Assembly: GCA_951640195.1 (NCBI GenBank)
Contig: OX621173.1
Coordinates: 475,780 to 539,779 of the forward strand
From: Porpolomopsis calyptriformis
Taxonomy: Eukaryota; Basidiomycota; Agaricomycetes; Agaricales; Hygrophoraceae
Direction of reading: 5' to 3'
Length of the DNA stretch: 64,000 bases
Part shown: positions 1-64,000 of the stretch, in pieces
Layout of the letters: every line of letters starts with the position of its first letter
Position numbering within the stretch: position 1 is the first letter of the stretch
Made by a program: the position numbers and the translations under genes
The notes under the pieces: model-generated
What the model was told of the DNA's origin: nothing
The model's database searches: none
What the model saw: the letters and a program-made list of their open reading frames with translations, nothing else

Positions 1-10
1 GACAGACAGT

Positions 11-1678
11 TTGGCTTTACGATATTTCTCCAAGAATCTTCGCTTATCGAATTGCCAAACTCATTGGTCTGAATATCTGTCCAGATTCGGGTTCAAAATC
101 AAATACGTTCCAGGTAGGAAGAACAAAGCCAATGGCTTATCCAGACGCCCGGATTACTTGCCCAACGACAAAGCCGATGTGGAGAACGAAGTTCTGATAG
201 CATGCAACTGATGGGTAAATTCAATTGTCAAATTGTCGAATTCAAGCCTTCTCTCTAGATTACGCTTCAAAATCCCACTCCCACAGAAGATCCAAGATAA
301 ACTCGAGGATGCCTCACTCACTTGGACCCAAGCTGATGGGCTTGTACGCGATGTTGAAGGTCGAATAGTGGTGCCAGAGGAAGTATCTTTGCACACAGAC
401 ATTATACGACTGTCCCACGCCTACCCCCACGCTGGCCACCCTGGCATTGAGAAGATGAAGGAACTCGTACTTCGTAATTTTATTTGGGATGGTGCCCCAC
501 AAGACATCACCAACTACGTTCGATCCTGTCCAGCTTGTCAACAAAACAAGAACTTCCCCTCGAAGCCGTCAGGACTACTCCAACCCATACCCCCTTCTAC
601 AGAACCATGGAAAGAAATCACTGTCGATCTCATCGTCGAACTCCCCAAGTCACAAGGCTATGATGCTGTGATGGTCATTGTCGATCGCTTCACTAAACGT
701 GCTCACTTCATTCCGACAACATCCAATCTTTCATCAGAAGGCGCTGCGAAACTCTTTCGGAATCACATCTGGAAACATCATGGATGGCCCCAAAAGGTTA
801 TATCCGATCGTGGAGTACAATTTGCGTCCAAATTCACAGAAGCCCTCAATAACTCCTTAGGGATCATCTCCGGTCTCTCCACTGCGTATCATCCTCAAAC
901 AGATGGTCAAACGGAATGTACCAATCAAGAACTCGAAGTTTACTTACGTTTCTATACCAACTTCATGCAGGACGACTGGTCGGAATGGCTCGCTTCTATG
1001 GAATTTGCCTACAACAATTGACAACACTCTGCAACTTCACAATCACCATTCTATATGGAATATGGACGTCATCCCCATCTCCCCACGACTATTCTGGATC
1101 AAAGCAACGTGCCTGCAGCCAATACCTTTCATGAATGCCTCACACGTGCACAGCAAAACGCCGAATGATCTTTACAGAAGACAATGGAATCGATGAAGAA
1201 ATACGCTGATCATAAACGGAAATCTTCACCCTCCTATGAAGAAGGAGATCTGGTCTGGTTGGATACCAAGAATATCAAGACGACACGACCCTCGAAGAAG
1301 CTGGACAATCGACGAACCGGACCATTCAAGGTCTTGAAGAAGATATCGGACCTTGTCTATCTGATCGACATTCCTAAAACATGGAGACTGCACCCAGTCT
1401 TTCACGTTTCACTCCTGAGACCCAACGTCGGAAATGAATTGCTCCACCCTGATGTCATCAACACATCACAACCTCCTCCTGATCTGATCGAAAATAAAGA
1501 AGAATATGAGGTTGAATCCATATTACAACATTCCGGAGCTAAATGACACCAAAAATACTTGGTCAAATGGAAAGGCTATCTAATCAAAGAAGCCACTTGG
1601 GAAGACCGATTGAACATTTTATGACACACCAAGGAAATTGTGAAGACGTACGAAGATTCAATTCAAACAGCAACCTGA
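11..1678 (+). pseudogene. RNase H-integrase-chromodomain part of gypsy pol, five TGA stops
   Basis: One reading frame runs from the RNase H C-terminus (EYLSRFGFKIKYVPGRKNKA) to the chromodomain. The integrase has the HHCC zinc finger (HPGIEKMKELV then CPACQQNKN), the core with TVDLIVELPKS and ISDRGVQFAS (the two Asp residues), and YHPQTDGQTEC where the third acidic residue (Glu) sits. The C-terminal HPVFHVSLLRP motif and the chromodomain QKYLVKWKGY follow. The frame is never shifted, but it is interrupted by TGA at 209, 1019, 1166, 1544 and 1622; a final TGA near 1676 is probably the natural stop. Every premature stop is explained by CGA (Arg) to TGA, a CpG transition. A functional product is not possible. 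Confidence 0.93.
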
Positions 1679-1837
1679 TTCTATTCATTTGTTTGTCATC
1701 ATCCCATCTGCCAAGAATTGACCTCTATTTTTAGAACCACTCCTTATAAACTACAAGACGTCTCCGCTTTCCTTCACGACTCAATAACTTTGTTGCAACA
1801 ACCAAGACTACTCAACCAAAACCGCAACAACTTCATC

Positions 1838-2584
1838 ATGCCCGCTACACGATCCACACGATCCCCCTCCCCTCAAGTCACCATCCAGCATTCCGGACGA
1901 ATTCCCTTGTCTGCTGCCCACTCCCCTACCCCCAGTCCCTCCACTTCTACCTCCTCCACTCAACAATTACATCGACAAGCTCGTGCTCACACTGAAGATT
2001 TCTTCAAAGACTATCCTACCCAAACTCCTCCCCCCGAAGATCCCGCTGTTACCATCTCCCATCTCACGGTCCACAGCAACAGCGTCAGCAACTGGAATCG
2101 CGAACTTCGTCAGGAACACGAAGTATTACAAGCCAAGCTCAAGGCGTCGGAGAAGAGTGCTTTATTTTGGAAGAATCGTTGGGATCAGAGTGAGTTGAAA
2201 GTTTGGGAACTCCAGCGCCAGAAGAGACGGACGTGGGTTGATTGCTACAATGTCACCACCTGCGCCATCATCGCCAAGCTCGTGGAAGAGAGTCATCGAA
2301 GTGAACGACTCACCAGAGAAGACTTCCTTTGGGCACAGCGGGACCTCGCAACAATGGAAACGTTGATCGAATATGGAACATCGGTTGAGTACCCCATAGA
2401 TCTCGACTTGGAGTATCCCGACGACAACAACAATGTTGCGACAGTCCAAGCCCCCTCCCCTGTCGAAGCGACTTCAGAAGTTGAACTCATCACTTCCCCC
2501 TCAGTGGCCGTCAAGGCCCCTGCCACCGAGGAAATCCTGACTCAGGCCTCAGAAGACAAAACGACCAACACCGCCCAAGTTTGA
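1838..2584 (+). CDS. Extra coiled-coil ORF downstream of chromovirus pol
   Basis: A 248-codon open frame between pol and the 3' LTR. I chose the ATG at 1838 (MPATRSTRSPSPQ) over one 120 nt upstream because the ORF at 44776 in the other element also begins MPA. The N-terminal third is Ser/Thr/Pro rich. The middle (about residues 85-160) is charged and heptad-like (NRELRQEHEVLQAKLKASEK, then FWKNRWDQSELKVWELQRQK). The C-terminus is acidic. Function is unknown. Similar ORFs with the hydrophobic W...YWE-type pattern occur at 44776 and 46470, so it looks like a recurrent accessory Gag-like or structural protein. It has no stops although the adjoining pol has five. Confidence 0.6.
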   Translation: MPATRSTRSPSPQVTIQHSGRIPLSAAHSPTPSPSTSTSSTQQLHRQARAHTEDFFKDYPTQTPPPEDPAVTISHLTVHSNSVSNWNRELRQEHEVLQAKLKASEKSALFWKNRWDQSELKVWELQRQKRRTWVDCYNVTTCAIIAKLVEESHRSERLTREDFLWAQRDLATMETLIEYGTSVEYPIDLDLEYPDDNNNVATVQAPSPVEATSEVELITSPSVAVKAPATEEILTQASEDKTTNTAQV

Positions 2585-2619
2585 AATTCGGGACGAATTT
2601 CCTTTGAAGCCGAGGTGTA

Positions 2620-3020
2620 TGTCACGGTCATAATTTTCTTTTCTTTCTCTTATCTTATCACATGCAAACCTGTATCTTATCTTGGGATTCCCCACTGCCT
2701 TTCTCTGGGATTCCCCATTGCCTTTCTCTGGGATTCCCCACTACTCTACCTATATGTGGACATACTTCATTTCCATTACATTTCAACCCCTTATGATTCG
2801 TCATCGATCATGATGACTCATTCTTATCTCTACCTCATGTTATGTCACACTGACTCACACAGATAAGTAGTCAGTATATAAAGAGTACCTCTTGTATGTA
2901 TCAGACTTTAAGTCTGATTCCTCATTAGCTTACTCATAACAAGGACTTGGAACCATACTCTATATCTCTTGGGACAGAACACCTGAAGTAAAACGCGTTC
3001 CGAACAACCGGTTTATAACA
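2620..3020 (+). repeat. 3' LTR of the chromovirus (401 bp)
   Basis: Begins TGTCACGGTCATAATTTTC just after a polypurine-like tract and ends TTTATAACA. It contains three tandem copies of a 23-nt unit (GGGATTCCCCAYTGCCTTTC...) at 2684-2745, a TATA box (AGTATATAAAGAG) near 2875, an ATGACTCAT motif near 2815 and a TGACTCA near 2850. Two other LTRs in the window belong to the same family but carry fewer GGGATTCC units. Confidence 0.85.
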
Positions 3021-5175
3021 GTTGTACTATTGTTGATGAACTCATTTGCAGAATAAGACTGCGATTGGACATCTGCTGATGAGTGGCGCTGTATTTGTCT
3101 TCCATGGCCATTCCTTGAAGAGCAAGTGAGACATCATTTTCAACAATCAACGTCTGCAGTGGTTTGTACCCTCTAGGGTTAGCTGGAAGGCCAGACAGCT
3201 GACTGACATAGGAACCACCACAAAAAGTGGCAGGTTTGGTAGGCGACACAGATGAATACTGAGTGCCAGTGTCTTTGGTGAGGTTGTTATCATATCTCTG
3301 CAGAGAAAACTGACCTACTTTCGACCCAAATGGTTGATCATCTTAAAAAATAGTCAGATGGAAAGTGACTATCCATATGCGCCAAAATGTATGACTCTGG
3401 GAATGGGGTAGGTGGATGCGTCCCCAGAAGATGCCTGCCATTGCCTTGTCTGATGTAAAATCAAAGGCTCCTAATGAAATGTATTTTTCAAACAAGGTAC
3501 AATAAAAAAGAACACGGTTCCTTATGAGTTGAGAAAATTCCTTTTTCTGGGGGCTTTCCCTGGAATCATCCCAAGTACCACTCGCCGGTTTAGTCCACCC
3601 CTCCCCCAAACTACTGTGGTAACCAGCGTCACCTGGGAGAGGGGAAGATCTGTGATGCTTGTTGCCAAAGAAACAGAGGGGTTATATCTGGATGTAGGTC
3701 TCCCAGATCCACACCTAGAACACCTGTCAGTGGCATTGTAAATACACAATGGGCAATGCGAACCTGCCAGCCTGAATTGAGGCCCTTCAGGCTGGTTGAG
3801 CCTCCCATGGTCACACCAAGCATATTTCCGGTGTGCTAGTTGCCGGTTTGCGCTGTGGGGTGATAGTGAGTTATAACGAATGCATACCAGAATTATTCGC
3901 GCACTTTGTTTGGCGAAATTGTTGGAGAGCATCCACTGGAATTAGTGGATGACTCTGATGGCTTGCGTGAAGACTTGGCAGGATTATGGATGGACATTTA
4001 AACAAAGAGTCTAAGTGGATGGGAATGAAATCTAAAATGGGGAATTGAAAAAGCAGCCAAGACTTACCAAAAGACAGAGAGGATCACAAAAATTGGAGGG
4101 ATATTATGTTGAAAATACTTGTTGACTGCTTAAGATAAGATAGAGATGTGTAAATGTGGAAGAACGAGGTGCGGATCCTTCGGCAAGGTATCAGTGACCG
4201 AAAACAATAAGTGGTGGAACACAACCTAACATGTTCAGTTCCTTTATTGAGCACCTGTGTCAAACAACACCATTCAAGTCTCTCTTGCATCTGGGAGAAA
4301 GACGAGAGTGAAAGGAATAGAAGGGGCAGTGCAAGGAGATGTCATGTTGACGGTATGGATGAACATGAGAATAAAAAAAAGAAAGGAAGGAAAATTGAAT
4401 AGAAAACAGATATCTATTTAAATTTTGTTAAATTTTGATTCCACTTGAAGTGGAGGACTAACCTACACATGTCTGTAGCTTGCACAACCACAACTATGGC
4501 ATTTCAAGACTCATGATCAGTACTTGCGAATCAGTGACCCCTAGCATGTATAAGTTTGTGAGCACTTAGAAGGTATATAAGGGAGGGTGTATGTACATTT
4601 TTATGGCCGTACATGGCCTCCAGCACCCGCAAGGCCGCTTCAGCGATTGGGGTCTAATGCAAAAAATTAAAAAATCTAAAACACAGAATTAGGATCCCTA
4701 ATTGCGCCTGCACCTTGAGGTTGATGGTGGGACTCCAAATTTAAAAGCGCTAGGCGATATGATAAGAACTGAGTGAGTTACAGCCATTTTGCTTTGGCAC
4801 TCCCAAAATAGTATGCAAACGGTGTTGCATCAAGTCACATGCAAAGTACAATAATTGGTACAATGCTATTGTCAACCCAACTGTGGTAACACATGTTTTC
4901 ATGGGATACAGTCAGATCATGTGGCTTCCCACTGACCTTGCCAACACTGATTCCAACACATGAGGGGCTGTGGCAGAGGGGACAGAGATGATGGGTTTCA
5001 CAACATGAGGGCTATGGCAGAGGAGAAGACAGAGACAATGGGTTTCACAAGATGAACAAAGTGAGAAGGGTGCTAGTGGACAAAAACATTTACTTCCCAG
5101 TTTAAATTTATTTGCCAAAAATCTGTTTAACTCTCCAGCTATGTCATTACTTCCCATTAGCTATGTACCAAGTTT
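3021..5175. other. Gene-free stretch
   Basis: No frame with convincing protein character on either strand. Scattered ORFs of 60-136 codons lack recognisable domains and overlap each other. A TATA-like GTATATAAGGGAGGG near 4570 has no gene behind it. A two-copy tandem repeat is listed separately. Confidence 0.6.
4957..5056. repeat. Two imperfect tandem copies of a ~46-bp unit
   Basis: The unit (CATGAGGGGCTGTGGCAGAG..., ending GGGTTTCACAA) is repeated head to tail with small differences, including a 3-nt insertion. No coding content; likely a local slippage duplication. Confidence 0.6.
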
Positions 5176-5192
5176 TAACAGCATTTGCTGGC

Positions 5193-5792
5193 GGGGGGCA
5201 GAGTGGCTAATCAGTAACTCTGTCCCAACTGGGGCAGGGGTCTGCCAGGAGCTCGGTGGTTCGAACCTGGCTCAAGCCAAGTGGTGCAAGCCCACTTGGA
5301 TTGACTGTGAGACTATGGATGCGGTCAGCACTCTAGAGGGTCTTCTGGCTGTCTAGGGTCAAACACCTATGAGTTAGTCCATGGAAACATATGCAGGAGC
5401 GGTAACTGTGGGTGGTGCCACTAGGTAACTGCATGAAATGACCTCGGGACCCTGGGGGAAAAACCCACACCTGGCTAGGATCACTAACTAGCAGTAGAAT
5501 ATTGGGTAGGTCTCTAAGAGACTGACTGGTAACCTGTTCCCAGTTATAAATATATCGGGTACACGTATCAGGACTCCCTCAGTGGCATTGACCCCCTTTG
5601 AAAAGGGAGGGCCTTGGCCCGACAGCCGTGAGGCAAAACCGCTTAGGGGATGTACTCACTGAGGGTTAATGAGTTGTCGTGGATTGGTCCCTGGTGTGCA
5701 ACCAGGGGCCATATTTTCACCGCATCTTAGCACATTTGTTTGCTTGTTGCGGTATATAAATGCTGAATACAAAAAATAAAAAAATAAAAAAA
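5193..5792 (+). mobile_element. tRNA-derived SINE, full length, with 17-bp target-site duplications
   Basis: The 5' end resembles a tRNA with a long variable arm: box A-like GCAGAGTGGCTAATCAGTAA, then box B GGTGGTTCGAACCTGG about 65 nt downstream. The rest is an unrelated body of about 480 nt. The 3' end is GGTATATAAATGCTGAATAC followed by an A-rich tail of AAAAAAT units. The insert is bounded by perfect copies of TAACAGCATTTGCTGGC at 5176-5192 and 5793-5809. This is the signature of target-primed reverse transcription by a LINE, so the element was mobilised in trans. It is not a working tRNA gene. Confidence 0.93.
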
Positions 5793-6133
5793 TAACAGCA
5801 TTTGCTGGCCTTCCCGCAATGTTTCCGCAGTTGACGAAACTTTCCGCAAACATAAATGACCGCGATGTAAACAACGTGATCTCCTCCGCGATAATTATAT
5901 GGGCCTGTCCTAGATTATCTCTGTGGTGTGTTTGGATCATGGGGTCAGACTTCCTGAAGGTGAGATTTTCTGGTTTATACAAGCGTGATTGGATTTCCTC
6001 AATACTTCCTGACTACCCTCATCACTTTCACCATCCATGATTTGTGTTGGCAATCATCCAATCTCCCCCATCTTCTGGGTGAGCATCTAGGTATAAAGAA
6101 TTATTCGAGGCAAGTGAAAACAAGTGGCGAGAA

Positions 6134-7211
6134 TCAGAAAGAGGCAAACGAACTTTTCTCCTTGCGCGCGTCTTCGTAATCTTTTTCAAGTTCTTGTATT
6201 ATCTCTCCCTGCGTATCACTGATTTCTTCGGCCACGTTGCACGTGCGATATTTTTCCAGGTAGGGCCTACGAAGAGCCCACGAAGTAGTTAACCGGTATT
6301 CACGTACTTTATAAATGAGGTTGTTTGCACCCATTGACAGTCCAAAAAGCCGAGCCCCCTCCGAACCCATCTAGCAAACGTTCAGCGTAGGAATCGAATC
6401 CGGTGATGAAAAATGCTGCTGCTAGCGCTTCGGCACAGTTCAATCGCCAAGGTTTACCATAGTTGGTTGAGTTGGTAGCCACGAGATACGGCACTAAGAC
6501 CAACCAAGAAATGATTGAGCATGTCAGCATGATCCCAAAACGAATGAAGACGCTTACGAAGCCGCTCATGCGGACTCGCGATCTTGCCGAAAGGGACTTC
6601 TTCTAACCGTGCCCATGAACATTCAACAACAGCTAGGCCACCTGTAAGGATGATCGCATGGTCAGACGGGCTGATGAGTTGAGTTGCCCTTGGGCTATGA
6701 AACGGAGACATCGTCGGTGTTGAGAATGGAGTGTTGAATGATGGAAAATGCAAATACTCACGAGAGGACTATCCCTCTAAACCGCGAGCCAATTTTGAGT
6801 TCCTTGATCAACCCGAGACGCAAGAGTTTCTTCCCTGAGCAGCGGCGGGGATTGCAGTGATTAAAGTCCTGTCATGAGTCCGTATATCCAACGAAGTTAG
6901 TTTAAGATATAAGAACGCCGACTTACCCACATTGCGACAGGGACTTGGATCGTTAGAGCACGCTGTCCAACTTGTTCGGCCTGTGTTTGAATGGCAAATT
7001 CACAGACAGTGACTCAATCGTACGTACCTTCAGCATCAGAACTTTCTGCTTGTTGTTGGTCATCATCATCGCGCCTTTCGTCTACTACACCATTTTCCGG
7101 TCCGGCAACTTCTCCAATAGGTTGTTTTGCTTGATATCTACCCGATCGCTTCCCTTTTCTGCACCCGTGGGTGCCATGCGTATGCGAGATTGAGGGACTC
7201 TTTTTACCCAT
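6134..7211 (-). CDS. TSR3: 18S rRNA aminocarboxypropyltransferase
   Basis: Tsr3 transfers the aminocarboxypropyl group of S-adenosylmethionine to a pseudouridine of 18S rRNA during late cytoplasmic 40S maturation. Six exons read 7211-7028, 6970-6927, 6868-6762, 6694-6558, 6493-6331 and 6266-6134, all with GT-AG introns of 57-67 nt. The acidic N-terminus (MGKKSPSISHTHG, then DERRDDDDQQQ) is followed by the RLI-like segment AMWDFNHCNPRRCSGKKLLR. The core shows IVLSPRATQLISPSD, GGLAVVECSWARLEEVPFGK, LPYLVATNSTNYGKPWRLNC and AEALAAAFFITGFDSYAERL, typical of the family. The C-terminal tail is acidic and helical. All junctions keep frame, so the gene appears intact. It is head-to-head with the gene at 7382, sharing a 170-bp spacer. 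Confidence 0.93.
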
Positions 7212-7381
7212 AAAGTTGGAAGCTTGAAGCTAGCTCGGCACGTGCAGCAGTAATCGCCTCTTATGTTTCCATCACTTCCTCGCCTCTCCAAAGCCTCCCG
7301 TCGCCCCCTCACCTCAAAGCGAGGCAATAAAGACTTTTACAAGGGTTTGACATCTGTCACTCCTCTTCCGAATTCCTTATC

Positions 7382-7748
7382 ATGAACCTCAAATCTATAG
7401 GGACACGACAGGCTTTTCTTCCTGGTGGCCACCGGACGGGCGCACCAGGCAAACATGTCATAGGCGGGTCTTCGAAGTACCGTCTTCTAGACGAGAAAGT
7501 GCGTATTTTTATCGCGCCTCCCTTGCAAGTTATCAACGATTCGCCGGTACGCTCTAATATATACATTTCCATTCCTGTACTCATCCCCTCTAAAGCTCAA
7601 ACCCTATGTCTCCCTCGATGTACGACTTACCAATTCTCAAAGGAACGTTGTGTTCGGCAAGTTCTCAGGGAGTGGGCTGACACCTGAGCACTTTCTCAAT
7701 GTTGCTCAAGCGCAGTCAATTGATCCTGCTAGAGAAGAAGGTACTTGA
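7382..7748 (+). CDS. Small conserved-looking protein of unknown function
   Basis: Two exons (7382-7546 and 7596-7748, intron GTACGC...AAAG in phase 0) encode about 105 residues beginning MNLKSIGTRQAFLPGG. The composition is basic and compact, with HVIGGSSKYRLLDEKVRIFI, the segment PLKPYVSLDVRLTNS after the splice and FGKFSGSGLTPEHFLNVAQA. The size and character would fit a small mitochondrial or ribosome-associated protein, but I do not recognise the family. The TGA at 7746 is assumed to be the end; a further small intron could extend it slightly. The divergent arrangement with TSR3 suggests a shared promoter. Confidence 0.55.
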
Positions 7749-7915
7749 TTGGCAGTGCGCCAAGGAGATTCCTGTGATCACCCCCTCGTTACTTTGGATG
7801 CAAGGCGTGTAGTACTGTGGAAGTGATATTTACCAGTAGCCTTGGAATCTAACATGACCAAACACCGCAAGATCGATGCGACCACGTGACTTAACGCGTC
7901 TTTGACCAACTCATC

Positions 7916-9253
7916 ATGTCGGCTACCGCTACACCTGCGTTGACTGCAGCTGCCCAAACGCTTCAAACTACATTTGAATCTTCCAACCTCAAGCTTTTGC
8001 GTGCCGTTAATCAGTTTAACAATCCCAAACATTTCAAGTTCTTAGATGGAGAGGACTATGTCGGAGACGAGGATTACGATGATAACGAAAATGGAATGGA
8101 AGACGTTGACAGTAGGAACGATGACACTCCAACCGTGAAAGAGTTGCGGGACCCAGCACCTGTAGCTGCCGATGTTGCTGCTCGTCTGGTACGTCTCATT
8201 CTTCATTTCATCAACAAGCTCCTCCTGATCCATCTCGTTTTAGTCTTTCCTCCGAAAACTCAAATTCCAATACCTTGAACACTCTGCAAAGGACAAGTAT
8301 ATAAAAAGTATCGTGTCTGACATTGACGACGCGCCTATCGTCACTGCAGACGACAATAGACAACTCAGCCTTGTCAACGAAGCTAAAAAGGCCCGACTCA
8401 AGCAAGCAAAATCGGCTCTTGCGGAGCGTCACGCGGACATCAGGCAACTATCTCCCCTCGTAGAACAAGGTATGTACAAAATCCTGAGCCGCGAAGCGCC
8501 ATATCTACCATTTGCTCGTTCGGCCACAGATTATAACCGGGCGCACACGATGACAGCGAGGGCCACTATGCTCTCCCAGAAGATCCTTGACGCACGACTT
8601 GCTCTCACGCGACTCCGGCAGTCACACCCACACCCTCGCCTCACGGTTCCTGCGGCGACCGCTACCCTTGAAGCACAGATCATGAGTATGCAAGAGCTCG
8701 ACGATGAATTGCGAACCCTCAATGGACGTGTGGCCGATGGGAAGGAGAAAATGCGGGTGGCGAAAGGGGAAGTAGAGCAAGCACGTGCCGAGAGGGCTGA
8801 CGCGGAGAAGGCCGTGGCTGCCAGCGCAAGCAGGTTAGGTGATGATGACTCACGGCTAATCCCATTGTACGACTGGTGAGCGGAATCCCTTCTGGTTCGC
8901 CCTCCGTTTCTTGATTGCTCCGCCATTTAAGGTACACAGCATCACTTGCCATCCACCAATCGCTTACATCGTTAGTTTCGTCACACGCGGTCTCGGAAAA
9001 CGAACTCCGTCTGACATATCTCATCCGCCCTCATCCCGCGTCACCAGACGCGCAGCACGAGGAACTGATGATAACCCTTCTCTTCGTCCCGAATACGCAC
9101 CGTCTGGCCGCAGCGCAAGTTACAGGGTTGCATCCAGATATCGATGTCGCCGAACTGATCGAGTCGCATGTGCAGGTGGACGATGTGCAAGGGCTTGTCG
9201 CTGCTATTTTGGCGAGAGCTAGGGCGGGCCCAGTCTATGAGGCGCGAAAATGA
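7916..9253 (+). CDS. Sos7-like kinetochore protein
   Basis: Four exons (7916-8188, 8244-8469, 8530-8875, 8932-9253) join in frame with introns of 55-60 nt. The product has an N-terminal acidic segment (DGEDYVGDEDYDDNENGMED). SFLRKLKFQYLEHSAKDKYI follows, then a long coiled coil rich in Ala, Arg and Glu (SLVNEAKKARLKQAKSALAE to VEQARAERADAEKAVAA). The globular C-terminus has PLYDWYTASLAIHQSLTSL, SENELRLTYLI, ITLLFVPNTHRLAAAQVTG and QGLVAAILARARAG. A coiled coil followed by a small RWD-like module is the layout of fungal Sos7, which links the Mis12 complex and Spc7 at centromeres. Identification is by architecture and motif memory, so it is tentative. Confidence 0.6.
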
Positions 9254-11052
9254 CAGTTTGGGGTTCTTTGGTTTGCCATAATGGAGTAATGCTGTATTCT
9301 AACGGCGGGCAATGTCGATCCTATTTCATCAGTGCACTTGGGTTGACACAGGCCGAGCACACTAAGGTCGTGTTCTTTTGAGCTTTGTTTGACCAATCTT
9401 GGCGCCGGTCGCATTGCGTTAGTAGTTGCCTCTGGCAGACACTCCACTTGGAAGACTTGAGAGGAAAACATGAAAAGGATTTATCACACGATCGACGCAC
9501 GAACCAGAGATCTAGGTGGCTGTTCCAAGAGCATATGGGCCATATTCCGTTATAAAGATGCAAACACTTCCTAGATGACAACCAAGGGGTGGGCAGGACG
9601 GAGAGCGAGAGTCAGGAACCGTGTACTGATGTGAATCAGATAGAATTCTGTTGAGGTGTTAATGGATAACCCCGCAAGGTTGCGAGCATACCTAGCCTTT
9701 CGACCCGATCGGATCAGGTACCGGGAAAGATGGACAGGGTGAGAGGGACAGCGCGTTGAAGACACGGCTATGTAGGACTGTTTGAGATGGCGAAGGACTG
9801 CAATGATTCTCGATGGATTAGATCAGGGATGGTGGGGTATTGAGAAGATGGCCGGCTTGCATCCGCATGGAAGGACAGAGCAATTGAGGTGTTCTCAGGG
9901 GCGACAAAGTCATGTCCGGAAATAATAAGATTTGAGAAGGCAATGCACGCCAGAAGGCCGTGGGGAGGATCAGGCTGAGGGAGGTGCGATTAAGGGGGGA
10001 CTGCTCTGGTAAGTTGGGATAGGGTGTGCTGCATGGGTGTCTCGCTTCCGCCAGATGGACGAGTGACAGGAGGGATTATAAATTTCTTGCGGTGACGGAA
10101 AACGCTGTTGCGATGATTGAATCCGTAGACTTGGGACGGTGCCTGCTTCCCACGGCGAGTGAGCGTCGTATGAGGACAACGAGGATCATACTTCTTGAAC
10201 GAACCTGATCCTCGTGTTGCTGGACTTGAGCCGAGTATTCTCGCTGCCAAAACCATCTGGAGAACAGTCACCAGGAACCGCATGGGAGGTCACCAGCGAG
10301 GTTTGCGAGCGTTCCTTCGGGACGGATGAACGAATGGAATACTAGTCCGCCGGTCGCCTGGAGAGCAGCACCTGGAGGATGACTGAAACTTTGCCAGCCG
10401 TCGTCAGGAACCGGAGCAGGGAGGAGCGGCTTCGGAGTGGCAAATGGTTCCGACCCGGATCAGGGGCTAATTCTAAATCGGGAACCTGATCATAAGCCAC
10501 GTGGAAATCAAAACATAGCAACAAAACAAACAAAACTTAGCCCTGATCCTCCAGATGGAGGGTGCTCGATATTTACCGCTCACGGGTACCCCGGGTCATC
10601 TACTCACCGCGTGTCTCGCTAATGCACTATAGCAACAGGTTACAGCTAATACGTTTGAACTCCTCGTCCAGGAAACGATAGTCCTCAGAAAACCCTTCAT
10701 TTTGACATTTAGCCTATAAACCGTAGGCACCGCAAACGCAGGGTAATTATCAATGGCCAATCCGTCGGCCTGTTGTTTCCCTCCGCAGCTCGAGTTCCGC
10801 TGGCGTGGTGAGTCCATGGATGCCCCTGGAGAGCCCTCACCGCACTAGGCTGTACACTCAAATCTCAGTTTCCATTATCCATGTATGAGTGTTCATCCAA
10901 GTCAATCCTGGAACTCGTACCTTGACAATCGCCACCTCCTCGTTTGCATCGCCCGCATTTGTGTCGTATAATCCATGTCCCTCCCCGTGATTTCGCCAAG
11001 AGTTAAAAAGGCACCCCCACTCGCCCTCTTTTCTCCATCCTCTTCCGCAAAA
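9254..11052. other. 1.8 kb without a recognisable gene
   Basis: No spliced model with family motifs was found. A minus-strand frame starting at 10283 begins like a signal peptide (MRFLVTVLQMVLAARILG) and runs to 9990, so a small secreted protein with further exons down to about 9570 is possible but unsupported. The rest has only short overlapping frames. Confidence 0.5.
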
Positions 11053-11970
11053 ATGGTTTTTCGCCTTCCAACACATCTGGAATCTTTTCTCCCTCCGCCC
11101 TCCCAACAAGTACCTCAATCAATGCCGTGGCGGGGCACTCTCCTCGTCAATGTTCGCTCGAACGAAATCAATACCCATCGCGAACTCCGCGTCACGGCTG
11201 TGGAGACAGAGGGTGATAGGTGAGTTCTCCACTCTTTCCTCGTCCTGTCCTTACTCCTCATCCATCTCCAATCCTCCAGTCGGGTTGATCTTTGGCCCTC
11301 TCACCTCTATGTCTACCCCACATATGATAGGCCAATTTTGAATGACGTTCAGGCTTGGGTCACGCGACACACTCCGCCTACTTGTACATTCATTCCGGAT
11401 CGTCTCCGTGACCCTAATGAAACAACAGTCAATCAGAACGCCTTTCGCTCATTTTCTCACATGTTATTCGAAAACCAGATGGCGAGTACCTGCCTTTCCA
11501 CACGTTCAACCTCTCACCTCATGTGTAAAATTCAGGTTGCCGTTGCACCTTGGAATGCTCCGGATAGACTCCCAGGTGGCGGTGTCATCTTTTATCCCGC
11601 TCAGAACTCCACAGCGCTTCTCGTCGGCGTTATATTCCTTTCATCTCCGTTCCCGCCCTTTGTCGCCGCGTCTCTATCTCAGATCCCGACCTCCGCATCA
11701 ACCTCTTCTCGACAACCAATATACCCGCAGCAGCCAATGATGGGAGCCCCTAACGTGTACGCAGGCGTTCACGCTAACAACCCATCATCTTCCTACCGCC
11801 TCCCGAACCCAATTCCCGGCCAGCTGGACCCGTATCGTTATATGATGTCTCGCCAGATCCAAGATCCATTCGCCGCTCAGATGCCGTCGTCGTCAGATGA
11901 AGATGGCTTAGACGCTTTGGCGGCTGCCCAACAGGCGGATGAAGACCAAGGCTCTCGGTTCCTCATGTAG
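11053..11970 (+). CDS. Protein with a possible Med25/PTOV-like domain
   Basis: Exon 1 (11053-11219, MVFRLPTHLESFLPPP...) joins exon 2 (11280-11970) to give SRVDLWPSHLYVYPTYDRPI, LNDVQAWVTRHTPPTCTFIP and, further on, VAVAPWNAPDRLPGGGVIFY followed by LLVGVIFLSSPFP. Alternating hydrophobic strands ending in a (I/L)FYPAQNS...LLVG motif recall the PTOV module of Mediator subunit Med25, though similarity is only structural in feel. The C-terminus is low complexity and acidic (QMPSSSDEDGLDALAAAQQA). About 66 nt after ENQM read in frame but could be a short GC-AG intron. The start could instead be an ATG at 10975. Confidence 0.45.
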
Positions 11971-13543
11971 TCCTTCTCGACGTCCATTGCTAAACACCTC
12001 TCCCCAGTTTTTCCGCCATTCCTATAGATCTATAGACCTGATATCCCCTCCTTCGGATTCCTCGAAACGATCTCACAGGACGATGGCCGACCCTTCGGCT
12101 CTAGAACTCCCTGACTGCTACACACCCTCGGACTTAAATATACATACCCTGTTTGATCTCGATGTATTCCTCGACATGTATTCTCCGCTTGGTGTATTCC
12201 TCCATTCCCTTCGGCTCCCCTCCACAAGTCTTTACGCTCGTGACAAATTTTTCTTTTTCTGCGACTGTAGACCAGCGCTTGTTTCTTGTATTAACCACAT
12301 AAATCTAGACTAGCTAGTTTTCGGTCTGTTATAGAGGAAGAGAGGAAGTCGGGATAGAGGTCTCCTATTCGCTCTCGCTCAAGCATTTGACTGTTGTCTT
12401 CTAATTCTTTATATGTGAAGCGCTTCGTTTTGATAGAACTGTTATGAATGTATACGGGAAATCCTTGCATGCATTTCATTCAAATTTTGGAAGCATAAAC
12501 CCGATGGCTGGGTCGTCCCGGCTCACATAACCCGGGATTCGTTCCTTGTCTCCAAACGTGATTGAAATCCTTGAATTCTGTCCGTTGCACTGGTTGGGCT
12601 AGGATAGACCTGCCATGACCACCTTTGTTTGATAGGTCAAGTTGTTGGTTGGAGGTGGCCTACGTTATATGCTTGCCCACCATGATCACGGTCTCTGGCC
12701 ACGGTCACCATAGACGAGAGTACTTTTTGGCAATAAGATTAATCGAGGTGAGGCCTGGCTTAATTGACAAGGCAGTGCGTAGTATATAGTTGGTCATGAT
12801 CTAGGTTCTCGAGAAACAGCCAAGGTTAATTCATCGACGGTCGCCGTTTATGCAAAGACTGGGTCCGGGCAACCACCCGAGCAGCAGCAGACCGAGAGGA
12901 TTCCCAGCACACAATCCCTGATATAGTCAAGGGTAGACTCGCAACTCGGCGAGTAAATTAGCAATCATCAGTTACCGCGGTCAATTTTACATACCTGACG
13001 TCACCGTTGCCAGAATCATTTCAAAGATGGCGTTAAAGCTATGCAAAATAACTCCTTACTCATTGCTCCTTTGTAATGGCATCGGGGACAACGAGTCTTT
13101 TATACCCTCTGGCGCTACCGGTGCCACACGGAAACGTCAGGATCAGTCGCCACACAACAAGAGCCAACTTCTGAGTCAGTGCTGAATTGCGATCAGTTGG
13201 GATAGGGCAGGGCAGTTGGCAGGTCTGAGGACGTTTTTGGCGAGATATGAGACAACTGGCATATGGAGTGTCGGGGAAACAGGAGGTTGGGGATGACATG
13301 ATACCAAAAATATTCGAAACCGATCAAGCGAGTCGAACGGTGAGGGTGAATGCGGAATTCTTAGCGCTGCACCACGTTGCATACTCGAACAGAACGGAAT
13401 TGGGGCCAGTGATGTCTGTGAAACCCGGGACAGCAAGGGCGCAGCTTCGTTATCATTTGAAAAGCTGAGTCCTATCTGAGAGTTGCGTAACGCCCGCTTG
13501 CGACCTGTTGGACTGACAACGAAAAAGTTATCTAATCTAATCT
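11971..13543. other. 1.6 kb intergenic, nothing recognised
   Basis: Short frames only; none has family motifs or a credible splice partner. The sequence is of normal base composition and shows no repeat structure by eye. Confidence 0.55.
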
Positions 13544-14893
13544 ATGCCCAAACCAAGCTTATGTAAGGGGACCATGTCGCCTATCAAGAACAAATTCGCT
13601 AGGGAGAAAAAATTCCGTCTCCAAAAGAAAGCCAAAATCCAGCAGAAGCTGCAGAGGCGGTTAGCCCAAGCCAATGTGGAACTAAGCGATCCTGCGACAA
13701 AAAAAGTGTGTTTTATTTCCTGTTCCCCACTGTCCAATCGAGTAATTCTCTTCAAGAAGCGTATAGCGGACAACGTACCACGCACACTCGACAATTCTCG
13801 CGATTGGGATCCATCTGTAGCGATAGCCGATCATTCGAACTCTGAAACATCTCCAGAAAAATCCACGGCCGAAGCCAAAGCCATCCAGGATGGACGGCAA
13901 GACTCAGTTGAAGCGGAATCTGACCCTTTCTCCTCCTGCTTCACTTCCGCAACCGACCCTTGTACGCCACCAAAAATTCTCGTAACTACCTCGCCAAAGG
14001 CGACCAAGGCCACTTACGACTTTTGTGACGAGCTTATCGGAGTTTTTCCTGGTGCAGAATTTATTCCAAGAAGGAAAAGGCAAGGGTTCGAAATAGGAAG
14101 AATTGCAGGTTGGGCCTCAACAAGGGGCTATAAGCATTTGTGTGTTGTCAATGAGGATATGAAGAAGCCAAGTGAGTTGACCCAATGTCCAAATTGCGAC
14201 CACTGAAGTCTCGTTCCCGGTAGATGCAATCACACTGGTTCATTTGCCAGACGGACCGACAGCTTACTTCAAACTTGCTTCTGTTTGTTTGACAAAACAA
14301 ATTTTTGTATGTCAGATTTCACCACTCACCATGTGAACGTTGACTGGATCAGTAATACGCGAGCCAAGGGACACGCGCGTGCTACACCTCACCATCCTGA
14401 ATTAGTTCTCAACAACTTTGTGACGCCCTTAGGTCAAGCTGCGGGACGCTTGTTCCAAACCCTTTTCCCCCCAATACCGGAATTCCAAGGTCGTCAGGTG
14501 GTGACCTTTCACAATCAACGCGATTTTTTGTTTTTCCGAAGACATCGGTGGGTCAACGCCTTCGATGAGTCACATACACAACACTCACTCTATTCCAGCT
14601 ACACATTTCGATCAACGGAAAAAGTTGCGTTACAAGAAATCGGCCCCCGATTCACGTTAAAATTGCGCTCGCTCATGAGAGGCGTTCCTACGGTGAAAAA
14701 TATTAGCCAAGGTGCTAAACCATTAATTTCTGAGGACGATGACGCAAATCACGAAAAATCGAACCAAGTAACGCCGGAGACGGACGAGCGGGTGGTGGAG
14801 ATGAAACCCGTTCCGCCCAAAGAAGGTGAATATATGTGGAAATGGAAGGTTGGTCATTCTGATTCCACATTGGAAAATGTAGAGTCGAACTAA
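13544..14893 (+). CDS. RPF1: Ribosome production factor 1 (Brix domain)
   Basis: Rpf1 is a nucleolar Brix-domain protein needed for 60S subunit assembly (25S/5.8S rRNA maturation). Exons 13544-13705, 13757-14171, 14224-14306 and 14369-14893 join in frame. The basic N-terminus ([20 protein letters not shown]) is followed by an acidic linker. The Brix core then shows [97 protein letters not shown] and [15 protein letters not shown]. These are family hallmarks in the right order. The C-terminal half after [11 protein letters not shown] is variable and acidic. A start 30 nt downstream (MSPIKNKF) is equally possible. The gene looks intact. Confidence 0.95.
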
Positions 14894-15272
14894 TTCATAC
14901 CATAGGCAGAACTAAATACGACGAGACGTACATTCTTCCTCTGAGATCTTTATTACAATTTATACATTTTCTTTTCTTTCGTTTTATGGAATCAACGTAA
15001 TTTGGCACTGTAGGGACTCGCTTCCAGCCGTCAGGTCGCGTTTAATCAAATGAGGCGCAGTCGAAATCGACGGCCAGATCGATACATTCGCACAGTGGTC
15101 CAATCGGGATTGTTTGGGCCGACAATCGTTTTATAGAAGAATGCATGGCATTTTTTTTGAAAAATCATCAGGATTCAAGCGTCGCGAATGACAAAATATG
15201 TGCTTCCCTAACCCGTGTATGTACATGCGCATGCATTCTAGCGTTTGGCCGACCCAACGCTACACCGTATCT
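14894..15272. other. Convergent intergenic spacer
   Basis: Separates the 3' ends of RPF1 (plus) and the kinesin gene (minus). No coding signal seen. Confidence 0.5.
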
Positions 15273-18200
15273 TTAGGTATTCCTCAGAACCTTCACCGCA
15301 GTTGGTGGAACCCCATCATCAAAACTCATACCACTCAACCCCATGTTCCAACCCTTTGTCTCACTTTTGCGTCTCTTCAAAGGCATGCCCATATCTTCCA
15401 TATCCTGCCCTTCATCGCAAGCCACTCTCTCTGTCACAGACCTCTTGATCGGACTGTTGGTTACCTCCAAACCGAACCCAATCGTTCCTGTGTGTTCTGT
15501 CCTTCTACTCTCCTTATCCTTGCGACTCGCTACACCCTCTTTTCCTTCATCCTCATCCTGCCATCCATCCACGTCCATTGGTGCATCCGATGTGTTCAAA
15601 CAGTCCACGGACTGGCGCAACCTGAATCCCTTCATCGACTTCTTCCTCCCCTTGCTCTTCTTCTTCTCCTTCTCCTTCTTAGGCGAAAGCATGAGAGCTG
15701 CATTGTTTTTTACAGCCCATTCGATCTCAATGATTCTGTCACATTCGCATCCGCCAGCCAAACAGAATTCAGCGAGATAGAAAGGAACGAGGGGGAGAAT
15801 AGGAATCAGAATTATCGCATGATAAATTATGCCAACAAAGGTATCCACCTATCTTTGAGCTTGAGATTATCTGGCACATAGTTCTCGGCTTTGCGATAGA
15901 GCTCGAGCGCAACTGGCAAATTGCCCCTGTCCACAACGAAAGTCAAATCCAATGAGGCGTAAACTAAGTGCAACGAACTTTTCGGAGTGAGCTCGTGCAA
16001 GAGCCACATACGCGCGCCCGGTCTTTTTCCTTGACACAGGCGAAAGGACGTCCGCAAGTTGTGCTTCGTTGCTGTCTCGTTCACTGCACAAAAATAAAAG
16101 ATTGCCGGTGATTTGAGTATCTGAAGGGAACGATAAAAGCAACGCACAACTTCTTCTCCAATTCCTGCAAGCGACTCTTGAGCTCGTCATCCAGATCTTG
16201 ATGACGCTTGAGCAGCGGTGTAAGCACACCAGGTGGCAACATCTTTCTTGGCTCCTTTTCGGGTGACTTGGATGTGTTCTCAATTTTCTCATTTTGCTCC
16301 GCTCTCGTCCGTTGTTCTTCCGCTTTCTCGCGATCACGCTCTTGCAGGCGTCGTGCAACCTCCATCTCCACTGCCTTGGCTATCTGCATTCATCCAAGTT
16401 CTAGTCAAAAGTTCAAACAAGAGATGTAGAAACAAAATGCACGTACCCGATCATCGATATCTTTCTCACTCAGCGCAGGCGTTCCTAACCCAACAGTAGT
16501 CTTCGAATCCGTTTCATCACCGCCCATCTTCCGCCCGGCAATAGAAGCTGTCGCAAAAGATTGAAACCCCATGGTCGCACCACTGAACGCGGATACTCTC
16601 GATGCTCTCAACACTCCGCGCGTACGTACAGGATTTGCCCCGAGTGAAGAACGCTGGCCAGAAGAGGCGAGTGACGAGCGGGGATTTGGAATCAGCGAAG
16701 GCCGGCCACTTGCTCTAGATATGGGCTGAAGAACAGCAGGCAGGAGTTTAGGCACGGGGGGTTGAACAGCCGCAAAATGTGGTTCCGGTTGAGCGCGACT
16801 ATCTGTGGGGGATCATGGTTAGGACTGGCTTGATCAACATGGATGGAAAGGTGGTAATCGAGTGGTATGAAGAAACTAACCGCGCTCGTTTATTACCGGC
16901 TTGTTTTCTATGTTCTTTGTCCGTACTGCGAAACTGCGGGAAGGCGACGTGAGACCCCGAGATACATGTGATGTGTTACAACACGAGGAAGCGACCTTCT
17001 CAGCCAACTTACTTTAAAGTGTTCAATGTGTCTTGTCTAAATTTGATGCCGGGTGCAAGATTGCAGATTAAAAGGCCAACGGAAGAACCACCAAGCGCGT
17101 CTTGCAGAATACGGGTCAACTTGGAGTTGCGGTAGGGTATACGTGGCTGTAGGTAATATAATGAGGATGTATCCGAATACCACAGGTAGGTTTTTGACTC
17201 ACAGCCCCTTGATTCAGAGCGTGAACCACTTGTCCGAGGACACTCAATGATTTATTGATAGCAGACGACTCAGCCATTCGGGAGGGATCGTTGCCCGTAA
17301 TCTGTCCCTTTGCTCAGTTGTGGGCCTAAGTTCTGTGGTTTCTTACGCACCTTATTGTTTTCGGAACCTGCTAGATCAACAAGGTTGATTTTCCCCGTCA
17401 ATACTAAAAATAATGGGCGGGAATGACCCGACGTCAGTTTTCGCAACTAAATCCGTGAATGAGGGGACGCGCTTTTGTGGTCGACAGAATTAGTCATTTT
17501 GACCTCGATTGTCAAAACGGCATGGGAGCGTGACGATGCATGATTCAGGTTCGTGGATCCTGTCGAGCGGTGCTTCGTTGCTTTCCTGCGCAATATTCGG
17601 TGGGATTTAATCCAGTAGGCTAAAAGCATTTAGACCTTGCAAAGACGATGAAACTTACGAGTAGATTGCATCAAATTCTTCCACAGACGAAATTCGCATG
17701 GAGGTCAGTTTAGCCACAAATACCTGCCCAGTGTGGTTCTCGCGCACTGGGAGTTTTGGAGCCTGAAAGAGACGGTGTCACAGTACAATCAGCGCATGTT
17801 GTGGGATATAAGAAAGTTATACATTGTCCCTGGTGACAAGTAAATCGTATACTTCGTCCTTGTATATTTCCATGTAGGAAACGGAGGTGGATAGATGGTC
17901 ATACTCTGGGTGTGTCTTTCGACAGAACATTGCCTACAAAAATAAGTGATGGTGAAAGATGATAGAATGTTGGGGGAAGTAGACATACCTGGACCACACG
18001 CGGGATGATACCAGGCTCAGCTTTTGTCCCTTGAATTGTATGCGTCTTCCCTGATGAAGTGACTCCATATGCAAAGATGGTCACCGTCTACAAGATGAAT
18101 CTGTAAAGGTGATCGACTGGTCGTCGGAAGACTTACCACACCACTATAAACCATATCGATCATGGGTTGCACATCATTCTTGAAAATCTCCTCTTGTGTT

Positions 18201-18476
18201 GAGTCTTGGTCATAGCAGGATGTTAATCTGTTGCGAATACGTATCAGCCTCTGAACGAAACTTCCAACCCAAGGGTTATACTCGCGGAAACTTGAAGGCT
18301 TGAGCTGGATTGCGTGGATTAGCCACAGTAATGAATGACCCGCACGCGTTCTGTCCCTTGCCCAAGCTAGCAGTAGAATTGTCCGACGCGTGATATACCT
18401 GGACGGAATTGTCCTCGAGCTCACCGGGAAGAAGTGGACGCAACCGCGCTACAATTTTCACTTTATGGCCGGACAT
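15273..18476 (-). CDS. Kinesin motor protein, chromokinesin (KIF22/kinesin-10)-like
   Basis: A multi-exon gene starting MSGHKVKIVARLRPLLPGE at 18476. The motor domain is N-terminal: P-loop FAYGVTSSGKTHTIQGT (about 18035-18075), IYKDEVYDLL, switch I NLNHASSRSHAVLTIEV (about 17520), switch II INLVDLAGSEN (about 17370), then INKSLSVLGQVVHALNQGA, RNSKLTRILQDALGGSS and LNTLKFAVRTKNIENKP. The RSTGSTNLNHASSRSHAVL stretch resembles KIF22. After a Ser/Arg-rich linker come a short coiled coil (RRLQERDREKAEEQRTRAE), a helical segment LYRKAENYVPDNLKLKDRI, and a Lys-rich tail (SPKKEKEKKKSKGRKKS) that could bind DNA or be a nuclear signal. I located most splice junctions by frame; small exons in the motor could be misjoined. 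The exact subfamily is uncertain. Confidence 0.88.
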
Positions 18477-19682
18477 ACTGGGGGGAACCGAAGCCAAAAC
18501 AAAACAAAAAAACAAAGACGGATTAAAGGAATGGGACGGTCAGCCCTCTGAAGGTTCAAGCTGGCGGAGTTTGGTTATCAACGCGTACGAGTCACGTGAA
18601 TGACTACCTCATTGCCACTAGAAATACAAAAGGATGCCGATCCAGGCTCCAACTTCACCCAGTTGGTGATAATTAACACCAGAGCAACAGACATCATTGT
18701 CTGTTGCTTTGATGTTATTATCAACATGAGTAGGAGGCATCATACCATGTATTTATTTTCAGCCAAGGTAAGCAACTAGCTGGATGTAATTTATCCATCT
18801 TACGAACTTTAGATGAAAAGGTTTATCTGCTATCATTCCATCTGAGAACTACAATGCTGCGCTAGCACAACGTCTTGCAAACTCCAGTCTGTGGTTCATC
18901 TGTGGCAATCGATTTGTCCCATGGAAATCTGACATTATGTGGGTTCACGGAACTCTGATTTGATTGTGGATCCTGAGTCCAAGTTGCAGCAGGTTCGGGT
19001 TAAACTGTCCTGAGTTTTCTTCAAAGCACAAGAGTATCTAATCATGTTGACCTCTTTGCCTGCACCATCGTCATCGATCCGCGCCACTTGCCAATCTAAT
19101 CTCAGGTCCGCCAGCCCATATTTCTGTTTCGATGCAGGGAACTCCCAGAAGGCATTGGAACTTAATGGAAATCTTATCCGATCACTTATCAGACAATTTC
19201 AGCCCGACACCCGACTTCTTATAAAACACTGTTTAACCACTGTCGCAAGGGTGATTTTCAACCTTCTATCGATTCCTCCGGATACTCTACTTTCTATTCT
19301 AGACTCATTTCACGCATACAGTGTCTCGATGAACACCCAGAAAGGAAGCACCTTGCAGTGGATCAAGAACCTCTCTTGCTGGAAGACCGGAACACTAGGG
19401 ATATTGCCTAACAACTTGGTTTGCTCAGCCCCTAGAATGTCCTTGTATTATTGATAACGTCGACATGTCGATCATACGGGAACGAGGGATTAAGGCAATG
19501 GGGCAAAACGAACGTCAAGTCCGGCATTTTGAAAAGTGCGGATGGAATGTACGACTCAACGTACACGATTTTCATTCATGGTTTTGGGTTTAGATTGGAT
19601 TGCGGGACTGGTATTAGAATGTCACGCCACTGCCTTTAGACCAACACACAAATCAGTTATCAATTAATTTTCCACGACTGTA
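18477..19682. other. Intergenic, with a possible decayed coding fragment at 19040-19640
   Basis: Plus-strand pieces such as IIRERGIKAMGQNERQVRHF (about 19470) look protein-like, but they are interrupted by several stops and shift frame relative to the upstream piece at 19044-19454. I do not recognise the protein. A hairpin at 18667-18723 is listed separately. Confidence 0.4.
18667..18723. repeat. Near-perfect 57-bp palindrome
   Basis: TGATAATTAACACCAGAGCA...ACAGACA pairs with TGTCTGT...TTGATGTTATTATCA around a TCAT centre, with a few mismatches and one unpaired base. It lies upstream of the kinesin start. It could be the relic of a small inverted-repeat element or a protein-binding palindrome. 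Confidence 0.6.
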
Positions 19683-21240
19683 CTACAGCAACATCCTCCC
19701 AGCCCACCGAGGCATCGCTACGCACTCCCGAACATTCTCGATCCCACCTAACCAGCCAATAAGTCTCTCAAATCCCAGCCCGAATCCTCCATGAGGAGCC
19801 CCTCCATAGCGGCGCAGGTCCACATACCACTCGTACTCCTTGCTCTCTAGCCCATGCGTCACCAACAATTCTTCGAGCACTCCGGACCGCTCCTCACGCA
19901 GCGACCCGCCGGCGAGCTCACCCATATGTGGGACCAAAAGGTCAAAACACGCCACCGTTTTACCGTCATCGTTCCGACGCATATAAAACGGCTTGAGCGT
20001 CGCCGGATAATCCGTCACAAAGACAGGTCCGTTTATCAAGATTTCTGCTAACCATCGCTCATGTTCGCTCTGCAACGCCTTCCCCCACGTAAGATCGAAT
20101 TGGAACTCCCGCCGATGCTTCGAGAGCTCTGCAACCGCTTCGGTGTATGTCATCCTCGTCCACGCCTTGTCCAAACTCGCGGCATCCTTGAGAGCCCTAA
20201 GCCTCGTCTGCTCCTCCTCCTCCTTTCCCCTCCATAGAACAGACATATCCAGGTCGCTTCCCTCCCGTAAAACATCTTTAATCGCGGCCTCGGCCACACA
20301 GCAGACATCCCCAACCTGGCGTGTGAACGCCCACTCGGCTTCCAGCATCCAGAACTCGGCCAGGTGCCGACTCGTCTGGGACTGTTCGGCGCGGAAACAG
20401 GGTGAGAGTGTGTACACGCGTGAAATGGCGGTCGACAGAGCCTCTAGATGTAATTGCGACGAGACGGTGAGATAGGACGGACGAGAGAAGAATTCGTGGT
20501 CGCCCACGGTCGTTGAATCCTGTGTGGGGGCGATTCGAAAAGTTTTCCCAGCACCTTCGCAATCACTGGGAACTATAATGGGGGTATGGGTATAGCAAAA
20601 GCCTTCATCCTACCAAATTCATTAGCCATCCGTCACTGTAAACATGGTCAACAGGTAAACATGCCTCGAAGTATTTCTGAAGTGTCGTTAGTGTAGAACT
20701 GCGAAGTCGCAGCATTGCTCCCATCTCCGTCGTCCGTGCACGAAGATGACAGTTGTCTCGTAAATACTCTGTCGAGAGGGCTTGCTTTTGCATAGGGTAT
20801 GTCTAGAGTAAGCCTGAAGGTTACTACGGTACACATATGGCTGCAGCAAAAAAAAAGATACGTACTGCTGGATCACATTCACCCAAAACCTCGACGGATT
20901 CAACATGCAGTTCTTTCTCCTGTTGGATGCCAATGCTTTTCGCCAGCTTGCCGTTCAACCGAACGCTGGCACCATTAGTCAACCTGGTTCGCTTGAGTGA
21001 GATAGATGCGGAGGATGAGTGATGCACCGACTTTTTTGGCATGGCCATGTCCGTGAAAACGGCCTGTATTCCAGGCGCAGAACTGCCATCGGTGATGACA
21101 GCAAATGAAACTCTACTTTGGCGTCTGACAGACTTTACCCAGCCATTTACTTCTATCGAGGACGAGATATCCGGAGAGGATGATGATGACAGTAGCTGAC
21201 GAATGGTGGGTGCGAGTTTGGAAGCGGAACGGCCGAGCAT
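19683..21240 (-). CDS. Asparaginyl-tRNA synthetase, mitochondrial type
   Basis: Class II synthetase that charges tRNA-Asn. The start at 21240 gives MLGRSASKLAPTIRQLLSSS, a basic, Ser-rich leader that suits mitochondrial import. An OB-fold anticodon-binding domain follows (VNGWVKSVRRQSRVSFAVIT, ALSTEYLRDNCHLRART, then RLRSSTLTTLQKYF). The catalytic core has motif 2 (YTLSPCFRAEQSQTSRHLAE, FWMLEAEW), DYPATLKPFYMR and motif 3 (GAPHGGFGLGFERLIGWLG), ending CVAMPRWAGRMLL. Two or three introns split the N-terminal half; the last exon (about 20510-19683) is long and open. The TD YPATLKPFYM segment and the absence of an N-terminal extension favour AsnRS over AspRS. SmD1 lies 92 nt upstream on the same strand. 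Confidence 0.9.
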
Positions 21241-21331
21241 AGGGTATATAGGAATGTGAAAGGTGTGTATATTACGGAACCTCACGAAGACGAACATCAC
21301 CCCATACAAAATTGAACGGCTGTTCTGGTTA

Positions 21332-21802
21332 CTAGAATCCTCTTCCTCTCCCGCGCCCTCGCCCTCTACCCCTACCACGGTCGCCGGGGCCGCCCCGTCC
21401 ACGTCCACGTCCACGCGGGTCCTCCTTCTTCCTGCTTTTCGGTTTCGGTGCATCATCCACGAGCAAAGTGTCGAGGGGGAGCGCGTCTGGTAGGACAAAG
21501 TACCGAATATTGTTTCCTCGGATTGAGAGTGAATCCAACGATAGTGGGTCCCGATTTCGAGTCGTTAACTTGACGGTTTTGAGATGTGTGTTCATCTGCA
21601 TATCTACACCTGCCAACGATATGGAATTAAAAACATATTCAGGTTGAAAAAGAGCATACCAGTGATAGTCCCATGCACGACGGATCCATTTTTGAGTTCG
21701 ATCGTCACCGTCTCGTTGTTCAATTTCATCAAAAATCTGCAAGAAAACGAATGAAAGGATATCACCCCTTCAGCTCAACGCTAATTACCTGACGAGCTTC
21801 AT
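21332..21802 (-). CDS. SMD1: Small nuclear ribonucleoprotein Sm D1
   Basis: Core Sm-ring subunit of spliceosomal snRNPs. Three exons begin MKLVR at 21802, continue [20 protein letters not shown] and [20 protein letters not shown], then [19 protein letters not shown] with the Sm1 and Sm2 motifs. The tail after [10 protein letters not shown] is an Arg-Gly repeat ([13 protein letters not shown]), the usual target of arginine methylation. Length (about 120 residues) matches the family. The gene is intact. Confidence 0.97.
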
Positions 21803-21990
21803 TTTGTGGTCGGGGTCGATTTCGAGTGTGGCGAACGCCGGAGTTTGAATCAACAACGGAATAATTTATTATTTTACAACGCGGTAATTCTTCCTTTGTC
21901 AACAGAATTCAACTCCTTCGTTGTCCCAAGACGACAGGAAGTCGATATCGTTCTTATAAGAATCAGGAACTGCTGAGAGACTACATATAT

Positions 21991-23268
21991 TCAATCAGCT
22001 TTAGAATAGGTTATGAAAAGTGGGACACGAAACCTTTTCTGAAGAAATTCCATCGCACTGTCGGTCATGGCAAGGGTGCTAGAGTCGTGAGCGCTTGCCT
22101 TCCTTGCTGCCTCCGTTGCAAGCGTTAATGCTTGATCTGCAAACCCTAGAGCCTCCTGCCAACCGGGCGTACTAGGTCGAGGACGGTTTGCTGAGAACGA
22201 AGTATGTGCTTGGATTCCTGTCTTATAAGCCAGCAGGTGAAAGTAAAATAGGGTCTCGCAGACAGGTCGTAGGCTGAATATGAAATCTCTGTCCGAAGTA
22301 CCACGATAATTTCCAATAGAGAGCACGTCAACTAGTTTGGAGGTAGGACTGTGAAAGACACCACGAGCGAAGGTGGGCGGTTTGGTTTTCCCGTCGAAAG
22401 AGAAGAACTGAAAATCTTTTCCATCACATAATACGCCGTAAACCATGGCAGGAGGGAATTCTTGACGATCGTTTGTATAGTCTAATGCTATGGGAATGGG
22501 ACATAAGTTCAAGCTAATGATGTTCCTTATGTTTAGTGCATACCGTCGCATTCGGCTATGACTTGTGCTATGGCGTTGAGACGCTCTTCTGGATCACCGA
22601 GTACGTATTTCACTTCGACGAAGAGAAGTGAAAGTCCATCGAAGACCTGAAAATGATATTCAATCCGTCCCTTGGTAGTCAGGCAGCCACTGATGACGGA
22701 TTCTGGAATATTACGGATGGTCAATTGGAAAAGGGCGACGGTGCGATTGAAGAGCTGGAAAGGGCATGGTCATAATCAAGGGGGAAGGTTGCCTTTCACC
22801 ACTCACCGGCGCCAGATATCTTGACCTTGCTTTCTCATTCTTGTGATCCCGTGGCTCACCATACTGTTTCATTGCAATCTGAACATCACCCACTATATCT
22901 TTGAACAGGGAAGTTTGAATGCGGGCGCGGTAGATTTCGAACGTTTGCATATCCTCGCCTCCTAGGCCAGGGTTTAGACCAACTCTCGGTGCGATGTCTC
23001 GATAATTAACTTTGGAGAAGCTGACGTGGAGTCCCTTCTCTAGAAGAATCATAAAAAGGTGAACTTGCTCAAGATGTATTCAGGAAAGAGACCGACCTAG
23101 AAGAAGACTATGCAAGTCATCAATGTCGATGTCATAGTGATTGAATAGGTGAAGGATTGCGAGTTCTGCACTGCCTTGACTAGACACTGCAACATCTAGG
23201 GCAGCGGTAAGCTTGCTTTTGCTGATCTTCTCGCCACCGCGTCTTCGTTCCCCATCAGGACACGACAT
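21991..23268 (-). CDS. Conserved fungal protein with a nuclease-like GRIEYHFQ...FVEVK motif
   Basis: At least four exons begin at the ATG at 23268 (MSCPDGERRRGGEKISKSKL). The segment AELAILHLFNHYDIDIDDLH follows, then a middle exon with FSKVNYRDIAPRVGLNPGLG, a segment GRIEYHFQVFDGLSLLFVEV followed by K, EERLNAIAQVIAECDG, and a C-terminal exon with YGVLCDGKDFQFFSFDG. The E...(F)VEVK arrangement followed by a conserved helix is the pattern of PD-(D/E)XK nuclease folds, and CDG.DFQFF is typical of a large agaricomycete family of unknown function. Catalytic activity is inferred from the motif only. The reading frame is open through the parts I can align. Confidence 0.6.
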
Positions 23269-23283
23269 GTGGTGCAGCAGACT

Positions 23284-24595
23284 ACACAAGGTAGATTTAC
23301 AGCTCAGCTCAGCTCCGCTACAGCTTGGCTCGCCCTTCTGAGCGGAACCGCATCGACGATTTTGATGGCCAAATGGCCGGTACTGCGGTGAAGTACATCA
23401 TAATGTTCCCAATATCTCTGGGGATATTCATTATCGTCTTCTACTCACTCACAGCATTCCTCACCTGTGCCTTGACTCTCGGTCTCGGGGGTGCCGCATG
23501 GATATTCATGAACGTCTTCTACCTCGGTGACTCCCATCCATTCCTATTTGATTTACAATACCTCATAATTCCACAGTTCGGATCGCAAATGCATCCTTAC
23601 TCATTGCGGCTCACAAAGCTTCATCTCCCGCTGCTACCTTTTACGCCGCAGCAAATATCCTCGATTCAGCCGGTTTGGCCCTACTCTTCTTAACAGCGAT
23701 CGCGTTCCTTGGGTTTGTGTAAGTCCCCCTTTTTCCCCTCCATGTTTTCAAAAAGCTTATTGGCATCAACTTTCAGCCAAAGAAACGGACGCACCGATGA
23801 CGAGGCGACTCTGCGAAGAGTCTTTTGCACAGCTCCAAATACTCCTGCCTCATCCATCCTCGCCTTTCTCATTATTACCGCATTCGGCTTGACCACCGCT
23901 TCCTCTGTGATAGCAGACGATTCGCAGACCCGGAAATCACTTGGCCAAGCTGGAGCCATCCTCTTCGCTGTCATCTACGGCCTCCTCATAATTGACTACA
24001 TCGTATCTGCCATAACCTTCCGCCTTCGGTCCACTGGCGCCACTGGCCGCGCAAAAGCAGTGAGCTCTTGTCCCTCATACAAAAAATCACTCATTCAATG
24101 CTCTCGTATTAGCTCCTCTTCATCTCTACATTTCCCCTCCCTCTTCTCGAGGTCCGCGTAGTATACTACCTTCTCTCCACATACTCCCACACACACCCCT
24201 CACTTGCCCAATACAACGTTATCACCGGTGACTGGCGGATCTTCCTTGGAATGTCTATGTTGATGGAAGCCATCATTATCATCCTCTACATCCTGGAAAC
24301 CATCCCCGTGTATTTATGTTATACGAGCGAATGACATGTGTTTATCGCCATGTCCGGGAATGGAGGTTTGTATGGTGCTTTCTTATTCTCGGAGGTCAGC
24401 GTCGATCAAGAGGTCTTGGAAATGCTTGATAAACATATGTTAGGGTTGGCGACAAGCTGCAACCAATTTGCCAAATATTTATGGTTCCAATGGATCGGCG
24501 CTTCCCGCAGACCATATTCCGCCTTCTCCAACGCTCGGAAGCTTGTGACGGCATTTCCCGTGAAACTCCCCCCACTGGATGTGGGGTATAAATGC
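23284..24595 (+). repeat. Segmental duplication, copy 1 (partner 53725-55088)
   Basis: From ACAAGGTAGATTTACAGCTC to about GATGTGGGGTAT this block matches 53725-55088 in direct orientation over its whole length, introns and 3' flank included, with small indels. It starts only 16 bp from the start codon of the neighbouring gene. The AGCTC microsatellite at the left edge has about two units here and five in copy 2. The block contains one membrane-protein gene. Confidence 0.9.
23373..24334 (+). CDS. Multi-pass membrane protein, DUF7702-like (copy 1)
   Basis: Spliced frame starting MAGTAVKYIIMFPISLGIFI. The first exon ends FYLG at a GTGACT donor; the next runs VRIANASLLIAAHKASSPAA to TAIAFLGFV, then QRNGRTDDEATLRRVF, AGAILFAVIYGLLIIDYIVS and, after one more intron, ITGDWRIFLGMSMLMEAIII up to the stop at 24332. 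Six or seven hydrophobic segments are visible. The VRIAN...GDWR.FLGMSMLME pattern matches a fungal family known to me as DUF7702; its function is unknown. Relative to copy 2 it lacks five codons after SQTR, an in-frame change. The gene appears intact. Confidence 0.7.
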
Positions 24596-25290
24596 CAACG
24601 TACACTGTGGGAAGTAAATCTGCTAAATTTCAGTACATTATTTGCTGAAGATCAGCGACACTGTGTCTGACAATAACCTCCATTGTTGCTGATCATTGAT
24701 TTTTCAGTGGCCAGTTTGCTGACTGATTCTGTATTTTTCCTGTATTAATATCAGTGATTGCTTCACTTAATTTCATTACATTAGTCCTTATACTGTATGA
24801 AAAAGAGTGATTTGAGAACTGATTTTTGTTGATCCAATAGCTGAATTTAAGTGTACAGATAACTGAAAACATAATATATTGCAGCACACTGCTAGCAACC
24901 ATAGCACAAGGTACAGGAGGGAGATAGACATGTCTAGGAATACACACCCACAGAAAATGAGACCCATACTAGGAATACACACTGGAGGATACATGCAGCC
25001 AATGGCAACATGTCTCAGCAAGTTGGTTTGATGCAATGTGAGGTATTGTTGATGCAAAATCTTCAGTCGGTTGGCACTGTGGGAAGTAAATCTGCTAGAT
25101 ATCAGCAATCACATCACTGATTGTGTAAAAATCAGTGATTTCACCTCTGAAAGTGGAGTTACTTGTTTTCAGTGATCATCACTGATCGCTAATTTTTCAG
25201 CGAGGGATCGCTGATTCAACATTGCTGATTTTATAGTTACTAAATTTCAGAGGTGAAATCACTGATTATAAGCAACATATTGTATGTACA
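24596..25290. other. Repeat-rich spacer with two CACTGTGGGAAGTAAATCTG motifs
   Basis: The motif ACTGTGGGAAGTAAATCTGC occurs at 24606 and 25076 in the same orientation. Between and after them are many short TCAGTGAT/ATCACTGA words in both orientations, as in subterminal regions of CACTA-type elements. Since the adjoining Plavaka transposase ends at 25291, this is probably the element's terminal region, perhaps duplicated. Confidence 0.5.
25130..25267. repeat. Short inverted-repeat unit with 23-bp arms
   Basis: AATCAGTGATTTCACCTCTG... at 25130-25152 is the exact reverse complement of 25245-25267, enclosing about 92 nt with further ATCAGTGATCA-type palindromes. It is either a MITE or part of the Plavaka subterminal array. 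Confidence 0.7.
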
Positions 25291-28200
25291 CTACTCATCC
25301 TCATCACTCTTATCAAAGACAGTCTTTGCAAGACCTGGCTTTCTATCAATGATACCCCACCTTTCTTGAGTCAGCACATGTCCAATGATGTTTTTGACAT
25401 TCCTGATATCTGTTACAACCAGAGCATACATAGTTTGATAGTTGGTAAGTTCCTCTGCCGCATCCTTGTTCCCTGTATTGCATGGGGTTATAAGTGTGAG
25501 GATTTGAGTTCTGCCATGAAGGTTCCTGAACAGAAGATTGTCAGGTAATCTGTAAGCAAAAATCATATCAAGGTGGCTGTATCCAACACTGCACACAGTA
25601 TCTCAACCTGAGCTGTAGTTGACTTCAAACTGGAGCAAATCAGAATTATCTAGAATAAGAGGTAAATCCATGCACACGAACATATGAGGAATTCCTCTAG
25701 GCAAGTCTTGAGGTGTTGTGTGTTGCAAAAGCACTTCAAATTGAATTGCCTTTACCACAAATTTGGAATTTCCCCCAGACATCTACTACTTGTAGTAGGT
25801 GCTTTATGAACTCAACCCAGCATCCACCAAGCACATGAGCAAAGTAAATTGCTGATCAGGTAAGCACATCATTCAAAAGTTGCTGATTTGATTGATAAGG
25901 AGGCCAAAATATTTGGTCAGGGTCTATTATCTGTAAGTTTTAAACAGTGGGAAAGAAATCGCTACATATATTCTGGATATATCTTTTCATTGCATCTTAG
26001 ACTATCACCATGTTGTTCGCTGTAAGTTGCAAGTTCAGCTTGAAGGTCATACTATGCCCCTAATTGTCCCACATAGCTCATATGCAGTACTTGCTTGTCC
26101 AAGTTAGCCTATGGCTGACAGCGGGAGTGCAATCCTATCTGAAGCAGGCTACAGAAGCATTCAATAAAGAACATCCACATAGTTCATACTAGCCCACAGT
26201 TTTGGATGTCGTGGACTACATGCAGAAGGCTATGAAGGGTTAGTATACATACTGACAACCTAGTCTCTTCATAGCAATAATAATACCTAGATTGATATTC
26301 CTTATTTAACCCACTCAATTGGATATAAGAAGACTCACTTTTCATACATTTTGACCCAATCAATCACAGCAGTTTCTAAGGTGTCAAGTTCTTTGAGTGT
26401 GATATCAAATTGCAGTATAGTTTTTATGATTGCAACAAGCTGAAGCATGTGGGTGTAATATTTTGAGTCTTGAAAGTGATTTTTCATGATGTGTGGTGCA
26501 ATATGGATAAACCAGAAACCCCATAACTTAGCCATGAAGGTTGCACCATCATTAGCAATATTTCCTAGAACATATACAAAAGCTGAAGGGATATCACAAA
26601 CTGCCTCAGCTGTCTCCTACCTAATAAGCTCCCAATCTTTCCTGTCAATCTCATACCTTGACCCTGGTTTGATCCCTGGAAAGTGCCTAGTCCAGAGCTT
26701 CACAAGATTGGGAACATCATTTTCAAGTAGAAGGTGGAACCATTCCCAAGGACAAGATGTCGCATAGTTAATAGAGTAGATGTAGGATAGTGCAGGTGCT
26801 TGTCGGATCCCATAGTCTTTAGCAATTTTTTCACGCATTTTTCTTGTCAGAGCATATATATTTGCTAGAGAACTTGATTAAAGCTCTTGTAGGTTTGATA
26901 CGGTAGGTGAGCAAGGTTAAAGGAGGGTTGATCTTGCCCATGAGGTGTTGTCAGTGGTATGTAGTAAATTTTCCCTCCACTGTGGATTTTTCATACACCC
27001 CTGATCATACATAACTGACAGGGTATAATAGAGTTGACACCCTTCAGCCTGTTAGATGGCAGTCTAGGGTTGATTGCAAGGTTTTACTTCAGGCTCTGGG
27101 TGTAGGGTTTTAAAGGGTTGGCAGACTACTGATTGGGGGTGTTAATGAAAGAAACAGACTTATCCTAAGTCTATCTACTGCTAGCTTTATAAACTAGCTA
27201 AGTATAAGTCATACTGACTACGTGTGAGTCGTAACGACTATGGATGAGTCATGTAGATAAGGAGAGTGATGATAGACTAAATATAGATATGGCTTGGTCA
27301 CCTTCTATTACTAAGCGGTTATTGATGTAAACTGTCTGATGTAAATAGGAATAGACAAGCAAAGGAAAAAGAAAAAATATATCTCTGACACAGCCTAAGA
27401 ACTTTGTCTATCACTACAATATCCAATATCCCCAAGCTTCAAGATAATGTATGCATGCAAGTCAAATGTTATGAGGTCTTCAGCATCAAATGTGGGTACA
27501 CCTATGGCAAGCTGCACAAATTCATCATCAAGGGGAGCCAGGAAGGACTCAATATCCTCAGGTGAGTGTGGACTAGGTATAATCCCAAGGCAGATGAGGT
27601 GGTTGAACTGAATATGCATCTCAGGGGGAAGGTTGAAATTTTGGAGGAGAATTGGGGTAGCAGATGGCCTACCCCTACAACATTTGAATAACAGATATCT
27701 ATTGAGACACATGGCAAGAGCAATGTTGTGTTTACTAGAGAAGTAAGTGTATGGTTGTGTAATGCCATCAATAATGACATTTCTCTGGAGAAGAGACTAG
27801 TAATTTTCAGAGTTAAAGATATTGTGAATATATCCTAGTTTATGAGAAAACTTAGCATGATAGGAGAGTTGTTGGATTATCTCTTTATTTTGGTGGAAGC
27901 CTTGAAGGCGAGGAATAAGTGGAAGATATGAGATCAATTGTTATTACCAATATACCCTTCCCCCCAAAAAAAACAGTTATATCAATATCTCCCTCATTTC
28001 TAGACAGAATTTCATTGTCTTAGGTGCATTCTAAATGCCTTTTAATGTACATTCATCTCACTTGCATCCTCTCAACCCTCCTACTTGATTGTTACCACTG
28101 ATATACTCCTCCCTTGTCTTCCTCCTCCCCCTCTCAAATAATTACATCAATATATGGCCTATGCACTGATGAAGTATAGAGGGCTATGAAGTTCTATAAT

Positions 28201-29328
28201 ATACTACAAAAGGAGGCTGTTCCTATGGTATGCTATGGCATCTATAGATTGTGCTTATATCTATAAGCCAAAGATTGTTTTCCTAATGAAGCTTGCATAT
28301 TAAAGGGAAGATGATATACAAAGGCTTCTATTCTCTTCTATTCCTCCCTTTTTATTTGATTTCTTCTTCCCATTCACTATATTTCCTATAGATTATTAGA
28401 GATGCTTCCTTTTATGATATTCACTTAAAGGGGATCCTTGTCCTAGAAGATATATATACTATATGTTGTAGCTAGTAATCTATTAAGTTAGATATTTGTT
28501 CCCACTTCACTCTAGAGTTTAGATTGACTCTAAGACTTTCTCTTGACTTCCTCTTTTGATTTCCAACTTTTTTAATTATTAATCAATCACTTTTGTAAAT
28601 GATTGAAGACTTCTTTTTTATGATTACTGATTATAGGCTATGTCAAGACTCTTTATAGTTGTCCTTGCATTTTGTTCTGTGTTCAGTTCTCATATATGAA
28701 GCAGATGTATTAGAGAGCCTCAACTAAATAAAGGGAGTTATTATAGCAACAATGTGCTAACTGGATACATCCTCTAGCTTCTTATAGCTGAGAAGACAAA
28801 TCTTATAAGAGACTGCATCTATTCTAAGAGAGGTAGTATCTATGAACATCCCCTGAAGTTAAGCTAATGTAACTTTGCAGATCACCTCCCTAAGCTGTTT
28901 TTTATATTAAAAAGATAGAAGGTATTAGAAAGTTGATGCATAGATATAGGGTTGGGCCAAGCTGATCAAAAACTTCCAATGAGTGTGTTTGAATATCCAC
29001 CAGTGCAGTGAACATTATCAAAGGTGTTAGTGTGAAGTTTCCAATGTTAAGAATCAACTTGTATTCAATAAATCTCCATTTTTGTCTATGGATTTATTAG
29101 GATAGTTATAGTTTTCATAGTCTTGTGAGGATGCAACCACTAATCTGAGTTCAGAGATGTAACATATTTAACAAAAAGGTGAGTATTATGCAGAATGAGA
29201 TAGGGTGGGATACCCTCCCTGTTCCCATCTGAATTGATCAAGGTCCAGATAAGAATCTTGAACTCAGCCCTCTGGAGATCACTGGGCAATTCATACACAC
29301 CCTTGTTAATAAACAGATACCAGAACAT
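25291..29328 (-). pseudogene. Decayed Plavaka (CACTA-superfamily) transposase
   Basis: Minus-strand fragments follow the Plavaka order. Near 27700-27400 is FNLPPEMHIQFNHLICLGII, then PEDIESFLAPLDDEFVQLAI and GVPTFDAEDLITFDLHAYII. At 26838-26617 is IRQAPALSYIYSINYATSCP followed by WEWFHLLLENDVPNLVKLWT. At 26535-26335 is LKELDTLETAVIDWVKMYEK. The C-terminal region at 25596-25291 contains SHLDMIFAYRLP and a final acidic tail. A piece near 29328-29140 may be the N-terminal part. Stops and frame breaks separate every fragment, and the sequence is AT-rich, so the element is old. Family assignment is by motif recognition of this basidiomycete clade. The upstream boundary is uncertain. Confidence 0.7.
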
Positions 29329-29827
29329 TTTAGAATACTAGACAACTAGCTTCTTTTCAACAAGGCATTAATACAAAGCATAATAAATCCAGATACTCTT
29401 TCCTTCATGTATATTAATACTCCTCAAATAAATGTATAAAGAGGAACTCACTGATGCCTAGTTATCCTGTGAGGATAACAGATGGCACCTGATTACTCTT
29501 AGTTGAGGTCATATTGTAATACTCCTCAAAGAAGTTATAGATCCTTATATAGTTAGTATGGATCCAGATCTTTTTGGATCTAATATTGGGGATATCAATG
29601 TTCAGGAGATAGCAGCCTGCAGTAAAATCATTATCTAAGTTAGTCTCATCTACACCCTTATTAAGAAATCCTGAATTTACTTAAGGCTACTTGAAGTTAC
29701 TTAAAGCTTGCTTGATAGCTATTTCAAATAAGTTCAAGGAACATTCTTTTAAGTAAAATTAAACTTGAGTTAAGTAAAATTAAACTTGAAATAAGTAAAA
29801 ATTGAACTTAAATTTAGATAGTCTCTA
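29329..29827. other. AT-rich non-coding DNA
   Basis: No gene. Towards 29680 it turns into variations of ACTTGAAGTTACTTAAA and AAGTAAAATTAAACTTGA, a low-complexity prelude to the repeats that follow. Confidence 0.6.
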
Positions 29828-30225
29828 TGCTTGAAACTTTCTCAAGTACTTAAGTACTTGACTTAAGTTTATTAAATAAGTAATTCTACTTGAGTGTAGT
29901 TAATTACTTATTTGCTTAATTACTTAATTACTTAATTACATAATATTACATAATCCTACATAATCACTATTTTAATAAATAAAAAACATTATTATATAAG
30001 CCTAAGAATTAATTAATATTATACTAAACTGGATTTGAACTCTCACACTCTTGAATACAGTACAAAGTTTATATATATTAACTACTAGACTATTTACTCC
30101 TATATAAAAACAATATGGATTTATAAATATGTGTAAGTTTTGGACTTAGTTAATTTCACATTTTTAGTATAAGTTACTTAATACACTTGAAGCACTTAAT
30201 AAAGTACTTGATAAAGTTACTTGAA
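29828..30225 (-). repeat. AT-rich tRNA-related repeat, copy A (inverted partner at 35120-35518)
   Basis: About 390 bp are the reverse complement of 35120-35518 with few mismatches. On the minus strand it contains TAGTCTAGTAGTTAATATAT and, about 35 nt on, GAGTTCAAATC, spaced like box A and box B of an Asp/Glu-type tRNA. A SINE relic is the simplest reading. Confidence 0.65.
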
Positions 30226-30400
30226 TAGTTAAATACTTAATAAAGTTACTTAAATACTTAATAAAGTTATTTAAATACTTGATAAAGTTACTTAACTGCT
30301 TAATAAAGTTACTTAAATACTTAATAAAGTCACTTAAATACTTGATGTACTTGAAGTTACTTGAAGCACTTGAAACTACTTCATTTATACTTGAAAACCT
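30187..30400. repeat. Minisatellite of ACTTAATAAAGTTACTTAAA units
   Basis: A roughly 21-nt unit (ACTTAATAAAGTTACTTAAA and close variants with TTGATAAAG) is repeated about eight times. Very AT-rich, no coding value. Confidence 0.75.
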
Positions 30401-30439
30401 TGGAGAATTCTATATAGATAAAATAATTTCAAGTAGTTT

Positions 30440-30849
30440 TTATCAGTCTCAATTTTTCCATTTATCTTCTATGTTTATTATCTTTCTTAGTTGGATATCA
30501 CTTATCTTGCTTGGGATTCCTCACTATTTCATCATAGGATTCCCTATATACTTGTTTTCTTCATTTAACCAAAGTAGGATATCTTTCATTTCTGACTACT
30601 TATGTTTCCACTCTTCATATGCTCCAAGTACCTTATTATGCTTATCTCTGACTTATTGCATGTAAACCTCATATAGCACTGACTCATCCATAGTAGCATA
30701 GTCAGTATATAAACTAGTAGTCAGTTATACTCAGACTCTGAGTCTGATTCCTTGTTAGCTACTCCCAATACTAGGACTTGAGACCTTGATTATTGTCTAG
30801 GACAGAGTGCCCAAAGTAAAACTATCTCACTATCAGCCAGTTTATAACA
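30440..30849 (+). repeat. Stray chromovirus LTR, plus strand, 5' end degraded
   Basis: Matches the LTR at 2620-3020: GGGATTCCTCACTA, GTCAGTATATAAAC (TATA), CTCTGAGTCTGATTCC, AGGACTTGAGACC, GGACAGAGTGCCCAAAGTAA, and the end GCCAGTTTATAACA at 30849. The first bases are not recognisable. No internal region is attached, so it is a solo or truncated LTR. Confidence 0.75.
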
Positions 30850-30947
30850 GTTTTAAGTAATTTCAAGCAGTTTTAAGTAATTTCAAGCAGGTTCAAGTAC
30901 TTCAAGTAGCTTCAAGAAGGCTCAAATAGCTTTAAGTACTTCAAGTA

Positions 30948-31176
30948 TTTATTGTCTTTTTCAGGTAAGTTGGCGGAGCCCAAAAAACATCCAAAAAAGG
31001 GAGTGCTAGAAAGAAACGCTTATAACTCGCCGAAAACTTGACGGATTGCGTTTGGTACAGTACCAAAATGTATGTAGGAAGTAGCACTATCAATCTATGC
31101 TACACCGAGCCTGAAAAGAGGGATTTTCGGAATGTCGATTTTTTGTTGGGAGCATCTAACCTCCACTTGAATCTAA
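30948..31176 (+). repeat. Left terminal inverted repeat (229 bp)
   Basis: Reverse complement of 34888-35116 with about two dozen mismatches by eye, without large gaps. Contains GGTAAGTTGGCGGAGCCC near the tip and GAAAAGAGGGATTTTC further in. Confidence 0.9.
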
Positions 31177-31432
31177 GTTGCCGAAGAGATGATAATCTAC
31201 TAGCTAGCCTTTGAAAATGAGATGAGGGACTTCTTTGGAATCGACCTAGAACTAGGACTTGCATGAGTGAATGCAGTAGCTATTCTTGGCGTGGTTTAGC
31301 GCCAGATGATGACGATGATAGGACCACGCTCCAGCAGCATTCGTCCTCGAAGTGATTGTCCACCTAGCATTCAACAGGACTTTCCTTTATTATGAATATG
31401 TACAAAAATCTATTTATTAGGCATAAAACTAC

Positions 31433-33616
31433 CTAGGATTCCTTAGGAAGTACCAATCTTCCCGCAGTTATGTCTTCAGCATCTGTCTGCACATATTGCA
31501 TCAGCAGTATTGCTACTCCCACTGGAATATTGAGCCAATCCTGCAGGTCCTGTAATGAGATATACATGCGTGTGATTTGCGTGATATGAAAAAAACCCTT
31601 CTCCTTCAGCTGAACACCAAATGGAGCAAAGATGATTCTATCTTTATTTCGGCCTTCATGCTTGTCAATCCACCGAGTCCATGAAATGACATCGGGGTAC
31701 TCCACTGGGGCTGTTGGGGTGACTGGGGCGATTTGGAAGGGTGACGCATAATTGATTCCAGGAGGTGGGGGGGCTGGGAAGTTGATGGGAAGTTGCAGAG
31801 GGGGGTAGTTGACACCAGGCAGTAGTGGTGTTGGGTAGCCTGCGCCAGGTTGCAGTGAAGAGGGATAGTACATAGGCATAACTGGTGGTAGAATGAACGG
31901 CGGAAGTTGCTGACCACTGGTTCCGTGGTATCCATGTTGGTAGACACTGGCAGGTTCCAGGACTGGCTGCACACTGGGTGCACGCGAGTGCACATGAGCT
32001 TCATGTAAGTACAGGTTGATTGGTTTTGTATCAACCATTGAACGCCCAGCACACTAGTGCAGCATTAGCACTGTGAAAGTGATTTATATGAGAACTTACA
32101 ATTTCCATTGCCCAGAATCCGATGTCACTGAGACTAAGCACGTTGCAGACACCATCTGACTGCCAGCAGTAAACGTCTTTATCCTTTGTGTGAATCTTGC
32201 AGAGCCATCGTTTCTGCAGCTCAGTAACTGCAGCTCGCCGTTTCTCTTGTAGTACTCCAAAAGATCCAGTCGGCGGCTCAGAGTCAGTTGTCGATGACTT
32301 TGTCTAAGGAGTGTGAGAGTAAGTCGATTGGAAAAAAAAAGACAGGGCACACCTTTTTGCTAGAACTGTCAGTCTGGCTGGTTGCAGCGTCATTAGCTCC
32401 ATCCTCGAAGTAGACGGTTACAGGTTTGAGTGTGCGGGCAGAAATCTTCCCACTCGGAAGTCGTTGAGGTACGATGAGACACCTCATGTGATTCTTGAAG
32501 ATGTTGAACTCATCTTCTGTTGTAATCGAAGTTGCAGCGGCTTTTTGTTTGTTAGTGTCAAGACGATAACACAACTGCAAGAAGGAAGGGTAGCAGCGCA
32601 ACCTCTCTGCAACCTGATTCAAGAGCTCATCTAGCTCAATTGTAGATAGAATTGTGAATGGAAGATTGCTTCCATTGCGTACGACGGCGGCGGGGATGCT
32701 GAATGCTGGAAATAAATAGACTGAGTACCATGTTTATAAAAAAAGGGAATGACATACTGCATGTTTCAGGATCGGAGGGATCGGGATCGGGACTGGGATC
32801 ATCATTGGTAAACTTCTGAACCTCCGCAAGCTTGGTTTCAAGGCTTTTTTTCTTGTGTGATAGCCTGGAGGTAGCCTGTAGAGGGTGCAAAGGAATGTCA
32901 ATATCTGAACTAATAACTTCCTCATGCTCCTCCTCGCTCTCGCTATCCTCATCCTCGAAAGGCCTGAATGCAGACGAGCTTTCTTGAATGTAATCGTTAT
33001 CGTCGGTAGCCAGGAACTGAGTGAATGATTGGACTGCATCATCGTTCTGAAAATTGTTGCTGTGGAACAATGGATCATCTTCTTCTAGGATGGCTGATAG
33101 CTGTATTTCTTCTGTATCCTCATCGTGGAAGCGTTGTTGAGGAGGTGGTCGAGATGGTTGGGCCACAGAACTTGGTGATCAATGGCGCTTCCTTGACTGG
33201 CTGTTGGACAGCCTTTGGTCATTCCACTGGCCCCGTATGGGCTGTATCTCTTCAGGTTGGGTGGAGCATTCATGGCTAACGCTTCTTGTTCGTCGTTGCA
33301 GTTGGGTTGTAGCTGATATGGGAGTACATTCTTCAATTCCAGCAGCAATGCACCTCTCACATTGCATAGAGTCTCCCTCGTATTCGCATTTGACTTTTCG
33401 ACCTTTACAATGCATGCAAGTTGCAGGCTTAGGCTTGGGTATCGCAGCCTCCTGTGCTGGTTTAGGCTTGGGTATAGCAGCCGCCGGCCGGACTGACTCT
33501 GGCCCAAGACACTTAGAACAAAGTAGACAGTAAAAAAAATTGTGTTTGAGAAAGTACTCACTCTGTTTCTGTGAATTGCCTATGTCCTTCTTGCGTTTTT
33601 TAGTTTTCGCGGCCAT
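31433..33616 (-). CDS. Passenger gene: Zn2Cys6 cluster protein of 657 residues (one in-frame TGA)
   Basis: Exons 33616-33562, 33498-32758, 32705-32353, 32303-32100 and 32053-31433 join in frame to 657 residues. Lys/Arg-rich N-terminus, twice-repeated AIPKPKPA, then a fungal binuclear zinc cluster at residues 46-76 with Cys spacing CX2C-X6-C-X8-CX2C-X7-C. A Pro and acidic region follows (EDEDSESEEEHEEVISSD), then CKIHTKDKDVYCW...CNVLSLSDIGFWAMEI, a Cys/His segment seen in agaricomycete proteins of unknown function. After a Pro-rich stretch the C-terminus resembles a SAM-like helical domain (FHITQITRMYISLQDLQDWL). One TGA at 33181-33179 interrupts exon 2 and fits CGA to TGA. It may bind DNA, possibly the TIRs or a host promoter; that is inference. 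Confidence 0.7.
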
Positions 33617-33705
33617 CGTCTGATAAGTCAAAAATAAATGCCGTAAGATCACTCCACATTTGGATCATTATCAGGCATCCAAGCAAGCTCAGTACATACG
33701 AGATA

Positions 33706-34875
33706 CTAGACATAACCACAGTACCTATACCAACTACGAATATCTGCAGGATGGATCGCATACAAAGCTTTGAGGAGACAAGCGTAAATGTCCTCATCGC
33801 TCATCAAAGTCATTGCCAAGCGTGCATAATCTCCATCGCATCAAAGATGGTACTTCATGCACGAGAAAGCAAGCTTGATGGGGTTGTAATCGGGGGAATA
33901 GGGGGGGAGAAATTCGCACATTACACCCCTGGAATGCGTGTCAGCTAGAACAAAGTAGGAGGGATTGCGTACTTAGCGTGAATTAATTCTTGGATGTATG
34001 GGTGTTTGTGGATACGACAATTGTCCATAACGAGGACAGAGTTTGGCCCAGGGAAAGGCTCCATGTTTTTAAGTAGATTCCGAATAAATTTGGTGAACGT
34101 CTCGGTGCGAAATGAACCTTCGACAACTTCGCAGTGCAATATACCATCTTCGAGGGAGATAGCTGGGAGTACAGAGAAACTAGAGGGGTATCAGTATTAT
34201 TTACATGTGAGATAACTGCCACATACCGCCTGCCGCGTACAAAAAATGCCTTGTGCTGCGCCATTATCCCTCGGATCGACTAAGCTCGCCCGCGGTAAGT
34301 TGTTCTGCGGTTGACTGAGCTCTCGTTAACAAATACTAATTGGTTGGGTTTATATTGGCTAATCCTTGCAATATAATTGAGGCATTTGGACACTGAATGC
34401 TCAGCTGCAAGTCAGGTAACCTACGGGATCGTGAGTATGAAAGAAACATACTGGAAATGAGAGAAATCACTCACCTTCTTGATGGTAAAACCTCCTTTGT
34501 GAAGCACTCGCCAAACCATAGCTTTGCAGACTGTCTGGCCACAGGTAATCGCCAGCATTTCTTGGAGCTCATCAAGATAGAGGTTGGGTTGTTGCTTGAT
34601 AGTCCCGAACAGAAACTAGCCAAAATCATGAGCAGAAGTAGGTGGAAAACAGGATGAAATACCTCTACATCCACATCGCGCAGGTGCCTGTCTCATTTTT
34701 TGCGTTCCTTCTCATTGCATTTGATAGTACCGTGATTGTTATAGTAGGAGAGGACCCGTTCGACTGTGCGCTGTGAAACACCTGTGTAAGTAGCTACATC
34801 TTCCTTTTTCATGAGCGACGCGAGCCGGATAATGATTTGCTGGATGTCTGGGTGTATCTTGTGCCCCCTCGCCAT
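33706..34875 (-). pseudogene. Tc1/mariner-type DDE transposase, catalytically dead
   Basis: The N-terminus MARGHKIHPDIQQIIIRLAS...VSQRTVERVLSYYNN is a helix-turn-helix. After introns come LYLDELQEMLAITCGQTVCK, a catalytic-site strand reading QLVFVNESS where the family has Asp in place of Asn, FFVRGRR, LHCEVVEGSFRTETFTKFIR and the intact second site VLVMDNCRIHKHPYIQELI. The last site, PPYSPDYNPIKLAFS, has Lys where the family has the catalytic Glu. In-frame stops sit at 34693 (TGA), in the exon after GGFTIKK (TGA), before SIRG (TAG) and after KYHL (TGA). Two of three catalytic residues and at least four codons are lost, all explicable by C-to-T type transitions. Confidence 0.88.
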
Positions 34876-34887
34876 GTAGTTATTGAG

Positions 34888-35116
34888 TTAGATTCAAGCG
34901 GAGGTTAGATGCTCCCAACGAAAAATCAAGATTCTGAAAATCCCTCTTTTCGGGCTCAGTATAGCATAGATTAATAGCGCTAATTCCTGCATACATTTTG
35001 GTACCCTACCGAACGCAATCCATCAAGTTTTCGGCGAGTTATGAGTGTTTCTTTTGAGCACTCCCTTTTTTGGACGTTTTTTGGGCTCCGCCAACTTACC
35101 TAAAAAAGACAATAAG
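34888..35116 (-). repeat. Right terminal inverted repeat (229 bp)
   Basis: Partner of 30948-31176, ending CTTACCTAAAAAAGACAATAAG at 35116 and followed by TA. The transposase start lies 12 bp inside it, so the TIR must contain or adjoin the promoter. Confidence 0.9.
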
Positions 35117-35119
35117 TAA

Positions 35120-35518
35120 CTTTATCAAGCACTTTATTAAATGCTTCAAGTGCTTCAAGTGTATCAAGTAACTTATACTAAAAATATGAAATTAACTAAG
35201 TCCAAAACTTACACATATTTATAAATCCATATCATTTTTATATAGGAGTAAATAGTCTAGTAGTTAATATATATAAACTTTGTACTGTATTCAAGAGTGT
35301 GAGAGTTCAAATCTAGTTTAGTATAATATTAATTAATTCTTAGGCTTATATAATAATGTTTTTTATTTATTAAAATAGTGATTATGTAGGATTATGTAAT
35401 ATTAAATGTAATTATATAATTAAGCAAATAAGTAATTAAGTACACTCAAGTAGAATTATAATTTACTTATTTAATAAACTTAAGTCAAGTACTTAAGTAC
35501 TTAAGAAAGTTTCAAGCA
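35120..35518 (+). repeat. AT-rich tRNA-related repeat, copy B
   Basis: Inverted partner of 29828-30225. The tRNA-like part spans about 35243-35320: TAGTCTAGTAGTTAATATAT (box A-like) and GAGAGTTCAAATCTAG (box B-like). It ends in TTAAGTACTTAAGAAAGTTTC. Confidence 0.65.
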
Positions 35519-35521
35519 CAG

Positions 35522-35910
35522 TGTTATAAACTAGTTGTTCAGAACACATTTTACTTTGGATGTTCTATCCCAAGAGATAAGGTATTGTTCCAAGTCCTTG
35601 TTATTAGGTGGCTAATAAGGAATCAGACTTAAGGTCTGATATGTACAAGAAGTCCCCTTTATATACTGACTACTTATTAGTATAAGTCAGTATTCTATAA
35701 CATGAGTCGAAGATAAGGATGAGTCATCATGATTAATGATGAATCATAAGGGGGTGAAACATAAGCAGAAATGAAGTATGTCCATATATGGATATAGTCT
35801 TGGGACAAGGCTATAGGGAATCCCAAGGAAAGACTATAGGGAATCCCAAGATAAGATAAGGGATAACATGAAGATAAGGAGAAGAGAAATGAAAAATTAT
35901 AACTGTGACA
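35522..35910 (-). repeat. Solo chromovirus LTR, minus strand
   Basis: Read on the minus strand it starts TGTCACAGTTATAATTTTTC at 35910 and ends TTTATAACA at 35522, like the LTR at 2620-3020. It has two GGGATTCCC units instead of three and a TATA box near 35665. No matching 5-bp duplication is visible at its borders. Confidence 0.82.
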
Positions 35911-36025
35911 ATTATACTATAAGATACCATGATCATGCCCTGTATAATGATGAGCTAAGCATATAGAGTGACTCAGCTTGTCAATCAGATTACTAGTTAT
36001 CAAGAAATCACTGTTACAAATTTCG

Positions 36026-36134
36026 TGTCAAGAAATCATCCCTCCTACCTCTAATCACATGCCATCTATCCTATAATTGTATGATTACAAACTGTAGCTA
36101 CTAGTTTTGTAACAACTTGAATACATTTCTGATA
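36026..36134 (+). repeat. 5' LTR of the short-LTR gypsy element (109 bp)
   Basis: TGTCAAG...CTGATA. Differs from the 3' copy at roughly a dozen positions, mostly C/T or G/A, so the insertion is old. Confidence 0.9.
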
Positions 36135-36193
36135 GTTTGCAAAACTCCCTCCCCAACAGTCCTAGCCCAACACCCTAGACCCTCAGTACCTCA

Positions 36194-37740
36194 ATGACAT
36201 CTGACATTAATGGCTTCCTCTCAGAAGTAGCCTCCCACATATCAGAGACCAACAACAAATTCTCCTCACTCAAATCCAACCTTACCCTTCTAAATAATGG
36301 AATGAACCAACTCCAAACCCTCAACATTGCACAAACCCTCACCAGCCTATTTTAAGTTGTCCAAACCTTGCAAACTCAACTGACCCACTCAAATATCAAC
36401 CCCCCAACTGCCCCTTCTCCAACCCACATTAAGCTGGCAACCCCAGAATATTATGACAGATCCCACCTCTCAGCCAAAACCTTCTTCTACCAAGTTACCT
36501 TATACACTGAACAAATTAACCACAATAACACCCTCCGCATTAATCATGCACTCAACTTTATGATGAAAGGCCTAGCTCAAGTATGGGCCCAAAACAAGTT
36601 TGATACCTATGAAGCTGGGAAGGATCCCTTCTTCAACTGGGCCAACTTCTGCAATAAATTTCTATACCAATTTGATGACCCCAACCCCCAACGAACACCA
36701 ATGGAAGCCCTAGAAAAGATCAAACAAATTGGCAGAATGGCTGAAGAGTATAATGGAGAATTCCAAGCCCTGGTTGACCTGAGTAGGATCAATAACATCG
36801 TGGCCATAGAATATTATAAAAAGGGACTCACCCCCACCCTCTGTGACCATATCTTCAATGTAATACCCTTACCCACTACCTTGGAGGGTTAGAAAACACA
36901 AGCTGAAACCCTTGACTGCCAATAGTGGGAATCTCACCCCTACACCACCCACAACCTGGGAAGAACTGCAGGAATTAACCAATTCCCCCCCCCAAACCCA
37001 CATGAATTTCAAACCTACCCCCATGAACCCCAATGCCCTGTTCCTATGGACATTAACCACATGAAATGCAGCATGCCAAAGTTTGTAGGCAAGTGCTTTG
37101 GCTGTGGAGGGGAGGGCCACTGCATATCCAACTGCCTCTATGCGCAGAAGATGATAAAGCTGATCAAAGCTAGAAAGGGTGGTGAATGGCTAGCGTTACC
37201 AGATTTTCAATAGGGACATTGATACCTACTGCCTGCTTGTCCCATAACAGATTCTCAGTTCTCAAAATAAAGGAGACATGTGCTGAAGATGAGGCAGAAA
37301 CTGAAAGAAATGATGAAACAAAACCCCCACACCTACAAGACCATAACCACACCATACATAGAACTCTAGACCAAAAACTAGAAACCTCTATTTGCATCCA
37401 CCTAACCATCCCAGAAACCCTACAATCAATGTTACAAAGGGCCCTAGTTAATTGTGGCGCCACCAACTCCTTCATCGACTAACAATATGCCCAAGAAAAT
37501 GAAATCCTAATCACCCACCTCAATAGACCCATACCTGTATTCAACATAGATGGAACTAGGAATGCCACTAGCTCTATTACTGGAAAGTTAACAGTAATCA
37601 TACAGTATGAAGAACACAGAGAGTGCCTAGAGCTCCTAGTAACAAACCTAGGGAAGACAAATATCATCCTTGGCCACCCATGGCTCCAAAAACACAACCC
37701 ATCCATAGATTGGAGAATAGGAGAAGTAGACTTCTTGTGA
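36194..37740 (+). pseudogene. Gag and protease of the short-LTR gypsy element
   Basis: A gag frame from the ATG at 36194 contains the retrotransposon gag core (PEYYDRSHLSAKTFFYQVTL, DPFFNWANFCNKFLYQFDDP, YYKKGLTPTL), a CCHC knuckle (CFGCGGEGHCISNC, near 37095-37135) and a retropepsin at about 37430-37735. The protease active site reads VNCGATNSF where Asp is expected instead of Asn. IILGHPWLQKHNPSIDW is the second conserved part. Stops at 36351 (TAA), about 36890 (TAG), 37212 (TAG) and 37480 (TAA) break it. Confidence 0.85.
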
Positions 37741-37879
37741 TGCCCCCCCTGAATGCTGTAGGCAATCCCCCTAGAGTCAGACCTGTTTGTTATAAACTTT
37801 ATCTCCCGATCCAACCCAAACAAGAATGCGACCATCCCTGAAGAACTCCACCCCTAGTCCTCAGTCTTTGAAAAGTCAC

Positions 37880-38055
37880 ACTTCAATGAACTCCCTCTGG
37901 AATGCATCTGGGACCATGCCATAGAACTAAAACCTGGAGCAAAGCCAGTTACAAGATAAGCCTACTCCCTAAGCAAGATGGAGATGAAAGAACTTAATGA
38001 ATTCCTCAACAAAAACCTCAAGACTGGTCACATACACCCTTCTAAATTGGAATGG
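37880..38055 (+). pseudogene. Start of the gypsy reverse transcriptase, cut by the nested insertion
   Basis: Contains the LPLECIWDHAIELKPGAKPV-like entry into RT and IHPSKLEW just before the insertion. The frame resumes at 48976 with ASPFFFIDKADSSHYPVQDY, the normal continuation, after the AATGG duplication. Confidence 0.8.
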
Positions 38056-39097
38056 TGTTATGATCCCAAACTGATTTGGTATCAAACTTAACCAAAGATC
38101 ATGCATTCAGCAAGTAGCATCCATAGCTCAAATATCCTTTATCTTATCTTATCTGATCTTATCTTAGATAAGATATCGCTGTCCTTCACACATTATCTTA
38201 TCTCAGATAAGATACACTACTATCTTTACTTATGCTATCTTATCATGGACAATAGCATTCTTCCCATTATTCTCTGAGTCAGAATGACTCATATCCCATT
38301 TCTCTATTGTTCTGTCATCACTCCATTGTTCTCTGAGTCACTATGACTCATATTAATCTTCCCCATTGTTCTCCTCATTGTCTGACTCATAGTGAGTCAC
38401 AATTCAAACTCCTCATTGTTCTTTTGTCCATTGTTCTTATTTCCTATTGTTCTCATTACCCATTGTTCTCAAACATATATAAAGGGCCCCCTTTTCACCA
38501 GTGAGGAGTTTAGTTCACAGTTCAGTTGACTTTTAACCCACTTTTACCCCACTCCCCTCCCCCTAGTCTACTCTTCCCCTTTTCCCTTGAACTCACCCCC
38601 TAGTACTCAGTACCTAGTACTACCCCTTATTGATACTACTTGTCTGTAGTCAATACATCCAATCCAATCTAGTCTATTAAGCTTATACCCTGTGTGATTT
38701 CGCCTAAGCCCTCTTACGTTAAGAACCAACTTAGGAATCACCCCTTGACGTATTTCTGTAAGTTGAAGATAGCCACCGAGGACTATCTTATCTTACTTCA
38801 GCCCCTGCTTATTCATCACATTCTCTAAGTCTCAGTCCTTATTGGAGAGACCTCACTGTGATACATATTCTTCTAAGTCAGCCGTTGACTTCATTCTTGC
38901 TCTCCCAGTCAATACTATCCATTGAGTTTGGATAGCCTGCTCATCTGTACATCCTAGCCAAGGATTACTCAAGCCCTATCAAAGGAGGAAGTGATCATTA
39001 CCCAATCAACTCACATCTCCCCCGAACAACTAGGACCTACTTGATTGACGTATAACTCCAGTAGTCCTAGAAGTGAAGTATTTATATTTCACCTGAT
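38056..39097 (+). repeat. 5' LTR of the chimeric element (1042 bp)
   Basis: TGTTATGATCCCAAACTG...TTCACCTGAT. Same length as the 3' LTR and different by eye only at position 4, a CG/CA site, one A/G in an ATTATTCT motif, and ACGTT/ACATT. The next bases, ATAATTTGGAGCCCACCGCG, resemble the primer-binding area of LTR elements. Confidence 0.93.
38230..38490 (+). promoter_or_regulatory. LTR promoter: ATTGTTCT array, Gcn4/AP-1 sites and TATA box
   Basis: In 260 bp there are seven copies of ATTGTTCT (eight in the 3' LTR), two perfect ATGACTCAT sites (38284-38292, 38343-38351), a facing TGACTCA/TGAGTCA pair (38383-38399) and a TATA box ATATATAAAGGG at about 38477. Just upstream (38140-38240) are palindromic TATCTTATCT...AGATAAGATA words, GATA-factor-like. 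AACAATG, the complement of the array core, is the classical HMG-box recognition core. Binding by host factors is inferred. Confidence 0.6.
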
Positions 39098-39209
39098 ATA
39101 ATTTGGAGCCCACCGCGAGGGGTGATTGTGATTGATTGTAATCTCACTCCCCAACTTATTCAGACCCCACTCATCAACATAACTCCCAACTTAGTATTCA
39201 ACACTTACT

Positions 39210-42200
39210 ATGTCTGGACAGTCTCAAGTCCAATCTCAGTTTACACGCACCCCAGACATGATGCCCCTTCTGGGACAGAAGTCTGCTCCATCTAAGTTCA
39301 GTGGAAGCCATGAACAGATCAAGCGCTTCCTCAGACACTTTAATCAGTTATGTAAAGTTTACAATGTACCTGATGTGGAGAAGGGTGAACACCTCATTGA
39401 CTACTGTTCTAGTAAAGTAGTCCAGTTAATTGAAGCCCTTGAAAGCTATAGGACCAATGATTGGCCCAAGCTGGAAGCTGATCTCAATAGGTACTATGAT
39501 GCTGCCTTAAAGGAAACTCGATACATTGTCAAAGACCTCCTCTCTTTCACTCGTAAGTGGAAGACTAGGCAAATCCATTCATTAACATGTTGGAAGAAGT
39601 ATGAAAGAAGATTCATCACTATTGCAGGATGGCTACAAGCCAAGCAGAGAATCTCAGAAGACGAACAAGCTGCTTATTTCTGGAATGGAATTAACAAGAC
39701 TCTCAGACAGGTGATTGAAGCCAGACTTATTAATGCTTCTGGAACCACCCCTCTGGATGTTACTTCCCCATTCCCTATGAAGAAAGTAATCAAAGTAGCT
39801 GAAGTGTTATTTGAACGTAATCGGTTTGATATCAACCTAGCTGACTCTGACTCAGATATTCCTGGAAGGGATGATGAAACAGAGTCAGACACATCTAGTG
39901 ATAACTCTTCATCATTTGATGAAGAAAGTGAAGTCGAAAGGAGACCTAGAAGGAAGAAGAAGAATAATGGTAAGAAGTCCCATAAGAGCAGATGGGATTC
40001 TGATGATGAAGATCTCAAGAAACCCTTGAAGAAGACCAGTCAGAAGAAAGAAGATCACAAGGGTAAGAAGGCATCTAGCAAGTCTACTACTCCAGTCCAA
40101 GATGAAGTAGAATCTCTTGTCAAAGAGATGGGAAAACTCTCCCTAGATGATTTACGCTATGGACTTGCCTACTATAAAGCCCTCAAACTTGATCCTGATA
40201 TAGCTAGGTGTATCAAACCACCTACCCTTCGAGTATCTTCACCAAGATCTTCTATGCTTCCCTCTTCAAACACATTCCCTATATCCAATACTAGTCCCAG
40301 GAATACTGGAGACACAATCACCTGTTATGGTTGTGGAAGTAAAGGACATGGAATGTCTAGTTGTCCCAAGATTGATGAACTCATTGCTTCAGGCACACTT
40401 ATACGTGATGCAAATAGGAAGCTAGTATTCAAGAATGGTGCTTTTATTCGTCGACTCCCTGAAGAGACCTTTATCCAAGCTGTAGCAAGACTCACTCAAG
40501 ACAAGACTAAGCCCATCCAGACTCATTTCCTTACTCTGCAAAGTGATTGCTCAGATTACTACCTATCAGAACCTGAGTTTGAAAAAGATGATTCAGGTGT
40601 ATATGTAATCCCAGCCACTGAGTATGAGCCAGAAGTCCAGGATGAGGATGTACAAGTTATGGCAGCAGACAGAGTCCCTCACAAGATTACTACATCTAGG
40701 AAGGAAGTATTTGATGGAGTCTATCCCCCTATAAAGTCTAGAACCAAAGGGAAAGAAAGCACAGCTGCTACCCAAGGTTCTCACCCATTCCCAAGCACTA
40801 CACCTAAAGCTGCCCCCTTACGATTCCAAACTCATCTCCCAACTGAGGTACTGAAGCCTCATCACGACAAAGACTTTATTAAGGCACTGCCTACACCTAT
40901 TGATGCCAGAGTTAAACGAATTCCTCCCACAGAAATTAATAAAGATATTGACATGAAGGATATAACTAGAAAATCCAGAGCTAAACAGACTGCACCCCTA
41001 CCCCAAGATACCACAGAATTAGCACCCCAAGTCTCTACTAAATCTCCAGTACGTCAATCAGAGATATCCTCTACAATTGGCGACAACCAGGTAGTTAATC
41101 AGATTCTTGATACATCAGTTACCCTGAAAGTCAGAGAAGTCCTGGGATCATCCAAGGAAATATCTGATAAACTCTCAGAAATGATCAAAAGGAAGAATGT
41201 GAAGACTGCTGTTTTAGCTACTTCCTTTCTCACTAGAGACAGAGAGGAACTGATCAAGCTCCAGGTTGAATGTGATAAGCGCCCTGTATCTGCTATCATT
41301 GACACAGGATCCCAATTGAATGTGGTTAGTAAGGATGCATGGAAATTAATCCTTCAGAGACCTAGGGACCTAACTAAGACGTTAGTTATGAATGATGCTA
41401 ATGGAGGTGTAGGAACCCTTGCTGGATTGGTATCTAATGTCCCATTAACCTGTGGAGGTATTACTACCTATGCCAATCTCTTTATTGGGGAGTCAGTCCC
41501 CTTTGATTTGTTACTTGGACGCCCATGGCTACGTGATAATCTAGTTACCATTGATGAAAGAACAGAGGGAACTTACCTCTTGTTCAAGCACCCAAAGAAT
41601 CCAGAGGCCAAATATGAGATATTTGTAGCCCCTCAGGTTCCCTCCTTAGGGTACCACATTAATCCAAGCCCACTTGTTAGGCCTGAGGTAGCAGTATGTG
41701 CTGCACTTACCAATACGGCCACTGGAAGTAGTTCAAGCCCAGCCGTCGATGGGCCTGCGAGTTCTAAGCTCCGCTCGAACTTACTTCCAAAAGCGTCGGT
41801 ACCGACCATAACCTCGGGACCGACAGAGAACAATAAGAATTCGAGCTCAGACGTGATATATCCTATTATGGGTATTACAAATCCTCCGAAAAACAGACTC
41901 CGAGACGGAGGTTTATTGTTTTTTAGCGCATATCTGACTGAATTAGTTACTAACAATGGGAATTCTATTTTTAAAGACGCCACCATTGTTCCCAATAAGC
42001 ATATAAGTCCAAAATTTATTCCAAAGAGGCAATCGTTACCACTAAAAATGATGCCTCATGCCCAGACTACGTCCCAAAGCGCTCCCTACGTCCATGTGAC
42101 CCCCTTTTTACCGCCCCCCTTTTCCCCCAACATTCTCCCACTCCCAGTGCACGTCGACTGGGGACCCCTCCCTCATGAGGGCCCCGATATGTTCAGTCTG

Positions 42201-44270
42201 ATGACGCGAGCCATCGCTGAGCGGATAGTCCACCCCACGGCTCCCTCCGCTACCTTCATGGTCGTGTCCCCTTACGCCCAATGGTTCCCTCCACAATTGG
42301 ACAAGTGCGGGATCCCGTTTGAACACGGGATCCTCCTCAACGCTACTCTCGCGGCCATCACGTCTGACAATCCTTACGCCCCCCCCTCTGTGAGGGTGGG
42401 GCAACTGTACTTCAAGTTTTACCCCAACGCGTTGGCAGTCGGGGAAGTAGCCCCGGCCGCGCCCCCTCCTTCCCCGGGTGCTGGGGGCTCTCGCGTCCCC
42501 ACCAAGCCATCTCCAGCCTGGAGAAGTGGCCCGGAAGTAATTTGTGAGTACCCGGAAGAAGTAAATCAAATGGAAACTGACGTACCTCCAGTGACGCGGT
42601 GCGTCGACGCTTTCCATCCCCCCACTCGCGACCCGCGAATGGACCCACCTGGGTCCAATTGCTATGTCCCTGCCCCCTCGTCCATCGACCACGACTATGA
42701 GGGCGACGACGCCAACATGGAGATGTCGTCGCCCATCGAGGTAGAGCGTGGGTGGGGCGATTACCCAGTCGACAGTCAGGAGCCGCGCGCGCCCCCGTCA
42801 CCCCCACCCATGGTTTTACTCGCTACGTCTGCGCGACCCCCCCTGCCTGTTCATCACCCTCTCCCGCTCCGACGCCCCCTCAGTGATGCCCAGTTGTCAC
42901 TCGACGCACAGCGGGCCCGGACCTGCGACTCAGTGTCGCCCCCGCCTCCACCGCCGACTTCCCCATTCAACGCGGTCGGCCCAGCCCCCACAACCACAGC
43001 CATCCATGTCCCCGCCCGATACCCCGCTAACGACACCCCGACGTCGTTAGTCCATTCGTATGGGCGCACCTACATGCGCCCCCGCGCTCAGTCCTACCCA
43101 GAGTGGGACCACGGCGCATACGACTGCCCACCAGCCCCCGCACTTCGCTATTCCCCACTCCCCCCCATCGACACATGCGACGAGCGCCCGACCGCTCGTC
43201 GCACCCCCTTGTTCCTCCCGTCACCGCCCACTTCCGTGTCCGATGATGACGGCGTTTACCGCCCGTCGCGCCCTTCCCTCGATTCCCCCCCATATACCCC
43301 GTACTCACCCACTGACGTAATGTACGACAGCAGTGTGTCCCTGCGCGAGCGCGGGGACCCCTTCGTAAATACGTCGTATGATAGATATCACGAGTATGTA
43401 AATGGTGCCGGGCACCATTGGGATGTCCGCACGGAATCAGATGCTTCCTCTGATTCTGATATTTCCTCGGAAGATGATGTATCTTTTGTATACCCCTCCA
43501 ATACATTATCTTCTCTTTACATGTCTGATCTAAGTCACAATCAAGAGACTGATATCTGTCCTCCCCCCCTTATGAAACCTATGATCTTCAGAGACACCCC
43601 CAATACCCTTACTTCCCTTCAGTCAACCCACTATCCAGAGCAGAACCTGCTCAACCAGTTGCAGGCAGAGCCTGTACTCAGCTCAGCAGAGCCCATCTAC
43701 ATCCTGAATATCACAGCCAAGGGGGAAGGCTTGCCTTTACCCACACGCCCCACTATGCAGTCCCTCATTGGGCCTGACCATTTCATTGACAGTGCCAAGG
43801 TCCACCTAGCCTTCTTAGCTGGAATCCGCAAGGCCCTTCATACATGTATTGGGCATACTGCCACTATCCTCAACACCCCTGCCTGGAAGACTTATGTCCA
43901 TACCATGCCAGTCAGTAACCCAGCCCACCATTACTTTCTATACCACAGCCAACTGTTCCCTCATTGGAGGAAAGAAGACTCATGCACCCCATACCAGATG
44001 CCTTGGTGCCCTCATCCTAGTCCATTTGTTTTTCCTGTTGAGCAGGAGAGAGCTGGGTGTAACCCATTGCTCTCAGAAGAGGAAGCAGAGTTTTTTCTGT
44101 ATTCAGCTGCTGTATTTCAAGCAGCAAACAGACTACTTCTTGCTGATGCAATCAATGCAGTTCTTAACATGGAATTTCGTAACCCCTCCCTCATCTCAGA
44201 TCTGTTTAATGAAGGGTACTTTGGTTCTTACTTTAACACCAGAGACCTTCAGGTTTATCCTCAGGATTAA
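39210..44270 (+). CDS. Gag-protease polyprotein with a long proline-rich extension
   Basis: One open frame of 1686 codons. The N-terminal ~210 residues are a gag core (APSKFSGSHEQIKRFLRHFN, RKWKTRQIHSLTCWKKYERR). A Ser/Asp and Lys-rich linker follows, then a CCHC knuckle (CYGCGSKGHGMSSC, about residue 371) and an intact retropepsin (IIDTGSQLNVVSK, about residue 696; LLLGRPWLRDNLVTID). Beyond residue ~830 there is no RT. Instead comes a Pro-rich, CpG-rich region to ~1410 with a folded-looking insert (GIPFEHGILLNATLAAITSD, VRVGQLYFKFYPNALAVGEV). A conserved-looking C-terminus follows (HFIDSAKVHLAFLAGIRKAL, HHYFLYHSQLFPHWRKED, EAEFFLYSAAVFQAANRLLL). The last part may be a capsid or assembly domain typical of agaricomycete elements; its function is unknown. 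No stops, unlike neighbouring elements. Confidence 0.85.
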   Translation: MSGQSQVQSQFTRTPDMMPLLGQKSAPSKFSGSHEQIKRFLRHFNQLCKVYNVPDVEKGEHLIDYCSSKVVQLIEALESYRTNDWPKLEADLNRYYDAALKETRYIVKDLLSFTRKWKTRQIHSLTCWKKYERRFITIAGWLQAKQRISEDEQAAYFWNGINKTLRQVIEARLINASGTTPLDVTSPFPMKKVIKVAEVLFERNRFDINLADSDSDIPGRDDETESDTSSDNSSSFDEESEVERRPRRKKKNNGKKSHKSRWDSDDEDLKKPLKKTSQKKEDHKGKKASSKSTTPVQDEVESLVKEMGKLSLDDLRYGLAYYKALKLDPDIARCIKPPTLRVSSPRSSMLPSSNTFPISNTSPRNTGDTITCYGCGSKGHGMSSCPKIDELIASGTLIRDANRKLVFKNGAFIRRLPEETFIQAVARLTQDKTKPIQTHFLTLQSDCSDYYLSEPEFEKDDSGVYVIPATEYEPEVQDEDVQVMAADRVPHKITTSRKEVFDGVYPPIKSRTKGKESTAATQGSHPFPSTTPKAAPLRFQTHLPTEVLKPHHDKDFIKALPTPIDARVKRIPPTEINKDIDMKDITRKSRAKQTAPLPQDTTELAPQVSTKSPVRQSEISSTIGDNQVVNQILDTSVTLKVREVLGSSKEISDKLSEMIKRKNVKTAVLATSFLTRDREELIKLQVECDKRPVSAIIDTGSQLNVVSKDAWKLILQRPRDLTKTLVMNDANGGVGTLAGLVSNVPLTCGGITTYANLFIGESVPFDLLLGRPWLRDNLVTIDERTEGTYLLFKHPKNPEAKYEIFVAPQVPSLGYHINPSPLVRPEVAVCAALTNTATGSSSSPAVDGPASSKLRSNLLPKASVPTITSGPTENNKNSSSDVIYPIMGITNPPKNRLRDGGLLFFSAYLTELVTNNGNSIFKDATIVPNKHISPKFIPKRQSLPLKMMPHAQTTSQSAPYVHVTPFLPPPFSPNILPLPVHVDWGPLPHEGPDMFSLMTRAIAERIVHPTAPSATFMVVSPYAQWFPPQLDKCGIPFEHGILLNATLAAITSDNPYAPPSVRVGQLYFKFYPNALAVGEVAPAAPPPSPGAGGSRVPTKPSPAWRSGPEVICEYPEEVNQMETDVPPVTRCVDAFHPPTRDPRMDPPGSNCYVPAPSSIDHDYEGDDANMEMSSPIEVERGWGDYPVDSQEPRAPPSPPPMVLLATSARPPLPVHHPLPLRRPLSDAQLSLDAQRARTCDSVSPPPPPPTSPFNAVGPAPTTTAIHVPARYPANDTPTSLVHSYGRTYMRPRAQSYPEWDHGAYDCPPAPALRYSPLPPIDTCDERPTARRTPLFLPSPPTSVSDDDGVYRPSRPSLDSPPYTPYSPTDVMYDSSVSLRERGDPFVNTSYDRYHEYVNGAGHHWDVRTESDASSDSDISSEDDVSFVYPSNTLSSLYMSDLSHNQETDICPPPLMKPMIFRDTPNTLTSLQSTHYPEQNLLNQLQAEPVLSSAEPIYILNITAKGEGLPLPTRPTMQSLIGPDHFIDSAKVHLAFLAGIRKALHTCIGHTATILNTPAWKTYVHTMPVSNPAHHYFLYHSQLFPHWRKEDSCTPYQMPWCPHPSPFVFPVEQERAGCNPLLSEEEAEFFLYSAAVFQAANRLLLADAINAVLNMEFRNPSLISDLFNEGYFGSYFNTRDLQVYPQD

Positions 44271-44284
44271 ACCTACAGCTAACT

Positions 44285-44650
44285 CCCTCTCCCATATGCA
44301 AAATCCACTTACTTTGTCCCCTGCACTAAGATACCCACCTTTATGCTTAGCCCTCCCTATCTCCTGGAAAATCCATGATGCCTTTTATGTTTCACTCCTA
44401 AGACCCACTAATATTAACACTGATCTCCATCCAGAAGAAGTGGATGATAATCTCCACCCACCTCCAAGAGAAAGAAGAATATAAGGTCAAACAAATTCTT
44501 CAGCACCACAGGTTTACTCAACATTATATGTATTTGGTCAAATGGGTCAGCTATCCCATCGAAGAAGCAAGCTGGGAACTGAAGAAGAACCTCCTTCACA
44601 TGAAAGAACAAATTCTAGAATATAAACAATTAATTCAAACAGCAATTTAA
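44285..44650 (+). pseudogene. Captured chromovirus fragment: integrase tail and chromodomain
   Basis: LCLALPISWKIHDAFYVSLL followed by RPTNINTDLHPEEVDD is the C-terminal end of a chromoviral integrase. One frameshift around 44470 leads into EEYKVKQILQHHRF and the chromodomain YLVKWVSYPIEEASWE, ending IQTAI at 44650. The same motif order occurs at 1380-1678. It is out of place after a Gag-protease ORF and has no RT or integrase core in front of it. Confidence 0.82.
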
Positions 44651-44775
44651 TCACTCTTTCATGGTATCAGCTCCCCTCGTTTACATTTTTCGCTTTTATC
44701 ACCCCTTTTCCAACTCCGACTAGTCTTTATAATCGCCACCATCTCCATTCTACTCCTCAATATCAACCATTTGCT

Positions 44776-45357
44776 ATGCCTGCAGAACGTATCCAACACC
44801 ACTCCCAAACTGCTCGCAAGTCCACTGGTGGTCGCCCACCACGAACTTCTCACATGTCCACTGAACGACAGCCCCTTCATTACGCTCCCCCACCACTGGC
44901 TTCCACCTCATCAGCCTACAGTGAAGCCGAGCTTGTCGGACAACTCTGGCAGCATAACCGCCGCGCGCGAAACTGGGCCCTCTCCGTTTGGCCTGAAGAA
45001 ATCAATGCACCACCTATCCCTCCCGAGCAAATCATCGAGTCATTAAAGAAAGATGTTGACTATCACAAGGCCGAGATCGTAAGGTTGAATGAGGAGTTGT
45101 ATAATCAGTGGTCAGAGTTAGACCAAGAGAGAAGAGTGAGCCGACACTGGAGAGAACAAGCCAAATATTGGGAGGCGAAACACAAGGAAGTTGCAAAGGT
45201 ACTTCCCCATCTCAATTCTCCTGCTCCACCCATTTTCCCTGGTCCACTCATTGTCCCTACTGGTTCATCGTCGAACCCCATCACCATCCCCGATGACGAC
45301 TTTCTTTCCCCAGTTGACATTACTTCCCTGTCAACAACTATTCCCAACAAGGACTAA
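44776..45357 (+). CDS. Captured coiled-coil ORF (relative of 1838-2584)
   Basis: A 193-codon open frame starting MPAERIQHHSQTARKS. The middle part (ESLKKDVDYHKAEIVRLNEE, QWSELDQERRVSRHWREQAK, YWEAKHKE) is a coiled coil with conserved Trp residues, as in the ORF at 1838. It is followed by Pro-rich sequence. The downstream GGATAAATTTCCTTTTAGTG, then GTGTATGTCATGG, matches the polypurine tract and LTR start of the first chromovirus, so the captured piece ends at about 45480 inside that LTR. Confidence 0.65.
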   Translation: MPAERIQHHSQTARKSTGGRPPRTSHMSTERQPLHYAPPPLASTSSAYSEAELVGQLWQHNRRARNWALSVWPEEINAPPIPPEQIIESLKKDVDYHKAEIVRLNEELYNQWSELDQERRVSRHWREQAKYWEAKHKEVAKVLPHLNSPAPPIFPGPLIVPTGSSSNPITIPDDDFLSPVDITSLSTTIPNKD

Positions 45358-45482
45358 TCCTAGTCCTTCCCCTCTTCTGCACCTATCAACTCTCTCAAAT
45401 GCCATCTCGAATTTCAGGATAAATTTCCTTTTAGTGTGGGTGTATGTCATGGATGTATTTTTCTTTTTCTTTTTAGTCAGAC

Positions 45483-46322
45483 ATGATTAGTCTCTTATCC
45501 GTTTACCCTTCTACTTTACCAATGTATATACAGAGACTGAATATACCCCAAGTTTGGATCTCCCCATATAACAAGCATGCTAATGGAGTTGTGGAACATG
45601 GTCACTTCACGTTACGAGAGGCTATTGTCAAGTCAAGTGACAAAGATAAATTTGGAAGGATCAGAAACTGGCACAAACAGGTGGAGATAGCAGCCTTTGC
45701 TGACCGAGTTACAGTCAGTAGTGTTACAGGATATTCCCCATATTATCTCCTTCATGGAATGCATCCCTTATTACCCTTTGATCTTGCAGAAGCTACCTTC
45801 ATGGTTGAGGGTTTCCAATCAGGATTATCAACCTCTGATCTCCTTGCCCTGAGGATTAGACAGCTAGAACGACGTCAAGAAGATATTGACAAAGCTGCTG
45901 AAACTCTAAAGAAAGCTCGTTTCAAGTCTAAGCAACAGTTTGAACACCGTTTCAGGAAGCGTCTCATCAGAAGATATTATAGACCAGGAGAACTAGTCCT
46001 TGTCAGAAATAGCCGATTAGAATCTACCTTAGGAAGGCTCAAGACAGAACCAAGGTACCTTGGCCCATATAAGGTAGCCAAGAGAACGACAAGAGGAGCC
46101 TACATCCTCCAGGAACTGGATGGAGCCGAACATGCGGAACGTTATGCTGCATTCCGCTTACTCCCCTACGTCTATCGAGATAGCCCTACCCTATATAGAT
46201 TATCCCATGATGATGAGATTGCTGATGGGCAAACAGCTCCCGAGGACTCCGATCATCGATCAGAACCCAGTGATCTGGACACTGATATTGAAATGGGAAG
46301 TTTAAGTAATGAGACTTCCTAA
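45483..46322 (+). CDS. C-terminal part of an integrase
   Basis: The frame contains ISPYNKHANGVVEHGHFTLR (end of the catalytic core, with the third acidic residue), EIAAFADRVTVSSVTGYSPY, YLLHGMHPLLPFDLAEATF, a long helix (LALRIRQLERRQEDIDKAAE), YYRPGELVLVRNSRLE and YLGPYKVAKRTTRGAYILQE. It ends in an acidic tail. The zinc finger and the two Asp residues of the core are missing, so it cannot integrate DNA alone. It probably is the element's own integrase remnant, left after deletion of everything from RT to the core. The first ~20 codons come from LTR-like sequence and may not be original. Confidence 0.8.
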   Translation: MISLLSVYPSTLPMYIQRLNIPQVWISPYNKHANGVVEHGHFTLREAIVKSSDKDKFGRIRNWHKQVEIAAFADRVTVSSVTGYSPYYLLHGMHPLLPFDLAEATFMVEGFQSGLSTSDLLALRIRQLERRQEDIDKAAETLKKARFKSKQQFEHRFRKRLIRRYYRPGELVLVRNSRLESTLGRLKTEPRYLGPYKVAKRTTRGAYILQELDGAEHAERYAAFRLLPYVYRDSPTLYRLSHDDEIADGQTAPEDSDHRSEPSDLDTDIEMGSLSNETS

Positions 46323-46469
46323 TCAAGACTTAATCGTCGATCAGATCTAGCCACCTGATGTAAACTGCATGCCCCCACACTCGCTTATTACTTTCCTTCA
46401 ATCTAGACAACAACAAGCTACCTCCTGCTGCAAAGTCCCTCCCCTCCACTCGAAATCAAACCGCTCATC

Positions 46470-46991
46470 ATGTCGACACCCTATTCCGCTGAAGCACAAT
46501 GCCAATGGTTCAACTGGGACCAGGCAAACCCGAACAACCAAGCCACGTCTAGCAACCTCCCCCCACCTACGACACACGTACTGCTGCCCCCACCTCTCAC
46601 TGCCTACGATTGCCATAACCCCCACCAACCCCTTTATACCCTCATGCCTGCAATGGATGAGGCACCGGCTAATCCGTCAAAGGACGAAATCATCGCGACC
46701 CTACTTAGGGATCGACATTAGCAAGACGTGTACCTTCGGAAGCTCGAGAGCGAGCTCTTTGAGCTCAATGGCAAACTTGTAGGGCAGGAGCTAGCGCTAC
46801 GTTTAAGGGCAGAAATGATTGAGTATTGGATGGATCAAGCTACATACTGGGAGTCTAGGTATGTAACAGCATATGGGCAAAGCGCGTTCATCCCATCTAT
46901 TCCCCCCCTTCCCCCCAATATCATTATCCCTCCTTCATCTCTCATTGGTGCCAATGGCCCCATGGAGGAAGAACCCTTAGATAGGGAGTAG
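46470..46991 (+). pseudogene. Second coiled-coil ORF, one TAG
   Basis: Starts MSTPYSAEAQCQWFNWDQAN, interrupted by TAG at 46719 after LLRDRH, then continues YLRKLESELFELNGKLVGQE and YWMDQATYWESRYVTA to a stop at 46989. Same position (after integrase) and same YW...YWESRY pattern as 44776-45357. The stop fits CAG to TAG. Confidence 0.6.
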
Positions 46992-47293
46992 TATTTGTTC
47001 CTCATACACGCGCCGCCAATTCTTTGTTTTATTTTTGTATAGTCCTTTTTACTCTTTTTACCACAATGTCACAGAAAGAATCTCTTATTAGGAGTAATCC
47101 CTGTAAATAGGAGAGACATTGGGTAAATAATTAAATATGTAAACCCTCTACAAGCGACAGAATCGTTAAAGGATTGACTAAGATTTCAGCTCAGGCTAGT
47201 CACGTGCCTATAAACCGGGTTCAGTTCACAAGCCACGATATCGCACTCACCGCTATCCAACACCGCCCTCAGCCTTTACTCTTTTTTATTACA

Positions 47294-47854
47294 ATGCAGT
47301 CATCCACTTCCCTCACTTCTATCCCCGAATCTAACTATGAGGACACCGCCAACTCATCCACACGCACTCTCCTTCGCGAATCTCGTCTTTTCCGTGCCTC
47401 GGTCAAAGTCGAACAGCCACCCCCCATATATGTCTCTGGGCCAAGAACTGGCCTAATTCTTCCAGACCACTCATATCCCCCACCCCAAGCTACCTCCACC
47501 CCCACTGTACTCGCTACCGCTCAACGACTACAAAGCGGTTTTCAGTCCCTCAACTGGGAGGGGTTTGTTTTCCGTCTCAGCCGCATTCAAGGTGGTCCTA
47601 TTCAACTGGGATCCCTAGTTCAATTCCGCTACCCAAGCAACCAAGTCCAAAGACAAGGACGAGCAATAATTACTAGCGTCTGGATCGTCGCAAAATCGTA
47701 TTGGGTGTTGGAGGCACGTTTGGAGCGAGAAGACGTTGATATTTTGCTTGTGGTGGATCGGAACGATGCTAGGATGGAAAAGAAGGAACCTTGGAATGGA
47801 TGGTTGGGAAGGTTCTTCCCTTGCTGTACCGAATATGAGACCTCGTCTGTATAA
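47294..47854 (+). CDS. Unknown ORF before the 3' LTR
   Basis: About 186 codons from MQSSTSLTSIPESNYEDT. Pro-rich N-terminus, then a compact region (LNWEGFVFRLSRIQGGPIQL, IITSVWIVAKSYWVLEARLE, VDILLVVDRNDARM) and a Cys/Trp end (WNGWLGRFFPCCTEYE). I do not recognise it. An upstream ATG at 47174 is in frame, but the 47294 ATG follows a TTTATTACA context and fits better. It is open and sits 77 nt before the LTR. Confidence 0.55.
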   Translation: MQSSTSLTSIPESNYEDTANSSTRTLLRESRLFRASVKVEQPPPIYVSGPRTGLILPDHSYPPPQATSTPTVLATAQRLQSGFQSLNWEGFVFRLSRIQGGPIQLGSLVQFRYPSNQVQRQGRAIITSVWIVAKSYWVLEARLEREDVDILLVVDRNDARMEKKEPWNGWLGRFFPCCTEYETSSV

Positions 47855-47930
47855 AAGATTACTAGGTCGATAGACATTGTATATACAAGAATCAACTGAG
47901 GGCAGTTGTAATTTCTTTGTCCCCTGCAGA

Positions 47931-48972
47931 TGTCATGATCCCAAACTGATTTGGTATCAAACTTAACCAAAGATCATGCATTCAGCAAGTAGCATCCATA
48001 GCTCAAATATCCTTTATCTTATCTTATCTGATCTTATCTTAGATAAGATATCACTGTCCTTCACACATTATCTTATCTCAGATAAGATACACTACTATCT
48101 TTACTTATGCTATCTTATCATGGACAATAGCATTCTTCCCATTGTTCTCTGAGTCAGAATGACTCATATCCCATTTCTCTATTGTTCTGTCATCACTCCA
48201 TTGTTCTCTGAGTCACTATGACTCATATTAATCTTCCCCATTGTTCTCCTCATTGTCTGACTCATAGTGAGTCACAATTCAAACTCCTCATTGTTCTTTT
48301 GTCCATTGTTCTTATTTCCTATTGTTCTCATTACCCATTGTTCTCAAACATATATAAAGGGCCCCCTTTTCACCAGTGAGGAGTTTAGTTCACAGTTCAG
48401 TTGACTTTTAACCCACTTTTACCCCACTCCCCTCCCCCTAGTCTACTCTTCCCCTTTTCCCTTGAACTCACCCCCTAGTACTCAGTACCTAGTACTACCC
48501 CTTATTGATACTACTTGTCTGTAGTCAATACATCCAATCCAATCTAGTCTATTAAGCTTATACCCTGTGTGATTTCGCCTAAGCCCTCTTACATTAAGAA
48601 CCAACTTAGGAATCACCCCTTGACGTATTTCTGTAAGTTGAAGATAGCCACCGAGGACTATCTTATCTTACTTCAGCCCCTGCTTATTCATCACATTCTC
48701 TAAGTCTCAGTCCTTATTGGAGAGACCTCACTGTGATACATATTCTTCTAAGTCAGCCGTTGACTTCATTCTTGCTCTCCCAGTCAATACTATCCATTGA
48801 GTTTGGATAGCCTGCTCATCTGTACATCCTAGCCAAGGATTACTCAAGCCCTATCAAAGGAGGAAGTGATCATTACCCAATCAACTCACATCTCCCCCGA
48901 ACAACTAGGACCTACTTGATTGACGTATAACTCCAGTAGTCCTAGAAGTGAAGTATTTATATTTCACCTGAT
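47931..48972 (+). repeat. 3' LTR of the chimeric element (1042 bp)
   Basis: TGTCATGATCCC...TTCACCTGAT, followed by AATGG. Nearly identical to 38056-39097. Confidence 0.93.
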
Positions 48973-48975
48973 AAT

Positions 48976-50334
48976 GGGCATCCCCCTTCTTTTTCATAGA
49001 TAAAGCTGACTCCTCCCACTACCCAGTCCAAGACTACCATGCCTTGAACACCTTAACAATCCCAAATAAATATCCACTCCCACTCATCTCTGATATAATC
49101 AAAGGCCTACAAGGTGCACAATTCTTCATGAAGATGGATATCCAATAGGGATTCAACAATATACAAATCAAACCCCCCAACTGCCACAAAGCTGTGTTTA
49201 TTACCCCCCAAGGGCTCTTCGAGCCCACAGTTATGTTCTTTGGGCTGATCAACTCCCCAGCAACCTTCCAGACAATGATGAACACCATCCTCAAGCCTCT
49301 AATTGACCAAGGAGTTGCCCAGTCTACATGGACAACATACTCATTTACACCCAAACCCATGAAGACAATATTATAGCCACACAAGAGACCTTACAGATAT
49401 TCTAGGAACATAAACTGTACCTCAAAGCAGAAAAATGCAACTTCTTCAAGAAGGAAATCGCTTACCTTGGTGTGATAATCTTAGGATTGGGAGTCCACAT
49501 AGACCCAACAAAAGTCTCTACTATCCTAGACTGGCCCACCCCAACATCAAAAACCCATGTCCAATGCTTCCTTGGCATCTGCAACTTCTATAGGAAGTTT
49601 ATTAAAGACTTTGCAAAATAGCTTGCCCCCTCCATAACCTCACCAAGAAGTGTGATGAATGGGCATGGAACCCAAGAGCCAACAATGCCTTCTGATCTCT
49701 CAAGCAGTCACTAATAACAACCCCAATCCTATGGTACCACTTAGACACTGGCCTATACTGAGTCAAAGCTAACGCTTCTGACTTTGCAACTGGAGCTGTA
49801 CTCTCCCAACTCCATGATGAAACACAGCACCCTGTAGCCTACCACTCCAAGAGCCTTGACCAAGCAGAATGAAACTATGAGATTCACAATAAAGAATTAC
49901 TAGCCATCATCCAAGCACTCACAGAGTGGTGCCACCTACTCACTGGCATGCACCACAAGTTTGATATCTAGACTAACCACTGCAACCTAGAGTACTTCAT
50001 GTCTGCCCAATGCCTAAACTGCTGACAGGCCCAGTGGTTACTATTCCTTGCTAACTTCAACTTTACTCTAACACACAAACCCAGAAAGACCATGACAGTT
50101 GCTGACCCCCTCTCAAGATACAAGGACTACAACAAGGGAGTAACCTCAGACAACACCAATGTCATAATCCTAAAGCCAGAAAACATCTGCTGGACAGAAG
50201 TCCAAACCTACTCTGACAGTGATGAGATACTTGAGCGAATCAAAAACCAAAAGGACCACCACAATAACAAGACCAAATCCCTACTCATTGAAGCTCAAAA
50301 TGCAAATGGAAATGACAAAGAGGGAAATAAATAG
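48976..50334 (+). pseudogene. Reverse transcriptase and RNase H of the short-LTR gypsy element
   Basis: Continues the frame cut at 38055. RT motifs: HALNTLTIPNKYPLPLISDI, FFMKMDIQ, FEPTVMFFGLINSPATFQTM and the catalytic loop VYMDNILIY near 49325-49350, where YxDD is changed to YMDN. RNase H: LYWVKANASDFATGAVLSQL, YEIHNKELLAIIQALTEW, FTLTHKPRKTMTVADPLSRY. Stops are TAG after MDIQ (TGG to TAG), several further TAG/TGA codons and a frame change near 49320. Clearly dead. Confidence 0.88.
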
Positions 50335-50386
50335 GAAGAATCTGACAACCTAATCCTACAGAATGGACTAGTTGTTATCCCAAACC

Positions 50387-52083
50387 TGTCACAACTGTAG
50401 TTGCAGGTCTTTTCATTAATCACAAGGCAGGCTTTGGAGCTTAATAGGTCTAAGAGGATATAGAAAAATGTTCTGACAGGAACATCTTCATAAAGGGTAA
50501 TAATTCCTTCACTATTTAGTTTGAGTTCTATAAAGAAGTTCTGTTGTGGGTTAAATCCATTGCGTGCCTCTGCTGAGAGTTTTGGGAATATAGGCATGAA
50601 CAGTAGGCTCAATTGATTCAGGGTTATATTTCTCTTTCCTTATCTGATGGAAAGGGAGTCTGATGATTCTGATTGTATTCATGCTACTACAAGTAATCTC
50701 ACAGGAGGATGAAGTAATGATCTGCTTTGCCCTCAGGGTTTATATAGTATTTCTAAAGTAGGAATCATTATAAGTCAGCCTCTGCAGTCATCTTCTTTCT
50801 ATTGTTCACTGCCTTCAGTTTAAGGTTTACCATTGTTCCTAGTTATGCTGCATAAGGCTGTGTGCTTCTGATGACTCAATTCTATTGAGCACAGCCTTCT
50901 GCAGTACAAGGCTGTGTTGTCTCATGACTTGTTTCTATTGTTCCCTAAGTTATGGGATCGCTGCTGTTTCTGTTTCTTGTCCAGTGTATCAGGTTTCTCT
51001 TCTTCAACTGAGGAAACTCCTTTTGGTCTATCCTTTGTCTGTAGGCATATAAAAGGTGTGGAGTTGTATCCCTATGCTTCAGTTCAATCCTCATTCAATC
51101 ATTATAACTCCCTCCCACCAAGGCCACTACATTCAATTCTTCAAGCATTCTAGGGTAGTGCCTCACACTGCTCCAGTCTTCCTTGACTGCAATTCATTCC
51201 ATTATTACCTTCAGCATATTCCTTCTGATGCTAATCTCTGCTGGTCATCTTTCTGCTGTTTCACTTGCAGTAGTAAGCACAAAGTCAAGAAGTGCCCATA
51301 TGTGTGCTGGCCTATCTAGCATGCCTGTGCCTTGATGGAGGATCCACTTGGTGAGTATCTTGTTTTATCTTTATTAGTCTTTGTTTGTTGATAATAGGCT
51401 TTCCCCTTCTTAGCTTAGGATGATAATGCCCCTCCCCCTACTTCCTAGCTCCCTCTGGAGGAACAGGTCAATTGGGGGTCTGATAAGTGGGCAGACTCCT
51501 TTCCTGCTGTTAAAGGGGAGATAGTTGACTGGGCTGCCAGTCCCCCCTTCCGTCCTTGGATGCCTAGTCCATTGAGTTCTTTGTCTAGTGGTAAGGCTCT
51601 CAACTCTCTTGCCCTCTTCATAGTTATTCATCCCTACTTCCTTAGTTGAAGACTTGTCAGCATTATTGACCAATGTCAACATCAAGATTGAGGAAGAAGA
51701 GATTCCACCTAGTTTGTTGTAGAGTCCCACCAATGATTGGTTGGGTGAGGAAGCAAGAAAGAGTTTCATAGAGGGGAAGGCTGCTGAGTTGTAGGCCTCT
51801 GGTAGAGATACTAATAGGGTAATCTATTGGGGGAATAAGTTGGCTGCATTAGATAGTCAAGTAGTTTTGAGTTTTGTGGAGTTCCTGAGGGATAGTATGG
51901 TGCAGGAGATAGCCAAGATGGATTAGTTTTAGATAGCCAATTGGACATGGACTCCCCCTTCCTGTACAAATAGTTTCTGCTGCCAATAAAGATAGCCCCC
52001 CTCCAAAGAGAAAACAGAGTGAAAATGAAGAAAAGAGAAGAAAAGAATAGAATTTTAAGAGAGTGAATGCCAATTTCATAACA
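50387..52083 (+). mobile_element. 1697-bp TGT...ACA insertion with AAACC duplications
   Basis: Starts TGTCACAACTGTAGTTGCAG and ends ATTTCATAACA. AAACC is duplicated at 50382-50386 and 52084-52088. Removing it restores the gypsy frame (VIPNHRDTLK, a TGA, ILRLNYDHPTAGHPG). The ends and 5-bp duplication fit an LTR-type element: a long solo LTR or a small non-autonomous one. Inside is a TATA-like GGCATATAAAAGGTGTGG (51045) and a short frame with a CCHC-like CFTCSSKHKVKKC (about 51265), then protein-like but broken sequence with IKIEEEEIPP. No terminal direct repeats were seen within it. Confidence 0.75.
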
Positions 52084-52088
52084 AAACC

Positions 52089-53165
52089 ACAGAGACACCT
52101 TGAAATGAATCCTCAGATTAAACTATGACCACCCTACTGCAGGACACCCAGGTATAGCACACACAAAAGAACTCATATCAAGAGATTACTGGTGGCCCTT
52201 GATGTCCTGAAAAACCACCCAATATGTGGAGCAATACAACAAATGCCAACAATCAAAAATATTCCTACAAAAACCCCTAGAACTACTACACCCCAATGAA
52301 ATACTACCAACCCCTTAGACCACAGTGTCAGTTGACTTCATCACAGGACTCCCAGAGTGCCAAGGATTCAACTGGCTAATAGTAGTAGTTGACTGATTTA
52401 CAAAAAGCAGCTATTTTATCCTAACTACAAAAACAATAACTGCTAAGGGAACTGCCAAACTCTTCTGCAACCATGTATGGAAAAGATAGGGCTTCCCAAC
52501 AAAGATCATCAGTGACTATGGAACCCAATTCACCACTGACTTCACACATGAACTATGCTGACTACTCAAAATCACCCAAGGCTTGTCATCAGCCTACCAC
52601 CCACAGACCGACAGCTAAACAGAATGAATAAACTAAGAGGTTGAGCAATACCTCCATATGTTTATCAATTACCACCAAGACAACTGGGTCAACTGGATCC
52701 CAATAGTAGAGTTTGTATACAACAACAAGGTGTCATTATCAACCACCTTCTCCCCCTTCTTCTTAAACCATAGCAGAAACCCCAGACAAGGAACCAAGAT
52801 GCACTGAGAGACAATGAATACTGATGTCAAACACTTCATAGATTGTCTCAACCAAGCCAAAAGAGATGCCAAATGCTTCCTCAAAAAAAGGCCTCAGCAG
52901 ATACAAAAAGGTATTATGACTGCAAACATAAAGAGGAACACCTTGAAGTAGGAGACTAAGTCCTGGTCAACCTACGCTGATACTTCAATGATCAACTAAG
53001 CCTAAAGCTCGACTACCACTGCATGGGCCCTTACCAAGTCATGAAGGCCCTCTCTAATGTTGCCTACTGCATATCACTACCCCCCGACCTACCACCTGAA
53101 ACCCAAGGTATTGCTACAAGTCCAAGGAGACACCAATTGGATTACTGAAAGGATCCTCACCTCAA
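52089..53165 (+). pseudogene. Integrase of the short-LTR gypsy element
   Basis: HPTAGHPGIAHTKELISRDY and YNKCQQSK form the zinc finger region. TTVSVDFITGLPECQGFNWL and KIISDYGTQFTTDFTHELC carry the two Asp residues, and SSAYHPQTDS precedes the third acidic residue. More than ten stops of all three kinds interrupt it. No chromodomain-like YLVKW segment is intact at the end; the last part contains HVQ.ERKNTLTPS-like remains after the MITE. Confidence 0.85.
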
Positions 53166-53342
53166 CATCAGCAAAACCTGATTTTAAGGATTCTACAACA
53201 ATCTACAGAAAGCTACACAGTACTCTGTAGAACTCTGTAGATTGACTGATCTACACAGACACATAACCTTTTCTACAACTATCTACAGTCTAACTACAAG
53301 TAACTATGTAGTTTCCTGTAGACATATCGGGTTTTGCTGATG
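53166..53342. repeat. MITE-like 177-bp inverted-repeat insertion
   Basis: CATCAGCAAAACCTGAT at the left end pairs with ATCGGGTTTTGCTGATG at the right. The interior is rich in CTACA/TGTAG words in both orientations (CTACAGAAAGCTACACAG, CTCTGTAGAACTCTGTAG). It interrupts the integrase C-terminus (ERILTSTS ... DEELPMKN), which shows it is an insertion. No clear duplication beyond the repeat itself. Confidence 0.7.
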
Positions 53343-53549
53343 AAGAGCTACCAATGAAGAATTAGCATACCATGTCCAATAGAAAGAACACCCTAACCCC
53401 ATCTGGGAAAGTGAGACCCATATGCAGGGAAGCTTCCCACAACTCATCACCAATTTCCACCAGAAAACAACCCAACAACCCACAATCCCACCTCAAACCC
53501 CAATAATAAGACTACTCACTCAGAGTGCAAGGCCTAAAGGAGGGGGTAA

Positions 53550-53658
53550 TGTCAAGAAATCATCCCTCCTACCTCTAATCATGTGCTGTCTGTCCCATAA
53601 TCATATGAATATGAACTGTAGCTACTAGTTTTGCAACAACTTGAATACATTTCTGACA
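53550..53658 (+). repeat. 3' LTR of the short-LTR gypsy element (109 bp)
   Basis: TGTCAAG...CTGACA, preceded by AGGAGGGGGTAA and followed by TTTCG. Confidence 0.9.
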
Positions 53659-53724
53659 TTTCGGCCCTTTTGAGGTGTGTTCCCACAGTGTGGCCAATCA
53701 CGTGAAAACAGCACATGGGAACCA

Positions 53725-55088
53725 CAAGGTAGATTTACAGCTCAGCTCAGCTCAGCTCAGCTCAGCTACAGCTTGGCTCGCGCAGCTAGCCGCTTCTGAG
53801 CGGAACCACGGCGACACTAGCATCGACGTATTTGTGATCGCCTAATGGCCGGTTATTGAGGTACTGCAGTCGTAATGTTCCCAATATCTCTCGGGATATT
53901 TAGTATCGTCTTCTACTCACTCACAGCAGTCGTCACCTCTGCCTTGACTCTCGGCCTCGGGGATGCCGCATGGATATTCATAAGCCTCTTCTACCTCGGT
54001 GACTCCCATTCATTCCTGTTTGATTTACAATACCTCATAATCCACAGTTCGGATCGCAAATGCATCCTTGCTCATTGCGGCTCACAAAGCTTCATCTCCC
54101 GCTGCTAACCTTTACGCCGCAGCAGGTATCCTCGATTCAGCCGGTTTAGCCCTACTCTTCTTGACAGCGATCGCGTTTCTTGGGTTTGTGTAAGTCCCTT
54201 TTTCCCTCCATGTTTCAAAAAGTTTATTGGCATCAACTTTCAGCCACAGAAACGGAAGCTACGATGACAAGGCGACTCTGCGAAGAGTCTTTTACACAGC
54301 TCCAAATACTCCTGCCTCGTCCATCCTTGCCTTTCTCATTATTACCGCATTCGTCTTGACCACGGCTTCCTCTGTGATAGCAGACGATTCGCAGACCCGC
54401 CTGAACGATCGTTGGCAATCGCTTGGCCAAGCTGGAGCCATCCTCTTCACTGTCATCTACGGCCTCCTCATAATTGACCACATCGTATCTGCCATGATCT
54501 ACCGCCTCAAGCCCACTCTCGGCACTTCCCGCGGAAGAGAAGTGAGCTCTTGTCTCTCATACAAAAAATAACTCATTCAACGCTCTCGTATTAGCTCCTC
54601 ATCTTCTCTACATTTCCCCTCCCTTTTCTCGCGGTCCGCGTGGTATACTATCTTCTCTCCACATACGCCCACACACACCCCTCACTTGCCCAATACAACG
54701 TTATCACCGGCGACTGGCGGCTCTTCCTTGGCATGTCTATGTTGATGGAAGCCATTATTGTCATCCTCTACAACCTGGCAATCCTCCCCGTGTATTTATT
54801 TTATGGGAGCGGCATGTAATAACACGTGTTTATGGCCATGTCCGGGAAGGGAGGTTTGTTTTTCTCGGAGGTCAATATCGATCAAGAGGTCTTGACAATG
54901 CTTGATAAACATACGTTGGCAACCAATAGGTGGACATTGCAGCTCCGCACGTTTTCCGATTCCAACCCGGAGGGTTTGTGGTGAAATAATTGGCACTTCC
55001 CGCAGACGATATTCTGCCTTCTCCTTTGGAAATACTCGGGAAGCTCGTGACGGCATTTCCCGTGAACCCCCCCGGATGTGGGGTATAG
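53725..55088 (+). repeat. Segmental duplication, copy 2 (partner 23284-24595)
   Basis: Same order as copy 1: AGCTC microsatellite (five units), 5' flank, gene with introns, and about 270 bp of 3' flank. Starts 62 bp after the right target duplication of the gypsy element. Has an extra 30-odd bp in the 5' flank. Confidence 0.9.
53874..54819 (+). CDS. DUF7702-like membrane protein, copy 2, altered N-terminus
   Basis: The ATG used in copy 1 is here followed by GGTTATTGA, a stop after MAGY. The next in-frame ATG (53874) gives MFPISLGIFSIVFYSLTAVV and rejoins the copy-1 protein ten residues in. All introns keep GT-AG ends. The exons read VRIANASLLIAA (after the first intron), QRNGSYDDKATLRRVFYT, SQTRLNDRWQSLGQAGAILF and ITGDWRLFLGMSMLMEAIIV to a stop at 54817. 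The loss of the first ten residues may or may not matter, since the first membrane segment is still present. It may be a working paralogue or a recent pseudogene. Confidence 0.55.
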
Positions 55089-56285
55089 AAGAAGCTGTCA
55101 AATTCCTCTTGACCTGGATAAATTTCCGTTTGTCAATTTGTCTTGAAATTTTTTTTTCGCACCCGCTGGGTTCCTCAACCCACACCTAGGCATCGACCTT
55201 ACCAGTTCGTCTCACTTGCTATGCATTCCGCCTCAGGTCATCAATATTAAATTGCCACCCGCCATCTTCCTCCCATCATACACTGGGAGTAACTCGGTTT
55301 GGTCCGCATCCAAGAAGCCATCGACGCAAATTTCCTATTTTCGTCTGATCATTGTCGCGACTTCGAGAAGGAGGCGAGTATCGCGCCCAAACTTTGTCCC
55401 TGAGTCGAAGGCGCTGGGTGAGGAAAGATCAATTTTTTCGACGGCAGTTTGACTCACTAGTGTAGACTGGTCTCCTCCCTCACTCGCTTGGGTTACAATA
55501 CCCACATGGTTGGCCTAAATAGACCGTTCTCGACATGATGCGCGAGTGGGTTACTCTCGAACTGGCCTGCAGAAAGATCGAACCCCGACGTGTACGGCAT
55601 TATAGAGATCCGGACGCCACACCCATACGAGCGGCCACAACGGTCGTGTGGTCAACCAGCACCCATTAAGATATACCTGGATCCATCCAAACGGTGAATT
55701 TTCGAGAAATCTAGATTTCAGAGTGAGATTCGCTAGGACCGCAAGTGAGCGTTCAGTGCATTCGCCTGAATACGTGAGGCAAAAACAAGTTCCCCCTGCC
55801 CCTTCATGTGGAAGTGAATCGATGAAACAGCATGAGCCGTAATAAGTAGGTCCATCGTCATCAGCATTTACCATTTACCAATTGTCATGATCGACATTCC
55901 GTCCAATTTGAACTTTCATACGCAGAAAGAACAAAGATGTGCACTCCAAAAGGCGCTCTGGGGATGGTGTAAGCAGCATCGCTTAATGGGCGTTCCGATG
56001 TGGCGCGCATTCTGGGCTATGCCCTAGAGTCGTAACCATCTTAAAAACAATACAGTAGCGAGACTCACTCTGGTTGTAATTGCCAGCGTACCGTGTGCAG
56101 CTCCCTCTCGCTTGTGGAATGGTCTCAGGTTCAGCGGTATCCAGCCGAGGTAAAGTTCATTCTGATCACATCATATACTTATGTACAGTAAGTAGTACAT
56201 GACGGTTGATCATTGCTGCAGAGGTAATGATACAAGTACAGCACACGTTACTTTCCTGAAGATATGCAGATAACCAATAACTTAA
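55089..56285. other. 1.2 kb without a recognisable gene
   Basis: Short frames only, none with motif or splice support. Confidence 0.5.
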
Positions 56286-57812
56286 TTATTTCTCGGATCT
56301 CCTCGCTCCACCTTCGATGCTATTTGATGTCCATGGTTCAACCTTGGTGGAAGGTTGTTTCCAAAACATCCACACGCATAGAAGATCCTGTCAAGACCAT
56401 GAGGGATGGTTTTTAAGCATCAACATGAGGCTTACCTTCTGGGTCCCGAATATGCAAAGAGCGGCGATTGGAACTGGAAACACAATTGTGTTAATTGTCG
56501 TAGCCTCAGCGGAGGCAGGACGTACGGATCGCAAGAATCATATCAGGGAGGGTTATGTTGGGAGCTGCAAACATGATGAGACAGACGCTGTGACCAAAGA
56601 CATCAGCATGGCAAGACAAGGTCTCTTGTATGAATCTGACTTACAACAGAGCTAATATATCAAAACAGCTGAACACAACGACTCGGATCATGATCGAAAG
56701 AGAATGACGGCTTCGAGCGCCGAGATCTCTGAAAGCCCTCCAATTTCGGTACAATGTAAGGGCAATGAGGACTGTAAGACACGATCAAAACACAATGGCG
56801 CATGGGCATCAAGACAACGGCCTGACCTTCGAAGGTGCCTGCAACAACCATAGCCAGGGCAACCCACACCCTAACGATAGTACCTCTTTTCGTTCGAACA
56901 ATGTCAGTCGACATTCAAGTGTGGTAGAGCTGACCGGAACTTACGGAACACCAGTGTTGATAACGCAGTAGGCACCCAGGTAAGATTTTGCAACTTCGGT
57001 TCTGTTTGTAGCACCGTCCTGCATAACAGAGGCAATATAATTAATACTCCTTGTCCGTATTGAAAACACACAAAAAATCATACCGCTAGAGATATCACAA
57101 GAACTATAATGGCTGTGATATAGGGCACAACCGTAAGCTACGGAAGATCAGACACCGCCACCATTTGAATGGAGAGGAGGGAAGGACGAACCCCGATGTC
57201 TCGTAGAGTACCTGATGGGCTTTGATTGCCAAGCATCAAACGCACATTAAACCACAACTTTGGCGAGAATCGGCAGGTAAATGGACGGCAACGGGCGTAA
57301 GCATGGGAGGGGACATACATGGAGGACAAGAGCTATTGTTGTCGAAGCGGTTCTGGCGAACAAGAAAAAAAGAAGCACATAAATTGGGCTATGCCAGATA
57401 CGAGAAACGGAAATTTCAAGCCTACAAAGTGGGGGACGCGTATATCATTGCAGACTGAAATAAACAAACCCCAAAGACCGGACGAGTTGTGAACTGTTGA
57501 CCAGTCAAGGTCCTTTGAGATAAAAAATTTAAAAATTGAAGATATCGCCCAATGTGAGAATGCGGGGCTCACAAAAGTGAATAAGATGCACCGGAAACTG
57601 CCCAAGATGCACAGAAGCTGTACCAGGTAAGATGTCGGCGAACATTGCGAGAAATAAGAGCCGTCATCAAGACGACAATAAAGCCAACGCAGGCGGTCAG
57701 CTGGCAAGCAACAAAAAATTTAACGAGAGAAGGGTATTCATCTGATGATGACAGAGAAGTTAAGATTTGGCCAGGGATGAGTTGGGGAGCACTTACCGAG
57801 CTTGGAATCCAT
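56286..57812 (-). CDS. Multi-pass membrane protein, receptor-like (paralogue of 62436-63950)
   Basis: The tiny first exon MDSKL is spliced over a 60-nt intron to DEYPSLVKFFVACQLTACVG. Then come FIVVLMTALISRNVRRHLTW, YSFCASWAVSGASYSLL, and after an intron GQQFTTRPVFGVCLFQSAMI followed by YASPTL. Later exons give GATNRTEVAKSYLGAYCV, a hydrophobic piece with VVAGTFEGQAVVL, and the end VFPVPIAALCIFGTQK, spliced to DLLCVWMFWKQPSTK, with stop at 56286. The layout suggests seven membrane passes with short loops, as in an agaricomycete GPCR-like family of unknown ligand. Middle exons (57000-57400) are not resolved with certainty, so damage there cannot be excluded. Confidence 0.55.
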
Positions 57813-59283
57813 CCTTGAAGAAAGAAAGAAAAAAACAGGGAAAAAAAAACAACGGGGCCACACGAGATGGCCTTCAAGTGACTGAATAGCAGAAAGTGGC
57901 GTCTTCCGGAGGGGAACTTATATATACGTCTTCAAGGCGCTGATGCACGGCGTTTGATCTAAGTGACCGAGTGATCCAAGGCCATTCAGGATCAATTGTA
58001 TTGAATTCTCCGTATTCTTCGATCAGTATCACCGATGATGACGGATTGACAATAGCTCCTCTCAGGATCGAATGAAAATCACCAGTCGAATGCAGGTGAT
58101 TGTCATTATTGTTATGGCCGAATTCACCTGGTCCTTGAAAATGAAAGTGAGAGCGAATAGCCTTCAGAGGAACTGACACTAACCAAAAAGATAACGATAA
58201 CGAGTTATCACCACCTTTTAGGGCGAAAGTCACAATTCACCATCTTCTCGTTCACGGTGATTCCCGAATGTGTTTTAGGACGTCAAATCTCCTGCATTCG
58301 AAAGATCTGCCACAGTGATGAGTTCGTAACCGATGATATCCCATATGTAGGCATTGTTCTTAACCTTGTTGCAACCCTGGAAGCTGTTCCCGCTGACTTG
58401 TTTGGCCGGCGAGGTTTTGGGTAACTGTGACTTTGACTTTGTAACCGTGAGAACAATTTTGTATGCGTGAGAACCAAAATTTTTAAAAGGTCTTGTTCCC
58501 ACAGTTACCAAGTCTGCCGCGACACCCGAAACCTCTCGCGCTTGTTACTGCATCTAATCATTCTTGGTTCTACGCAAGTGTGTTGCCTTCCTCTGTTTCT
58601 CTTTGCCTAACGGCCATGTCTGATCCTCCAGCTAATAATCCATCCAGCTCTGCTGCCCATGTGGACATGAATTCTTACGCCTCGGTTGCACTTGCTTCTA
58701 CTGCACTTCCTGGTCTCCACCAAGTTATGCATCATCTCCGTTGGCCATATTTTTTGATGGTTTCAAGTCACTCGGTAGCTCGGTAAACCTTCGCTTATCT
58801 ATGGAAAAAAGCATGGAGTATCTCCCGACCCAAGGCCTTAGCCGACTCGGATGAATATTCCTTCACCGGCCCCAAAAGTTGCCAAGCCTTCACAATTTTT
58901 TGATGCCTTCCTTTCCCCGCCTAGCATGCGCGTGCGAATTTACATAAACACCCAACATTCTGTTCTTTTTGCATTTATTCTGCTAGAGAAGGCGTCAGCA
59001 TCAACCTCACTTAAGACGACAGGAACTTGAAAATCAAGATTGGTAAGTTATTGTGTCGTTAGTAAGCCATGCCGCGCATGCGGTCCCACCGAGTTATGTG
59101 TTTAACGCCTAGGAACTTTTTAAATTCTCTCTACGAACGGAGTAAGAAAGCAATGACCACAACCACGATCAGTTTGATCACATTGAAGCGAAACCTACTC
59201 AAAAATATCTATGAAGGGCCTATATCCCAGCACTTGGTCAGAAGCCCATACATACGTCGGTCGGTCTCCGCCTCGACCTTAAA
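57813..59283. other. 1.5 kb, no clear gene
   Basis: A plus-strand piece near 58618-58785 (MSDPPANNPSSSAAHVDMNS...) looks protein-like but leads nowhere and could be a decayed element. Nothing else is supported. Confidence 0.45.
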
Positions 59284-61126
59284 TCACCACAATAACCAAC
59301 GTCGTTGGCGAGTAGCCGATGATGTCGCACGCTGCTGCTGCTGTTGTTGTTGCGTGGAATTTGTATTCACTGGAACGGCGAGTGAGACGGAGTTTTGGTC
59401 GACGTTGGTCGAGAGATACACGTTTTTGAGAAAAGTATCGCCGAGCTATAAGAGACACCGAAAGGACGTCAAAATCCAAGAACAAATCGATGTACAACAC
59501 GATCGACACGCACCAACCATTGGGTGGGCCCATTATCACCACCAGTATCCTCCGAAATCGAACTCGTGCATGCCCCCTTCGGGTTATTCGCATCCACCGG
59601 ATCCTCTGCCAAATCTTGCGGCTCAATCGTAAACGCCCGTCCTCCAAACGTAAGAGAGATCGTCGCATTAGTGGTGCAAGGCAATGTGAACCCACCCTGA
59701 CCGTCCGACTTGGCGCCAGAGATCGCCGCATGTATCGCTTGTGCGTCAGCAGAAGGAGCCAGAATTCCAGTAGTTCCCGTGTCGAAAATGGCGGTGCGAT
59801 TCGCGCCTAGAGTCACAGGCGTGCCATCCACAGCGGCTGCATCCATCGAACCCTCCCAGAAGCCTTCTTTCGAAACATTTGGAAGAGTGATGAGCGTGGA
59901 ACCGTTAAATTTTGTCGAGTCGAGGCTGCCAAATGTGATCTCGCCGTCGTGTCCTCCGTCAGCGAGACGAGAAATTTTGTACGAGGTGATGGCTTCTTTG
60001 ATAAGTCCCTGCTTGGCAAGTGCCTCGACTGGTGTGAGCACGCCTTGGTTGGACAATGACTGATTACCGGATAGATTATATCCTCTCAGAACGGAAAATA
60101 ATAGTGTGAGAAGGAAGACGATATACGCACCGAAAGGGCGAGGCCGATGAGACCATCGTAAGGGATAGCAAAGTCAGAGAAATCGGCTGACTCTTGATTC
60201 GCCACGCCAAATGTGTGGTTGGTGAGCGTCAAACCGTCGATGATCACAGTATCGGATACCATGGTTCCAGCAACGTCACCCGAGCCATAAGTAATGTTCC
60301 ACGGTTTGTGGGTGTCAACAAAGGTGCTCGACGTATTCCCGCTAAGAACCGTGTGATCTGCGGCCTGTTGAGTTGACATTATCATGAGAAATCATCAGAT
60401 GGCCAAATTTAGTTAAGCATCCGGTCTTTGACACTTACACAAGGCCCGCCAGAGTCAGCTTGGCAATTCTCGCCTTCGACCCAGAAATCAGCAGAGCCAG
60501 AATCAACAGTAACCCTAAAATCGCGTGGTGGCGTGCCGACTTGGATAATAGCGAAGTAGCCTACATCATTGGACCTAGGTTTTGGGAAAGACGGTCAGAT
60601 TCGCGCGAGAAGGGAAGCTGAAAACGGCTGACTCGATGTCAATGCCTAAGGAATCTGGTGCGGTGGGTGTAGTGGCGTTGGCCACACTCTCGACACCATC
60701 TGGAAGGACGGGACCAGCACCATTGTCGCCATTGCCTCCATCGCCTCCGCTGTTATCACGACGGGTGATCTCATTCAAGGTTCCTTCCTCCCGGGAAATA
60801 AGCGCCATTCGACTCTCTATGTTATCCCTGAGTTCAAGGTCGGTTGGTATCTCACGGCCCGACATGCGTGCGGAGCGTCTTCGGTTTCGGTTGATCCTCC
60901 GTTGGAGACGCTATGATTTCGACACAAATTCAAAACATAAAAATACATCTGATGGCAACCCAGTACGCACGAGTTGAGGGTGGATAACATCAAGCGACCG
61001 CGGAACAGGTTGAAGGGAAAGTGTAACCACACCTGCACGCTGTGTAGGAAGAGCTGAAGCATCCTGAGAAGACACTGCAAGCAGGATAAACGCGAGGAGT
61101 GCAGAATACCGGATGGTGAGCTTCAT
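59284..61126 (-). CDS. Secreted pepsin-type aspartic protease (A1 family)
   Basis: Signal peptide MKLTIRYSALLAFILLAVSS at 61126, then a propeptide with SGREIPTDLELRDNIESRMA and a Gly/Asp-rich stretch. The mature part begins NDVGYFAIIQVGTPPRDFRV. First active site: TVDSGSADFWV; next a flap-like WNITYGSGDVAGTMVSD and FGVANQESADFSDFAIPYDG, LIGLALS. The second half has SYKISRLADGG, EITFGSLDSTKFNG and the second active site IFDTGTTGI. It ends QWL, spliced to LGDTFLKNVYLSTNVDQNSV. The tail contains six consecutive Gln (poly-CAA/CAG, seen as TGCTGCTGTTGTTG on the plus strand) and a basic end. Six or more exons. Both catalytic Asp are present. Likely extracellular, active at acid pH. Confidence 0.9.
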
Positions 61127-62435
61127 AATGCGAATGATGAGTATGCGAATATCGTCAGTGCGTCGTAAAAAATCGTAAAGAGAAAAAAAAAATGGCGTAG
61201 TAAGATGAAAGGACCAGCCCTTGGAAGAGAATTCGTAGACGAACCGAACGCCTTTATAAAAATCAAAAACATCCTGCACAGCGTTCAACGGTTTCCTTCG
61301 CGACGGTTTCAAACTTGATTTGATGATGGTCCATTTCGGACTGATTTATCACCTTGGCGCACGACTCCTTCAACGACATGAAAACAACTTAGCATATAAC
61401 CCAGAGGATACGTATTGCGATCCCCCTACTTTTGCTCGAGACAGTGACTCACGCGGTCTCTCGATATTCAAATACTCCAAAGGAGGGCCTTTCTTCCGAC
61501 TCTTGATACCCTCCATATTCAAGGGATGCCCAGGACCGCATGATTTTTGAGCAGATCTTACATGCGAATCCACATCCACCAGGGCTGAAGTCAGTCCATT
61601 ATTAATTGCGGGTAGAAATCTGTCATGCCATTCTTCCACTTGCCCTGGTACTCCATGTTCTGGCGATATCGAACTAGCTCAAAACGCCGGTCTTCTGCCT
61701 GGTTTGCCAAACGTCAAACATATCCATTTTTCGACACATACTGGCGACATACACTCTTCACGCTCAGTTCGAAGTTTCCCCAAGCATCATCATAATCGTC
61801 AGGACACAGCTCTCTACACACCATCCTTGGTGTACTACGCGAGTGTGCATTGAATACACTCGAATGCCTCGAAATTCATTTTCGATATGTCGAGTTTCGC
61901 CCTCTTTGCGACTTGTGAACCCGAAACATATTTCTGTTTCGCTTCTTGTTTACTCGATATTCCATCAGGCGGAATCTCACGGCACCCCAGTTGGCCACGA
62001 CTCTTCCTCCGTGCGTGAGTAGCTATTCTGTCCCAAGTCATTAGCAGTTTATGGAGCTGCTGAGGTGGATAGGATTGCGTCAACTTTCGCCAAGGAAGGT
62101 TTGTTGGGGACTTCATATCAACGCGTCTTACCATAGCCATATGGTTGTCAAGCGTCAGCCATCATGCGACTTCATATACACGAACCTGCATAACAAGTGA
62201 CTGTCAATTGACGATGCTGAGAGGTCAAAGGATGTCAACTGGATGTAGCAAAACATACAGAACAACCTACCAATCATATGAGGCCATAAGCTTAGCATCA
62301 GCCTGGCGGTCGCATAGAAGAACGAGGTGGTGCTCTGGGGTGACAGAAAGCATGGAGCGACGCTTTAACTATAGTACATTTTGCATTCGATAACGAACAC
62401 CATTACTTCTCGCTACCCATCCCTTCCGGGCGGGG
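61127..62435. other. 1.3 kb, no clear gene
   Basis: A minus-strand frame at 62140-61835 (KRAKLDISKMNFEAFECIQC) looks mildly protein-like but has no partner exons or motifs. Confidence 0.45.
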
Positions 62436-63950
62436 TCACTCCAGGAAACACCGCGGACTTGAAGCATTGACCACAACAATAGCGATAGGAGGTTTTGTCT
62501 TCCAGAAAATCCATGCATGCATGATATCCTGTTTAAATGATGAGAATATTACTTTTTGTGTGATACAATGGAGGCAGGCACTCGCCCTATGTGTCCCAAA
62601 TATGAGTAGCGTCGAAACTGAAACTGAAGGAAGTGAAATGATGTAAGAGTCGATGGAGCGATCACAACGATGGCATGACACGCACGCAGTCCAACCACAC
62701 CATCAATAAGAGCGGTGTTAGAATTGGCGAAAACAGGGGGAGCAACTCTACGACGAAAACATGAGTGTGAAAGGACAGGTGAGTGCACCGTGCACTCACA
62801 CCATGGCGAATAGACACCAGAAGGTGAAAATGGCCGCACGAATTATCATAGACAGAGATTGGGTACTGAGCGAGCCCAGCGCTCTGAAGACCTTCCAATG
62901 CCGACGCAGGCGCATGGCGACAAAGACTGAGAAAGTTTAAACAAAACGGGTGTGGAGATCAAGATAAGAATCTGACTCTGACATTGAAGTATCAATGCTG
63001 CAATTGTACAAATAAAGACCCATGCTGCAACGATTTGGTTCCTGTAATCGTCCACTCTTAGAGTTAGTTATCAGAAGCACATGGTAGCGAACTCACAGGA
63101 ACACGGTGCTGAAATCACAGTGGGTGCCTGTGTAAGACCTCTGGAGATTGTGGAGGTTGTCACTACCATACTGTTGATGCCATTGATATTTAACACTGAA
63201 TGCGTATGAGGAAATTCATACCTTCAACATTGCCACAAACATAGCAAAAGATAAGCCGTTGGGAAACACCACGAGCTATAAGGGAAATTAAAATTCGCTA
63301 TGATCGGAAACAGAAGGAAGCAGCTAACGACAAAGTCCCATTGTTGAATGGTCCTGGGACTATGATTATTGAGCAGCGAAGTCAGGTCGAACCACAGCTA
63401 AAAACGGACGATAAATATGCAGCAGTCCACTAAATCTGATGACGAACGTGGATAACCAGGGCTAGAGTTGCTCCAGCCGACCTGAAAAAAAAGAAAGTCT
63501 GACCGTGTTCTCCTTACGTGTGAAAATTTCAACGTACAAGATAGGACAAGAATACATCAAGCTTGCTTGAACTAAACAGAGCTTAAAATCCAGTCGAGGC
63601 GCGAACTGCTGGCCAGCAATTGTTCTGGGAATATCGAGATCAGTCAGGGAAATGGCGGAGAACATGGAGCAAGACTCACAAGAGCGAAAAGGATATGCCA
63701 CAAATCAGCCAAGAGATACAAAAATTGTACCAGACGATATGTCTCCGAACGTTGCAGGAGAAGTAGGCGGTCAGCAAAACGATAGTAAGACCAATCCATG
63801 CGATCATCTGGCAAGTAACAAAAAATATAACGAATGCGGGTTGAAAAGTGTAGACTTGCTAAGGTCAATGTGAGCTCAATAGCGAGACAGCGCCAAGGAG
63901 ATGAACCGACGAACAGGGATAGTGAAATGATCTGAGGCGAGAGCGACCAT
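62436..63950 (-). CDS. Multi-pass membrane protein, receptor-like (second paralogue)
   Basis: Same pattern as 56286-57812: QPAFVIFFVTCQMIAWIGLT, IVLLTAYFSCNVRRHIVWYN, FCISWLICGISFSLL, then IAGQQFAPRLDFKLCLVQAS followed by LMYSCPIL, a later exon DDYRNQIVAAWVFICTIAAL, and the end STLLIFGTHRA spliced to DIMHAWIFWKTKPPIA. The intron positions agree with the first copy. The start is chosen at the ATG at 63950 (MVALASDH...), spliced to the exon beginning VYTFQPAF; this is the least certain part. Roughly seven membrane segments; ligand or function unknown. It lies 4.6 kb from its paralogue in the same orientation, with the protease gene between. Confidence 0.55.
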
Positions 63951-64000
63951 GATAAATACCTAATGGTCGAGTCGGTCAACGTTCACAAGATATGCTATGA

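Follow-up and report, generated by a model that had tools for sequence, protein, structure and literature searches.

The element in the window

The window analysed here is a stretch of 64,000 nucleotides of the Porpolomopsis calyptriformis assembly (GCA_951640195.1, contig OX621173.1, positions 475,780 to 539,779). It contains an LTR retrotransposon, the features of which are collected in Table 1. Copies elsewhere in the 33.5-Mb assembly are either of the same short form as the one in the window or of a complete form that encodes reverse transcriptase (RT).

Table 1 Features of the short-form element in the window (positions in the window).
Feature	Position	Strand	Remarks
Target-site duplication ATGG, left copy	38052-38055		
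5' LTR	38056-39098	+	1043 bp, TGTYAT...CTGATA; repeat-pair and end analysis
Putative primer-binding site	39104-39120	+	starts TGG, 5 nt past the LTR
ORF1, Gag-protease with long tail	39195-44270	+	open, 1691 aa; listed as a feature from 39210; equal length in three complete copies
Aspartic protease region of ORF1	41262-41534	+	gag-asp_proteas E=1.2e-4, below curated cut-off
Pol N-terminal extension, left of junction	43708-44353	+	96.7% to complete C13 pol, match to 44346
Captured integrase C-terminal tail	44347-44466	+	tblastn with donor-family pol
Captured insert, 3' end of second chromovirus family	44354-45530	+	1177 bp; junctions 44353/54 and 45530/31
Captured chromodomain	44462-44644	+	tblastn; frame differs from integrase tail
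Captured third ORF of donor family	44776-45357	+	193 aa from ATG; coiled-coil by eye
Start of donor-family LTR	45445-45530	+	first 86 bp of 369-bp LTR, to TATATA stretch
Native integrase C-terminal part	45531-46322	+	98% to complete C13 pol, match to 46316
Native third ORF	46407-46721	+	cut short by stop in window copy
Native fourth ORF	47135-47854	+	no Pfam match at E<=0.1
3' LTR	47931-48973	+	4 differences from 5' LTR
Target-site duplication ATGG, right copy	48974-48977		

The original prediction, made from the sequence alone, had the LTRs differing at about four positions, in agreement with our count, but gave their length as 1042 bp and the target duplication as 5 bp (AATGG). Two of the four positions are CG/CA differences. 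An A stands after or at the LTR end (...CTGATA) in every copy with the 3' end read, and at seven insertions it has no repeat on the left (complete C9/C1 taken as one, C7 and C3; short C5, C4, C1 and C9). AATGG is therefore the true 4-bp duplication plus a coincidental A. Fifteen of the 17 bases of the putative primer-binding site stand at the matching place in six of the seven short copies (not in C12) and in all six complete copies read. These 15 bases were found at 62 places (26 forward, 36 reverse); ARAGORN detected no tRNA at the two that were excised, of which one was that of the short C1 copy, and no primer tRNA was matched to the site.

ORF1 is open, as had been predicted for a long Gag-protease frame. 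It matches DUF4100 above the Pfam cut-off, and all its matches to protease models are below theirs. Its end is overlapped, in a different frame, by the N-terminal extension of pol. RT, RNase H and the integrase core gave no match inside the window element when tblastn was run with residues 480-740, 740-880, 1000-1080 and 1080-1162 of the complete-form pol. The only pol matches were the N-terminal extension (43708-44346) and the C-terminal part of integrase (45531-46316); RT and RNase H are absent as claimed. The two further ORFs noted downstream (46407-47854) are native and lie in a region common to complete copies. The third ORF is a 194-aa frame in short copies C5, C4, C1 and C9 and in five of the six complete copies read. 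Over 46683-46862 it is distantly related to the captured ORF. For the fourth ORF, Ka/Ks is 0.13-0.15 between the A and B types of the complete form defined below, and the window copy differs from complete C10 by 1 synonymous and 6 non-synonymous changes.

The captured segment

The captured insert stands in place of about 2.84 kb of the complete form that spans RT, RNase H and integrase, and it matches at least 34 other places in the assembly at 77-80%. Its donor family is a chromovirus, with a chromodomain at the C-terminus of integrase (Chromo, E=7.4e-13 in the single donor-family element that was scanned, which lies within the C2 copy). The predicted capture of a chromovirus 3' end, comprising a chromodomain, a coiled-coil-like ORF and the start of an LTR, holds, with its limits moved from 44270-45490 to those in Table 1. 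Both junctions are inside donor sequence and none is at the donor LTR ends; the right one has a microhomology of 7 to 9 nt.

The captured ORF is open in the window, C5, C4, C1 and C9 copies and has one stop in C12. Its match to SlyX in the window (E=0.023) and that of the donor-family ORF to ODAD1_CC (E=0.06) are below the Pfam thresholds, and none of the 55 candidates from a protein search with the captured ORF reached E<=0.001. Between the window and C12, the insert diverges by 12.7% in the ORF, 5.6% in the left quarter with the chromodomain and 5.8% in the 5' UTR part. This unevenness shows that further exchange has occurred. The Ka/Ks of the captured ORF for the same pair is 0.23; between the window and C9 the changes (4 synonymous, 5 non-synonymous) are not numerous enough for a verdict. 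We set this Ka/Ks aside as a sign of function in the chimera, since the ORF is more diverged than the chromodomain and 5' UTR parts of the insert and part of that divergence may predate the capture or reflect later exchange with the donor family.

Copies of the short form

Other copies with these junctions, for which a search had been suggested, do exist. The short form is present in seven copies at seven sites, the window included. The right junction is identical in all seven and the left in all six that are readable, save one base per junction in C12. Clean 4-bp target duplications, all different, flank six of the seven copies, that of the old C12 copy being imperfect, and five of the seven have no LTR substitutions over the bases compared. 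Because the replacement is shared while nearly all target duplications are clean and different and most copies have LTRs without substitution, we conclude that a chimeric, semi-autonomous lineage has transposed. The window, C5, C4 and C1 copies have ORF1 open over 1691 aa; in C9 the part read contains a stop, C9 and C12 lack 1743 bp, and C2 is interrupted. The C4 copy is nested in ORF1 of another copy. The C2 copy now hosts an element of the donor family whose two 369-bp LTRs are identical; it has no target duplication, and the adjoining stretch is lost. LTR differences may overstate age, as C-to-T or G-to-A at CpG accounts for most of the private changes of the window copy (19 of 23) and of complete C10 (24 of 30), C9 (35 of 46) and C1 (42 of 52), though for only 24 of 56 in the short C9 copy.

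The complete form

The predicted autonomous-looking partner with the same LTRs was also found. Outside the replaced stretch, the complete and short forms are 97.6-98.9% identical on both sides of the insert, and for the LTRs of the complete form the figure is 94.8-99.3%. RT, RNase H and an integrase zinc finger are above the Pfam cut-offs, and the 1691-aa ORF1 and a 1425-aa pol are both open in three of the six complete copies read. In the pol of complete C13, rve (the integrase core) had no match at E<=0.1; it is present in many relatives among the matches listed. Chromo likewise had no match there at E<=0.1 and a match to SH3_Tf2-1 was below cut-off. The recipient element thus shows no chromodomain at the integrase C-terminus, the feature by which a chromovirus is recognized. 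The named protein relatives are from Agaricomycetes (Pleurotus, Hypsizygus, Trametes, Cerrena and Mycena), with no near-identical match among them. Complete C9 and C1 agree in flanks and in target duplication and represent one duplicated insertion; type A therefore rests on two independent insertions.

Mosaic backbones

Short copies were typed at 191 diagnostic sites that separate types A and B of the complete form. Outside the insert and flanks of about 130 bp on its left and 70 bp on its right, no marker is both shared by and peculiar to the window, C5, C4 and C1 copies. Their backbones consist of A- or B-type sequence of the complete form, and the crossovers around the cassette are of two different sets. 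C5 is otherwise B-type and has an A tract around the insert at 43406-46317 (A at 17 of 19 sites); C4 and C1, also otherwise B-type, have one at 43917-46172 (6 of 7 sites). The observed scans were attained by 0, 0 and 2 of 20000 shuffles. Isolated A-type sites, 1 to 3 in number, are also present elsewhere in the interior of C5, C4 and C1. An A-type LTR tract of C4 is present in both of its LTRs, as expected if recombination took place before or during reverse transcription. A second branch, C9 and C12, carries the 1743-bp ORF1 deletion, which is in frame, and the window branch joins the bases common to this branch only from 44304 on. The window branch has apparently regained the deleted part of ORF1 through recombination.

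A chimeric, non-autonomous lineage of several copies had been predicted correctly, but with a Gag-protease of its own. In the window, C5, C4 and C1, this region is A- or B-type complete-form sequence joined near the insert by recombination and was therefore re-acquired from the partner. The mosaic backbones and the limits of the cassette are new in this analysis. The two-sided mosaics and the right-junction microhomology are compatible with an origin by template switching.

Discussion

We propose, with good confidence from sequence comparison, that the window holds a semi-autonomous chimeric Ty3/Gypsy-type LTR element that is mobilised in trans and re-seated on complete backbones by template switching. 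A short RNA, normal in its LTRs, leader and putative primer-binding site, would enter particles built from Gag-protease of either form together with complete-form pol, and would be reverse transcribed and integrated in trans. The supply of RT and other enzymes is presumably borrowed, as RT is absent from the short form. Template switching in mixed particles would place the RT-less cassette on current complete backbones. It is plausible that the founding chimera, too, came from switching between co-packaged RNAs, probably by a double switch. Weighing against this reading are the uneven divergence within the insert, the stray A-type sites of C5, C4 and C1, the derivation of type A from two independent insertions, the lack of an rve match in the C13 pol and the lack of a tRNA matching the putative primer-binding site. 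More tentatively, and with somewhat more doubt than belief, we suggest that the heritable unit is an RT-replacement cassette of about 1.3 kb, repeatedly re-seated on active complete backbones through mixed particles even to the point of regaining the 1743 bp of ORF1, and that the captured ORF may be kept as a helpful second, distant copy of the native protein.

The founding chimera could instead have been made in DNA, if the pol of a complete copy received a second chromovirus, of which two deletions, or an aberrant break repair, left the 3' end; the product would then have transposed. Microhomology at the junction suits end-joining as well, nested insertions are known here from the C4 copy, and the C2 copy with its donor-family element is a comparable rearrangement. 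However, this origin requires an insertion and two deletions rather than one event with two jumps, and the internal position of both junctions in the donor also speaks against it; we regard it as unlikely. Gene conversion among integrated copies as the source of the A/B mosaics seems less likely still. With about 98% identity the copies are well suited to conversion, which could have produced some tracts, and sequence comparison is blind to the molecule in which an exchange took place. However, an identical interior tract occurs in C4 and C1, which occupy two sites, differ in target duplication and are free of LTR substitutions; this mosaic therefore predates at least one of their insertions. 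The LTR tract of C4, moreover, is in both LTRs. Wrong joining of reads from two elements, to which repeats of such identity are prone, is hardly credible as the reason for the missing RT, as the same junctions recur at seven places, one with an insert 10% diverged, beside six different clean target duplications.

Several known systems resemble the present element. The TR-GAG elements of plants have LTRs and gag without pol; the present element resembles them in its LTRs and gag but also has protease, the tail of an integrase and a segment of foreign origin. A semi-autonomous kind with Gag-protease only is already known from wheat. The multi-copy Gypsy elements RLG_Sabrina_SA, which its authors term semi-autonomous, and RLG_WHAM have a Gag-protease ORF without RT or integrase, with RLG_Wilma as likely partner, and co-evolve with an autonomous element (PMC9744471). 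The short form is like them in its Gag-protease ORF without RT or integrase core, its copy number above one and its autonomous-looking partner. Those, however, are whole families, whereas here the two forms are nearly alike outside the replaced stretch, the replacement comes from another LTR family, and the short form exchanges backbones with its partner. The non-autonomous RLG_Quinta of einkorn wheat contributes Gag and is mobilised by RLG_Cereba, with which it shares diagnostic motifs (PMC11302176). It too is a Gag-bearing form beside an autonomous partner, but it is centromeric and originated 28-35 million years ago, and the accessible text mentions no foreign 3' end for it.

Among grass centromeric retrotransposons, prolific recombinants of A and B parents have been described, for which template switching was weighed against illegitimate recombination, and most CR2-Sb-B members have RT and integrase missing or truncated (PMC4079200). 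The parental mosaics and the loss of RT and integrase are shared with our case; as far as the accessible text goes, recombination there was among CR subfamilies, whereas here the 3' end of another family was captured in place of RT. Onsen of Arabidopsis undergoes pairwise recombination of family members during transposition, likened to that of recombinant retroviruses, and recombinant LTRs were reported in its extrachromosomal DNA (PMC5668417). Recombination between related elements is common to both, observed experimentally for Onsen and known here from sequence alone; that of Onsen is within one family, and an RT-less cassette is not mentioned in the accessible part of the report. Our literature search found no earlier description of the chimeric short-form variant.

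The two forms provide a small, sequenced system for tracing a retrotransposon parasite through its recombinations with its helper. With them it can be tested whether semi-autonomous elements last through the genes they themselves carry or through fresh backbones taken from a helper, and hence whether LTR-based ages and the trees of these elements can be taken at face value.

Structure of the window element and its complete partner

The window is C11:475780-539779 of a 33.5-Mb assembly in 17 contigs. The 1043-bp LTRs of its RT-less ("short") element differ from each other at 4 positions, in line with the original count of about four. The perfect 5-bp duplication AATGG that had been noted did not hold up: the flanking target copies are 4 bp, ATGG. 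With four pol pieces of the complete, RT-bearing form as queries, no match to RT, RNase H, integrase zinc finger or core was found in the element, confirming that its interior lacks RT and RNase H. In this copy, a stop truncates the first of the element's two downstream ORFs. Directly beyond the 3' LTR, at window 48975-49295 and 49448-49615, are RT-like matches to pol of the complete form (31-34%), which suggests that the element landed in another retroelement.

Features of the short element in the window
Feature	Position	Remarks
Short LTR element	38056-48973	LTR pair and flanking target duplication
Leader and putative PBS	inside the element, before ORF1	
ORF1	inside the element	Gag-protease and long tail; 1691 aa stop to stop
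pol N-terminal extension	after ORF1	frame differs from ORF1
Foreign insert	44354-45530	1177 bp
C-terminal integrase part	after the insert	
Two more ORFs	after the integrase part	

The assembly was searched with an LTR probe, for which 40 of 110 candidates were scored, making all LTR-derived counts lower bounds. LTR pairs were spaced by about 9.87 kb (at least 4) or 11.5 kb (at least 6); the matches listed also include one pair spaced by 13.1 kb (C2) and one by 8.0 kb (C12). The 11.5-kb spacing is that of the complete form, the autonomous-looking partner with the same LTRs and an RT that had been suspected. To the left of 44353 and to the right of 45531 it is 97.6-98.9% identical to the window, and between these flanks it carries about 2.84 kb that encodes RT, RNase H, and the zinc finger and core of integrase, the core being assigned by position, there being no rve match among those listed. 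In three of the six complete copies read (C13, C7, C3), both ORF1 and pol, a frame of 1425 aa, are open; the remaining three have stops in both. An RT-region probe matched 13 places essentially end to end (95-100%) and three in fragments (89-99%); the rest of its 43 rows, 24 in number, are short hits on other families (67-75%). The complete copies at C9:243.7-256.2 kb and C1:3853.1-3865.7 kb (loci L033, L034, L035 and L036) have matching flanks (492 of 492 bases to one side and 99% of 124 to the other) and the same target duplication. They are one duplicated segment rather than two insertions.

Short copies share the captured 3' end

An insert probe (40 of 157 candidates scored) matched the window, C5, C4, C1 and C9 copies at 99-100%, the C12 copy at 90% and half an insert in C2. 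The other 34 of the 41 listed rows, 77-80% alike, are the donor family, which thus counts at least 34. The right junction is identical in all seven short copies and the left in all six in which it is readable, apart from one base missing at the left and one different at the right in C12. Shared junctions had been proposed as the mark of a replicating chimera, and by this sequence evidence the RT-less chimera is a lineage of several copies.

The insert runs from the donor integrase tail through a chromodomain and a third ORF to 86 bp into the donor LTR. The recipient sequence at the right junction is AGAGACTGA, and of the five donor copies compared with it, three agree at all nine bases and two at the first seven. 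The donor family is a chromovirus, since Chromo, RT and integrase core exceed Pfam cut-offs in its element in the C2 copy. This element (L018:2542-9222, in the C2 locus) has identical 369-bp LTRs and lies inside the short copy without a target duplication; the stretch equivalent to 41501-44924 is absent from that copy. Its presence there reflects a rearrangement, not a simple insertion. Between the window insert and that of C12 (L024:1501-2677), the chromodomain and 5' UTR are about 6% diverged, the ORF and 3' UTR 13-15% and the LTR piece 10%. This unevenness suggests that sequence was exchanged, either with donor-family members or among the short branches.

The captured and native ORFs are distant relatives (30-33%). 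Near the window start, an integrase-like frame (212-1021), matched at 24-30% over 410-1366 by pol of the complete form, precedes an ORF (1679-2584) that looks coiled-coil by eye. ORFs of this kind sit between pol and 3' LTR in the donor family as well as the native element, and possibly also in the window-start element.

The short form has transposed. Target duplications differ among copies: ATGG (window), CCTT (C5), TCGC (C4), GCGT (C1), GAGG (C2), CCTC (C9) and an imperfect AATG/CATG (C12). LTR substitutions number 4/1042 (window), 0/1032 (C5), 0/1042 (C4), 0/910 (C1), 0/997 (C2), 0/1009 (C9, with 32 additional gap positions) and 15/1055 (C12), the lengths compared being partial in C1 and C2. 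The C4 copy is nested in ORF1 of another family copy, whose pol and 3' region continue beyond it. Private changes in older copies, the short C9 copy excepted, are mostly CpG transitions, as expected of methylated repeats, and would inflate LTR ages.

Backbones are exchanged with the partner

Complete copies fall into type A (C10, C9, C1; C9 and C1 being one duplicated insertion) and type B (C13, C7, C3), told apart by 191 sites that do not vary within either type. Among interior sites, the window copy carries A at 127 of 131, the short C9 copy at 82 of its 91 readable sites and C2 at 1 of 84; C2 has the short-copy base at 45598 and is B from 45874 onward. The backbones of C5, C4 and C1 are B-type apart from an A tract around the insert, at 43406-46317 in C5 and 43917-46172 in C4 and C1. 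Within these tracts B occurs at 2 of 19 sites (C5) and 1 of 7 (C4, C1), at each of which the window copy is also B; stray A sites number 3, 1 and 3 in C5, C4 and C1. Random shuffles of interior states equalled the observed scan in 0, 0 and 2 of 20000 trials, respectively. Outside the insert, the window, C5, C4 and C1 copies jointly differ from every one of the six complete copies at only 14 sites, confined to 44226-44351 and 45555-45598, and the window insert differs from each of the other three at 2 of 1177 positions. The insert thus stays nearly constant while backbones change.

The C9 and C12 copies form a second branch lacking window 42169-43911 (1743 bp, in frame); across the scar, C12 keeps an open reading frame and C9 has one stop. 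Between 43929 and 44192 the two have eight bases in common that are absent from the branch of the window copy; five of these appear in no complete copy compared, and three are present in older complete copies as well. Starting at 44304, the C9/C12 bases are mostly found in the window branch too (C12 does not share 44327). In the simplest order, a chimera with the deletion preceded the window branch, which then regained the ORF1 stretch by a crossover with a complete element at 44280-44304. The reverse order, in which the window branch preceded the deletion, is conceivable, but judged by how far its LTRs and insert have diverged, C12 is the oldest of the short copies.

Proposed mechanism and relation to known systems

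The short form has normal LTRs, a normal leader and a normal putative PBS, so its RNA would be expected to be produced and packaged in the way the complete RNA is. Judging from anatomy, RT and integrase would be supplied in trans by the complete form, and Gag-protease may come from either. In mixed particles, RT could switch templates between short and complete RNAs. That C4 and C1 have a tract in common, and that both LTRs of C4 carry an A tract, indicates that recombinants predated insertion.

Gag-protease elements mobilised by a partner are described in wheat (PMC9744471, PMC11302176), and the short form resembles them in its presumed partner-driven mobilisation. Grasses are reported to have prolific A/B recombinants (PMC4079200), and in Arabidopsis elements recombine pairwise during bursts (PMC5668417). 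A non-autonomous retrotransposon of a barley mildew fungus has been studied for a peptide that it encodes (PMC6022598). Among the titles and abstract openings listed, drawn mostly from open literature, there is no fungal element in which a foreign 3' end has taken the place of RT and backbones are exchanged, which is weak evidence of absence. Partner-mobilised Gag-protease elements are thus already known; the fungal variant, with a foreign 3' end for RT and swapped backbones, may be new as far as that literature goes.
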